Origin: Nitrosomonadales bacterium
GTDB taxonomy: Bacteria > Pseudomonadota > Gammaproteobacteria > Burkholderiales > Gallionellaceae
DNA length: 47,519 nucleotides
NCBI GenBank assembly: GCA_016195965.1
Contig: JACPYR010000034.1
Coordinates: forward strand, 1 to 47,519
Direction: 5' to 3'
This document shows, in pieces, positions 1 to 47,519 of the stretch; the stretch's first letter is position 1; the number at the start of each line of letters is the position of its first letter. The notes under the pieces are model-generated. The model saw nothing but the letters and a program-made list of their open reading frames with translations. It did not search any database and had not been told where the DNA came from. Position numbers and translations under genes: made by a program.

Positions 1-2
1 AA

Positions 3-248
3 GGCGATGAAGTGCGGGTAGAGGTCGCCGATACCGGCAAGGGGATCGCGCCTGAACACATCAAGAAGATATTCGATCCGTTCTTCACCACCAAGCCGAT
101 AGGCAAGGGGACGGGGCTGGGCTTGTCGCTGGCCTACAGCATCGTTCAGAAACACCACGGGCGGATCGAGGTGCAGAGTGAAGTGGGCAAGGGCACGACA
201 TTCAGGGTGTGGCTGCCAATCAAACAACCGCAGGATCAGCAGGCGTGA
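3..248 (+). CDS. Sensor histidine kinase, C-terminal end (gene starts before the window)
   Basis: Only the last 81 codons lie in the window; the reading frame is open to the left edge. They form the end of a HATPase_c domain: the G1 box DTGKGI, the F box (IFDPFFTTK), the G2 box GTGLGL, and the usual tail ending WLPIK. This fold binds ATP and phosphorylates a histidine on the missing N-terminal part. The gene lies 125 bp upstream of a REC-HD regulator on the same strand, so the two may be a pair. The input domain cannot be seen, so the signal is unknown. Sure of the domain, not of the family. Confidence 0.9.
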
Positions 249-276
249 CCCTAATTGTCTATTAGAGCGGAACGGC

Positions 277-302
277 GTCATTCCCGCGCAGGCGCGGATG
301 AC
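277..302. repeat. Imperfect palindrome of the dispersed 'GTCATTCCCGCGC' type
   Basis: GTCATTCCCGCGC and CGCGGATGAC face each other across AGG in the gap between two genes. It resembles the short intergenic repeats common in Proteobacteria. There is no T-run after it, so a terminator role is not supported. Confidence 0.45.
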
Positions 303-373
303 GGGCTAATGGATTATTTGGGATGAATGCAGGTAATAAGAAATGAACGGTAATTTGAAGAGCAGAGGAAATT

Positions 374-1699
374 ATGAGTGAGGTACAAGCTGCGGCCACA
401 TTGGAGACTTCGGCAACGATACTGTTCGTGGACGATGAAGCGAACATTCTTTCATCCTTGAAGCGCCTGTTCCGCCCACTTGGCTATCGTATCTTTACGG
501 CGGAGAGCGGTGCGCAAGGATTGGAGATCATGGAACGCGAGACCGTTGATCTGGTGATCTCGGATATGCGTATGCCAGAGATGAATGGCGCGCAATTTCT
601 GGAAAAAGTCCGGGAACATTGGCCGGATACGGTGCGTATCCTGTTGACCGGTTACGCCGAGATTAGCGCGACCATCGAGGCCATCAACAAAGGGCAGATT
701 TACCGCTATGTATCCAAACCATGGGAAGACAACGACATCACGCTGATCGTCAAACATGCCTTGCAGCAAAAAATTCTGGAGCGCAAAACGAACCGCCTGG
801 AAGAATTAACGCGCAAACAGAACGAGGAACTGAAAGATCTGAACGCTCATCTTGAAGAGAAGGTGCAGGCACGTACCGAAGAAGTACGGCAGACCATGGG
901 ATTCCTGGAGGCTGCCAATGAGAAATTGAAAAAGAATTTCATCACTTCTGTACGCGTCTTCTCCAATCTGATCGAGATGCGCAACCCGAGTAAGGCCGGA
1001 CATTCGCGCCGGGTCGCCGAGCTGGCGCGCACCCTTGCACAAAACATGGGCATGAGTGCCGCAGAAGTGCAGGATACTTTCATTGCCGGGCTGCTGCTCG
1101 ATATCGGCAAGATTGGGTTGCAGGACCGCCTATTGGACAAACCGTTCAATAGTTTGAACGTTGAAGAGCGCACCGAAGTGGTTAAGTATCCGGTTAAGGG
1201 GGAGATGGCGCTGATGGCGCTGGAGCAACTGCATGGTGCGGCGAAGCTGATTCGCAGCCACCGCGAGCGTTTCGATGGCACGGGCTTTCCGGATCGCGTG
1301 TCTGGTCTATCGATTCCGCTCGGTGCACGCATCCTCGCTCTTGCCGAGGATTACGACATTACATTGATGGGTACAAGTTTTGTCAAACCTGTGAAACCTG
1401 CTGACGCATCACTGATGATTCAGGATGGCAAAGGCAAGCGTTACGACCCGATGGTGGTGGATGCCTTTTTGAACGAGATCGGAAAAACTCGTTCGGCAAC
1501 CGATAACACCTCGGAATTGACGTTGCGGTGCGGGCAAGTCTTGCCGGGAATGACGCTATCAAGAGACCTGATAACGCAAAGCGGGGAGATGTTGTTGTCG
1601 AAGGGGCATGTGCTGAATGAGCAAATCATCGAACAGATCAACGGATTCGAGCGCATGGACGGGCATCCGCTCACGATCTACGTTCATGCCAAAAAATAA
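374..1699 (+). CDS. Response regulator with degenerate HD(-GYP-like) output domain
   Basis: The 441-residue protein begins with a receiver domain (about residues 14-130; phospho-acceptor Asp64 in ISDMRMPEM, Lys115 in the SKPW motif). A coiled coil follows (about 130-190), then an HD-type domain (about 195-335) and a C-terminal tail of about 100 residues. Related REC-HD-GYP proteins hydrolyse cyclic di-GMP. Here key residues differ: the His-Asp pair is Leu242-Asp243 (LLLDIGKIG), the usual QHP motif reads KYP, and GYP reads GFP (DGTGFP, 301-306). His210 in GHSRR is kept. Loss of two metal ligands suggests an inactive or altered enzyme. The ATG is preceded by GAGGAAATT. It lies between two histidine kinases and beside an MglA-like GTPase. 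Confidence 0.85.
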   Translation: MSEVQAAATLETSATILFVDDEANILSSLKRLFRPLGYRIFTAESGAQGLEIMERETVDLVISDMRMPEMNGAQFLEKVREHWPDTVRILLTGYAEISATIEAINKGQIYRYVSKPWEDNDITLIVKHALQQKILERKTNRLEELTRKQNEELKDLNAHLEEKVQARTEEVRQTMGFLEAANEKLKKNFITSVRVFSNLIEMRNPSKAGHSRRVAELARTLAQNMGMSAAEVQDTFIAGLLLDIGKIGLQDRLLDKPFNSLNVEERTEVVKYPVKGEMALMALEQLHGAAKLIRSHRERFDGTGFPDRVSGLSIPLGARILALAEDYDITLMGTSFVKPVKPADASLMIQDGKGKRYDPMVVDAFLNEIGKTRSATDNTSELTLRCGQVLPGMTLSRDLITQSGEMLLSKGHVLNEQIIEQINGFERMDGHPLTIYVHAKK

Positions 1700-1740
1700 C
1701 GCCATGCGATATTTCTTTTTGACTGATCGGGCGAACAAGC

Positions 1741-2424
1741 ATGGCTGATCTTGACGAAACAGCGCGCAAACTAACCCTCAAACTGGTTTATTATGGCCCG
1801 GCCATGAGCGGCAAGACCACCAACCTGATGCGTTTGCATGACTTGTTGTCTCCCGACTTGAAGGGCGAAATCATGACTCTGGAAACACAGAACGACAGAA
1901 CATTATTTTTTGATCTGTTGCCGCTGGGCTTTCGCACTCCCTCAGACTGGTTGATAAAACTCAAGCTCTATACAGTTCCCGGCCAGGTTGCGCATGATGC
2001 GACGCGCAAGGCGGTGCTGTCGCGTGCTGACGGCTTGGTGTTCGTCGCGGATTCACAGCGCTCGCAGGGGATCAACAATGCCGAGTCGTTCCAGAACTTG
2101 GAAGAGAACGTGCGCCGCGTTGGCTTGGATTTCGGCACCTTGCCTTTGGTGGTGCAATTCAACAAACGCGACCTACCCAATGTACTGACCGAGGAGGAGA
2201 TACGGCAACGCTGGTTTGCCGCGCCCTGGCCGCTGGTGATGGCTTCAGCGCTATCGGGCATGGGCGTGCGGGAAACATTCGTCAAGCTGCTGGAAGCGCT
2301 CTATCCGGTTCTGGATAAAAACTTTTCCTTGAGCAAGGTTCACGGTACAGACGCGCAGTCTTTTATCAATGCTGTGATAGGCATCAACGCTGTAACAGGA
2401 GCGCCACTTGGAAATTCGCACTAA
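1741..2424 (+). CDS. MglA-like small Ras/Arf-type GTPase
   Basis: The 227-residue protein has a P-loop GPAMSGKTT (19-27) after KLVYYGP, a TVPGQ motif (78-82) where most Ras proteins have DxxGQ, a base-reading NKRD (141-144), and an SAL motif near 169. This pattern is typical of bacterial MglA-family GTPases, which in Myxococcus set cell polarity and steer type IV pili and gliding. The tail beyond about residue 195 is unlike a minimal MglA. The next gene overlaps its last 17 bases, so the two are probably translated together. No MglB-like roadblock GAP is seen nearby; if one is needed it is elsewhere, or the N-terminal part of the next kinase may act on the GTPase (inference). Confidence 0.85.
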   Translation: MADLDETARKLTLKLVYYGPAMSGKTTNLMRLHDLLSPDLKGEIMTLETQNDRTLFFDLLPLGFRTPSDWLIKLKLYTVPGQVAHDATRKAVLSRADGLVFVADSQRSQGINNAESFQNLEENVRRVGLDFGTLPLVVQFNKRDLPNVLTEEEIRQRWFAAPWPLVMASALSGMGVRETFVKLLEALYPVLDKNFSLSKVHGTDAQSFINAVIGINAVTGAPLGNSH

Positions 2425-3643
2425 ACGATATGACAGCGCGTTGAGTCTGCTCGAATTGCTTTCCGGCGTCGTGCCGGACAAACTGTCTGTCGCATTGACC
2501 ATACTGCTGGGTGCACCGGCACGGGTCGTATCCGCCGATGGCGCTTGGGTGATGGGCAATATTCCTCCTCTGTCCGGGAATGTAAGACGACTGCCGCTGG
2601 CCCATGATCTGGAAACCGTCGGTTTTCTTGAAACATCGGCGCCAGATGAGGCGCAAGTGCGCGCTGCCGCAGTCATATTGGAATTGTTTATGCGATCCGG
2701 TGCGCGCTACTTCATGGCATCGGAGATGCATCTCGAAGTGGTGAAAACAGACTATGAAGAATTGCAACGCAGACATGAGGCTTTGATTGCATCTGAGGCA
2801 CGTTATAAGGCGCTGGCGGAGAGTCTGGAAGAACGCGTCAAGGAGCAAGTGAGCACCATCGCATCCGCTCATCGCCAGCTTTATCAGGCCGAAAAAATGG
2901 CCTCGGTCGGGCAACTGGCGGCAGGGGTGGCGCACGAGATCAATAACCCGATCGGTTTCATCCGCAGCAATTTGGGCACCGCATCGTCCTATGTGCAGAA
3001 ATTCCGGAGTGTGGCTGAACAGGTCAAGTCAGGCGATACCGTCCGGATTGCCAGCGCATGGCAGGTTGCCGACCTGGATTTCATACTGGAAGATTTTCCA
3101 TCGCTGTTACAGGAAAGCATAGATGGAGCCGACCGTGTGGCGCGCATCGTGTCCGACCTCAAGGGGTTTTCCAACATTGATCAGGCCGAAGAAGAGATCG
3201 TCGATCTCAACGACAGCATCCGTTCGGCCTGCAATGTGGCCGCCAACCAGATCAACAGTCGCGCCGACCTGAAACTGATGTTGGGTGAATTGCCGCCGTT
3301 GCGTTGCCATGCGGGACATCTGAGTCAGGTGTTCCTCAACTTATTGCTCAATGCGGCGCACGCGATGAATAAGCGCGGCGAGATATGCATCCAGAGCGGT
3401 GTCGAAAATAATCAGATAGTCATCCGCATCTCCGATACCGGCAGCGGCATCTCACCGGAAGTATTGCCGCACATCTTCGACCCGTTCTTTACCACCCGCG
3501 AGGTGGGTTCCGGCACCGGCTTGGGGTTGACCGTGAGCCGCGACATCCTCACTGCCCATGGAGGAACCATCGAAGTGAGCAGCGAACTCAATGTGGGTAC
3601 AGTCTTCACCATCCAGTTACCGATCAAGCAAGGAAATCCATAG
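2408..3643 (+). CDS. Sensor histidine kinase, soluble, coupled to the MglA-like GTPase
   Basis: The 411-residue protein has an unrecognised N-terminal domain (1-110) without membrane segments, a coiled coil (110-165), a HisKA H-box around His176 (VAHEINNPIGF), and a HATPase domain with an N-box (NLLLNAAHAM), DTGSGI near 343 and GTGLGL near 368. The H-box style resembles NtrB/AtoS-type kinases. The start is a TTG at 2408 with AGGAG six bases upstream, overlapping the GTPase gene. The next gene, a receiver-ATPase fusion, starts 1 bp after the stop and is the obvious phosphorylation target. The N-terminal domain may sense the GTPase (inference). A later start would lose the ribosome-binding site. 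Confidence 0.87.
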   Translation: MEIRTKRYDSALSLLELLSGVVPDKLSVALTILLGAPARVVSADGAWVMGNIPPLSGNVRRLPLAHDLETVGFLETSAPDEAQVRAAAVILELFMRSGARYFMASEMHLEVVKTDYEELQRRHEALIASEARYKALAESLEERVKEQVSTIASAHRQLYQAEKMASVGQLAAGVAHEINNPIGFIRSNLGTASSYVQKFRSVAEQVKSGDTVRIASAWQVADLDFILEDFPSLLQESIDGADRVARIVSDLKGFSNIDQAEEEIVDLNDSIRSACNVAANQINSRADLKLMLGELPPLRCHAGHLSQVFLNLLLNAAHAMNKRGEICIQSGVENNQIVIRISDTGSGISPEVLPHIFDPFFTTREVGSGTGLGLTVSRDILTAHGGTIEVSSELNVGTVFTIQLPIKQGNP

Positions 3644-3644
3644 T

Positions 3645-5876
3645 ATGGCCACTTCCAATTACGCATCTTTGTTCACAGGCGCTGCTCCCGCTGAAAACGC
3701 CCAACCGGCTGAGCGCCCCGCCAACTACCGTATCCTGCTGGTGGATGACGAGCCGAATGTGCTCAAGTCGTTGCAGCGCGTGTTCCGCCAGGAAAACTAT
3801 ACGGTGGTAACAGCTTCCAACGGACAAGAAGCGCTGGAGCTGCTGCGCAAAGAACCGTTTCACCTGATGATATCCGACTACATGATGCCGGGCATGACGG
3901 GTGCAGAGTTGCTGAAGCAGGCGAAGGCGATCAAACCGGAGATCATCCGCATCATGCTGACCGGCCATGCCGATACCGGCGCGGTGATGGGGGCTATCAA
4001 TGAAGGCGCGGTATACAAGTTTATCCTCAAGCCATGGAATGACGATGATCTGCGTGTGACCGTCGCACTGGCCTTGGAACAATACGACCTGATCCAGAAG
4101 AACAAAGCGCTGCAACAAGATAACACGCAAAAGTCCAAAGAGATCAGCGCACTCGCCAAGCTGAGCGTCAGCAACCGCAGCCAACTGGCCATCATGCTCA
4201 ACAAGCAAAATCTGATAAGCAACCAGCAGGTGCAAGAACTCTATCGGATGCAACAGCAGAAAAAAGAACCCTTGATCAAGTTGCTGCTGGAACGCGATTG
4301 GGTATCCGAGCAAGCCATCCGCGACATTTTGCGAAAAGAGTTGCTGGTGGAAGAAGTCTCCCTGGCGGAATTCCAGATCGATGCGGCGGTCGCCTCGCTG
4401 ATCCCGCGCCGCTTTTGTGAGCACCAACTGGTTGTGCCGTTGCGCCTGGAAGGCAAGCATTTGCTGTTGGCGCTGGCCGATCCGATGGATATGGGACTAC
4501 TCGATGACTTGCGCTTCGTTTCCGGATTGCAAATCCAACCAGTCATGGCGAGTGTGGCGAGCATCAAGGCAAAGCTCGCTGAGATGTACGGTGAAGAGAT
4601 CGATTTCAAGGATCTGGAAACCCTGGTTTCCAGCCCGGACCCATACGAAGGTATCGAGGTTGTCATCGAAGAAGAAGACATCGAATCTCTGGAAGACTTG
4701 CTGCGCGGCACTGATGAGCCGCCGGCTATCCGTCTGGTCAATGCCGTAATCCTGGAGGCAGTACGGCTTGGCGCCAGCGATATCCACATCCAACCGCGTA
4801 CCAAGAGCGTAACGGTGCGTTATCGTGTCGATGGGGTACTGGTAGATAAGATACAGATTCCACATACATTACTGCAATCTCTGATATCACGCCTGAAAGT
4901 GATGGCAGAGATGGACATCAGCGAACGGCGGCGTCCTCAGGATGGCCGCATCACCGTGAAGACACCGATGCGCATCGTCGATTTGCGCATCTCCACGCTG
5001 CCCACCATTAACGGCGAAAAAGTGGTGATGCGCATTCTCGACCGCAATTCAGCCATCGTGGGTCTGGATGGGCTGGGATTCTCCCCGTCCGATCTGCAAA
5101 AAGTTTTGAACATGGTGGATAAGCCACAAGGACTCGTTCTGGCGACAGGCCCCACCGGCAGTGGCAAAACAACCACGCTTTACGCGCTGTTGCAGCACAA
5201 CGCCTCGCCCTCAAAGAACTACGTCACGATAGAAGACCCGGTGGAATACTACATGGATCAAGCGGGACAAGTGCTTATCAAGGAAAAGATCGGACTGACC
5301 TTCCCAGTAGTTCTGCGCTCCATCCTGCGCCAGGATCCGGACGTAATACTGCTGGGCGAGATACGTGATTTCGAGACTGCCGAAGTCGCGTTCCATGCTG
5401 CACTGACAGGCCATCTGGTGTTCTCGACGCTGCACACTAATTCGGCGGTGGCCACACTTTCCCGCCTGTTCGATCTCGGCTTGAAGCCCTATGTCGTTGC
5501 CACTGCCCTAGAGGGCATCATCGCGCAACGCTTAGTCAGGAAGATATGCCCGCATTGCCGCGAATCGGATATCCCCGCACCTGCACTGTTAGCAAAGCTT
5601 GGGGCGCTGTTCACCCAATCCGCCATCACTGCCTTCAAGGGCAAGGGCTGTGATCGCTGCCATGGTAGCGGATACAGCGGACGGATCGGATTGTATGAGG
5701 TGCTGACTTTCAACGATCAGATGCGCCATCTCATCGCCAGCGATGCCACCATCATGGACATCACCAATCTCGCAAGAGAGATGGGCACATCGACACTGAT
5801 CGGGGATGGCCGCGACAAGGTCAATCGAGGGCTGACGACATTGGAGGAATTATTGCGCGTGCTGGGCCCTCAGTAG
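3645..5876 (+). CDS. Receiver domain fused to a GspE/PilB-type secretion ATPase
   Basis: The 743-residue protein starts with a receiver domain (about 28-145; Asp78 in ISDYMMPG, Lys129 in LKPW). A linker helix leads to an MshEN/GspE-N type region (about 175-330) and a full type II secretion/type IV pilus ATPase core: Walker A GPTGSGKTTT near 502-511, an Asp-box DPDVILLGEIRD near 563, a His-box (TLHTNSA), and the paired Cys motifs CPHC and CDRC of the zinc-binding loop. Such ATPases drive pilin assembly or retraction at the inner membrane. The ATG at 3645 has AAGGA upstream and follows the kinase stop by 1 bp; an upstream GTG in frame at 3591 is not needed. The receiver fusion implies direct phosphorylation control. 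Confidence 0.9.
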   Translation: MATSNYASLFTGAAPAENAQPAERPANYRILLVDDEPNVLKSLQRVFRQENYTVVTASNGQEALELLRKEPFHLMISDYMMPGMTGAELLKQAKAIKPEIIRIMLTGHADTGAVMGAINEGAVYKFILKPWNDDDLRVTVALALEQYDLIQKNKALQQDNTQKSKEISALAKLSVSNRSQLAIMLNKQNLISNQQVQELYRMQQQKKEPLIKLLLERDWVSEQAIRDILRKELLVEEVSLAEFQIDAAVASLIPRRFCEHQLVVPLRLEGKHLLLALADPMDMGLLDDLRFVSGLQIQPVMASVASIKAKLAEMYGEEIDFKDLETLVSSPDPYEGIEVVIEEEDIESLEDLLRGTDEPPAIRLVNAVILEAVRLGASDIHIQPRTKSVTVRYRVDGVLVDKIQIPHTLLQSLISRLKVMAEMDISERRRPQDGRITVKTPMRIVDLRISTLPTINGEKVVMRILDRNSAIVGLDGLGFSPSDLQKVLNMVDKPQGLVLATGPTGSGKTTTLYALLQHNASPSKNYVTIEDPVEYYMDQAGQVLIKEKIGLTFPVVLRSILRQDPDVILLGEIRDFETAEVAFHAALTGHLVFSTLHTNSAVATLSRLFDLGLKPYVVATALEGIIAQRLVRKICPHCRESDIPAPALLAKLGALFTQSAITAFKGKGCDRCHGSGYSGRIGLYEVLTFNDQMRHLIASDATIMDITNLAREMGTSTLIGDGRDKVNRGLTTLEELLRVLGPQ

Positions 5877-6212
5877 TGGCGTGCAACAGGTTAGTATTTC
5901 CCGAAGAAATGAGACTTAGCCACCATTGCACAACGGGAGATCAATGCGGCATGGATTGATGGTAATTGCCAGTTGCATTTAAGGATAACTAAAAGTTTGC
6001 ATATCAAAACCCGTCGGGCGCACATGAGGGGTGGGCTAAGTTTAGTCCGAAATTTTAAACCCAAGCCCATTTATCCTGACGTGCGTTAAAAACGATAACA
6101 ACCCTGTCGGATGTTAGGAGCAGAAGCGGGGCGCCAGATACCAGCGCCAGAAACCAATTGTCTACTACCTGTTGTAGCGGGTAACTTTTACGCACTGCCT
6201 CTAGGAAAAACT
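5877..6212. other. Intergenic stretch without a recognised gene
   Basis: This stretch of about 335 bp holds no ORF with a convincing start. The only feature noted is GATAACTAAAAGT at 5984-5996, which recurs at 8184-8196 on the far side of the next (broken) gene. No terminator with a T-run was found after 5876. Confidence 0.4.
5984..5996. repeat. 13-bp direct repeat, left copy
   Basis: GATAACTAAAAGT, identical to 8184-8196. The pair brackets the broken globin-GGDEF-EAL gene. It may be chance, a shared regulatory word, or the scar of an insertion. Confidence 0.4.
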
Positions 6213-8026
6213 ATGGGTTCAAGTACTACATATTCTGATTCCCCGCCCCAAGAGATGTGGATCACGCCAGAAGATATTGTCGAACGCAGGAAATTCCTTG
6301 AATTTTCCGATACTGATATTGAACTACTAAGCGAGATACACCGGCATATAGAAAGCCAATCCGTTGACAAGTTTTTTATTGACTTGTTTTACCGGCACCT
6401 GTCTTCATTTCCCGCACTGCACAAGCTGCTTTCCGATGAGGCCACTATCGGCCGGCTAAAAGCAGTCCAGTCCCGGTATTTCATGCGCCTGACTGCGGGC
6501 GATTAAGGCGATGACTATGTGTCGGACCGGTTGAGGGTGGGTTATGCGCACCAGCGGGCCGGGCTGGAGCCCAAGTGGTATATCGGCGCCTACCGGAATA
6601 TTTATCCTCCTTGCTGCCCATATTGCATGAGCTATATAAAAGCGATCGCCTGAAATTCATTGCCGCTTACGATACGATATTAAAGGTGGTGTTTTTCGAT
6701 ATGGAGCTGGATACTTACTTCCACTCCAGCATGCAGGAATTGCTGCGCTTGGCCAACTACGACGCCCTCACCGGACTGCCCAACCGCATCCTGTTCCATG
6801 ACCGGCTGGAGCAGAAAATCAAGAAATGCCGCCGCACTGAATCGCCCTTGGCGCTGTTGCTCATTGATCTCTACCGTTTCAAGGAAATCAACGACACCTT
6901 GGGGCATGGGAAAGGCGATTTGGTATTGATAGAAACCGCGCGGCGCATCGGCGGGTGCGTGCGCGAAACCGACACAGTCGCCCGTTTGGGCGGGGACGAA
7001 TTCACCGTCATCCTGCCTGAACTCAATGACCGTGTGTATTTTGAACGCATTGCGCAAAACATCATCCATGAATTGGGTAAACCATTTGCGCTAGAAACCG
7101 ATATGGCTTACATCTCGGCCAGCATCGGGATCACTCTTTATCCGGATGATGCGCTGGACATCGAAAGCCTGCTGAAACAAGCCGACCAAGCGATGTATGT
7201 GGCCAAGTCGGAAGGGCGCAACCGTTTCGGTTATTTCACCCAGTCCATGCAACAGGAGGCCGGGGAAAAACTGGCGCTGACCAATGACCTGAGGCAGGCG
7301 CTTGCGCGCCATGAGCTGCATGTGTATTACCAGCCCATTGTGGAGCTTCACAGCGGGCTCATCTTCAAGGCCGAGGCCCTGCTACGCTGGAAGCACCCGC
7401 AACGCGGTATGGTCAGCCCCGTCATTTTCATTCCCTTGGCGGAAGAATCCGGACTCATCCATGAAATCGGCGAATGGGTGTTCAATCAATCCATTGCCAG
7501 TGTGAAGCGGTGGCACGATCAATTCGGACGCATCATCCAGATCAGCGTGAATAAATCCCCCATCCAATTCGAGCGGAGCGAAGAGGTCACCTGAGTGGAT
7601 GCATTGACTAGCATAGGTTTGTCTGGAAATAGCATCACTGTGGAAATCACCGAGGGCTTGCTGCTCAAGGAATCAATTAAAGTCAAACAGCGGTTATTGG
7701 AGTTCATGAACAGCGGCATTGAAGTATCGATAGACGATTTCGGCACCGGCTTTTCCGCGCTGTCCTACCTTAAACAATTTCACATCGACTACCTCAAAAT
7801 TGACCGTTCTTTCATCAAGGATCTGGAGCTGGAAGGGGGTGGCAAGGCTTTGTCCGAAGCGATCATCGTGATGGCGCACAAGCTGGGCATCAAGACCATC
7901 GCCGAGGGCGTGGAAACGGAAGGCCAGCTCAATTTGCTGAGATCATTCGGTTGCGACTATGTGCAAGGTTTCCTGTATTTACCTGCTGTGCCCGCAGTGG
8001 AATTCGAACAAATTATTGCTCGTTAA
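6213..8026 (+). pseudogene. Globin-coupled sensor diguanylate cyclase/phosphodiesterase (GCS-GGDEF-EAL), broken
   Basis: Three ORF pieces join into one protein of about 600 residues: a globin sensor domain (with the RVGYAHQRAGLEPKWYIGAY signature, proximal His in YAHQR), GGDEF (RLGGDEF, with an RETD inhibitory site five residues upstream), and EAL (AEALLRW, DDFGTGFSALSYL). Such proteins make or break cyclic di-GMP in response to O2 bound to haem. Three lesions interrupt it: TAA at 6504-6506 (family position suggests TAC, Tyr), loss of one T near 6597-6601 (AYRN-YLSSLLP resumes in the next frame), and TGA at 7592-7594 (family suggests TGG, Trp). All catalytic motifs are intact, so the decay looks recent. 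The start ATG at 6213 has TAGGAA upstream. Confidence 0.88.
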
Positions 8027-8299
8027 GGGTGAGTCAGCGCATGGACTGACCTCTGCCGTCAATCAAAGTATCCAACGGGTTAAGCGACAAGCAGGGGATC
8101 TCTAAAATTCAGTTTGGTCGTCTACGAACGCCAACAGCTTCTAGGACGAATGACATGCAGCATCAGGGGAATAGCAGGTGCGCGATAACTAAAAGTAACG
8201 TATGTGTATCTCATGGCGGCATTGTGCCCGGACATGAGTGGGAAGCAGCGGCTTCGTGGTAGAATGCGCGCCTTTTGTTTCATCTTCGGAGATCGAGTA
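8027..8299. other. Intergenic stretch upstream of yajC
   Basis: No gene is seen. TAGAAT at 8260-8265 is a possible -10 box for the yajC-secDF operon, but no good -35 partner stands at the proper distance. The second copy of the 13-bp repeat is at 8184-8196. Confidence 0.35.
8184..8196. repeat. 13-bp direct repeat, right copy
   Basis: GATAACTAAAAGT, same as 5984-5996; it lies 158 bp after the end of the broken globin-GGDEF-EAL gene. Confidence 0.4.
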
Positions 8300-8626
8300 A
8301 TGTTTATCAGTAATGCTTATGCAGAAGCGGCCGCAGCCAGCACGGATGGCGGGATCATGAATTTCTTGCCGTTGTTTGTATTGATCGTGGTGTTTTACTT
8401 CTTGATATTGCGCCCGCAGACCAAGCGCGCCAAAGAACAAAAAACCATGATAGAGGCGTTGCAACGCGGTGATGAGGTCGTTACTGGCAGCGGGGTAGTG
8501 GGCACGGTCAGCAAGGTTTACGAGCAATACGTCGGTGTGGAAATTGCGGAGAACGTCGAAGTCAAAGTGCAGAAAAGCGCGATTCAGAGCGTGTTGCCCA
8601 AGGGTACGATCAAAGCAATCAAATAA
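8300..8626 (+). CDS. yajC: Preprotein translocase accessory subunit YajC
   Basis: The 108-residue protein has a single membrane helix (about residues 20-40, NFLPLFVLIVVFYFLILRP) followed by the family's RPQTKRAKE stretch and a small soluble domain (GDEVVTGSGVVGTV). YajC joins SecD and SecF in the inner membrane and helps Sec-dependent export. The ATG at 8300 has GGAGA upstream; a longer frame from 8204 has no family support. It leads the yajC-secD-secF operon. The usual upstream neighbours, queA and tgt, are absent. Confidence 0.95.
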   Translation: MFISNAYAEAAAASTDGGIMNFLPLFVLIVVFYFLILRPQTKRAKEQKTMIEALQRGDEVVTGSGVVGTVSKVYEQYVGVEIAENVEVKVQKSAIQSVLPKGTIKAIK

Positions 8627-8638
8627 TTAAATTCTCGG

Positions 8639-8658
8639 GCCCGTGCTTCAGCACGGGC
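8639..8658 (+). other. Perfect hairpin between yajC and secD
   Basis: GCCCGTGC and GCACGGGC close an 8-bp stem over a TTCA loop, 13 bp after the yajC stop. There is no T-run, so it is more likely an RNA-stability or attenuation element than a terminator. Confidence 0.5.
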
Positions 8659-8680
8659 GCAGCTATCCAATGAGGTTGTC

Positions 8681-10492
8681 ATGAATCAATATCCGTTGTG
8701 GAAATATCTGCTGATAGTGGCCGTGTTGCTGGCCGGGCTGATATATACCTTGCCAAATTTTTACGGTGAATCGCCCGCTGTGCAGGTGTCGCCGTTGCGC
8801 GCAAGCTTGAAAGCGGATGCGGCATTGCGGGCTCGCGTTGAAAATGTCCTGCAGGCAGCCGGCCTGGTTTCGGAACTGGTCATGCTGGACGGCAACAGCG
8901 TCAAAGCCCGTTTTGCCGATACCGATAGCCAGCTGAAGGCCAAGGATGTGCTGGTCGCACAGCTCGGCGAGGATTATGTGGTCGCGCTCAATTTGCTGCC
9001 GCGCTCTCCGCAGTGGCTGACCGGACTCAATGCGCTGCCAATGTATCTCGGCCTGGATTTGCGCGGTGGCGTGCATTTCCTGTTGCAGGTGGATATGAAT
9101 GCCGCGTTGAGCAAGGCGCTGGAAGCTGCAACCGGCGATTTGCGCAGCGCGCTACGCGAGCAGAATGTCGCTTACTCGGGAGTGAGCCGGGACGGCAATG
9201 TGGTATTGGTCAGATTCCGCGATGCCGCCGCACGCAGCAAGGGTGAGTCCGAGATTAAACAGCGTTTCGCCGATTTCGTGACCAATAGCACCGAGGAACA
9301 CGGCGAATACAATTTGCAGATCACTCTCAAGCCGGAAGCGCAGAAGCGCATCCAGGATTCTGCGGTGCAGCAGAATTTGCTGACCTTGCGTAACCGGGTG
9401 AATGAACTGGGCGTCGCCGAGCCGGTGATACAGCAGCAGGGCGCGGATCGTGTCGTGGTGCAATTGCCGGGTGTGCAGGATACGGCGCGTGCCAAGGAGA
9501 TTCTGGGGCGTACCGCTACGCTGGAAGTGCGCATGGTGGATGAGACCCATCAAGCCACTCCGGGGGCGGCCGCACCGTTCGGCACCGAGATGTTCAAGGA
9601 TAGAGAAGGCCGGATGCTGCTGGTGAAGAAGCAGGTGATACTCACCGGCGAGCGCATCAACGATGCGCAGCCCGGTTTCGACAGCCGCAGCAATGAAGCG
9701 GCGGTGCATATCAACCTGGACGGAGTGGGCGCGCGCCAGTTCAAGGAAGCCACCCGCGAGAATGTCGGCAAGCGCATGGCGATCATCCTGTTTGAAAAGG
9801 GCAAGGGCGAGATCGTGACGGCCCCGGTGATCCGCGAAGAAATCGGCGGCGGTCGCGTACAGATCACCGGCAGCATGAATACCGTTGAAGCGCAGGATAC
9901 CGCGCTGTTGCTGCGCGCCGGCGCATTGGCGGCGCCGATGGAAATCATCGAAGAGCGTACTGTCGGGCCTAGCCTGGGCGCAGAAAATATCACGCGCGGC
10001 TTTAATTCCACCAAGATCGGTTTCATTCTGGTGGCGATATTCATGATCGCCTACTACTTGATGTTCGGCACGATTTCGATGCTGGCGCTGGCGGCCAACC
10101 TGCTGCTTCTGGTGGCGTTGCTGTCCATGCTGCAAGCCACGCTGACCTTGCCGGGTATGGCTGGTATCGCGCTGACGCTGGGTATGGCGATCGACGCGAA
10201 CGTGCTGATCAACGAGCGCATCCGCGAAGAACTGCGCAACGGCGTTTCGCCGCAGGCCGCGATACATGCCGGATACGACCGGGCATTCGGCACCATTCTC
10301 GACTCCAACGTGACCACCTTTATTGCGGGCATCGCGTTGTTCATGTTCGGCTCGGGTCCGGTCAAGGGGTTCGCGGTGGTGTTGTGCCTGGGCATCGTGA
10401 CTTCGATGTTCAGCGCGGTGCTGATTTCGCGTGCGATAGTGAATCTGATATATGGCCGCAAGGCGCGGCTCGCCAAAGTGGCGATAGGCTAA
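8681..10492 (+). CDS. secD: Protein translocase subunit SecD
   Basis: The 603-residue protein has an N-terminal membrane helix (KYLLIVAVLLAGLIYTLPN), a large periplasmic domain containing LGLDLRGGVHFLLQVD (family D1 motif), and a C-terminal five-helix RND-type bundle with GMAIDANVLINERIREEL. With SecF it uses the proton gradient to pull proteins out of SecYEG. Length is normal for the family. It stands between yajC and secF on the same strand. The ATG follows a GAGG about seven bases upstream. Confidence 0.97.
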   Translation: MNQYPLWKYLLIVAVLLAGLIYTLPNFYGESPAVQVSPLRASLKADAALRARVENVLQAAGLVSELVMLDGNSVKARFADTDSQLKAKDVLVAQLGEDYVVALNLLPRSPQWLTGLNALPMYLGLDLRGGVHFLLQVDMNAALSKALEAATGDLRSALREQNVAYSGVSRDGNVVLVRFRDAAARSKGESEIKQRFADFVTNSTEEHGEYNLQITLKPEAQKRIQDSAVQQNLLTLRNRVNELGVAEPVIQQQGADRVVVQLPGVQDTARAKEILGRTATLEVRMVDETHQATPGAAAPFGTEMFKDREGRMLLVKKQVILTGERINDAQPGFDSRSNEAAVHINLDGVGARQFKEATRENVGKRMAIILFEKGKGEIVTAPVIREEIGGGRVQITGSMNTVEAQDTALLLRAGALAAPMEIIEERTVGPSLGAENITRGFNSTKIGFILVAIFMIAYYLMFGTISMLALAANLLLLVALLSMLQATLTLPGMAGIALTLGMAIDANVLINERIREELRNGVSPQAAIHAGYDRAFGTILDSNVTTFIAGIALFMFGSGPVKGFAVVLCLGIVTSMFSAVLISRAIVNLIYGRKARLAKVAIG

Positions 10493-10493
10493 A

Positions 10494-10573
10494 CCCTCTC
10501 CCTAGCCATCTCCCGCTTAGCGGGAGATGGGATAATTGCTCTCTCTCCCCGAGGGGGAGAGTTGGAGAGAGGG
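10494..10573. repeat. Compound inverted repeat between secD and secF
   Basis: Two hairpins stand side by side: CCATCTCCCGC/GCGGGAGATGG (10506-10530, 11-bp perfect stem, TTA loop) and CTCTCCCC/GGGGAGAG (10543-10561). The flanks CCCTCTCC (10494-10501) and GGAGAGAGGG (10564-10573) can pair outside them. It looks like a dispersed intergenic repeat; in the mRNA it could lower secF translation relative to secD. Confidence 0.55.
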
Positions 10574-10596
10574 GAAAATAACAAGGAAGAAGAAAT

Positions 10597-11529
10597 ATGG
10601 AATTTTTCAGGATCAAGCACGATATCCCGTTCATGAGCTACGGGAAAATCACCACCAGCATCTCGCTGGTGACATTTTTGTTTGCGGTGTTTTTTCTCGC
10701 CACCAAGGGGCTGAATTTTGGTGTGGATTTCACCGGCGGTACGGTGATTGAAGTGCATTACGCGCATTCTGCCGATCTTGGAAAAGTGCGTGCACAGCTT
10801 GCCGAGACAGGTTTGCCTGAAGCCCTGGTGCAGAATTTCGGCTCCAGCTACGACGTGCTGATACAAGTGCCATTCAAGCAGAATCTCGGCGGTGCCAAGC
10901 TCAGCGAACATGTCATGGAAAGCCTGCGCAAACAGGATACCAGCGCGGAAATGCGCCGCGTGGAATTCGTCGGCCCGCAGGTCGGCAAGGACCTGATCGA
11001 CAATGGCGAACTGGCGCTGCTGCTGGTCAGCTTGGGCATCGTCGGCTACCTGTGGTTGCGCTTCGAGTGGAAATTCGGCCTGTCCGCGATCATCGCCAAC
11101 CTGCATGACGTCGTGATCATTCTCGGTTTCTTCGCCTTTTTCCAGTGGGAGTTTTCGCTCTCGGTGCTGGCGGCGGTGCTGGCGGTGCTGGGTTACTCGG
11201 TCAACGAATCGGTGGTGGTGTTCGACCGGATCCGGGAAAACTTCCGCACCATGCGCAAGGCCGAAGTGGCTGAAATCATCGACAACGCCATCACACGCAC
11301 CATGTCGCGCACCATCATCACGCACGGTTGCACGCAGATGATGGTCGGCGCGATGCTGTTTCTCGGCGGCGAAACTCTGCACTATTTCGCGATGGCGCTG
11401 ACCATAGGCATATTGTTCAGCATCTATTCCTCGGTGCTGGTGGCGAGTCCGCTGCTGATGATGTTCGGCGTGTCGCGCGAGGACTTCATCAAGCCCGAGA
11501 AGACCGAAGCAGAAGAAGTATTGCCCTAA
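10597..11529 (+). CDS. secF: Protein translocase subunit SecF
   Basis: The 310-residue protein has an N-terminal helix (SISLVTFLFAVFFLATKG), the family motif NFGVDFTGGTVIEV, and a C-terminal membrane bundle with YSVNESVVVFDRIREN. It pairs with SecD in the translocon. AAGGAAGAAG precedes the ATG. Length is normal. Confidence 0.97.
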   Translation: MEFFRIKHDIPFMSYGKITTSISLVTFLFAVFFLATKGLNFGVDFTGGTVIEVHYAHSADLGKVRAQLAETGLPEALVQNFGSSYDVLIQVPFKQNLGGAKLSEHVMESLRKQDTSAEMRRVEFVGPQVGKDLIDNGELALLLVSLGIVGYLWLRFEWKFGLSAIIANLHDVVIILGFFAFFQWEFSLSVLAAVLAVLGYSVNESVVVFDRIRENFRTMRKAEVAEIIDNAITRTMSRTIITHGCTQMMVGAMLFLGGETLHYFAMALTIGILFSIYSSVLVASPLLMMFGVSREDFIKPEKTEAEEVLP

Positions 11530-11574
11530 CGGGCATAACAAGGAATCACCCCTGATAATGAAAATTTCCTTGCC

Positions 11575-11640
11575 CGTTCCCTCACCTCGGCTCCTCGCTA
11601 CGCTCTCCTCTCCCGCAGGCGGGCGAGGAGGCGAACGAAT
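11575..11640. repeat. GC-rich intergenic repeat after secF
   Basis: A CTCTCC/GGCGAGGAGG-rich stretch with the small palindrome CCCGCAGGCGGG resembles the element between secD and secF. It has no T-tract. It fills most of the 135-bp gap before the DedA gene. Confidence 0.35.
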
Positions 11641-11664
11641 CGCTGCGCGAGTTTCAAACTAGCC

Positions 11665-12303
11665 GTGGATTTGCTGGCCGCATTTATAGACATCGTTCTG
11701 CACCTGGACACGCACCTGCTGGCGCTGACCCAGCAGTATGGCGTATGGGTGTATGGGATACTGTTTCTGATTATCTACTGCGAAACCGGCCTGGTGATTA
11801 CGCCTTTCCTGCCCGGTGATTCGCTGTTGTTTGTCGCGGGTGCGCTGTGCGGAATGGGTGCGCTGCAACTGGAGTGGCTGGTTCCCTTGCTGGTGCTGGC
11901 GGCATTTTCCGGCGACAACACCAATTACTGGGTGGGACGGCTGGTCGGTTTGCAGTTGCTTAATCGTGCCAACCCCAGGCTGATCAAGCGCGAGCATCTG
12001 GACAAGACCCAAGCCTTCTATGAAACCTATGGTGGCAAGACTGTGTTGCTGGCGCGCTTCCTGCCTATCATCCGTACCTTTGCCCCGTTTGTCGCCGGGA
12101 TAGGCATGATGCGCTATCGCATGTTCGTGCTGTACAGCGCATTGGGCAGCATGGCCTGGATAACCTCGTTCAGCGTGGGCGGCTACTTGTTCGGCAACAT
12201 TCCGATGGTGAAAAGCAATCTCACGTTGATCACGCTCGGCATCATCTTTATTTCCCTGTTGCCCGCATTGCGCGAATTTATCCGCCACCGGAAGAGCAGT
12301 TAG
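11665..12303 (+). CDS. DedA family inner-membrane protein
   Basis: The 212-residue protein has several membrane segments and DedA/VTT signatures: FLPGDSLLFVAGAL (about 49-62), a GDNTNYWVGR stretch, and FLPIIRTFAPFVAGIGMM. DedA proteins act in envelope lipid homeostasis, probably as lipid flippases, with proton coupling. The frame starts with a GTG at 11665; no strong ribosome-binding site is visible. It converges with the glycosyltransferase gene, and their 3' ends overlap by 3 bp. Confidence 0.9.
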   Translation: MDLLAAFIDIVLHLDTHLLALTQQYGVWVYGILFLIIYCETGLVITPFLPGDSLLFVAGALCGMGALQLEWLVPLLVLAAFSGDNTNYWVGRLVGLQLLNRANPRLIKREHLDKTQAFYETYGGKTVLLARFLPIIRTFAPFVAGIGMMRYRMFVLYSALGSMAWITSFSVGGYLFGNIPMVKSNLTLITLGIIFISLLPALREFIRHRKSS

Positions 12304-13490
12304 TCCGGCTGAGCTGACAGCTGCATAGATTCAATTTTTTCGGGCGCAACAATGGTGCGGTAAAACGTCAGCATCCGTTCGGCCTGCATGCTGGATGACC
12401 AGTTATGTGCATAGACTCGGGCGGCTTCACCCAAGTCTTTGCGAGCCTGATTATCCCCGAGCATCCTGACGATTTTTCCCGAGAAGTCCGCCAGTTCTTC
12501 GCGAGCGATCCACACCCCCTGGCCTTCCTTCAATACATCTTTCGTACCCAGTTCTGCGGTCGAGACCACAGGCACGCCCTGTGCCATCGCCTCGAGCAGC
12601 ACCAGACCCTGGGTTTCGGTTCTGGAGGAAAAGACGAATATGTCCGCCGAGCGGTAACAGCTGTTCAATTCGGTACTGCGATCCAGATAGCCGATGAACT
12701 GGATGTTCGCATCCAGCTTGAGCGCCGCTGATTCCTGTTGCAGGCTTTCGCGTGCCGGGCCTTCTCCAGCGATGATGAAGAGCACGTCGGGAATTTCTTT
12801 TCTTGTTTCATCCAGCACCTTCAGCAGGAAGCCGATGTTTTTTTCGTGGGCGACGCGCCCGACAAACAGCAGCACTGGCCTGTCCTGTGGAATGCCGTAT
12901 TTGCTGCGGAAGGCTGCGCGGTCTCCGGCTACAAAGCTGCTCGGCTTGATGCCGGTCGGGATGACTTCGGCGTGGGTAGTGACACCGTAGCCTTTTAATA
13001 CCTGCAGCATCGGGTGAGAGGGCACGACCATGCCGTCCAGGCTGTTGCCCTGATGGCGCGAGAAGCGCTTGGCGACCAGACGCATCAAGTTCCTGGGCAC
13101 GAGCGGAACGTAGTGGTACAGATATTCCTCGAAGAAGGTGTGATAGGTTTCGACGCAGGGTATGCCCAGCAGACGCGACAGCTTGGTGCCCCAGTAATGT
13201 GCGACGAACGGCGTCTGGATATGGATGATGTCGTATTGCTCGCCGCGCAATCTGTCGATATTTTTCATCAGCCAACCGTAACTCATCAAGCGGTCTTCCG
13301 GGTCGAATGGCAAGGACTTCGCGGGTACGCGCATGATGCCGGTTTCGTCACGGCTCGTGGTCTGATAGTCGGGTGCGATCAGGTGCACCGTGTGCCCGAG
13401 CTTGCGCAATTCATCGCGAAAAGTTTCTATGGAAGTGGAGACGCCGTTGACGCGTGGGAAATAGACATCGGAGATGAACAGAATTTTCAT
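12300..13490 (-). CDS. GT4 family glycosyltransferase
   Basis: The 396-residue protein has the GT-B layout. The N-terminal half has ISDVYFPRVNGVSTSIETF and the acceptor side; the C-terminal half has LLFVGRVAHEKNIGFLL, GEGPARESL and the E-x7-E nucleotide-sugar motif (SRTETQGLVLLEAMAQGVPVV). It is closest in feel to enzymes that mannosylate or glucosylate diacylglycerol lipids, but the acceptor cannot be read from sequence. The metallophosphatase gene lies 15 bp upstream on the same strand, so the two form an operon, perhaps for envelope lipids. The start ATG at 13490 is followed by the typical MKILFISD. Confidence 0.88.
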   Translation of the reverse strand: MKILFISDVYFPRVNGVSTSIETFRDELRKLGHTVHLIAPDYQTTSRDETGIMRVPAKSLPFDPEDRLMSYGWLMKNIDRLRGEQYDIIHIQTPFVAHYWGTKLSRLLGIPCVETYHTFFEEYLYHYVPLVPRNLMRLVAKRFSRHQGNSLDGMVVPSHPMLQVLKGYGVTTHAEVIPTGIKPSSFVAGDRAAFRSKYGIPQDRPVLLFVGRVAHEKNIGFLLKVLDETRKEIPDVLFIIAGEGPARESLQQESAALKLDANIQFIGYLDRSTELNSCYRSADIFVFSSRTETQGLVLLEAMAQGVPVVSTAELGTKDVLKEGQGVWIAREELADFSGKIVRMLGDNQARKDLGEAARVYAHNWSSSMQAERMLTFYRTIVAPEKIESMQLSAQPD

Positions 13491-13505
13491 GGTGATGTTC
13501 CGTGG

Positions 13506-14300
13506 TTAAATTAATTGCTTGATGATTGTTTGCTCGGGATTCAGAGCGGGAGCTGCTGTGTGTGTGGCGTTCCAGTGGATCAGCTCCATGCGTCCATCCA
13601 GGTGTTCGACGATTGCGGTGCAGCTATCCACCCAATCGCCGCAGTTGAGATAGATAAGTCCCTCAACCTCCTTGATCATCGGCCAATGGATGTGGCCGCA
13701 TATGGCCCCATCAAGCCCCTGTTCGCGCGCATGGCGGATCACCGAGTCCTCAAAGTTGAAGATAAAATTCACCGCCGTTTTGACTTTGCGCTTGGCATAT
13801 CCGGCCAGCGACCAATAACCGGGGCGCTTGAGCGTGCGGCGTAGCCAGGACAGATAGATATTCAGACTGACCAGCATGTCGTAGGCTTTGTCTCCCATGA
13901 TCGCGACCCAGCGATGATGGCGCGTGACCTGATCGAACTCGTCGCCATGGATTAATAAATAGCGCCTGCCGTCAGCGGCGGTGTGGATGTGTTCGTGCGC
14001 CACCACGACATCCCCAAATGAGGAACCGACATATTCGCGTATCGCCTCGTCATGGTTGCCGGGAATAAAAATTACTTTTTCTCCATGCCGCGCCCGCCGC
14101 AGCATTTTTTGCACGAAGGTGTTCTGGTCGGCATCCCAGTGTACGCCGCCCCGGCTCATGGACCACAGATCTATGATATCGCCGAGCAGGAACACTTGTT
14201 CGGAAGAATAGGCTTTCAGAAACTCAAGCAAGTGCTTGGCCTGGCACGCCTTGGTGCCGAGGTGGATATCCGACAGGAAGATTGAGCGGACCTGTTGCAT
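13506..14300 (-). CDS. LpxH-like metallophosphatase (UDP-2,3-diacylglucosamine hydrolase family)
   Basis: The 264-residue protein has the calcineurin-like metal motifs in order: DIHLG, GDIIDLW, GNHDE, and GHIH near 210. It has the close spacing of the LpxH/YbbF-like phosphatases, which cleave UDP-diacylglucosamine to lipid X, but the subfamily is uncertain; in betaproteobacteria a separate LpxH often exists. The ATG at 14300 gives the usual short lead before SIFLSDIHLG; a TTG at 14330 extends it by 10 residues. It is the first gene of a two-gene operon with the GT4 glycosyltransferase, which supports a role in glycolipid or LPS metabolism. Confidence 0.82.
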   Translation of the reverse strand: MQQVRSIFLSDIHLGTKACQAKHLLEFLKAYSSEQVFLLGDIIDLWSMSRGGVHWDADQNTFVQKMLRRARHGEKVIFIPGNHDEAIREYVGSSFGDVVVAHEHIHTAADGRRYLLIHGDEFDQVTRHHRWVAIMGDKAYDMLVSLNIYLSWLRRTLKRPGYWSLAGYAKRKVKTAVNFIFNFEDSVIRHAREQGLDGAICGHIHWPMIKEVEGLIYLNCGDWVDSCTAIVEHLDGRMELIHWNATHTAAPALNPEQTIIKQLI

Positions 14301-14506
14301 GGTCAAAACCGCGTAGTCTTTTGTAGACAACTAACCCTAGTTACTGTGGGTCGGCGACAGGATGCAATGAATGTGTATTTCATGCGCGCAGAATCGCATG
14401 TAAATATTTCACGGCTGTTACGGATTTGTTGGGGTTATGTGAATTCGATGGGCTGAATGCCGTGATTACGACAACAGTTGCTCTTCAATTGCAACAGTGC
14501 TTTGTG

Positions 14507-14571
14507 GGAGCGGCTTCAGCCGCGATTGCTGCGGTACTTGCTGGGCGGCTAATCGCGGCTGAAGCCGCTCC
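14507..14571. repeat. REP-like inverted repeat
   Basis: Two perfect 21-bp arms (14507-14527 and 14551-14571) face each other over 23 bp. Each arm is itself a small hairpin (GCGGC-TTCA-GCCGC and GCGGC-TGAA-GCCGC). This is the shape of a REP doublet (BIME). No RAYT transposase gene lies in the window. Confidence 0.8.
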
Positions 14572-14580
14572 TACCTGGAT

Positions 14581-14769
14581 TGGCCGTTTAACCAAAACGA
14601 CCAGTTATATAGTGGCTACGACGTAACCTGAAGGTTAGTCTCCGCCGCTACATAACCGGACGATTATCCAAATCGTCCGGTTATATAGTGGTTTCAACGT
14701 AACGCGCTGCGCGCATTAGTTTCCACCGTTACATCACAGGTAGATTAGCCAAATCTACCTGTGATGTAA
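14581..14769 (-). repeat. Array of three pstB-tail copies, each in its own hairpin
   Basis: Read on the - strand, the codons for Y-I-T-G-R-F-G-stop occur at 14745-14768 (the true pstB end), 14664-14687 and 14588-14611. Codons differ only silently (Thr-Gly-Arg: ACA GGT AGA; ACC GGA CGA; ACT GGT CGT). Each copy sits in a hairpin: 18-bp arms at 14729-14769, 14-bp arms at 14652-14684, and 8-bp arms with one G-T at 14581-14603. The stop codon lies at the loop each time. Spacers share TTACGT, CCAC and ACTAA words and can fold too. Spacing is 81 and 76 bp. This is seen directly; its origin (old integration sites or an RNA-processing array) is inference. Confidence 0.85.
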
Positions 14770-15518
14770 TCTTCGGTCTCTTTGCGCTTGGGGTTGGTGA
14801 AGACGGTGCTGGTTTCGCCGAGTTCGATCAGGTCGCCCAGATACATGTAGGCGGTGTAATCGGAGATGCGCGCGGCCTGCTGCATGTTGTGCGTGACGAT
14901 CACGATCGTGAAGTCTTCTTTCAGTTCGTCGATCAGCTTCTCGATGTGCGCGGTGGAAATTGGGTCGAGCGCGGAGGTGGGTTCGTCCAGCAGCAGCACT
15001 TGTGGTTTGACAGCAATCGCGCGGGCGATGCACAGGCGCTGTTGCTGGCCGCCGGACAGCCCGGTGCCGCTTTGCTTGAGTTTGTCTTTGACCTCCCCCC
15101 ATAGCGCAGCTTTGCGCAACGCCCATTCCACGCGTGCTTCCATGTCATGCTTGCTGAGGTTTTCGTATAGCTTGACGCCGAATGCGATGTTGTCGTAGAT
15201 GGACATCGGGAACGGCGTGGGCTTCTGGAACACCATGCCGATCTTGGCGCGCAGCATGTTCAGGTCCTGTTTGCTGTCCAGGATGTTCGCGCCGTCCAGC
15301 AGGATTTCTCCGGTGGCCTTCTGTTTGGGATAGAGCTGGTACATGCGGTTGAAGGTGCGCAGTAGCGTGGATTTGCCGCAGCCGGACGGGCCGATGAAAG
15401 CGGTCACCATTTTTTCCGCGATGCTCAGGTTGATGTCTTTGAGCGCGCGATAATTGCCGTAATAAAAATTCAGATCTTTGATGATGATCTTCGGGTTGGC
15501 GATTTTTTCGATGTCCAT
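14745..15518 (-). CDS. pstB: Phosphate ABC transporter ATP-binding protein PstB
   Basis: The 257-residue ABC ATPase has Walker [10 protein letters not shown] (43-51), the Q-loop [14 protein letters not shown], signature LSGGQQQR, Walker [13 protein letters not shown], and the family's C-terminal DYITGRFG. It powers the PstCA phosphate channel and, with PhoU, signals phosphate status to PhoR/PhoB. It is the last gene of pstSCAB. Its stop codon lies at the loop of an 18-bp hairpin, and two further copies of its last codons follow downstream (see the repeat array). phoU is not adjacent; it lies about 18 kb away at 33410-34117. Confidence 0.97.
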
Positions 15519-15557
15519 GTGCTTGCCTTGTTGATGACCGGGTTTAATGTCCGGATT

Positions 15558-16403
15558 TTAATGTGTAGTGGCGCTTTGCCGGAACAGTACACGTGCCACG
15601 ATGTTGAGTGTCAGCACGCTGGCGGTAATCAGCAGCGCTCCAGCCCAGGCAAGTCGCTGCCAGTCATCATAGGGACTCATCGCGAACTGGAAAATGACCA
15701 CCGGCAAATTTGCCATAGGCTGATCCATGTTGCTGCTCCAGAACTGATTGTTCAGCGAGGTGAACAGCAGCGGCGCGGTTTCGCCGCTGATGCGTGCCAC
15801 GGCCAGCAGCACTCCGGTGATGATGCCGGCGCGTGCGGCGCGCAGCGTGACGAAGTTGACCACTTTCCATTGCGGTGCGCCGAGCGCCGCAGCGGCTTCG
15901 CGCAGCGTGCTGGGAACCAGGCGCAACATGTTTTCGGTGGTGCGGATCACAATCGGAATCACCAGGATGGACAGGGCGAAAGCACCCGCCCAGCCGGAAA
16001 AATGTTTGACCCTGACCACATAGATCTCATACACGAACAGGCCGATCACGATCGAAGGGGCTGACAGCAACACATCGTTGATGAAGCGGGTGATGGGCGC
16101 CAGCCAGCCGCGCTGACCGAATTCGGCCAGATAGGTGCCGGCCAATATTCCTATCGGGGTGCCGATCAGCGTGCCGACCAGTGTCATGAGCAGGCTGCCG
16201 GCGATCGCGTTGAGCAGGCCGCCAGTGTTGCCAGGCGGCGGGGTCATTTGCGTGAATACCGCAGTGGTGAGCGCGGGCAGGCCGTGATTCAACAGCGTGA
16301 TCAATATCCAGCACAGCCAGAACAGGCCGAACAGCATGGCCAGCACCGAGACGGTGAGTCCTGCTGCGTTGATGATGCGACGGCGCGTGTAGAGATTCAG
16401 CAT
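15558..16403 (-). CDS. pstA: Phosphate ABC transporter permease PstA
   Basis: The 281-residue membrane protein has about six helices and the binding-protein-dependent permease loop ([14 protein letters not shown]). It starts [16 protein letters not shown] and includes [21 protein letters not shown], a typical PstA stretch before the second helix. It forms the inner-membrane phosphate channel with PstC. It lies 39 bp before pstB and 16 bp after pstC. Confidence 0.95.
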
Positions 16404-16419
16404 GGTGGCAGTCTCAATG

Positions 16420-17382
16420 TTAGCTGGCTTGGCCTTCGCGCTGTCCCAGCTTGAACAGCATGTAGCGCGCGATAGACAAGACGACGAAGGTGATGAAAAA
16501 CAGGATCAGGCCGAGTTCGATCAGCGAAGAAGTATAGAGATCGCCGACGGCTTCGGTGAATTCGTTGGCCAGCGCCGAGGATATGCTGTTTCCCGGCATC
16601 AGCAGCGATTTGGTGAGTTCATGCGCATTGCCGATCACGAAAGTGACCGCCATGGTTTCTCCCAGTGCGCGCCCGAGTCCCAGCATGATGCCGCCTGCCA
16701 CACCGACCTTGGTGTAGGGCAACACTACCTGCCACATCACTTCCCAGGTGGTTGCGCCCAGCCCGTAGGCGGATTCCTTGAGCAGTGCAGGCACCACGTC
16801 AAACACGTCGCGCATCACCGAAGCAATGAAGGGGATCACCATGATCGCGAGGATGATGCCGGCGGTCAGCATGCCGATGCCCATGGGGGGGCCGGAGAAG
16901 AACGGTCCGAGATAGGGCATCGTGCCGATATGTCGGTTGATCCAGGGTTCAATATAGTCGCCGAACAGCGGGGCGAACACGAACAGGCCCCACATGCCAT
17001 AGATGATGCTGGGGATACCCGCCAGCAATTCGATTGCGATGCCGAGCGGGCGGCGCAAAATGCGCGGCGAAAGCTCGGTCAGGAAAATGGCGATGCCGAA
17101 ACTGACCGGAATTGCGATCAGCAGCGCGATGCATGAGGTAATGAGCGTGCCTATGATGGGAATCAGCGCGCCGAATTTGTCGTTGACCGGGTCCCAATCG
17201 GAACTGGCCAGAAAGCCCAGGCCGAAAGTATGGATGGCGGGCATGCTGCCCATGATCAGCGAAACGATGATCGCCGCCAGTAACGCCAGCACACCAAATG
17301 CGGAGATACGTGTCAGGCCGCGGAACAGCAAGTCAAACATGGCTTGCCGCTTAAGACGCGCTTCGTGTGAAAACATCGGCAT
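16420..17382 (-). CDS. pstC: Phosphate ABC transporter permease PstC
   Basis: The 320-residue membrane protein has six or so helices, the PstC-type [23 protein letters not shown] stretch near the first periplasmic loop, and the permease loop [14 protein letters not shown]. The start is taken at the ATG at 17382 ([11 protein letters not shown]); a longer frame to 17466 runs into the terminator hairpin upstream and is unlikely. A second ATG lies two codons later. A terminator separates it from pstS, so its dose is probably lower than that of PstS. Confidence 0.93.
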
Positions 17383-17443
17383 GGTCGTATGCTTTTTAAC
17401 CTGAATAATAATAGGGCAAAATACAAAATTTGGGATAAAAACA

Positions 17444-17463
17444 ACGGGGGCAAGCGCCCCCGT
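17444..17463 (-). terminator. Rho-independent terminator between pstS and pstC
   Basis: On the - strand an 8-bp GC-rich stem (ACGGGGGC/GCCCCCGT, four-base loop) is followed by TGTTTTTATC. It lies 57 bp after the pstS stop and 62 bp before pstC. It probably stops most transcripts after pstS. Confidence 0.82.
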
Positions 17464-17519
17464 CATTATAGCTCAAGGATGTGCCAAGTCAGCCACGCCC
17501 CGTGAGTTTATTACCGGAT

Positions 17520-18569
17520 TTATTTCCAGACAGCTTTGCCTGTTGCATCCTTGATTTGTGCTTTCCATGCGGCGCGAATTAATTTCGTCACATCGGCAGG
17601 CAATGGAACATAGTCCAGATCGGATGCCAGCTTGTCGCCGTTACCGTAGGCCCAGTCGAAGAACTTCAGTACTTCTGTGCCGGTTTCCGGTTTGTCCTGC
17701 ACCTTGTGCATCAGGATAAAGGTCGCGCCGCTGATAGGCCAGCTATTCTTGCCGGTTTCGTCGGTCAGAATTTCATAGAAACCTGGAGCCTTGTCCCATT
17801 GTGCGCCTGCTGCCGCCGCCTTGAATGCATCGCTGTCGGGTTGAACGAATACCCCGTCGTGATTTTTCATTTGTACGTGATTCATCTTGTTTTGCAGCGC
17901 GTAAGCGTATTCCACATAACCGATGGAATTCTTGATGCGTTGTACGTAAGAAGCCACGCCTTCGTTGCCCTTGCCGCCGGTACCGGCTTTCCAGGAAACC
18001 GATGCACCTTCACCTACACTGGACTTCCAATCTGCGCTGACCTTGGACAGGTAGTTGGTGAAAATGAAGCTGGTGCCCGAGCCATCGGAACGATGCACCA
18101 CGGTGATTGTTTCATCTGGCAGCTTGATGTCTTTGTTCAAAGCGGCGATCGCCGGATCATTCCACTTGGTGATCTTGCCCAGGTAGATGTCGGCCAGAGT
18201 TGTGCCATCCAGCTTCAATTTGCCTGGATCGATGCCGTTTACATTGATGACTGGAACTACGCCGCCGATCACGGTCGGGAATTGCATCATGCCGTTCTTT
18301 TCCAGCTCATCTGCCTTGAGCGGCATGTCTGATGCGCCGAAATCCACGGTCTTGGCGATGATTTGCTTGATACCGCCACCGGAGCCGATGGACTGGTAAT
18401 TCAGGCCGATCCCGGTCTTGGTTTTGTAGGCGTCAGCCCACTTGGCGTAGACGGGGTAGGGGAATGTAGCGCCGGCACCGGTGATGTCGGTTGCCTGGCT
18501 GGCTCCGGCATAAGCTACTGCGGTGGCCGCAGCGATGCCGATGATAAGTTGCTTCAGTTTGCTGTTCAT
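17520..18569 (-). CDS. pstS: Periplasmic phosphate-binding protein PstS
   Basis: The 349-residue protein has a Sec signal peptide (MNSKLKQLIIGIAAATAVAY, likely cut after SQA), followed by DITGAGATFPYPVYAKW, SGSGGGIKQI-like binding residues (IGSGGGIKQ), the DFGASDMPL motif, and HRSDGSGTSFIF. These contact phosphate in PstS. The ATG at 18569 has GGAGATATT upstream; the longer frame to 18626 is not used. A direct-repeat Pho box lies about 110 bp upstream and a terminator follows the gene. Confidence 0.97.
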   Translation of the reverse strand: MNSKLKQLIIGIAAATAVAYAGASQATDITGAGATFPYPVYAKWADAYKTKTGIGLNYQSIGSGGGIKQIIAKTVDFGASDMPLKADELEKNGMMQFPTVIGGVVPVINVNGIDPGKLKLDGTTLADIYLGKITKWNDPAIAALNKDIKLPDETITVVHRSDGSGTSFIFTNYLSKVSADWKSSVGEGASVSWKAGTGGKGNEGVASYVQRIKNSIGYVEYAYALQNKMNHVQMKNHDGVFVQPDSDAFKAAAAGAQWDKAPGFYEILTDETGKNSWPISGATFILMHKVQDKPETGTEVLKFFDWAYGNGDKLASDLDYVPLPADVTKLIRAAWKAQIKDATGKAVWK

Positions 18570-18677
18570 AATATCTCCATAGGGTTGAGTTGCGGCTATA
18601 GGCCTATGCGGCCACTGCGTAACCAACAGCGCCTTGTTAAATCAACAATGCTGTTGAGCGCATGTTAGGGAGCTTTC

Positions 18678-18695
18678 ATTACAGAATTATTACAG
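18678..18695 (-). promoter_or_regulatory. Pho box upstream of pstS
   Basis: On the - strand CTGTAAT-AATT-CTGTAAT is a perfect 7-bp direct repeat at 11-bp period, the layout of PhoB sites (consensus CTGTCAT-N4-CTGTCAT). It lies 109 bp before the pstS start. Confidence 0.75.
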
Positions 18696-18797
18696 AAATG
18701 CAGATTGTAAAAAAATTGTTTCAAATGAGCTTGTTGGTTGAGAGTCTGGGAATCTGTGGAATGGCTTGGAGTTTCCGGGAGTATTTGTTTCACGCAG

Positions 18798-18815
18798 GAT
18801 TCATATTTTTGTAAC
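18798..18815 (+). promoter_or_regulatory. Possible Pho box upstream of exbD
   Basis: GATTCAT-ATTT-TTGTAAC has the 7-4-7 layout but matches the consensus only partly. Its first half equals the second half of the candidate site before phoA (26808-26814). It is weaker than the pstS box. Confidence 0.4.
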
Positions 18816-18896
18816 AGCATCGAAACAAATCCCCGTTAATCTGGCGAGCGTTACCCCTGTGGGATGCGGGGGCGAAGATATTTTAAAAGGATGAAT

Positions 18897-19307
18897 ATGC
18901 TGGCCTGGTCTGAAGAAGAGCCGCCTCGCAAGGCTCGTATCGAAATTATACCGATGATAGACGTGATGATGTTTTTGCTGGTCTTCTTCGTGTTGATCAG
19001 CCTGCACGTCATTCCTGCGCTGGGGATTAAAACCAGCTTGCCTGGGTCATCTCAACCGGAAAAACTCGAGGTTCGCAAGCATGCGGTGGTCACCGTGGCG
19101 CAGGGCGGCCGGGTGCAGCTGGACGGATCGGATTATTCGTTGGCGGGCCTCGGTTCGGCATTAATCGAATTGAAAAAATCCGCAGCCAATGTCGATGTGG
19201 TGATCAATAGCGACAAGGATGTCTCGGTGCAGCAACTGGTCGATGTGATGGATATGATCAAGCTGTCCGGCATTACTTCCATCGCTATCTCTTCCATCAA
19301 GAAGTAG
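18897..19307 (+). CDS. exbD: ExbD/TolR family biopolymer transport protein
   Basis: The 136-residue protein has a short cytoplasmic lead, one membrane helix (about 22-42) starting at the key Asp of PMIDVMMFLLVFF, and a periplasmic domain with VVINSDKDVSVQQLVDVMD. With ExbB it uses the proton gradient to energise TonB. The ATG at 18897 has AAAAGG seven bases upstream; an in-frame ATG at 18891 is too close to it. It opens an exbD-tonB-receptor-exbB cluster, divergent from pstS. Confidence 0.93.
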   Translation: MLAWSEEEPPRKARIEIIPMIDVMMFLLVFFVLISLHVIPALGIKTSLPGSSQPEKLEVRKHAVVTVAQGGRVQLDGSDYSLAGLGSALIELKKSAANVDVVINSDKDVSVQQLVDVMDMIKLSGITSIAISSIKK

Positions 19308-19316
19308 GGGTATGCC

Positions 19317-19988
19317 ATGAATATCGCAATTCATTTCCCGATATACCAAAGAAGAGAATCTGCGGCCCAGATCGGCACGCTGCTGCTGGGGGTAGTCATA
19401 TTGCTGTTGTCGCAAACGATGATCGTCCATCACGAAGAGCCCCTGGCGGAAATTCCGGTGAGCTTGACCATCTTGCCGCCGCCTGTTGCGCCGGAAAAGA
19501 TTGTGGAAAAGATTGTGGAGCAGCCGGTTGTGCAGCCGCCACCACAAAAAATGGTTGAGCCTGTGCCGCAGCAGACGCCGGTGGCGGCCACTCCCGCGCC
19601 GGTTCCCTCGCCTGTCGCTTTGCCTAACTTGCCCGTGTCGCCGACGCAGCAGGCCATTCCCGAACATTTGGAGATGCCGCATAGCAATAGCGCAGCCGAA
19701 AGCCTGTTTGCTCAGGATGTGCGGGTGAGCATAGAGCGCAAAAAAATCTATCCGGAAACTGCCCGCGACTTGGGTATGACCGGAGCTGTGGAAGTCATGT
19801 ATGTGCTGGATCGTTCGGGCAAGCTGATCAAGGCGGAAATTATTGCTTCGTCCGGATATAAGTTGCTGGATAAGGCCGCGCTGGCTGCGGTGCAGTCGGC
19901 CTCATACAAAGCCTTTCCGGCGGATGCATGGATAGGGGAAGGCAGTAAGGAGTTTCGTACCAGGTTGGTTTTTTCAATTAACGATTAA
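19317..19988 (+). CDS. tonB: TonB energy-transducer protein
   Basis: The 223-residue protein has an N-terminal membrane helix (about 18-38, IGTLLLGVVILLLSQTMIV), a Pro/Val/Gln-rich spacer (about 50-110), and a C-terminal TonB domain with IERKKIYPETARDLGMTGAVEVMYVLDRSG-type strands (about 138-223). It spans the periplasm to pull on outer-membrane receptors. It starts 9 bp after exbD and ends 9 bp before the receptor gene, so it is probably dedicated to that receptor. Confidence 0.92.
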   Translation: MNIAIHFPIYQRRESAAQIGTLLLGVVILLLSQTMIVHHEEPLAEIPVSLTILPPPVAPEKIVEKIVEQPVVQPPPQKMVEPVPQQTPVAATPAPVPSPVALPNLPVSPTQQAIPEHLEMPHSNSAAESLFAQDVRVSIERKKIYPETARDLGMTGAVEVMYVLDRSGKLIKAEIIASSGYKLLDKAALAAVQSASYKAFPADAWIGEGSKEFRTRLVFSIND

Positions 19989-19997
19989 GAGGAAGAT

Positions 19998-22262
19998 ATG
20001 AAGCACAGTAAATGGAAGTTGAAGCCCGGCGTGATGTTGTTGGCGACGCTCTTTGCGGGCGGAGCGTATGCGCAGGACGATGGCGCGGTAAAAACAGAAG
20101 ATATTTCGGTATTCGGCAAGGGGCAATCCCGCCAGGTGCAAACCATCACCAGCGAGGACATGAAAAAAGCCGTGGCCGGCACCAGCCCGTTAAAGGTTCT
20201 GGAGAAGCTGCCCGGCGTGAATTTCCAGTCCGCCGATCCATTCGGCGCGTATGAATGGTCTACCCGCCTGGTTGTGCGCGGCTTTGGCCAAAGCTATATG
20301 GGCTTCACGCTGGATGGCGTGCCGTTGGGCGATATGAGCTATGGCAATAACAACGGCCTGCATATCAGCCGCGCGATTTCTTCGGAAAACGTCGGGCGCG
20401 CAACCCTGTCGCAAGGCGCAGGCGCGATGGGTACCGCTTCGACCAGCAACCTGGGCGGCACGGTGGCGTTCGTTTCCGCCGATCCGGACAATAAGTCCGG
20501 TGTGCGTTTGGACCAAACCATGGGCAGCGCCAATATGTCGCGCACCTTTGCGCGTTTCGATACCGGCACGCTGGAGTCGGGCACCAAGGCTTTTGTCAGC
20601 GTGACCAGCCAGCGCGCGGAAAAGTGGAAGGGTGAGGGGCGTCAGAACCAGGATCAATTCAACTCCAAGCTGGTGCATATTTTCGGCGAGAGCCGCGTCA
20701 GCGCGTTCTTGAATACCTCCGACCGCACCGAGATCGATTACCAGGATATGTCGCTCGATATGCAGCAGAAACTGGGCTGGGGCTGGGATAACTATGCGCC
20801 AAATTGGACAAGCGCAATCAATGCGGCCAACGGCGTGTTTTCTCCGGCTGTCGCGAGCATCAATGCCAATACCGGCCCTTTAGATGCGGCTTATTATCAG
20901 GGCAGCGGTTTGCGCAAGGATAAGTTGATGGGTTTTGCTGCGGATATCGCACTGAACGATGCAACACGCTTGAAGGCCACTTATTATTCGCACAACGATA
21001 TCGGCCAGGGACACTGGTATACCCCATATACTGCTTCGCCTGGAACGGCGGCGGGTGCCGGGGTATATACAGGTCCGGGTCTGCCGATTTCGATCCGCAC
21101 CACCGAATACGGTATCGATCGCAAAGGCATCGTCAGCAGCCTGACCTGGAATCTGGACAAGCATACCGTGGAAGCGGGCATCTGGTATGAGAAAAGCCTG
21201 AGCACGCTGACGCGTAATTTCTATGCGGCAACCGGTCCGGCGGACACCAACTATTTCCTGACCAACCCTTTCCAGACCGGGTTCATGCAGGAATTCACCG
21301 CGACGACCACACAGTTCCATGTGCAAGACAGCGTGGCGCTGCTGGATGGCAAGATGAAGGCCAATTTCGGCTTCAAGAGCCCATCGGTCAAGATCGATGC
21401 GGTCAGCCTGGTAGGTTCGCGCGCCGCAGGCACATTGACCGCCAGCAAGACCTTGCTGCCACAGGCCGGGTTTAACTATAACCTGAGCGAGAAGGACGAG
21501 GTGTTCGCATCGGTTGCACAGAACATGCGCGCATTCCAGCCGGGTGTCAGCGGCCCGTTCTCCCAGACCCAAGCGGTGTTCGACGCCAACACGGCGAATC
21601 TGAATCCGGAAACTTCGACCAGCTATGAGGCGGGTTATCGTTTCAGAAACGATGCGCTGCAGGGTTCGGTGGCGGCTTATCTGACCGACTTCAAGGATCG
21701 TTTGTTGAGCGTAGCGACTTGCCAGGGTATCGTCGGCTGTCCATCCACGTTCGTGAACGTCGGTCAGGTGCGTAGCCAGGGTGTCGAGGCAGCACTGGCA
21801 TGGAACATGGTGCAGAACTGGAACTGGTTCAACTCCTTGACTCTGAACGATTCCAAGTACAAGACCGACTACATGAACGGAAATACCCTGGTCAATGTCA
21901 CCGGCATGCAGGTAGTGGATGCGCCCCGGCTGATGTTCAACACCGATATCGCTTACGATGACGGTCACTGGTTCGGCAGTTTGGGTGGCAAGTATACCGA
22001 CAAGCGTTACTACACTTATTTGAACGACGGCGTAGTGCCTGCGTTCTGGGTGATGAACGCCGCGGCGGGATACAAGCAGAAGAATCTGGCTGGCATGAAA
22101 GATTTCTCCGTGCAACTGTCGATGACCAACGTGCTGGACAAGAAATACTTCGGCACCATAGGCAGCAACGGCTTTGTGCAGTCCGATGCACAGGGCGCAT
22201 TTGCAACCATGCTGGAAGGTGCGCCGCGTCAGATGTTCCTGACCGCCAGCACCAAGTTCTGA
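19998..22262 (+). CDS. TonB-dependent outer-membrane receptor
   Basis: The 754-residue protein has a signal peptide (cut likely after AYA), a TonB box-like EDISVFG (about 34-40), a plug domain (VLEKLPGVNFQSADPFG, RLVVRGFG, GTASTSNLGGTVAF), and a 22-strand barrel ending in a C-terminal Phe. It imports a substrate across the outer membrane. Its neighbours (pst, phospholipase C-like enzyme, PhoX, PhoA) suggest an organic phosphate or similar ligand, but the barrel does not tell. It shares the strand and tight spacing of exbD and tonB, and a terminator follows. Confidence 0.93.
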   Translation: MKHSKWKLKPGVMLLATLFAGGAYAQDDGAVKTEDISVFGKGQSRQVQTITSEDMKKAVAGTSPLKVLEKLPGVNFQSADPFGAYEWSTRLVVRGFGQSYMGFTLDGVPLGDMSYGNNNGLHISRAISSENVGRATLSQGAGAMGTASTSNLGGTVAFVSADPDNKSGVRLDQTMGSANMSRTFARFDTGTLESGTKAFVSVTSQRAEKWKGEGRQNQDQFNSKLVHIFGESRVSAFLNTSDRTEIDYQDMSLDMQQKLGWGWDNYAPNWTSAINAANGVFSPAVASINANTGPLDAAYYQGSGLRKDKLMGFAADIALNDATRLKATYYSHNDIGQGHWYTPYTASPGTAAGAGVYTGPGLPISIRTTEYGIDRKGIVSSLTWNLDKHTVEAGIWYEKSLSTLTRNFYAATGPADTNYFLTNPFQTGFMQEFTATTTQFHVQDSVALLDGKMKANFGFKSPSVKIDAVSLVGSRAAGTLTASKTLLPQAGFNYNLSEKDEVFASVAQNMRAFQPGVSGPFSQTQAVFDANTANLNPETSTSYEAGYRFRNDALQGSVAAYLTDFKDRLLSVATCQGIVGCPSTFVNVGQVRSQGVEAALAWNMVQNWNWFNSLTLNDSKYKTDYMNGNTLVNVTGMQVVDAPRLMFNTDIAYDDGHWFGSLGGKYTDKRYYTYLNDGVVPAFWVMNAAAGYKQKNLAGMKDFSVQLSMTNVLDKKYFGTIGSNGFVQSDAQGAFATMLEGAPRQMFLTASTKF

Positions 22263-22282
22263 TAGTCAACAGCAATCAATCC

Positions 22283-22310
22283 GGCCAGGGTTTAACTCTG
22301 GCCGTTTTTA
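22283..22310 (+). terminator. Rho-independent terminator after the receptor gene
   Basis: CGGCCAG (22283-22289) pairs with CTGGCCG (22299-22305) and TTTTT follows. It lies 21 bp after the receptor stop and 17 bp before exbB, so it may lower exbB expression. Confidence 0.85.
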
Positions 22311-22326
22311 ATTTCGGGTAAACAAT

Positions 22327-22929
22327 ATGTCTTTTACTTTAATACACGATCTGGTGATGTACGTGATGGTTGGCGTGCTGTTGATGGCCACCTATGTGAT
22401 CATCGAAAGATTTATTTTCTTTGCGGCAACGATGCGCGAAGGGAAAAATGTGGAAACTTTTGTACGCAGTCATCTGCACGACAAGAAGCTGCACGACCAG
22501 ATACTGGAGACTTTCGAGAAACAAACCAGCCCGCAGTCGCAGGCGATCTGCGAAGTGGTGCAGGCCTCCAAAGAGAATCATACCCACGAACAGATGGAAT
22601 ACATCGTTCAATCCATTTATGTCGCCAAGAAACCGCTGGTCGGGCCGCGTTTGTGGATACTGGATACGGTCATCACCATGTCGCCGCTGCTGGGTTTGCT
22701 AGGCACAATATTGGGCATCATCGATGCGTTCTACAGCCTGTCTTCCGGCAACACCGCCGCCGATCCTGCTGCAGTCAGCCGGGGCATAGGCACGGCGCTA
22801 TATGCGACCGGACTGGGCATCTTCATCGCGCTGTATGCGATGATTTTTTTCAACTACTTCAACACCAAGGTCGAGCAGATCAACAACCAGATGAAGCTGA
22901 TTTCGCTGACGCTGTTGGGTGCGCGCTGA
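22327..22929 (+). CDS. exbB: ExbB/TolQ/MotA family proton channel
   Basis: The 200-residue protein has three membrane segments: near the N-terminus (LVMYVMVGVLLMATYVII), the middle (LWILDTVITMSPLLGLLGTILGIIDAF) and the C-terminal part (GTALYATGLGIFIALYAMIFFNYF). Helix two carries the LLGLLGTILGI motif of the family. It supplies the proton path for ExbD-TonB. It is oddly separated from exbD by tonB and the receptor. No extra regulator is seen. Confidence 0.92.
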   Translation: MSFTLIHDLVMYVMVGVLLMATYVIIERFIFFAATMREGKNVETFVRSHLHDKKLHDQILETFEKQTSPQSQAICEVVQASKENHTHEQMEYIVQSIYVAKKPLVGPRLWILDTVITMSPLLGLLGTILGIIDAFYSLSSGNTAADPAAVSRGIGTALYATGLGIFIALYAMIFFNYFNTKVEQINNQMKLISLTLLGAR

Positions 22930-23017
22930 TTTATCCTAAAAACCATAATTCAAGCCACATAACCAGCCACTTGGCTGCCGTATTTTGGCGGCCTAGTGGA
23001 ATGGCTAGTAGTTTTAT

Positions 23018-23145
23018 CAGAGAACACAGAGGACACAGAGATGACGCTGGTTTCACATGCTTTTCCGGTTTATGGGTGAAGTCAATATTCCTGATATGGC
23101 AACCAATTGTTTCTCCTATGTGAACTCTGTGTTCTCTGTGGCTAA
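23018..23145. repeat. Inverted copies of an 'ACACAGAGGACACAGAG'-type repeat
   Basis: AGAGAACACAGAGGACACAGAG-like sequence starting near 23019 faces CTCTGTGTTCTCTGTGG at 23125-23141. This short repeat is scattered in many proteobacterial genomes. It fills the 249-bp gap between exbB and the phosphoesterase gene; no Pho box was seen there. Confidence 0.5.
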
Positions 23146-23178
23146 CTGATTTTTTAGGATTATTGCAAAGGGTGGAAT

Positions 23179-24876
23179 ATGTTTCATCAATTGTTTTTGT
23201 ACCTCATTTTATCCTTTGCGGTGTTTTCTGCGCTGGCGGCGCCTGTGCCGACTACGCCCATCGAGCATGTGATCGTGATCGTGGGCGAGAACCGCACCTT
23301 CGATAATCTGTACGCGACCTATCGCCCGAAAAAAGGCCAGGCTGTGTGGAATCTGCTGTCGCGCGGCATCGTGCTGGAGAACGGCTTGCCGGGAAAAAAC
23401 TTTAATCTGGCGACGCAGCATCTTGCACAGAACAAGGGCGAATATACGCCGACCCCGGATATCACCGGCGCCTACAGTGCGCTGCCGCAGCCTTATGCGA
23501 CGGGCGCGATAGGCCAGCGCCGCGATGTGCCCGATGCGCGCTTTCCGACGAATCTGCCCAACGGGCCATTCCAGATTACCCGCTATGTAGGCTACGGTGC
23601 GCATACCGGCGATCCGATACACCGCTTCTTCCAGATGTGGCAGCAGGTAGATGGCGGCAAGAACGATTTGTTCGTGTGGACCGCGGAAACGGTGGGGGTC
23701 GGCCCCAGCAACGGAAAATCGCCGGTCGCCGCAGGCAAGACCTATCAGGGTGGAGTCGCGATGGGCTTTTACAACATGGCGGCGGGAGACGCTCCGTATT
23801 TCCGCGAGTTGGCCGACCGTTACGCGCTGGCCGACAACTATCACCAGTCCGTGATGGGCGGGACAACAGCGAACTACCTGGCGTTGACCACCGCCGATGT
23901 GGCGTTTTACACGCGCGACGGCAAGGCGGCCGCGCCCCCCGCCAAGCAGATCGAAAATCCGGATGCGCAGCCAAATACCAACAACTGGTATAGCGAAGAC
24001 GGCTATGCGGGCGGCAGCTATGTGAACTGTTCCAATCCGGACAATCCCGGCGCAAAGGGTATCAACAAATTGTTGCAACAGTTGCCCTATAAGGCCTTTC
24101 GCGGCGGCAACTGCGACCCGGACACCTATTACATGGTGAACAATATGGATCCGGCGTTTACCCCTCTGGGAGAACCGCTGGCGCTGGCCGATGACAAATT
24201 TCTGCTGCCGCCGCAGATCATGCCATCGCTGGGCGACGCGTTGAGCGCGGGCGGCGTGTCCTGGAAGTGGTACAGCGGCGGGCGCAACGACGGCAAGAAT
24301 GTCGATAAGGAATATTGTGCCATGTGCGACACGCAGCTGTTTTTTGCCTCGACGATGCAGGGCAGCGACAAGAGCAAGCTGCATGATTTGCAGCAGTTCT
24401 ATCAGGATGCGGAAAATGGATTGCCTGCCGTGTCGATTATCGCCCCGTACGATAGCGTGTCAGGCCACCCCGGCTATGCTATGGAGACCGGCTTCGACGA
24501 GTTGCTGCGCGGCATCGTGAACAAGGTGCAGCAGAATCCCGAGCTGTGGAAAAAGACCGCGATCTTCGTCACGTTCGACGAGGGCGGCGGCTACTATGAT
24601 TCGGGCTACATTCAATTCATCGATTTCTTCGGCGACGGCACGCGCGTGCCGCTGCTGGTGATTTCGCCTTATGCGAAAAAAGGTTACGTCGATCACACCT
24701 ACTACGATCACGCCTCGATACTTAAATTCATAGAGCGCAACTGGGGCTTGCCGCCGCTATCGGCGCGCAGCCGCGACAACTTGCCCAACCCGCTGCATAA
24801 CGCAGCCAGCCCCTATGTGCCGCTGAACCGACCGGCTATCGGCGATTTGATGAACTTGTTCCAGGAGAAGAAATGA
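23179..24876 (+). CDS. Secreted phosphoesterase (phospholipase C/acid phosphatase AcpA family)
   Basis: The 565-residue protein has a signal peptide (cut near ALA-AP), the N-terminal motif EHVIVIVGENRTFDN (metal-binding Glu-Asn) and C-terminal DEGGGYYDSG and FGDGTRVPLLVISPYAKKGYVDHTYYDHASILKFIERNW, all marks of the phosphoesterase family. Members split phospholipids or phosphomonoesters outside the cytoplasm. It probably frees phosphate for PstSCAB. It overlaps the PhoX-like gene by 4 bp (ATGA), a clear operon. Substrate not readable. Confidence 0.88.
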   Translation: MFHQLFLYLILSFAVFSALAAPVPTTPIEHVIVIVGENRTFDNLYATYRPKKGQAVWNLLSRGIVLENGLPGKNFNLATQHLAQNKGEYTPTPDITGAYSALPQPYATGAIGQRRDVPDARFPTNLPNGPFQITRYVGYGAHTGDPIHRFFQMWQQVDGGKNDLFVWTAETVGVGPSNGKSPVAAGKTYQGGVAMGFYNMAAGDAPYFRELADRYALADNYHQSVMGGTTANYLALTTADVAFYTRDGKAAAPPAKQIENPDAQPNTNNWYSEDGYAGGSYVNCSNPDNPGAKGINKLLQQLPYKAFRGGNCDPDTYYMVNNMDPAFTPLGEPLALADDKFLLPPQIMPSLGDALSAGGVSWKWYSGGRNDGKNVDKEYCAMCDTQLFFASTMQGSDKSKLHDLQQFYQDAENGLPAVSIIAPYDSVSGHPGYAMETGFDELLRGIVNKVQQNPELWKKTAIFVTFDEGGGYYDSGYIQFIDFFGDGTRVPLLVISPYAKKGYVDHTYYDHASILKFIERNWGLPPLSARSRDNLPNPLHNAASPYVPLNRPAIGDLMNLFQEKK

Positions 24877-26780
24877 AAAAATTAATGTGGCTGCCGTTGT
24901 GGCTGGCCGCCCTCACCGCGCAGGCGGAGCCGCAGGTCAAGTCGGTTGAATTCACGCCGACACCGTTGCCCGCCAGCGATGCAGAGCGCACCATGCCATA
25001 CACCCGCTCCAGTGTCATTGTCACCTACCGCGACGGACACAAGAAGACCTTCCCGTTGTCCTATCATGTGCTGTACCGCTCCGGTGACAGGATAGGGGCG
25101 TGGCAGGCGGGCGCCATCGTCGACAAGCACGGTCAGCTGATCGCGCGTTCGGCGCAAGATGCGGCGGGAAATGCGGCGCAGGGGCCGTTCTTCTCTTATT
25201 CGCCGGACGCCAACTCGTTGTTGCAGCGCAATGGCGATTATGCCACGCTGGTGACCCATTTCGAATACCACACCGAGGCTCCCAGTGTGGTTCCGGGCAT
25301 GCCGCCGTTGCAGATGTACGGGCAACTTCCCGCAGCGATCAATGCGGCCAGCGTGGTGCAGGACAGGAAAAGCGGGCTGCTCAAGGCGGTGGACTTGCAC
25401 AATGTGGATGCCGCCGGAGTATATGGGATATGGACGCCCTGCGCGGCCAGCCAGACTCCCTGGGGTACACACCTGGGCGGGGAAGAATACGAGCCGAATG
25501 CACGCGAGTTCGAAATTGCACCGCTGCAGACGATGAATCTGTATTTCGGAACACCGGGCAAGACTGCGCAGCAGGGCGGCGCGAACCCGTACGATTACGG
25601 CTACAAGATGGAAGTGTCGGTACAGCCGGATGGCAAGACCGGAATCGTAAAACATCATGCGATGGGACGGATGGCGAACGAGCTGGGCGATGTGATGCCC
25701 GATCGCCGCACCGTCTACATGGGCGATGATGGTCGCGACACGGTGATGTTCATGTTTGTTGCGGACCAGGCTGGCAATCTGACTTCCGGCACGCTGTACG
25801 CCGCGATGTGGCTGCAGCAGAATGGGGATAATGCGGGCAAGGCGGCATTGAAATGGGTGCGGCTGGGCCATGCGCGCGACGAGGAAATCGTACGGCTGAT
25901 ACGTGGCGGCATCCGCTTCAGCGATATTTTCGAGACGGTTGCAGCCAGTGCGGTAAAGGCCAACCCGGCGCTGGACAAGGAATATCAGGCCGTGTATGTC
26001 TATGCCGGCACCGGAGTTGCCGCCAATCAGCTCGAATACCTCAAGCTCAAACCCGGCATGGAGCAGGCGGCCGCTTTCCTGGAAAGCCGGCGCTATGCCG
26101 CGCTGCTGGGAGCCACCTCCGAATTTACCAAGATGGAAGGGGTGACGCATAACCGGCAGGACAAACGCCTGTACATTGCGATGTCCTATATCGAGAAAGG
26201 CATGCTGGACAAGGCAAACGAGGACAGGCCTGCCGACCACATCGCGCTGGATGGCGACAGCAAGGATCTCGCCTGCGGCGCGGTGTACGAAGGGCTGCTG
26301 GGCGGCGCGCAGAGCGATACCGATGGAAACCGCATCGACAGCGACTGGGTGGCCTACGAGATGCACGGCATGCTGACCGGTGCACGCAAACCCTTCTGGC
26401 AGACCGCTTCCCCGCTGGATAAGTGCGACAGCGAGCGCATCGCCAATCCGGACAACTTGAAGTATTCCGAAGCGATGCGCACGCTGTTCATCGGCGAGGA
26501 CAGCGGCAACCATCTGAACAATTTCGTCTGGGCCTACAGCGTGGATACGCAGCGCGCGACCCGTATATTTTCCGCACCGATAGGCGGCGAAAATACCGGA
26601 TTGCAAGTGGTGGAAGACTGGAATGGGCATGGTTACCTGATGGGCAATGTCCAGCATCCCGGCGCGCGCGACGATTTGAGCGGCTATGCAGCGGGCCATG
26701 TCAGGGAGGAGCTGGCGGCCAAGGTAGACCAGCGGGGAGTGGTGGGCTATATCGGCGGCTTGCCCGGCATCCGGCGCTGA
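24873..26780 (+). CDS. PhoX-type alkaline phosphatase (DUF839)
   Basis: The 635-residue protein has an N-terminal signal peptide (cut likely after AQA) and PhoX/DUF839 signatures: TPWGTHLGGEEYEPN (about 190-205), GRMANELGDVMPDRRTVYMGDDGRD, and EGVTHNRQDKRLYIAMSY. PhoX enzymes use calcium and iron to remove phosphate from esters in the periplasm. Classic PhoX is Tat-exported; this leader (MKKLMWLPLWLAALTAQA) has no twin Arg, so Sec export is likely. The start overlaps the upstream phosphoesterase stop. Confidence 0.85.
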   Translation: MKKLMWLPLWLAALTAQAEPQVKSVEFTPTPLPASDAERTMPYTRSSVIVTYRDGHKKTFPLSYHVLYRSGDRIGAWQAGAIVDKHGQLIARSAQDAAGNAAQGPFFSYSPDANSLLQRNGDYATLVTHFEYHTEAPSVVPGMPPLQMYGQLPAAINAASVVQDRKSGLLKAVDLHNVDAAGVYGIWTPCAASQTPWGTHLGGEEYEPNAREFEIAPLQTMNLYFGTPGKTAQQGGANPYDYGYKMEVSVQPDGKTGIVKHHAMGRMANELGDVMPDRRTVYMGDDGRDTVMFMFVADQAGNLTSGTLYAAMWLQQNGDNAGKAALKWVRLGHARDEEIVRLIRGGIRFSDIFETVAASAVKANPALDKEYQAVYVYAGTGVAANQLEYLKLKPGMEQAAAFLESRRYAALLGATSEFTKMEGVTHNRQDKRLYIAMSYIEKGMLDKANEDRPADHIALDGDSKDLACGAVYEGLLGGAQSDTDGNRIDSDWVAYEMHGMLTGARKPFWQTASPLDKCDSERIANPDNLKYSEAMRTLFIGEDSGNHLNNFVWAYSVDTQRATRIFSAPIGGENTGLQVVEDWNGHGYLMGNVQHPGARDDLSGYAAGHVREELAAKVDQRGVVGYIGGLPGIRR

Positions 26781-26796
26781 GCCGTAGGAAATAAAT

Positions 26797-26814
26797 CGTT
26801 CATAAAAGATTCAT
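26797..26814 (+). promoter_or_regulatory. Candidate Pho box before the alkaline phosphatase pair
   Basis: CGTTCAT-AAAA-GATTCAT is a 7-4-7 direct repeat at 11-bp period, 63 bp before the phosphatase ATG. The AAAA spacer and TCAT ends fit PhoB sites. Confidence 0.6.
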
Positions 26815-26877
26815 TTGCCCGTCACAGCCTCGGGCTAGATTGGTACGGTCGAATTTCAGATTGACTCAGGAGGGAAC

Positions 26878-28407
26878 ATGAAACAGGTATCGGGATTTTC
26901 GCTTGGCATTTCGCTCGGCATCGCATCGGCCATGTTGGCTGGCTGCGGCGGGGGGGGCGCATCTACGGCAGCGGGGGCGCCAACGGCTGTGGTGCTGAAA
27001 GGGTCCAATACGGCGTATGCGTCACAAAATGGCGCAGGGCGCGAAGGCTCGCAGCATCACGAAGGCCCGAAAAATGTCATATTTTTTCTCGGTGACGGCA
27101 TGGGGATGACCACGATGACCGCGGCGCGCATTTATGCGGTCGGCGAGGACGGCGACCTGACAATGGATACGCTGCCCGAAACGGCTTTCGTGAAGACCTT
27201 CTCCAACGATGCCCAGGTGACCGACAGCGCACCCTCCATGGCCGCTTACATGACCGGCGTAAAAATGAATAACGAGGTCATTTCGATGTCTCCGAACACC
27301 GTGGCAGTTCCCCCGGTTGCCGATTCGAACGGCAACCTGCTGGCGAACAATTGCGGCAGCGACAATGGCACGCCGGTTCAGACGTTGCTGGAAATCGCCA
27401 AGGAGGAAGGCATGGCGACCGGCGTGGTGACCACCACCCGTGTAACCCATGCGACACCGGCCGCAACTTATGCGCATATTTGCCACCGCGATCTGGAAAA
27501 CGATATCGCAGCCGCAATGGTGCCGGGCGGGACAGGATTTAACCCTGCATTGGGCAACGGGATAGACGTGGTGCTCGGTGGCGGAAAAAGTTTCTTTACG
27601 CCCTTTGTGAATAAGGGTAAGCGTGCCGATGGCCGTGACCTGATTGCCGAAATGAAGGCGCAGGGTTATGCCTATGCCAGCAATGCAACAGAATTCAACG
27701 CCATCGATCCGGCTGCTACCGATCATTTGCTGGGTTTGTTTACTTCCAGCCATATGAGTTATGACCTCGATCGCAATCCTGCCAAGGAACCCAGCCTGGC
27801 TGAGATGACCACCAAGGCCATGGATGTGCTGGGCAAAAACAACAAGGGATATTTCCTGATGGTGGAAGGCGGGCGCATAGATCATGCATTGCATGAAACG
27901 ACGGCCAAAAAAGCCTTGCAGGACACCATCGCATTCGATAATGCGATCAAGGCTGCGATAGGCAAGGCGAAGCTGACCGACCCTACGCTGGCTAATACGC
28001 TGATTGTGGTCACCGCCGACCACGACCACACGCTGGTGCTGAACGGCTATGCGAAGCGTACCGGCAAAACCACCGCTACGACTCCGGGTGTGCTGGGCGT
28101 GGTGCTGAATTATGTGACCGGCGTATCCGACAAGGATATGGACGGCATGCCATACAGCATCATCGGTTTTGGCAATGGAGAAAACCGCACGCAGGGCGCG
28201 CGCTCCAGCATGCCGGCTCTGACCGATGCAACGGTAAGCGCGAATACCTACCATCAGGAAGCGGCGATTCCTACAGCCGCCGGGAGCGAGACACACGGCG
28301 GCACCGATGTCTTCCTTGGCGCAATCGGCAAGGGTGCAGAGAATTTCTTCGGAACCATGGATAACACCAAGGTGTTCAAACTGATCCGTTCTGCGGCCGA
28401 TTTGTAA
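26878..28407 (+). CDS. PhoA-family alkaline phosphatase, lipoprotein form
   Basis: The 509-residue protein has a lipoprotein leader with lipobox LAGC (Cys23), a Gly/Ala-rich linker, then the alkaline phosphatase fold: FFLGDGMGMTTMTAARIY (metal Asp), nucleophile Ser117 in TDSAPSMAAYMTG, VEGGRIDHALH, and TADHDHT near the C-terminus. It removes phosphate from esters while anchored to a membrane. A candidate Pho box lies just upstream and AGGAGG precedes the ATG. The second PhoA copy starts 29 bp downstream; the two share most motifs, a tandem duplication. Confidence 0.93.
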   Translation: MKQVSGFSLGISLGIASAMLAGCGGGGASTAAGAPTAVVLKGSNTAYASQNGAGREGSQHHEGPKNVIFFLGDGMGMTTMTAARIYAVGEDGDLTMDTLPETAFVKTFSNDAQVTDSAPSMAAYMTGVKMNNEVISMSPNTVAVPPVADSNGNLLANNCGSDNGTPVQTLLEIAKEEGMATGVVTTTRVTHATPAATYAHICHRDLENDIAAAMVPGGTGFNPALGNGIDVVLGGGKSFFTPFVNKGKRADGRDLIAEMKAQGYAYASNATEFNAIDPAATDHLLGLFTSSHMSYDLDRNPAKEPSLAEMTTKAMDVLGKNNKGYFLMVEGGRIDHALHETTAKKALQDTIAFDNAIKAAIGKAKLTDPTLANTLIVVTADHDHTLVLNGYAKRTGKTTATTPGVLGVVLNYVTGVSDKDMDGMPYSIIGFGNGENRTQGARSSMPALTDATVSANTYHQEAAIPTAAGSETHGGTDVFLGAIGKGAENFFGTMDNTKVFKLIRSAADL

Positions 28408-28436
28408 TCGCGAGTCACCAATCTGGAGAATCTAAC

Positions 28437-29831
28437 ATGATCAAACGCTCTCTCATTGCAGTAGTATTCGCAGCTTCTGTTGCAGCACAGGCTCACGCCG
28501 CTGGCGAAGCCAAAAATGTCATCTTCTTCCTCGGCGACGGGATGGGGCCGACCACGATTACCGCAGCGCGCATCTACAAATACAACGAAGAAGGGTTGCT
28601 GAATTTTGAGAAGCTCGAGCGCACCGCGCGCATCAAGACTTACTCGAACGATGCGCAAACTACCGATAGCGCGCCGTCGATGGCGGCGTACATGACCGGC
28701 GTCAAGGCCAATAACGAAGTGCTGGCGATGACGCCCGATACCGTGGCCGTCAGGCCAGGCAAAGACGCCAACGGCAATCTGGGGGTGAACAATTGCCTGC
28801 CAACCAATGGCAAGGCAGTGCAGACTATCCTTGAATTGGCCAAGGCTAACGGCAAGGCTGTCGGCTCCATTACCACGACCGAGCTGACGCATGCGACACC
28901 GGCAGCGACGTTCTCGCACATCTGCAACCGCGATGCGCAATACGACATTGCCGCTCAACTGGTTCCAGGCGGCGCGGGTTTCAATCCGGCACTCGGTGAT
29001 GGGGTCGATGTGTTGATGGGCGGCGGACGCAATCACTTTACTCCCTTTGCGGCGACCAATCCCAAGGGGCGGGCAGACGGGCGCAATCTGCTGGCCGAGC
29101 TGGCAAGCAATGGCTATACCATTGCCGCCACCAAAGCCGACATGGCGACTGCACCGGTCAACAAAAAATTTATCGGGCTGTTTAGCAGCAAGAGCCACTT
29201 GGAGTATGAGTTGGATCGTACCGCCGTTCCTCCCAAAGGAGAGGGCGCTACCCAGCCTAGCCTGGCGGAAATGACGGGCAAGGCGATCGACATTCTTGCG
29301 CAGAATCCCAACGGCTATTTCCTGATGGTCGAAGGCGGACGCATAGACCACGCTTTGCATGGTACCAACGCCAAGCGGGTGATGGAAGACACGATCGCGT
29401 TCGATAACGCGGTGCAGGCCGCGCTGGACAAGGTCAGGGAAACCGATCCCGAGCTGGAACATACGTTGATTGTGGTTACCGCCGACCACGATCACACGAT
29501 GACCTTAAACGGCTATGTCAAGCGCGGCAATCCCATTCTCGACATCAGCCGCGACGTAAAGGGCAACCCGATATTGGATGCGAACGGCAATACATCGACA
29601 ACGCTGGTGTTTGGCAATGGTCCGAACCGTCCCAATGTGCGCGGCAACCTGACTAGCTCCACGGTGCTTGCGGATAACTATTTGCAGGAAACCGGGGTGC
29701 GTCTGGCGAGCGAAACGCACGGCGGCGGCGACGTAAAACTGCTGGCCACCGGCGCCGGTTCCAAGGTATTCAAGGGGACGATGGATAACACCAAGGTGTT
29801 TAGCCTGCTTAAATCTGCATACGGGTTTTAA
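28437..29831 (+). CDS. PhoA-family alkaline phosphatase, soluble periplasmic form
   Basis: The 464-residue protein starts with a Sec signal peptide (cut near AHA-AG) and shows the same motifs as its neighbour: FFLGDGMGPTTITAARIY, nucleophile Ser78 in TDSAPSMAAYMTG, VEGGRIDHALHGTNAK, TADHDHT. It lacks the lipobox, so it should be free in the periplasm or released. The two copies are closely alike through the core but differ in leader and in a C-terminal insert. The ATG at 28437 has GGAGAA upstream. A terminator-like hairpin follows at 29870. Confidence 0.94.
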   Translation: MIKRSLIAVVFAASVAAQAHAAGEAKNVIFFLGDGMGPTTITAARIYKYNEEGLLNFEKLERTARIKTYSNDAQTTDSAPSMAAYMTGVKANNEVLAMTPDTVAVRPGKDANGNLGVNNCLPTNGKAVQTILELAKANGKAVGSITTTELTHATPAATFSHICNRDAQYDIAAQLVPGGAGFNPALGDGVDVLMGGGRNHFTPFAATNPKGRADGRNLLAELASNGYTIAATKADMATAPVNKKFIGLFSSKSHLEYELDRTAVPPKGEGATQPSLAEMTGKAIDILAQNPNGYFLMVEGGRIDHALHGTNAKRVMEDTIAFDNAVQAALDKVRETDPELEHTLIVVTADHDHTMTLNGYVKRGNPILDISRDVKGNPILDANGNTSTTLVFGNGPNRPNVRGNLTSSTVLADNYLQETGVRLASETHGGGDVKLLATGAGSKVFKGTMDNTKVFSLLKSAYGF

Positions 29832-29869
29832 GTTTCGCGGATAACATCGCGGCAACGCGATTTGGCATG

Positions 29870-29909
29870 GTCGGCGCAGGGTTTTCAGTCCTGCGCCGAC
29901 TTCATTTTC
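29870..29909 (+). terminator. Terminator-like hairpin after the PhoA pair
   Basis: Perfect 11-bp arms (29870-29880 and 29890-29900) over a nine-base loop, then TTCATTTTC. The T-run is imperfect. It lies 39 bp after the stop. Confidence 0.6.
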
Positions 29910-29923
29910 ATCAAGGAAATAAT

Positions 29924-30646
29924 ATGATTTTCACCACTGGACGGATCAAGCATTTATTCCTGGCTACATTATTTTTTGCAACATGTTCATATAGCGTGGC
30001 CGGTTTTTGCGCTGATGCCGCACAAACTTTTGTAACGGCGCCGGATCTGGACATGTCGATAAAATACTACAGCCGGGTGTTGACCAAGGAAGGCGTGATC
30101 CGCGAAAGCCGTTATACGGAAAAAATGCTGCGCCGCCCCGGGCATGTCTGGGTTACGCGGGTGTTGCCAAAATTGTCGGCGAACGACGAAGCGCAGGAAG
30201 AACATGAACACAAGCATTTCAACTATGTGTTGTTGCCGCGCCATGTGATCCGGGATGGCAGTGATATGCGCGTGGAGTTTGTTGATTTCCACGATAAAGC
30301 CGTGGTGAATATCGCCCCCAGCGAATATGAAAACATTAATTTTGATGGCTCCTGGGCCAATACTTTCTTCCTGATCGACCCGCAAAATGTCACTGCGTTG
30401 CCGCCTTTGTCGCAAGCTTCCCCCGCGCCAGATGCGCGCTGGTATGGGGATGAGAAAAACGGGATTTTCCAGCGCGTGCTGTGGGACGAGAAGAAAATGA
30501 TTCCTCTGATAGCCGAAACGGGTGACCGTGCCGGCACGTTCTTCCGGCGTATGGAGGTCAAGCCGCAGGCTGCTTTGGCTAAACATATGCCGTGGGAAAA
30601 ATTGCAAGGCTATGCGCAAAAAGAATATGCCGATTTTCTGGACTGA
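29924..30646 (+). CDS. Exported protein of unknown function
   Basis: The 240-residue protein starts MIFTTGRIKHL and has a signal peptide (cut likely after FCA, about residue 30). The rest is soluble, with no recognised domain; it is rich in charged and aromatic residues (KYYSRVLTKEGV, FNYVLLPRHVIRDG, RWYGDEKNGIFQRV). The ATG at 29924 has AAGGAA upstream; an earlier ATG frame from 29867 overlaps the terminator hairpin and is rejected. It follows the phosphatases, and its last 73 codons are repeated at 32746-32972 with only silent changes, so the protein has been under selection. Function not known. Confidence 0.82.
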   Translation: MIFTTGRIKHLFLATLFFATCSYSVAGFCADAAQTFVTAPDLDMSIKYYSRVLTKEGVIRESRYTEKMLRRPGHVWVTRVLPKLSANDEAQEEHEHKHFNYVLLPRHVIRDGSDMRVEFVDFHDKAVVNIAPSEYENINFDGSWANTFFLIDPQNVTALPPLSQASPAPDARWYGDEKNGIFQRVLWDEKKMIPLIAETGDRAGTFFRRMEVKPQAALAKHMPWEKLQGYAQKEYADFLD

Positions 30647-30724
30647 ATTCAATAACGCTATGTCGGCTCATGCCATCGCGTTAGCCCTGCAATAAACCAT
30701 TCACGGCAAATTAATTGCAATACT
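30420..30724. repeat. Copy 1 of a ~305-bp duplicated block (3' end of the unknown gene)
   Basis: It aligns with 32746-33055. The coding part differs at eight silent positions; the part after the stop has diverged more. The block ends exactly where the IS3 remnant begins. Confidence 0.85.
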
Positions 30725-31154
30725 GAATCGCCCCGGGTTTTGAGGAGGCTCCTAATCCTGAGAGAATGGAGCCATGAACAAATCAAACAAATATTCCCCC
30801 GCAGTTAGAGAACGCGCAGTCCGCATGGTGCAGGAGCACCGCAGTGAGTATCCCTCGCGGTGGGCGGCCATTGAGTCGATTGCGCCGAAGATCGGCTGCT
30901 CGGCCCATACTTGGCTTGAATGGGTGCGCAAACATGAGATTGATACCGGCCTGCGCGACGGCGTCACCAGCGAGAAGCGCGAACGCATCAACGCTGGAAT
31001 GGGTGGCTTGGTTCAACAACCACCGCCTGCTGGAACCGATAGGATACATCCCTCCCGCAGAAGCTGAGGTAAACTACTATCGGCAACTCGCCAAGGTAAC
31101 CATTTCAGTGCCTTAACTTAAACCAAACAGCCTCCATGAAAATCGGGGCGATTA
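30724..31154 (+). mobile_element. IS3-family insertion sequence remnant, internally deleted
   Basis: The left end (AATCGCCCCGGGTTTTGAGGAGGCT) and the inverted right end (AATCGCCCC...GGAGGCT, read on the - strand from about 31154) are matching terminal inverted repeats with mismatches. Between them lie the start of OrfA and the end of OrfB only; the middle, with the DDE catalytic core, is gone. It cannot move by itself. No clean target-site repeat was found. Confidence 0.8.
30774..31116 (+). pseudogene. IS3-family transposase, OrfA start fused to OrfB end
   Basis: The first 70 or so codons (from ATG 30774) read as an IS3 OrfA helix-turn-helix protein ([42 protein letters not shown]). After about 30990 the other frame reads [25 protein letters not shown], the C-terminal end of OrfB. 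About 1 kb of the usual OrfA/OrfB is missing, including the DDE residues. Non-functional. Confidence 0.85.
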
Positions 31155-31474
31155 GGTCCATCGACGATTTCGGCATCGGCTACTCTTCGTTCGAGCAACT
31201 CGGCCGCATCCCCTTCACCGAGATGAAGCCGGATCGCAGCTTCGTCTCAAGGGGAACGCAGGATGCTTCGGCCCGCGCGATTCTGGAGAGCAGCATGGAC
31301 ATGGCGCGCAAGCTGGGGGCTGTCCATCGTGGCCAAAGGTGTCGAAACCGGGCAGGACTCGAATTGGTGCGCACGCTGGGATGCGACCGGGTGCAGGGAT
31401 ATTTGATTGCCAGGTCGATGCCGGTGGGTGACTTGCTCGCCTGGTTGCGCGATGAAAAAAGAACAGGAATATGA
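31155..31474 (+). pseudogene. EAL-domain fragment (C-terminal third), N-terminus lost at the IS end
   Basis: Starting right at the IS right end, the reading frame gives SIDDFGIGYSSFEQLGRIPF and later VRTLGCDRVQGYLIARSMPV, the last part of a cyclic di-GMP phosphodiesterase. In the middle an extra G near 31316 shifts the frame (LSIVAKGVET is read in +1) and a second shift near 31360 restores it. The EAL motif itself and any input domain are missing. The end overlaps or abuts the REC-PP2C gene, so the two were probably an operon (REC-EAL plus REC-phosphatase). Confidence 0.82.
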
Positions 31475-31476
31475 TT

Positions 31477-32655
31477 ATGATAGATAGGGCAGCATATAGT
31501 CGGGATGCAGGGAATCAGCCGCTCAGGATTTTGGTGGTGGACGACACCCCGGCCAATGTGGCGCTACTCCGGGCCGCTTTGAACAGGGCAGGGCACACAG
31601 TGATTGCCGCCGCCAGCGGTGAACAGGCTCTGGAGCTTTTTGTGACGGACAGACCGGATGTCGTGCTGATGGACGTGATGATGCCGGGCATCGGCGGCAT
31701 CGAGGCTACGCGCCGGATGCGCGCGCTGAATATCGAGCGGTGGATACCGATCATTTTTGTCAGCGCGTTGAGTCACCGCGACGACATGGTGCGCGGCCTG
31801 GAGGCAGGCGGGGATGACTATGTGGTCAAGCCGGTGGATCTGGTTTTGCTGCTGGCGAAAATCAATGCGATGCAGCGCATCGCCATGCTGGAGCGCAGGT
31901 TGCATCAAGCGAACGGCGAGCTCCTGGCTGCGCGGGATGCTTCCGAATATGAACTGAATATGGCCAAAGAGCTGATGGCGCACATGGTGCGGGAATCTTC
32001 GCTGCCGGTGCCGGGAGTCGAGTTGTGGCTGCAACCCGCTGCCGAATTGAGCGGTGATCTGGTCATCACCCAGAAATACTGTAACGACCGCGACTATGTG
32101 CTGCTGGCCGATGCGATGGGGCACGGCTTGCCCGCCGCGCTGCCGCTGATGCCGCTGGTGCAGGTTTTTTCCACGATGACGAGTGATGGCTTCACTGTCT
32201 CGGCAATCGTGCGGGAAATGAACGCTCGTCTGAAGTCTCTGTTGCCGGTAGGGAATTTCGTGGCGGTGACGCTGTTGAGCGTTGATCGCGCCAATCGTGT
32301 TCTGGAGATATGGAACGGCGGCAATCCTGCGGCCTTGTTGCTGGATGCCGAGGGCAGCCTTATGCGGCAATTCAAATCCAGCCATCCCGCCATCGGGGTG
32401 TTGCGGGGAGATGATTTCGATGGCAGCACGGAATTGTTTCAGTGGAGCCAGCAGGGTTGGCTGATGTGCTATTCCGACGGGTTGTCCGATGTCAGGAATG
32501 CGCAGGGTGAAGAGTTCGGCACGGAGCGCATCATGGAAGCATCACTTGGCGGTGACCCGGTTCAAGCGCTTACACAGGCCGTCACCGCTCATCTCAAAGG
32601 GTGTGCGGCACATGACGATATTTCCCTCGCCGTGATCGATCTTCAGCAAACCTGA
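31477..32655 (+). CDS. Response regulator with PP2C/SpoIIE-type Ser/Thr phosphatase output
   Basis: The 392-residue protein has a receiver domain (about 15-130; Asp66 in VLMDVMMPG, Lys in VKPVD), a helical linker, and a PP2C/SpoIIE phosphatase domain (about 175-390) with SGDLV, DAMGHGLPAAL, NGGNPAALL, YSDGLSD and DDISLAVI. RsbU-like proteins dephosphorylate anti-anti-sigma factors; no such partner is nearby. The ATG at 31477 has AGGAA at proper distance; the ATG at 31471 sits too close to it. It is the only intact gene of the 2-kb inserted segment. Confidence 0.88.
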   Translation: MIDRAAYSRDAGNQPLRILVVDDTPANVALLRAALNRAGHTVIAAASGEQALELFVTDRPDVVLMDVMMPGIGGIEATRRMRALNIERWIPIIFVSALSHRDDMVRGLEAGGDDYVVKPVDLVLLLAKINAMQRIAMLERRLHQANGELLAARDASEYELNMAKELMAHMVRESSLPVPGVELWLQPAAELSGDLVITQKYCNDRDYVLLADAMGHGLPAALPLMPLVQVFSTMTSDGFTVSAIVREMNARLKSLLPVGNFVAVTLLSVDRANRVLEIWNGGNPAALLLDAEGSLMRQFKSSHPAIGVLRGDDFDGSTELFQWSQQGWLMCYSDGLSDVRNAQGEEFGTERIMEASLGGDPVQALTQAVTAHLKGCAAHDDISLAVIDLQQT

Positions 32656-32678
32656 TCGTCGCGGCTCAAGGATGCCTA

Positions 32679-32745
32679 ATGCCTGGGCGAAAATATCAGG
32701 CTGAGCACGCCGCCGGCGATGATCAGCGCCATGCCTATCCAGCCG
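32679..32745 (-). pseudogene. Fragment: C-terminal end of an EamA/DMT-type transporter
   Basis: On the - strand the last 22 codons read GWIGMALIIAGGVLSLIFSP and end in a stop near 32676. This is the typical last helix of drug/metabolite transporters. Upstream it runs straight into the duplicated gene tail on the other strand, so it is a recombination junction. Confidence 0.6.
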
Positions 32746-32972
32746 CCCCCGCGCCAGATGCGCGCTGGTATGGGGATGAGAAAAACGGGATTTTTCAGCG
32801 GGTGTTGTGGGACGAGAAGAAAATGATCCCGCTGATAGCCGAGACGGGTGACCGTGCCGGCACGTTTTTCCGGCGTATGGAGGTCAAGCCGCAGGCTGCT
32901 TTGGCTAAACATATGCCGTGGGAAAAATTGCAAGGCTATGCGCAAAAAGAATATGCCGACTTTCTGGACTGA
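32746..32972 (+). pseudogene. Displaced 3' end of the unknown exported-protein gene
   Basis: Its 73 codons from APDARWYG to FLD give the same amino acids as the end of the gene at 29924-30646 with eight third-base or silent changes. No start or signal peptide precedes it; the in-frame ORF from 32679 comes from unrelated sequence. See the findings for its meaning. Confidence 0.85.
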
Positions 32973-33055
32973 ATTTATTAACGCGGCATCGGCTCATACA
33001 TCCAACGTCTGTCTGCAACAAACAATTCACGGCAAATTAATTGCATTGCAATACT
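32746..33055. repeat. Copy 2 of the ~305-bp duplicated block
   Basis: It matches 30420-30724. It holds a displaced gene tail (32746-32972) without a start and about 80 bp of downstream sequence, to TTGCAATACT. Beyond that it continues into the small ORF and phoU, so this copy is joined to the original downstream flank. Confidence 0.85.
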
Positions 33056-33123
33056 CGTTACTTACCATGGCCTGAGAGTGTGGCACGGTCGCTGCACTCA
33101 TTAACCTGATAAGGAGTATCAAA

Positions 33124-33249
33124 ATGAACGACAAAAACAACATCGTTTCTAACGCAGATGCAACCCAGTTAGATGTCGAATTTTATACGTCTCTTGGGTG
33201 GTTGTCGGCACTCTCTGTGTCGATAGCAGGTTTTATTTGCAACGTTTAA
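33124..33249 (+). CDS. Small peptide gene (41 residues), function unknown
   Basis: An ATG at 33124 follows AAGGAGTATCAAA, a strong ribosome-binding site. The peptide begins MNDKNNIVSNADATQLD and ends in a hydrophobic half (GWLSALSVSIAGFICNV) with one Cys. It could be a small membrane protein or a modified-peptide precursor; no modifying enzyme or transporter is nearby. It is too short for reliable family assignment, so the call rests on the start signal and clear reading frame. Confidence 0.55.
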   Translation: MNDKNNIVSNADATQLDVEFYTSLGWLSALSVSIAGFICNV

Positions 33250-33266
33250 TGGTGGCTTAAGGTAGA

Positions 33267-33296
33267 AGAGGCCAGGGGGATAGTCGCCCTTGGCCG
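33267..33296 (+). terminator. Weak hairpin after the small peptide gene
   Basis: GGCCAGGGG and CCCTTGGCC can pair with one bulge; only GTTTGGG follows. A second palindrome, CTCCCGTTCGGGAG, lies at about 33311-33324. Terminator role uncertain. Confidence 0.35.
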
Positions 33297-33409
33297 TTTG
33301 GGCTGCTCATCTCCCGTTCGGGAGTTGTAATGTATCGTGCGATATGCGGGTAATCGGTCTGCCGGGTTGAGGGGTGACATTTATCGCTCCAATGGGTGCT
33401 ATTAAAAAG

Positions 33410-34117
33410 TTACTGCCGTACTTCGTGTTCAATTTCTTCTGCGCTGACATGGCGCACATCGCGCCCCTTGACCATGAAGACCACATATTCGGACATATTC
33501 TTGGCGTGGTCGCCTATGCGTTCAATGGCCTTCGCGACAAATAGGACATCCAGCGCATTGCTAATCGTCCGTGGATCTTCCATCATGAATGTGACGAGAT
33601 AACGCATCACAGCGCGGAATTCCTCGTCCACCAGCTCATCTTCGCGCACGATCTGTGCAACAGCGGAAATGTCCAGATTGGCAAAAGCGTCCAGCGATTG
33701 GCGTAGCATATCCAACGTCAAATCCGCAGCATATTTTATTCTATCGAAACGCGGCAGGGTAAGGCTTTTTTTCTGGGCAAGATTCCTGGCTGTGATGGCA
33801 ATTCTTTGCGCTTCGTCGCCGATGCGTTCGAGATCGGTAATGGTTTTGATTGCCATCGTTACCATGCGCAAATCACCTGCGGTTGGCTGGCGGCAGGCGA
33901 TGATGCGGGCGCAACTCTCATCTATGGCTACTTCCAGCGCATTGATGCGGTGGTCATCGGCAATAATGCGCTCGATAGAAACAATATCGCTGCTGCCGAG
34001 CGCGCCAATCGCAAGCCGGATTTGTGAGCAAACCAACTCGCCCATCACCAAGACGCGTTCACGTATGGATTCGAGTTCTGCGTCATATTGCTTTGAAGTG
34101 TGTTCGCTAAAATCCAT
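33410..34117 (-). CDS. phoU: Phosphate signalling protein PhoU
   Basis: The 235-residue all-helical protein has two repeats of the PhoU motif: AIKTITDLERIGDEAQRIA (about 95-115) and LFVAKAIERIGDHAKNMSEYVV (about 195-220), which bind metal clusters. PhoU links the Pst transporter to the PhoR kinase and curbs phosphate uptake. The start is the ATG at 34117 (MDFSEHTSKQYDAEL); the longer frame to 34276 has no family support. It is about 18 kb from pstB, at the far end of the phosphate island, and runs toward it. It is divergent from arsR. Confidence 0.95.
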   Translation of the reverse strand: MDFSEHTSKQYDAELESIRERVLVMGELVCSQIRLAIGALGSSDIVSIERIIADDHRINALEVAIDESCARIIACRQPTAGDLRMVTMAIKTITDLERIGDEAQRIAITARNLAQKKSLTLPRFDRIKYAADLTLDMLRQSLDAFANLDISAVAQIVREDELVDEEFRAVMRYLVTFMMEDPRTISNALDVLFVAKAIERIGDHAKNMSEYVVFMVKGRDVRHVSAEEIEHEVRQ

Positions 34118-34277
34118 GCTGCAATATCCTATCTGCTGATATTTTGCGATTCTACCCGTGCGGTGTGACATTTTTGTTGCCGGAGAATCTGTGAACAACA
34201 CGGGCGTCAGAACATGTTGATAAACCCGTTTTACATATTTTTGCGGCCATGGTTTAATAGCCGAAATTAATTTCATA

Positions 34278-34290
34278 ATTGTTTAACAAT
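34278..34290. promoter_or_regulatory. Perfect palindrome upstream of arsR
   Basis: ATTGTT-T-AACAAT lies 11 bp before the arsR ATG, in the right place for an autoregulatory ArsR operator. AT-rich imperfect palindromes are usual for this family. Confidence 0.5.
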
Positions 34291-34301
34291 GGAAACATAA
34301 T

Positions 34302-34628
34302 ATGATGAAACCGGCTCAAGTGGTAAAGGCATTGTCCGCGTTGGCGCAACCCACGCGCCTGGCGGTCTATCGTTTACTGGTGGAGCGCGGGCCTGATGGG
34401 GTGGCGGCGGGGCAGATAGCGGAGAAGTTGAAAGTATCCCCGGCGACGCTGTCGTTTCATTTCAAGACGCTCAGTCATGCCGGGCTGATCGAGAGCCGAC
34501 AGGATGGGCGCTTCATCTACTATGCCGCGAATTTCGCGGTGATGAATGGCATCGTGGCGTATTTGACGGAAAACTGTTGTGGCGGGGACCGGGCTGGCTG
34601 CGCAGTGCCGGTAAAGAAGAAGTGTTGA
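34302..34628 (+). CDS. arsR: ArsR-family arsenite-responsive repressor
   Basis: The 108-residue winged-helix protein has the recognition helix region VSPATLSFHFKTLSHAGLI and a C-terminal Cys cluster (Cys92, Cys93, Cys100, Cys108). In the Acidithiobacillus ferrooxidans ArsR, As(III) binds Cys95/96/102, a C-terminal site; the layout here matches that type and not the classical helix-3 CVC site. It heads the ars operon, 22 bp before arsC, and has a palindrome just upstream. Confidence 0.92.
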   Translation: MMKPAQVVKALSALAQPTRLAVYRLLVERGPDGVAAGQIAEKLKVSPATLSFHFKTLSHAGLIESRQDGRFIYYAANFAVMNGIVAYLTENCCGGDRAGCAVPVKKKC

Positions 34629-34650
34629 TAACGTATATGAGGATGGTGAG

Positions 34651-35148
34651 ATGAGCGAAAAGCAATATCAGGTGCTGGTGCTGTGTACCGGCAATTCCGC
34701 GCGCAGCATTTTGGGCGAGGTGCTATTCAACGTGCTGGGCAAAGGAAAATTCAAAGCCTACAGCGCTGGCAGCAAGCCTGCCGGGCGGGTCAATCCGGGC
34801 GCATTGGAATGGCTGCAGCAGCAGGGGCATGGCATAACCGGGCTGCGCAGCAAGAGTTGGGACGAGTTCGCAGCCCCAGGCGCGCCGGAGTTCGATTTCA
34901 TCTTTACCGTGTGCGATAACGCGGCTGGAGAGGTGTGCCCGATCTGGCCGGGTCATCCTGCCACCGCGCATTGGGGCATCCCAGATCCGGCGCATGTCGA
35001 AGGCGATGAGGCCAGGCGCGCCGCGTTCAGGAAGGCCGCAGAGCAACTGGCGAGGCGCATCCAGTTGTTCATGAGTCTGCCCATCGAAAAATTGGACAAG
35101 CTCGCGCTGCAGGAAAAGCTTGCCGAAATCGGCCAAATCCAGGACTGA
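34651..35148 (+). CDS. arsC: Arsenate reductase, low-molecular-weight phosphatase family
   Basis: The 165-residue protein has the P-loop LCTGNSARS with catalytic Cys12, and Cys88 and Cys96 in FTVCDNAAGEVCPIWPG, which pass the disulfide along; DPA near 133 is the general acid loop. It reduces arsenate to arsenite, using thioredoxin or a related donor. GGATGGTG precedes the ATG. It stands between arsR and the AhpD-like gene. Confidence 0.94.
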   Translation: MSEKQYQVLVLCTGNSARSILGEVLFNVLGKGKFKAYSAGSKPAGRVNPGALEWLQQQGHGITGLRSKSWDEFAAPGAPEFDFIFTVCDNAAGEVCPIWPGHPATAHWGIPDPAHVEGDEARRAAFRKAAEQLARRIQLFMSLPIEKLDKLALQEKLAEIGQIQD

Positions 35149-35152
35149 AGAA

Positions 35153-35506
35153 ATGGCGATGAATAATACGCAAGAGTTGGAATATTCAGCACCTTCTATA
35201 TTTACCGAACAGGTCGCCGAGTTGGTCGCCATCGCCGCAGCCATCGCCTGCAATTGCGAACCTTGCTTCAAATACCATTACGATCAGGCTCGCAAGCTTG
35301 GTGTTAGCGATATGGATATGCGCTATGCCGTCGATCTTGCACAAAAAGTCAAGGATACTCCTGCGCGTGCCGTGCTGAATCTTGCGGAGCGTTATCTTGG
35401 CCCTGCAACCACAGCAACCAAGGCTATGGCCAGTTCATGTTGTGCAATTGCTCCAGCTGCAACACAGCCGAACTCGGCTTGCGGTGAGCGGGCAACCCAT
35501 ACATGA
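35153..35506 (+). CDS. AhpD/carboxymuconolactone decarboxylase-like protein of the ars operon
   Basis: The 117-residue protein has the AhpD-type core AELVAIAAAIACNCEPCFKYHYDQARKLG, with the redox CxxC (CEPC) and the downstream His. The C-terminal tail is Cys-rich (SSCCAIAP, NSACGER). Proteins of this type recur in arsenic operons and may act as a thiol donor or redox partner, but their role is not settled. It starts 4 bp after the arsC stop; an alternative ATG is at 35159. Confidence 0.85.
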   Translation: MAMNNTQELEYSAPSIFTEQVAELVAIAAAIACNCEPCFKYHYDQARKLGVSDMDMRYAVDLAQKVKDTPARAVLNLAERYLGPATTATKAMASSCCAIAPAATQPNSACGERATHT

Positions 35507-35535
35507 TCCTGTAAAGTTCAATTAAGGGAGTCCGG

Positions 35536-36567
35536 ATGAATTTGTTTGAACGTTACCTGACCGTATGGGTCGGGCTGTGTATTGTCGTTGGCGTATTGCT
35601 CGGGCAACTCATGCCCGACGTATTCCGGGTCATCGCAGGCCTGGAAATCGCCAAGGTGAATATCCCGGTGGGCATACTGGTGTGGGTGATGATCATCCCG
35701 ATGCTGATGAAGATCGACTTCGGCGCGCTGCATCAGGTAAAGCAGCATAGCCGCGGGATCGGGGTCACGCTATTCGTCAACTGGGCGGTTAAACCGTTTT
35801 CTATGGCCTTCCTCGGCTGGCTGTTCATCCGCCATGTGTTCGCGGCATACCTTCCGCAGGAGCAGATCGACAGTTATATCGCCGGACTTATTTTGCTGGC
35901 TGCCGCACCTTGCACCGCGATGGTGTTCGTGTGGAGCAATCTGGTAAAGGGCGATCCGTATTTCACGCTGTCGCAAGTGGCGCTCAACGACACCATCATG
36001 ATTTTCGCCTTTGCGCCGTTGGTGGGGTTGCTGCTCGGTATCGCCAGCATCGCCGTGCCGTGGGACACGCTGCTGGTCTCGGTGGTGTTCTACATCGTGA
36101 TTCCGGTCATCATCTCGCAACTGCTGCGCCGACTATTGCTGACCAAGGGCGAGGCCGTATTCGGGCGGGCGATGGAAAAATTTTCGCCGATAGCGATGGG
36201 TGCGCTGCTGCTGACGCTGGTGCTGCTGTTCGCGTTGCAGGGCAATGCCATCGTCGCGCAACCGCTGGTGATCGCGATGCTCGCGGTGCCGATATTGATC
36301 CAGGTGTTGTTCAATGCAGGGTTGGCGTATGGGCTGAACCGCCGCCTGGGTGTGGCGCATTGCGTCGCCGCACCGTCGGCATTGATAGGTGCTAGCAATT
36401 TCTTCGAGCTGGCAGTGGCCACCGCTATCAGCCTGTTCGGTTTCCAGTCCGGTGCGGCACTCGCTACCGTGGTCGGCGTGCTGGTCGAAGTGCCGGTGAT
36501 GTTGCTGGTGGTGCAAGTGGCTAATGCCACTCAAGGCTGGTATGAGCCAGGCAAGCATCATGGTTAA
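35536..36567 (+). CDS. acr3: ACR3-family arsenite efflux permease
   Basis: The 343-residue membrane protein has about ten helices. It carries LLAAAPCTAMVFVWS with the conserved Cys126 and VGVLVEVPVML with the conserved Glu, both needed for As(III) transport in the family. It expels arsenite made by ArsC. GGGAG precedes the ATG. It is the last gene of the operon; no T-rich terminator is seen downstream, only the palindrome TTTTGTACAAAA at 36621-36632. Confidence 0.95.
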   Translation: MNLFERYLTVWVGLCIVVGVLLGQLMPDVFRVIAGLEIAKVNIPVGILVWVMIIPMLMKIDFGALHQVKQHSRGIGVTLFVNWAVKPFSMAFLGWLFIRHVFAAYLPQEQIDSYIAGLILLAAAPCTAMVFVWSNLVKGDPYFTLSQVALNDTIMIFAFAPLVGLLLGIASIAVPWDTLLVSVVFYIVIPVIISQLLRRLLLTKGEAVFGRAMEKFSPIAMGALLLTLVLLFALQGNAIVAQPLVIAMLAVPILIQVLFNAGLAYGLNRRLGVAHCVAAPSALIGASNFFELAVATAISLFGFQSGAALATVVGVLVEVPVMLLVVQVANATQGWYEPGKHHG

Positions 36568-36909
36568 AGTGATCGTTGAAATAGCCCACGCGCCTGCTAA
36601 CGCATATCGTTTGTAACGGGTTTTGTACAAAAGCGCTATTTTTCTGATACAGAAAACATTAACTATGGAGGCTTACCCATCGAAATAATTTGCTTGCATC
36701 GATATAGCGATCAAGAAACGCTGAGCATCATAATTGATGGGCAGTGCTGAACATCGGATGCGGTGGCGAACTTGAATGCCCGTAGAGCATGTGGATCATT
36801 GTCGGGTTTGGGAGTATGGTATTTTGAACATGAGAGAAATAATTTCAGACCTGTGCACAATGTACAATTTCGTACCGAAGATTTGCGCTTTTTAAAAAAT
36901 GCCTATGAA
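36568..36909. other. Intergenic stretch between acr3 and the OmpR-type regulator
   Basis: About 340 bp, AT-rich toward the end. It holds the palindrome TTTTGTACAAAA (36621-36632). An open frame from 36763 runs into the regulator gene, but its first 49 codons look non-coding. Confidence 0.4.
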
Positions 36910-37619
36910 ATGGTTGCCATGCTATCTATTTTGATTGTTGATGACGATGTGCAAATTCGCCAGCTATTGCGCGATTATTTGTCGGAGTTCGGGATGTCTG
37001 TTGTTGCCGTTGCTGACGGAAAAGCCATGGCCGAAGCGCTGGAAAAGGGTTCTTTCGATCTGGTCATACTGGACTTGATGCTGCCCGGTGAGGACGGTCT
37101 CACGCTGTGCCGCAACCTGCGAGCGCAATCGGACATTCCTATCCTGATGCTTACGGCGCGCGGTGAGGCGATGGATCGTGTGGTCGGATTGAGGTCGGGG
37201 CCGATGATTATATTGTGAAGCCTTTTGAACCGCGTGAACTGGTGGCACGGATTCAGACGATATTGCGCAGGGCGCGTGGTGGGGGCAACGGCGCTCAGGA
37301 AAAAAATGAGGCGGTATTCATGGGGTGGCGGTTGAATTTTATTTTGCGCCAGTTGGTTTCTCCGGAAGAACTGGTCATCCCGCTTTCCAATGCGGAATTT
37401 CGTTTGCTGGCCGTGTTTATCGAGCATCCCAATCGGGCGCTGACGCGTGAGTACCTTCTGGATGCGACGCAAGGTCGCGACATGGATGTGTTCGACCGTA
37501 GCATAGACATCCTGGTTTCCCGTTTGCGCCAAAAATTGAACGACGACCCCCGCACGCCATCTATGATTAAAACCATCCGCGGCGAAGGATATTTATTTGA
37601 TGCGAAAGTGTCGCGATGA
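36910..37619 (+). pseudogene. OmpR-family response regulator, frameshifted
   Basis: The first frame gives a receiver domain (LSILIVDDDVQIRQLL, phospho-Asp in VILDLMLPGEDG, MLTARGEAMDRVVGL). At about 37190-37194 one G is missing (GATTGAGGTC where GATTGGAGGTC would keep the frame); the next frame then resumes with GADDYIVKPFEPRELVARIQTILRR and the winged-helix domain (SNAEFRLLAVFIEHPNRALTREYLL, FDRSIDILVSRLRQKL, IKTIRGEGYLF). As read, the protein stops after the receiver. The kinase gene overlaps its end by 4 bp. A sequencing slip is possible and would restore a normal 236-residue regulator. Confidence 0.88.
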
Positions 37620-38608
37620 AAAGTCTGGTTCCTGACACACTGTTCCTGCGATTGTTTTTACTCTTGTTCTGCATACTTTCGGTCAGTTTTTTTGCGGGTA
37701 GGGAAATATTCATTACCCTGGGATTGGAGCATACGAATGCTGTTCCGCGCCAGTTCAACCCGTTCAGGCTGAATATCTTCCTGATTCGTTTTTTTGCCGT
37801 CGCGGTGACTGCATGGATCGCGGCGATTTGGCTGTCGAAGCCGATCAAACACTTGGCGCAGGCGGCAGATCAGCTGGGAAAGAATTTGAATAGTCCCCCG
37901 ATAGACGAGACCTCCGGCCCTTCAGAAGTGCGGCAGGCATCCAAGGTATTCAACCAGATGCAGGCGCGCGTCCAGCAACAGCTGGAAGAGCGCAATCGTT
38001 TTCTGGCGGCCGTCTCACATGATTTGCGCACGCCGCTTACCCGCCTGAGGTTGCGTGCCGAAAAGATTGGTACTCAGGAACTGAAATCCGCTGTCCGGGA
38101 AGACATCAATGAGATGACCAGCATTATCGATACGACGCTCGAATACTTGCGGGGTGATCAACAGCCGGAGGCAACTTGCCTGCTTGATATTGTGGCGCTC
38201 GTGGATTCTCTGGCCCAAGACGCCAGGGAAAACGGCAAAGATATTTCGGTTTCCGGTAATGCGCACCCTGTAAAGCTTCAGCCGCTTGCGATACGACGCT
38301 GCCTGAATAACCTGATTGAGAACGCATTTCGTTACGGTGAAAGGGCAACCATTGTTATCGGTGAAACCGAGAGCGAAGTTGTCATTGCCATCCATGATGC
38401 GGGGCCGGGAATACCGGAAGATAAATTGGAGGCGGTCTTCGCGCCTTTTTACCGGCTGGAAGCCTCGCGCAGCCGGCACACCGGCGGAGTTGGCCTGGGG
38501 CTTGCCATTGCCAGGGATATGGCGGTGAAGCAAGGTGGAAACATCACGTTGAAAAATTCTCCGCAAGGCGGACTGATTGCTACGCTGATTTTGCCGAAGC
38601 GACCATAA
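37616..38608 (+). CDS. EnvZ-like sensor histidine kinase
   Basis: The 330-residue protein has two membrane helices (about 9-30 and 53-75) with only a short periplasmic loop between them, a HAMP-like linker, H-box FLAAVSHDLRTPLTRLRL (His135), N-box NNLIENAFRYGE, DAGPGI and GVGLGL. The short loop suggests that it senses within the membrane or cytoplasm and not a large periplasmic ligand. It overlaps the regulator gene by 4 bp and must be its partner. Confidence 0.92.
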   Translation: MKSLVPDTLFLRLFLLLFCILSVSFFAGREIFITLGLEHTNAVPRQFNPFRLNIFLIRFFAVAVTAWIAAIWLSKPIKHLAQAADQLGKNLNSPPIDETSGPSEVRQASKVFNQMQARVQQQLEERNRFLAAVSHDLRTPLTRLRLRAEKIGTQELKSAVREDINEMTSIIDTTLEYLRGDQQPEATCLLDIVALVDSLAQDARENGKDISVSGNAHPVKLQPLAIRRCLNNLIENAFRYGERATIVIGETESEVVIAIHDAGPGIPEDKLEAVFAPFYRLEASRSRHTGGVGLGLAIARDMAVKQGGNITLKNSPQGGLIATLILPKRP

Positions 38609-38842
38609 GCCGCAGCCGGGTATTGCACTGAAAGAGCGAGGGGTGGCTTTCAATTCGAAGCGAGCTATATCTCGTCGCAATATAAAACCGATAGCAAAAA
38701 TATTGTGTTTAATACAAAGCGGACACAATGTGGCGACCTCGTCGCATTAAACTTCCCAAGTAGCTTCTTCATATTGGCCGCCTCGCAATGAGCGACAGGC
38801 CAAACATCGGAGATGTTTTTAAAAAATTACTCGGGAATTTTT

Positions 38843-38983
38843 ATGAATCTGCGTACAGCGGAATTTTGTATGGTTTTTTTATTGCTGGATACACTTGCAG
38901 GATGTGGCGGAAGTGGAGGAGGGGCTGCAGCACCCGCCCCGGTTTCTTCAACGCTAGTCTTTTCTTTGCAGAGCGCGTCTTAG
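38843..38983 (+). pseudogene. Truncated lipoprotein start
   Basis: The 46-codon frame gives a lipoprotein leader with lipobox LAGC followed by GGSGGGAAAPAPVSS and stops. The gene was cut and joined to an unrelated formyltransferase end in another frame. The leader style resembles the lipoprotein at 44324, but no further homology can be shown. Confidence 0.55.
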
Positions 38984-39240
38984 ATTTTACCCAGCCGGCC
39001 AGCCTCATCATGCGTCAAATCCGCGCGTTCGGAGACATAGAATGCAAGGCGACGATCAATGAAACAACCATATTCATTCATCGTGCAAAAGGTTGGGTCG
39101 AGCCACATTCAGCACGCCACGGATCGGTGGTGCATTCGAGCAACCTTGAAATGGTCGTCGCTGCGGCCGACGGATTCATTGCCATCACCGAATGGGGCTT
39201 CAATGCTCCGGGCTCGATTATCTTGAATGCCAGGCAGTAA
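38977..39240 (+). pseudogene. Formyltransferase C-terminal domain fragment
   Basis: DFTQPASLIMRQIRAFGDIECKA starts a stretch that matches the C-terminal domain of Fmt-like formyltransferases (IRAFG, VVAAADGFIAITEWG). The catalytic N-terminal domain is missing. An ORF running from 38788 joins it by chance to non-coding sequence. It lies next to a glycosyltransferase gene, so a formyl-sugar pathway may once have stood here. Confidence 0.6.
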
Positions 39241-39351
39241 ACATGGCGGCCCATAGAGTGTCGTTGCCGAGGTGGGGTTGCCGCCCTTGAACTGGCGGTG
39301 CAGCAGCGCTGCACAGATATATTTGTGGCTGATTGAGCACGATACAGCGCG

Positions 39352-40506
39352 TTAGAGTGGATAGGGCCATCCACTTGTAGAAAATTCCGGGCGGCCTTCT
39401 GGGCTGGATTTTTTGTTTATGGCGGAGCGCCAATATTTCACATACTCTTGAGCCACTTTGCGCCAGCCACGTTCAAATTCCGGCATCTGTTCGGTACGAC
39501 TCAATTGACGATCAAGCGCATTGACCCATGCACTGATTGGTGCATTATGCGGCAGTATTGTGCCCGATGCCGGTGTGACATGTACGCTGGCGCCGCATGC
39601 ATCGGAAATGACCACGGGCAGTTTTGCGGCCATCGCCTCGCTGATGACCATGCCATAGGGCTCGGCCTTTGCCGGATGCAATAGCACGTCGAATTCGGCA
39701 TAATCAGCCTGATCACGCCATCCTTTCAGGATATAACCATCCGGCCAGTCCGCAAACAAATGATGTATCTTGCTGCTGTCGGGCCCGATTACGACCAGTT
39801 TTAAATTGGGGCGGGTCAGACGTAATTGTTTGACGGCGGCCACTGCAATCTGTAATCCCTTGCGTTTCCATTCCTTGCCGACGAAAGCGATGACCCCGCC
39901 ATCGGTGGGCACCTGGTGCGATGTGCGCGGCATCCCTGTCGCTACTCCCGGCATGACAGGTGCGGTCAACTTGTAAGCCAGTTCAGGATAATAATGCTCC
40001 AGTTGTTGTTTAATAAACGGTGAGTTAGGCACGATGTGGCTGGCTTTGGAAAGCTCGCGCCGCTCCAAAAATAATTGCATCACGACACGCAACGAAATCA
40101 ATTTCCACCAAGGTTTTTCGAAAACTGTGGCAAACGGCGAGCAATGAAAAGTAGTGATGTCGTGCGAACTGATGCGTTCGTGACTGTGAATCAGGCTTTC
40201 GGGCTGGGGGTTGGCTGTTAACCAGCGGGAGACATGCCGATCAAAGCGAAGCGCAGCCAGCCAATGGGGGCGCTGTGCAACTTCCCCCAGTTCATGCACG
40301 GTGATGCCAGGGGGTTTTTCAACATGGCAACGCTCACAAATCACCGTGATACGGTAGCCCAGTTTCTGGAGTTGTAACGTTAATTCCCAGACGTAGCGCT
40401 CCATGCCGCCTACCGGCCCATAGCGTCGCACCACATGGATCAGATGCAATTTGTTCTTTGTCACATCGGATATTTTTGCTGTGAGTGGAAAAAATTGGTC
40501 ACGCAT
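39352..40506 (-). CDS. GT4 family glycosyltransferase (LPS/polysaccharide type)
   Basis: The 384-residue GT-B enzyme has HVVRRYGPVGGMERYVWELT at the N-terminus, a linker HSHERISSHDITTFHCSPF, FVGKEWKRKGLQIAVAAV, and the E-x7-E site in PAKAEPYGMVISEAMAAKLPVVIS. The N-terminal start resembles WaaG-like LPS core transferases, but donor and acceptor are not readable. The ATG at 40506 is followed by a 20-residue lead before the fold. It is alone on this strand, converging with the formyltransferase debris. Confidence 0.88.
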   Translation of the reverse strand: MRDQFFPLTAKISDVTKNKLHLIHVVRRYGPVGGMERYVWELTLQLQKLGYRITVICERCHVEKPPGITVHELGEVAQRPHWLAALRFDRHVSRWLTANPQPESLIHSHERISSHDITTFHCSPFATVFEKPWWKLISLRVVMQLFLERRELSKASHIVPNSPFIKQQLEHYYPELAYKLTAPVMPGVATGMPRTSHQVPTDGGVIAFVGKEWKRKGLQIAVAAVKQLRLTRPNLKLVVIGPDSSKIHHLFADWPDGYILKGWRDQADYAEFDVLLHPAKAEPYGMVISEAMAAKLPVVISDACGASVHVTPASGTILPHNAPISAWVNALDRQLSRTEQMPEFERGWRKVAQEYVKYWRSAINKKSSPEGRPEFSTSGWPYPL

Positions 40507-41057
40507 GGATCATTTCCTTTGTGCTGGGATGATGCTTTCCACGATACAAGCGCTAATTTTCTGGAGCGGCATTAAAAGGTAATTTTTAATCAGATAACCA
40601 AGATGACATGATTAGCTTGGGGTGTATCTGTAAGATGTCTTTTTTGTATCAAGCGAGATACAAATGAGTGTTTCGCCAACGGCAATCAAGGCAGTTAAAA
40701 ATAGTTGGTGAGCAATGCAGGAAAAAGTTATGGGAGAGCGTCATCGTTGGGAGGCAAAAATATTTCGCAAATAATCGAAAAACTTTGAGGAGTTTGATGC
40801 TTTATTTTGTAAAATTTATGTCACGGTAATCGGTTATAAGTAATTCGATTTTCGGGAAAGTTTGACATATCAAAAAGTTACGATAATCCCGTTCGTAATG
40901 TTTGCTACCTTTTTGATACAAAACGAATGCGGCGATTTTTCCCTTATTCCCGCTTGAAATTTTCTGGTATTCTGATGCACATGTTTGCGTATGGGGTAAA
41001 GTTGCTAACCGCAACTGGGTTCTTAGATTGCGCATCACCATTTTAAAAGGAGAAATC
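40507..41057. other. Long AT-rich intergenic region
   Basis: About 550 bp with no convincing gene; a - strand frame at 40802-41077 has no family likeness and overlaps the next gene's start signals. It holds a hairpin-forming repeat TTTGTATC/GATACAAA (40643-40650, 40657-40664) and a related TTTTTGATACAAAA near 40914. Low GC and many T-runs suggest a regulatory region for the gene at 41058. Confidence 0.4.
40643..40664. promoter_or_regulatory. Palindromic site in the long gap
   Basis: Perfect 8-bp arms TTTGTATC/GATACAAA over six bases. A related sequence (TTTTTGATACAAAA) lies about 270 bp downstream. Both may be binding sites for one regulator. Confidence 0.4.
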
Positions 41058-41768
41058 ATGAGCTCTATCGGTAGCATTTCCGGTTCAAGTAGCCTGTCTT
41101 ATTTGCAGCCTGTAACGAACGCGGCTCAAGCGGTCAGAGGGGGTGATTCTGATGGTGATAGCGATGGCAGCAGCGGTACCGGTAAAATAGGCCGGTCGAA
41201 TTTCATGAACGCCATTGAGCAGGCTCTGGGACAGACCTTATCCGGCAGTTCGGCAACATCGGTCCCTGCCTCGGCTCCAGCCCCGGCATCGGCTCCCGCT
41301 CCGGCAACCAATGCAACTTCATCTGCAAATTCCGCACAGGATCCGCAAGCTGCATTGCAGGGTTTTTTGCAAAGTCTGTTTGCGGCGTTGCATCAATCAG
41401 GGCAAGCTGCCGGAGCTACGGCGGCAAGTGGCGATTCGGATCGGGATGAAGGCAGCTCATCCGTATCGGCGGCGGGCGATCGTGGGCGTGGCAGTTCCAA
41501 TCTGACATCAGGAATCCAGGATTTGCTGAAGCAACTTTCTTCAAACAGTCAGAGTACGCTGGCCACGGGTTCGAGTGGCGGTGCTGACGCGCTCGGCAAT
41601 TTGAGTTCCAGCTTTCAGAATCTAATTGATGTGTTAAACGGATCACAAGGACAAGGGGCTACTGCTGGAAACTCTTCTGTTCTCCTGCAATCTTTTTTGC
41701 AGAGCATGCTGCAGAATTTAAACGGCGGGCAAAATATTTCAGGCGCAATGCTCAGCACTCAAGCCTGA
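41058..41768 (+). CDS. Low-complexity Ser/Gly/Ala/Gln-rich protein with short helical repeats
   Basis: The 236-residue protein has no signal peptide or membrane helix. Ser/Gly/Asp-rich linkers (GGDSDGDSDGSSGTG; ASGDSDRDEGSSS) and a Pro/Ala stretch (SAPAPASAPAPA) alternate with short amphipathic helices of one pattern: FMNAIEQALGQTLSG, ALQGFLQSLFAALHQ, GIQDLLKQLSS, SFQNLIDVLNGS, LLQSFLQSMLQNLNG. AAAAGGAGAAATC before the ATG at 41058 is a strong start signal. A terminator ends the unit. It is followed by an ATP-grasp gene in the same direction; it might be its substrate (inference). Family not recognised. Confidence 0.75.
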   Translation: MSSIGSISGSSSLSYLQPVTNAAQAVRGGDSDGDSDGSSGTGKIGRSNFMNAIEQALGQTLSGSSATSVPASAPAPASAPAPATNATSSANSAQDPQAALQGFLQSLFAALHQSGQAAGATAASGDSDRDEGSSSVSAAGDRGRGSSNLTSGIQDLLKQLSSNSQSTLATGSSGGADALGNLSSSFQNLIDVLNGSQGQGATAGNSSVLLQSFLQSMLQNLNGGQNISGAMLSTQA

Positions 41769-41790
41769 TTGCTGTTGTGTTGACAAGTAC

Positions 41791-41823
41791 GCCGGGGAGA
41801 GATGTTGTCCCCGGCGTTTTTTT
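41791..41823 (+). terminator. Rho-independent terminator after the Ser/Gly-rich protein gene
   Basis: GCCGGGGA pairs perfectly with TCCCCGGC over nine bases and is followed by GTTTTTTT. It is the best terminator in the window and isolates the gene from the downstream ATP-grasp gene. Confidence 0.95.
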
Positions 41824-41898
41824 CTCTATCCGCATCTAACGGGCATAAGTGCGTATACTCTGGCGACCATTGCACGCTTTGTGACATCCCCCAATTAA

Positions 41899-43155
41899 TT
41901 GACTACCTCCTCTTCACCTAACTACGGTAACCCACCTGGGACGGTATTTTTGGGGCTCGCCCCTTTTTTGCGTATGAGCATTGCGGGGGCAGATTTTCTG
42001 CACGTCGGCCAAGAGATGCTGGCGAAGGCTGAGCATGACTCCGGCGATGCCAACCAGCTGATGAATTTGTCCACGGTCATGTTGTGCCTCGGGCAGCGCG
42101 ATCTTGGTTTGATGATTCAGGATCAAGCTTTGGAGTTGAATCGTGTTTATCATCTTGCGGCAACTGTGCAGCCTGCAAAATTTCGTTTGTTGATGTTGAT
42201 GGTGCAAGGCGATTTGTCCGCCAATACGCCGCTGGATTGTTTGCTGGAAAACAGCGATATTGACCTGGACTACTACTACGTTCTCCCCAATACGCCCTTG
42301 ATTGCGGCGATTCCGGAACATGATGCAGTCATTGTGTGCATCGGTGAATCTGACGAAAACCGCGACATCCTTAATTCGCTGCAGCAAGCGCTGGCCCATT
42401 GGCCGAAACCGGTCATCAACGCTCCGCAGTACATTCCGGCAACGGGGCGAGATGCAGCCAGCGTGCTGCTGCAGGACATACCCGGCTTGCTGATCCCGCT
42501 GACGCTGTACGCACCCCGCACAACGTTGCAAGACATTGCTGAGGGCCAAGCCGGGATTTCGGAATTGTTGGGGCAGTGTGATTTTCCGTTCATTGTGCGT
42601 CCTGTCGATTCGCAAGCCGGGCGCGATCTCGACAAGATTAATCGTCCCGAGGACATGGCATCTTATCTTGCCAAGGTAAATAGGGCAGAGTTCTTCCTGT
42701 CCCGGTTTGTTGATTACAGCGGAAAGGATGGGCTGTTCAGGAAAATCAGGATTGCGCTGATAGATGGAGAGGCATTTGCCTGCCATATGGCGGTTTCATC
42801 GAACTGGATGGTTCATTACGTCAATGCGAACATGTATGAAGATGCGCAAAAAAGACATGAGGAGATTTGCTTCATGGAACATTTCGCAGACTTCGCGTAC
42901 CGCCATCAATCGGCTCTGGAAGTCGTTCACCAGCGCACGAAGCTCGACTATCTCTGTATCGATTGCGCAGAAACGCGGGATGGGCAGTTGCTAGTATTCG
43001 AGATTGACCATGCCATGGTTGTCCATGCGATGGATCCGGAGCATATGTTTTCCTACAAGCAGCTGCATATGCAGAAGGTTAAAAATGCCTTTCGGGATTT
43101 TCTGTTCCGCAAAGTATCGATGGGCAGCCATGATGCAGTCCAATGCGCGCCATGA
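41899..43155 (+). CDS. TPR-like/ATP-grasp fold protein
   Basis: The 418-residue protein has a helical N-terminal part (about 30-110, TPR-like) and a C-terminal ATP-grasp-like half: PFIVRPVDSQAGRDL (nucleotide Lys/Arg strand), FRKIRIALIDGEAFACHM, and LDYLCIDCAETRDGQLLVFEID (metal-binding acidic strand). ATP-grasp enzymes join a carboxylate to an amine or thiol through an acyl phosphate. The start is a TTG at 41899; no good ribosome-binding site is seen, so it may begin later. The SerC-like gene overlaps its stop by 4 bp (ATGA), so the two act together. Substrate unknown. Confidence 0.78.
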   Translation: MTTSSSPNYGNPPGTVFLGLAPFLRMSIAGADFLHVGQEMLAKAEHDSGDANQLMNLSTVMLCLGQRDLGLMIQDQALELNRVYHLAATVQPAKFRLLMLMVQGDLSANTPLDCLLENSDIDLDYYYVLPNTPLIAAIPEHDAVIVCIGESDENRDILNSLQQALAHWPKPVINAPQYIPATGRDAASVLLQDIPGLLIPLTLYAPRTTLQDIAEGQAGISELLGQCDFPFIVRPVDSQAGRDLDKINRPEDMASYLAKVNRAEFFLSRFVDYSGKDGLFRKIRIALIDGEAFACHMAVSSNWMVHYVNANMYEDAQKRHEEICFMEHFADFAYRHQSALEVVHQRTKLDYLCIDCAETRDGQLLVFEIDHAMVVHAMDPEHMFSYKQLHMQKVKNAFRDFLFRKVSMGSHDAVQCAP

Positions 43156-44273
43156 CTAGGTATCCGCAGATGAAACCACTAAATAGCCTGAACTTTTCCG
43201 GTGGGCCGGGCGCCTTGCCGGAAAGTGTGTTGCAGCAGGCGCAAGAATCTATTATCGAGGTTCCTGAAGTCGGCTTGTCGGTACTGGGTATCAGCCATCG
43301 TTCGGACTGGTTTGCCGCCGTGGTCACCGAACTGGAAAATAATTTCAGAATATTGCTGGGACTATCCAGGGACTATCACGTATTGTTTTTGCAGGGCGGC
43401 GCAACGCAACAATTTTCGATGGTGCCGATGACTTTGCTGCGGGGCAAGACGTCGCCTGCTGAATATTTGCACACGGGCTATTGGAGCGGCAAGGCGCTTG
43501 CGGAAGCGAGACGGGAAGGCCAGGTGCGTGTGGTATGGAGTGGCGAGTCAAGCGGTTTCCGGCGCTTACCCGACGACGCCGAGCTTTCTTTCTCGCCGGA
43601 TGCACCTTACCTGCACTATATTTCCAACGAAACAGTGGAAGGCCTGCAGTTTCATCGGGTCTTGGGGCGGGACGATGTCCCGCGTGTCTGCGACATGTCA
43701 TCGGATTTTCTGTCAGGGCCATGCAAAGCCGAGCGGTACTCGCTGATCTACGCCCATGCCCAAAAAAATATCGGCCCGGCTGGGGTGACCATAGTCCTGC
43801 TGCGCGATGAGTTGCTGCAGGATGTTCCTGTCGGCCTTCCGGGTTTTCTGGATTACCGCAATCATATTCAGGCGCATTCCAACTTCAACACTCCGCCGGT
43901 TTTTTCAATTTATGTCATTCTGTTAATTACGCGCTGGTTGATTAACGACATCGGTGGTTTGACAAGTATGGCGCGGATAAACCGCATCAAGGCTGACTTG
44001 CTGTATGGCCTGTTGGATGGCAGCGATGGTTTTTATCGCGGCAGAGCTCAACGCTCAGACAGGTCCATGATGAATGTGGTATTTGGCCTGAAGACCCCGG
44101 AAATGGAAAAACAGTTTCTTGCCGAGACGCAGGCGGCGGGATTTTCCGGCTTGTCCGGTCATCGCGCTATTGGCGGCATGCGGGCTTCCATTTACAATGG
44201 CCTGACAGGCTATGCAGTTGAGAAGCTGGTGGCTTTTATGGAAGATTTTCAGCGTCACCACGCTAAAAAATAA
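43152..44273 (+). CDS. SerC-like phosphoserine aminotransferase paralog
   Basis: The 373-residue PLP enzyme aligns along its length with SerC: LNFSGGPGALPESVL, GISHRSDWF, FLQGGATQQFSMVP, HTGYWSGKA, the Schiff-base Lys in AHAQKNIGPAG, FNTPPVFSIY, RSMMNVVF, GHRAIGGMRASIYN. SerC makes phosphoserine from phosphohydroxypyruvate and glutamate. Key motifs are altered (SGGPG for SAGPA; DMSSDFLSGP), and it is not in the usual serC-pheA setting, so it may be a specialised paralog. The ATG at 43152 overlaps the ATP-grasp stop; an ATG at 43170 gives the usual SerC length. Confidence 0.9.
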   Translation: MTRYPQMKPLNSLNFSGGPGALPESVLQQAQESIIEVPEVGLSVLGISHRSDWFAAVVTELENNFRILLGLSRDYHVLFLQGGATQQFSMVPMTLLRGKTSPAEYLHTGYWSGKALAEARREGQVRVVWSGESSGFRRLPDDAELSFSPDAPYLHYISNETVEGLQFHRVLGRDDVPRVCDMSSDFLSGPCKAERYSLIYAHAQKNIGPAGVTIVLLRDELLQDVPVGLPGFLDYRNHIQAHSNFNTPPVFSIYVILLITRWLINDIGGLTSMARINRIKADLLYGLLDGSDGFYRGRAQRSDRSMMNVVFGLKTPEMEKQFLAETQAAGFSGLSGHRAIGGMRASIYNGLTGYAVEKLVAFMEDFQRHHAKK

Positions 44274-44323
44274 ACTTCTGGAAATAACTTACCAATCCCG
44301 CCCACATTTATTTGTTCATTAAA

Positions 44324-45571
44324 ATGAAACGATTCTTCGCACGCCTCATCGTAATATTCGGTTTTATGTTCCTGGCGGGTTGCCACGGAAGCGGCTCTTC
44401 TGCGCCTGCTCCAACCAATGTCCATGTGATCGCAGGGGATACCAGCGTCACCGTTTCATGGGACATGTTGCCCGGGGTTGAGTATTGGACATTTCAAGCG
44501 GCTGGAACCAGTATTTCTCCGGAAGGCTGTATCACTATGCCTGAGTGTAAAATCAAGGCAAATGCAGTTTCTCCCGTAGTTTTGACTGGTTTGACCAACG
44601 GCACAACGTATTCTTTTACGGTTAACGGAAGAATAAGCGGCGGTAAAGGCGGGTCTGGTTCACCGTCAGTTTTTGCCACCCCCAGGCTGGCTGGTGCAAC
44701 GTGGAGCGTGGGAACCTCTCTGGGAACAAACGCTTTAAATGGCGTGGCTTATGGGAGCGTTTTCGTCGCGGCCGGAACCAATGGTACGTTGTTTTCGAGT
44801 GTCGATGGAATAAGCTGGACGCCATTGAACAATCCTGTCCCTGCGTACAATCTCAATGCGATCACTTATTCCGGCGGGAAATATCTGGCGGTGGGGGCGA
44901 GCGGTGTAATTTTGTCCAGTACGGACACGGTCACCTGGACGCAGCAAGCGAGCGGCGTCACGAATAAAGATCTGTATGCCGTGACAGGTAACGGCGCGAG
45001 TGGATTTGTCGCGACCGGAGCCGCCGGCACAATCCTGACCAGTGGTGACGGTTTAACCTGGACTGCGGCAGTCTCCAACACATCGAATCCGCTGTATGGA
45101 ATAACTTACGGGAATGGGCGATATGTGGCAGTTGGTGCGGCTACAGCCGGTGTAGCCGGGACGTTGCTCACCAGCACCGATGGGATGGTCTGGGCCGCCA
45201 TTCCTGCTATGCCTGCTGTGGATATGAAGGGCGTCGCATACGGAGTTCCCCAGCTGGCATTCGGATACACCGCACAAACGCTGCCTGCAGCGACATTTGT
45301 CGCACTGGGGGCCAACGGCACATTGCTAACCAGCCCTGACGGAATTAACTGGGCGGCACGAACTTCGATTTCAGCCACGATGATCAATGCGGTTACATTT
45401 GGACGCCAGTTTGTCGCGGTCGATAATGTCGGAGGCATTTTCGTCAGCGCTGACGGAGTGAACTGGAGTCCAGCTTCTCCATCGTCGACATCCCCTCTCT
45501 ATGCCGTCACGCATGGCCTGTACGACTACGTTGCGGTCGGCGCCAGCGGGATGAGCATGCACGCTATGTGA
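44324..45571 (+). CDS. Lipoprotein with fibronectin-III and beta-propeller-type repeats
   Basis: The 415-residue protein has a lipoprotein leader with lipobox FLAGC, a fibronectin type III domain (about 28-118; APTNVHVIAGDTSVTVSWDM, GLTNGTTYSFTVNG), and about six repeats of 45 residues of the YCF48/kelch-like kind (AYGSVFVAAGTNGTLFSSVDGISWTP, KYLAVGASGVILSSTDTVTW, and so on), which should form a propeller. It is probably a surface-bound binding protein. The ATG at 44324 is preferred over a TTG at 44312. It converges with the sulfotransferase gene 9 bp away. Confidence 0.85.
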   Translation: MKRFFARLIVIFGFMFLAGCHGSGSSAPAPTNVHVIAGDTSVTVSWDMLPGVEYWTFQAAGTSISPEGCITMPECKIKANAVSPVVLTGLTNGTTYSFTVNGRISGGKGGSGSPSVFATPRLAGATWSVGTSLGTNALNGVAYGSVFVAAGTNGTLFSSVDGISWTPLNNPVPAYNLNAITYSGGKYLAVGASGVILSSTDTVTWTQQASGVTNKDLYAVTGNGASGFVATGAAGTILTSGDGLTWTAAVSNTSNPLYGITYGNGRYVAVGAATAGVAGTLLTSTDGMVWAAIPAMPAVDMKGVAYGVPQLAFGYTAQTLPAATFVALGANGTLLTSPDGINWAARTSISATMINAVTFGRQFVAVDNVGGIFVSADGVNWSPASPSSTSPLYAVTHGLYDYVAVGASGMSMHAM

Positions 45572-45579
45572 GTCAGTGA

Positions 45580-47277
45580 TTATTTTTTAGGTATAAGATA
45601 TCCCAGGCTATCCAGCAACGGCCCCAGGAATTTTTCGTAGTGGCGCCAGCGCTCCACCGATGATTGGTAAATTGGCTGGCGTACTTGCACTGTGCTGGCG
45701 GTGCGGATAGGGCGCTTGCTTTTGTGAAAAGCCAGGCAGGCATCATTCCATTCAAGCCCGCAATACTCCAGCATGCGGCGTGTCTGTGATTCCGTCTGCG
45801 CGACCAAGTCTTCATAGTCGACTTCGAGAAATGCCTCGGCAGGCAGCACCTTACGCCAATGTTCCATCAAACGTGAGTATTCGACATAATACTGTCCCAA
45901 CTCCGCTAGATCATAGGCATATTCGTGCGCGCCGTTGAACAGTTTGGTAAAGCACGACAAGCAAGTGTCTATAGGATCGCGTTTGACGTGGATGATTTTC
46001 GCGTTGGGCAGCATCAGATGGATCAGTCCCACCGCAAAGAAATTCTCGGGCATCTTGTCGGTGATGTGTTGAGCGGTGAATGCGCGCGGTTTCAGTCCGG
46101 CGACATACTGCTCACCCCATGTATCGAGAGTAGCTTGATCGAGAGAACGCAGATTGTCTGGAAAGGCAATTTGAACTGCCGAATTGGTGGTATTTTGCCT
46201 TGTTATGCTCATCAGATCGGGCAATTCTCCCGCGCCATATACAGCGGGGTGGCTGGCGATGATCTGCTCGACCAATGTGGTGCCGGAGCGCGGCATACCC
46301 AGAATAAAAATCGGCAAGTCGGAAGGGTCGCCCGCGCCGCGTAGCCGTTCTATCGTGTGTTTATCGAAAATTTCGATGAGTTTGGAAAATTGTTCTGCGC
46401 TACGATCCGAGGCGTAGTTTAGCGTGGTGCGTTTGAGCTTGCAGCCTGCCTGGAAATGAGGGAACGCCTGAGCATAATCTTCGTTTTGTTCAAAACATAT
46501 ACCCAAGGCAAAATGAAGATAGATCATTTCCCGGGTCGACAGGGTCACGGTATGATTTTGTACAGCCTTGGCTATCTCGATTAATGCGGCAAAATTTTCG
46601 TCTTGTGTATTCTCTTGGCGGGAGAAACTAAGGCTATAACGGACCGCCATGCTGCTGGGCTTGATTAGCAATGCCTGCCGGTAAAGTTTTTCTGCCTTCT
46701 CCGCGTCTCCGTTTTCGAGATGCAAGTCCCCAAGGCCGTGCAATGCTTCAACGCTCTTGGGATTGATGGTTAGCGCGCGACCATAGCATGCCTCTGCCTC
46801 GTTGAGCTGCCCCAGCACCTTGAAGACGATGCCCAGGTTGCAATAGGCTTCCGGATAGTTAGGATTGATCCGCAATGCTTGTTGGCAACTGATTGTCGCC
46901 AGATCCAGCATGCCTAGTTCGTAGAGCAATGCACCTAAGTTATTGTACGCTTCGGCATCATTGCTTAGCAGCTCTGCGGCTTTTTGCATGGGCGTCAGCG
47001 CAGCTGCACTATGGCCCAGCTGTTTGAGCGCAACCCCCAACGCTTTCCAGCCAAATCCAGACGAGGGCGCGCGTTTCGTTATTGTATGGGCAAGTGTGGC
47101 GGCTTCGGTATATCGTTCTGCCGCAAATAATGCGGCCAGCTTGCTGATTTCTTGCTGGGCCAAGATTCCGGCTGATTTCCTTGCGTATTTAGGCGATCTG
47201 ACGGGTTTTTTTGGGGAAATGCGTTTGTTGCACGACGATGCGGTTGGTGCAGCTAGTTTTGTGATGTTGGATTTCAA
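45580..47277 (-). CDS. TPR-sulfotransferase
   Basis: The 565-residue protein has N-terminal TPR units (about 40-230; AYNNLGALLYELGMLDLA, AYCNLGIVFKVLGQLNEAE, ALHGLGDLHLENGDAEKA) and a C-terminal sulfotransferase domain with the 5'-phosphosulfate loop ILGMPRSGTTLVEQ near 325 and the 3'-phosphate motif VKRDPIDTCLSCF near 430. It moves sulfate from PAPS to a hydroxyl, often on sugars or proteins held by the TPRs. The start is a TTG at 47277 with GGAG six bases upstream; a TTG at 47325 would add 16 residues. Acceptor unknown. Confidence 0.85.
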   Translation of the reverse strand: MKSNITKLAAPTASSCNKRISPKKPVRSPKYARKSAGILAQQEISKLAALFAAERYTEAATLAHTITKRAPSSGFGWKALGVALKQLGHSAAALTPMQKAAELLSNDAEAYNNLGALLYELGMLDLATISCQQALRINPNYPEAYCNLGIVFKVLGQLNEAEACYGRALTINPKSVEALHGLGDLHLENGDAEKAEKLYRQALLIKPSSMAVRYSLSFSRQENTQDENFAALIEIAKAVQNHTVTLSTREMIYLHFALGICFEQNEDYAQAFPHFQAGCKLKRTTLNYASDRSAEQFSKLIEIFDKHTIERLRGAGDPSDLPIFILGMPRSGTTLVEQIIASHPAVYGAGELPDLMSITRQNTTNSAVQIAFPDNLRSLDQATLDTWGEQYVAGLKPRAFTAQHITDKMPENFFAVGLIHLMLPNAKIIHVKRDPIDTCLSCFTKLFNGAHEYAYDLAELGQYYVEYSRLMEHWRKVLPAEAFLEVDYEDLVAQTESQTRRMLEYCGLEWNDACLAFHKSKRPIRTASTVQVRQPIYQSSVERWRHYEKFLGPLLDSLGYLIPKK

Positions 47278-47325
47278 CTGATTCTCCGGAAAATCCCGGT
47301 ATACAAATGTACCGTTCGATGACAA

Positions 47326-47519
47326 TCAAACCTGCGATTATTATGGCTCTTAAATGTATTTGTAAGTAGGGCTATTTTGTCAGTAGTGTCCGGTTAACTT
47401 ACAAAATGCCGAGCCAAGATTGTGTATTGGCGCGGCTTACAAAGCGATTTATTTTGGTGCCGATTTGAAATCAGTTTTCGTCTATTCAGGTTCAAGTAAC
47501 GTCCAGGGATTGAATTCTC
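47326..47519. other. Right-edge non-coding stretch, possible IS end
   Basis: No gene is seen. GTAGTGTCCGGTTAACTT near 47382-47400 looks like the ends of some IS elements, but the window stops before any transposase could be read. Confidence 0.3.

Follow-up and report, generated by a model that had tools for sequence, protein, structure and literature searches.

Introduction

Integrative elements that enter the 3' end of a gene bring a silently varied tail that replaces the native tail, which is displaced, and such payback of a gene end by the inserting parasite is known for large integrase islands. Elements of the IS200/IS605 type have hairpin ends, insert after a short motif without target duplication, and are excised and inserted as single strands by TnpA. 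The attC sites of integrons are folded sites with a bulge and an unpaired centre; they occur in arrays and carry the core RYYYAAC/GTTRRRY.

REP sequences and BIMEs are described, in the accessible parts of two sources, as short, imperfect, dispersed palindromes that are non-autonomous and often lie 3' of genes or at coding ends (PMC2817692, PMC3733652). Slightly over 10% of the intragenic repeats are placed at the ends of coding regions (PMC3733652), and in four cases a BIME includes the 3' end of a rayt gene, restoration of the gene not being described in the accessible text (PMC2817692). Bacterial MITEs, according to excerpts of the sources, are under 200 bp, have no protein of their own and lie in or beside genes (PMC10969869, PMC2229807), and the Rickettsia palindromic elements are palindromes within protein-coding genes, to which they add a foreign stretch (PMC2229807). 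Here we describe what appear to be elements inserted in the last codons of many housekeeping genes of iron-oxidising bacteria and some of their relatives.

The end of pstB in the window

The window, the whole stretch of 47,519 nucleotides that we analysed (Nitrosomonadales bacterium, GCA_016195965.1, contig JACPYR010000034.1), carries on its minus strand, at 14745..15518, the gene of the phosphate ABC transporter ATPase, pstB (TIGR00972, 396.7 bits against a cut-off of 343.2). The gene product ends in Asp-Tyr-Ile-Thr-Gly-Arg-Phe-Gly-stop, and the last codons lie within a hairpin that we call P1. Read along the minus strand, pstB with P1 is followed by a bulged hairpin (R1), a second palindromic tail (P2), another bulged hairpin (R2) and a third tail (P3) that has a short stem only. 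The codons for Tyr-Ile-Thr-Gly-Arg-Phe-Gly-stop have their left ends at 14745, 14664 and 14588, with spacings of 81 and 76 bp, and we confirmed that the three copies share one orientation and differ only silently, as stated in a preliminary description of the locus.

P1 (14729..14769, minus strand) is an 18-bp palindrome, recognised by folding and by the arm-exchange test described below, in which the YITGRFG tail of pstB forms the left arm and the loop holds the stop codon. P2 (14648..14688, minus strand) is, by folding and tail comparison, a second palindromic YITGRFG-stop whose differences are all silent, and P3 (14581..14612, minus strand) contains the final YITGRFG-stop copy at 14588-14611 and folds with a 9-bp stem. 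R1 (14689..14728, minus strand) has a CCA end and reads GGT-GGA-AAC-TAATGCGC..GCGCGTTA-C-GTT-GAA-ACC-A, while R2 (14613..14647, minus strand) is near the dispersed consensus and ends in GTAGCCA; the covariance model scored them at 37.2 bits (E 1.1e-5) and 61.7 bits (E 4.7e-11), both copies being themselves in the alignment of the model. The preliminary description had given each tail its own hairpin with the stop at the loop, which holds, and arms of 18, 14 and 8 bp, in place of which folding of the strand gives stems of 18, 18 and 9 bp. It was also right that the spacers can fold, both of them making the common bulged hairpin that we call R. Judged by the GA|MAA rule and by the same-place junctions of empty and filled pairs (below), the insertion point in the window would lie between 14770 and 14769, directly after the GA (14770..14771, minus strand) of the Asp codon preceding Tyr, and P3 would, by analogy, be the displaced native tail of this genome.

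The 193-nt stretch of the array folds far better than shuffled sequences (z of -10.4 as DNA and -11.7 as RNA). Promoter-like or terminator-like sites were not found in 14350-14850 of the window, and Rfam 15 at the gathering score gave no family in the window or in eight loci. Just past the last tail copy, at 14502-14576, lies an inverted pair of GTAGGAGCGGCTTCAGCCGCGA-type repeats, which we take to be REP-like.

Palindromic tails at pstB in related genomes

Of 121 genomes, 76 had a strong match and supplied the region downstream of pstB; 64 of these belong to the genus of the window (its own genome included) and 12 to its order. Arrays of YITGRFG tails after pstB, which the preliminary description had considered for other genomes, do recur: 24 of the 76 loci have the palindrome with tail copies, 5 have the palindrome only and 47 have neither (29 palindromic loci by hand sorting). 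Three loci with 11-12 of 20 positions paired (G022, G028 and G013) were placed by hand among the empty ones, and G042, counted as empty among the 47, has a decayed element. Neighbouring tail copies in the 24 loci start 73-142 bp apart; the search reached 1.2-1.7 kb, and a larger insert in the five palindrome-only loci would lie beyond it. Downstream of pstB in G013 (L082), a pstB coding fragment is repeated past the gene end without a palindrome.

Among the matches listed, which comprise at least 117 stretches, the matching contigs include some of Gallionella, Sideroxydans, Sideroxyarcus and Ferrigenium. Like structures are found in a Curvibacter and two more Burkholderiaceae records, in Thiobacillus thioparus and in Candidatus Nitricoxidireducens. 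At three Burkholderiaceae loci (L197, L198 and L233) the last tail copy stands directly before the ATG of the next gene, presumably phoU from the gene order. Across 399 genomes spread over the order, an intact copy after CAY was found in 7 genomes, from 6 of 158 genera, which is a lower bound because the pattern misses filled genomes such as G039; those of the 7 that lie outside the genus of the window are again palindromic, imperfectly so in L359.

Comparison of filled and empty loci

The Thiobacillus sample gave a pstB match in 34 of 40 genomes, of which 30 were loaded and 24 loci parsed; two of these loci are filled (L412 and L413), and L417 resembles a decayed one. The filled locus of Thiobacillus thioparus, L413 (G417), is identical to its empty relative L408 (G472) at 292 of 300 upstream positions and has 95 extra bases at pstB. 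The displaced tail of L413 matches the native tail of L408 at 24 of 24 positions, and its tail in use is identical to that native tail at 17 of 24, the 7 differences being all silent. In T. thioparus these seven silent differences rule out that the foreign tail came from a target-site duplication. At three further arrays, in the Gallionella group, the last tail and the sequence downstream of it align without a shift to an empty locus: G052 to G070/G049 (91%, 425 bp), G004 to G046 (84%, 422 bp) and G055 to G002 (70%, 435 bp). The idea that a silently different tail is brought to the pstB end, with the native tail left downstream, had been raised in the preliminary description, and it is borne out by these filled/empty comparisons.

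Codon differences between P1 and the last tail amounted to 100 silent and 19 non-silent in 24 genomes, the five palindrome-only loci being left out; 25% silent would be expected without constraint, and the silent share found is an upper bound because the pattern used to find tails favours YITGRFG and conserved copies. In many pstB tail copies there are between four and seven changes, every one of them silent. Adjacent tails of glmS, dnaJ and nrdA at six loci showed 48 silent and 3 non-silent differences, in a set that was chosen by eye and omits the decayed third nrdA copy of L382, proB and dksA. The two tails of L233 are identical, as plain duplication would likewise leave them, and the argument against a target-site duplication does not extend to that locus.

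For each of the 24 loci the nearest empty relative was chosen on the similarity of the upstream sequence; the tail nearer to that relative was the last one in 10 loci and P1 in 9, and 5 were ties, most empty relatives being too distant to tell which tail is native. In 4 out of 10 three-copy arrays (pstB of G055 and G011, dnaJ of G009/L379 and glmS of G057/L386) copy 1 is almost identical to copy 3 and copy 2 differs, which indicates that the order in an array is not simply newest-first. Such a pattern would follow if a later element inserted at the CCA| end of an existing one, or if one tail converted another.

Pairing of the palindrome arms

In 51 distinct palindromic tails of relatives the left arm, set against the right arm of the same copy, is paired at 15.8 of 18 positions, and exchange of arms within the same set leaves 12.9 +/- 0.2 of 18 paired (maximum 13.5 in 2000 shuffles), the set being selected for at least 11 of 18 pairs and the exchange control having the same selection. 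The arms thus change together, as had been proposed for the window. Seven positions of the coding arm vary freely, and at these we find two to four Watson-Crick pair types. The palindrome, hereafter hairpin 1, appears to be maintained for its structure, with a sequence that obeys the protein code; it is doubly constrained, by the protein code in one arm and by pairing in the other, and its wobble positions therefore covary.

The R hairpin

The part conserved between loci is R and not the pstB core, and R is also present at ten other genes and at intergenic places. The consensus of R, C-GGY-GNA-RRC-TAA...TTA-Y-GYY-GNA-RCC-A, builds two short stems, one bulged base and an internal loop of three by three bases in which G and A are nearly constant. 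Both stem sides show GNA followed by G or A, with N variable, and GTAG, to be compared with the GT(A/G)G head of REP sequences, is one of several forms. In 25 copies, partly from related genomes, 96.4% of the cells are paired and there are 9 double-sided changes, against shuffle means of 93.5% and 1.8. A generic dispersed repeat without a link to pstB, against which the preliminary description had set its own reading, is a fitting account of R but not of the gene-specific tails.

The covariance model gave 16 copies of R in the genome of the window at E 0.1, and 1-14 copies in 44 of the 76 genus genomes at E 0.001. The left half alone reaches 18 occurrences among the matches listed (G039); left halves outnumber whole R because longer forms, which extend to about 160 bases (20 places), hold an extra hairpin. 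We do not favour an autonomous form carrying a gene between the two halves of R, since half-scans of 23 genomes gave, among the matches listed, forms of at most about 160 bases, with the exceptions of L364, which has no recognisable right end, and L378, which has no regex match. A second form, roughly CAGYGAAAC...GCTGARNTA, replaces R in G010, G011, G055, G067, G027, G032 and G053. Intergenic copies of R have a different hairpin 1 (CAACAMGCC..GGCTTGTTG and others).

The loop of the second R copy in L046 holds about 57 extra bases with their own inverted repeats. Between P1 and P2 of L018 (G026), an element is nested in another R at its own GGAGA|C motif. Around 825 of L353 (minus strand), R lies within an apparent tRNA-Phe copy, after which a further copy begins, and in L348 and L351 R is antisense to an open frame, apparently supplying its last codons and stop (..NYVCSFGSD-stop).

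Other genes carrying the element

R stands at the ends of dksA, hisC, proB, dnaJ, nrdA, smpB, glmS, acs and a class I aminotransferase, nine genes named from NCBIfam (the aminotransferase fragment does not reach the cut-off of the model that fits it best). A tenth gene, which we take to be murG, has R at its start, on the opposite strand. In most of the C-terminal cases the gene tail again forms one side of a palindrome, and the stop codon falls at the loop or within the opposite arm; the hisC tails have short stems only. The glmS genes of G005 and G057 have three tails each, all KPRNLAKSVTVE-stop with silent differences only, and dnaJ of G009 has three tails, each KVKDFFAQ-stop. Decayed tail copies are found for proB, for dksA and in the third nrdA tail. 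At the murG start of L340 (G000 C54:40300-43400) the antisense R lies at about 880-1040, and a second murG head, with start codon and first codons, is found upstream; the two heads differ mostly silently by eye. Both glmS arrays, L385 (G005) and L386 (G057), have an integron integrase gene at a distance of about 3.3 kb.

Element ends and insertion site

A sufficient left flank was available for 83 distinct R copies; a stem anchored at R is present in 63 and missing in 20. The bases before hairpin 1 are GA in 45 of these 63 copies, CA in 11 and neither in 7, GA having a background of 6% and preceding 4 of 48 control stems; since some of the copies stem from related genomes, they are not fully independent. 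On the right flank of the 42 copies whose start is unlike the flank, the first base is A or C in all 42, the second is A in 32 and the third in 31. Taken together, the left and right statistics give a motif of about GA|MAA. By inspection, this site splits an Asp/Glu codon before Lys/Asn in dksA, hisC, dnaJ, nrdA, glmS, acs and the aminotransferase, and likewise in most proB copies, the smpB boundary being unclear. pstB departs from the motif, with GA|YTA at Asp-Tyr.

No target-site duplication was seen in the 42 copies: the agreement of start and flank at successive positions (23, 32, 32, 14 and 10) is about the shuffled level (18.9, 30.7, 30.3, 9.9 and 8.1). We do not claim a long guide pairing of the right arm with the target, the agreement beyond three bases being only slightly above shuffled outside gene tails.

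Discussion

Judging from the sequences compared here, the arrays very probably arose by repeated insertions of a miniature non-autonomous mobile element of about 75-140 bases, the hairpin 1 of which doubles as the C-terminal codons of the host gene. The element would consist of two adjoining hairpins, with the stem of hairpin 1 starting at the left cut and the final CCA of R forming the right end. Insertion takes place after GA and before MAA (before YTA in pstB) with no target duplication seen, as the recurrence of the junctions shows. At gene-end targets hairpin 1 encodes the same C-terminus, so that the gene keeps its full-length product and the old tail is pushed downstream, as the filled/empty comparison shows; there the old tail may decay. 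The elements may move as folded single strands by an enzyme acting in trans, in the manner of IS200/IS605, and DNA transfer may spread them between species. Our first guess for the putative mover is a Y1 enzyme of the IS200/IS605 type, because the anatomy resembles that of single-strand movers in its end hairpins, short left motif and absence of duplication. In our analysis we saw no excision product, circle or new insertion, and no enzyme was linked to R.

The preliminary description had entertained a stack of integrase attachment sites, left in tandem by islands that entered and left the pstB end. The restoration of a gene tail by a silent variant is typical of 3'-end integrases and tandem copies do occur at 24 of 76 loci, but the 73-142 bp intervals of these loci hold hairpins only and neither islands nor cargo (copies beyond 1.2-1.7 kb would be missed), R is shared with ten other genes and intergenic spots, and the arms are free at wobble positions, unlike a fixed core site, so that we consider this origin highly improbable. 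Its other suggestion was an RNA 3'-end array, that is, hairpins selected for transcript stability or termination and multiplied by slippage or unequal crossing-over. We give it hardly any weight, despite the very stable RNA folding and the strong hairpins in which most gene-end copies lie: 14350-14850 holds no terminator-like site, a T-run follows none of the 24 P1 hairpins in a crude scan that detects a terminator at just 9 of the 36 empty loci and downstream of the last tail in 6 of 24 loci, 47 of the 76 loci have no palindrome, a foreign tail was cleanly inserted, and one copy lies antisense at the murG start. Homologous recombination alone, spreading an old duplication between species without transposition, predicts the same layout, with a donor tail at the gene and the native tail at the end; arrays with equal copies 1 and 3 could reflect gene conversion, and the identical tails of L233 would fit this reading too. 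It is nonetheless improbable, since the GA|..CCA| unit recurs at unrelated places, including the inside of another R (L018) and a tRNA-Phe-like copy (L353).

A more serious contender, though in our judgement still unlikely, is that R belongs to the REP-type sequences moved by RAYT (Y1) transposases, the gene tails being passengers between cleavage sites. R has the size of a REP and is a bulged palindrome that ends in CCA, as do the tails of CGTC repeats in the accessible text of PMC3733652, which also gives the figure of slightly over 10% for intragenic repeats at coding-region ends; four rayt 3' ends have become part of a BIME according to the accessible part of PMC2817692, and we found a Y1_Tnp match in 63 of the 76 genus genomes. 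Against this, R lies beside none of 30 Y1 loci (flanks up to 1.5 kb, from well over 100 listed matches), and G039, which is assembled as one contig with 99% completeness, gives 14 matches for R and none for Y1 at E 0.001. As for integrons, the attC core pair RYYYAAC/GTTRRRY is found in 0 of 90 R copies. The integron integrase (TIGR02249) is above the cut-off in 19 of 30 genomes and is thus common in the genus; it is absent from the R-rich G039 and from G000 and is present in G001, G008 and G002, these three without an R1 match, and its distribution does not track that of R.

The mobile element proposed here can be set beside each of the described systems. R units have the traits given above for REP/BIME sequences in the accessible parts of the sources (PMC2817692, PMC3733652), being short, imperfect, dispersed and non-autonomous palindromes often found 3' of genes or at coding ends, but they are few per genome, use a GA|MAA-like site, lie beside none of the 30 Y1 genes and supply the end of the very gene that they interrupt, in many genes. 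Like MITEs as excerpted (PMC10969869, PMC2229807), the elements are under 200 bp, without their own protein and in or beside genes; they differ in that no target duplication was seen, the ends are by inspection two different hairpins and the end of the host gene is carried. Both they and the Rickettsia palindromic elements are palindromes in protein-coding genes, but the latter, in the accessible text, add a foreign stretch (PMC2229807), whereas R-elements restore the original C-terminus. As with 3'-end integrative elements, the tail is restored and the native one displaced (T. thioparus and the Gallionella group), but here the insert is about 100 bp, no integrase or cargo was seen and many targets share one R family. 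With IS200/IS605 the R-elements share hairpin ends, a motif and the lack of duplication, but we found no linked TnpA, and the ends and motif differ. R arrays are folded and bulged as attC arrays are, but without the core pair. Each known family that we tested thus fails a defining feature, and we therefore regard the elements as a candidate new kind. That they form a new class is a real possibility that we put forward tentatively: a protein-less, two-hairpin, CCA-ended transposable unit that a putative enzyme would move in folded single-stranded form, as DNA or as an RNA copy. It would live in essential genes because its lineages captured the ends of about ten housekeeping genes, and it would evolve under a double code, with the host protein in one arm and hairpin pairing in the other. 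Until an enzyme is named, a specialist may prefer the label "extreme REP-like element".

Our queries of the open-licence literature, which were partly broad, turned up REPs, MITEs and protein-coding palindromes but no report of mini-elements restoring host gene ends, of gene-end payback by elements under 150 bp or of one family serving many genes; the nearest is the inclusion of rayt 3' ends in BIMEs (PMC2817692). If the reading proposed here is true, the elements would be a record of gene-end exchange between species, would explain the codon-shuffled tail arrays and would point to an unrecognised structure-directed recombination activity. Thiobacillus thioparus DSM 505, a named strain that offers a clean comparison of filled and empty loci, makes the reading testable.
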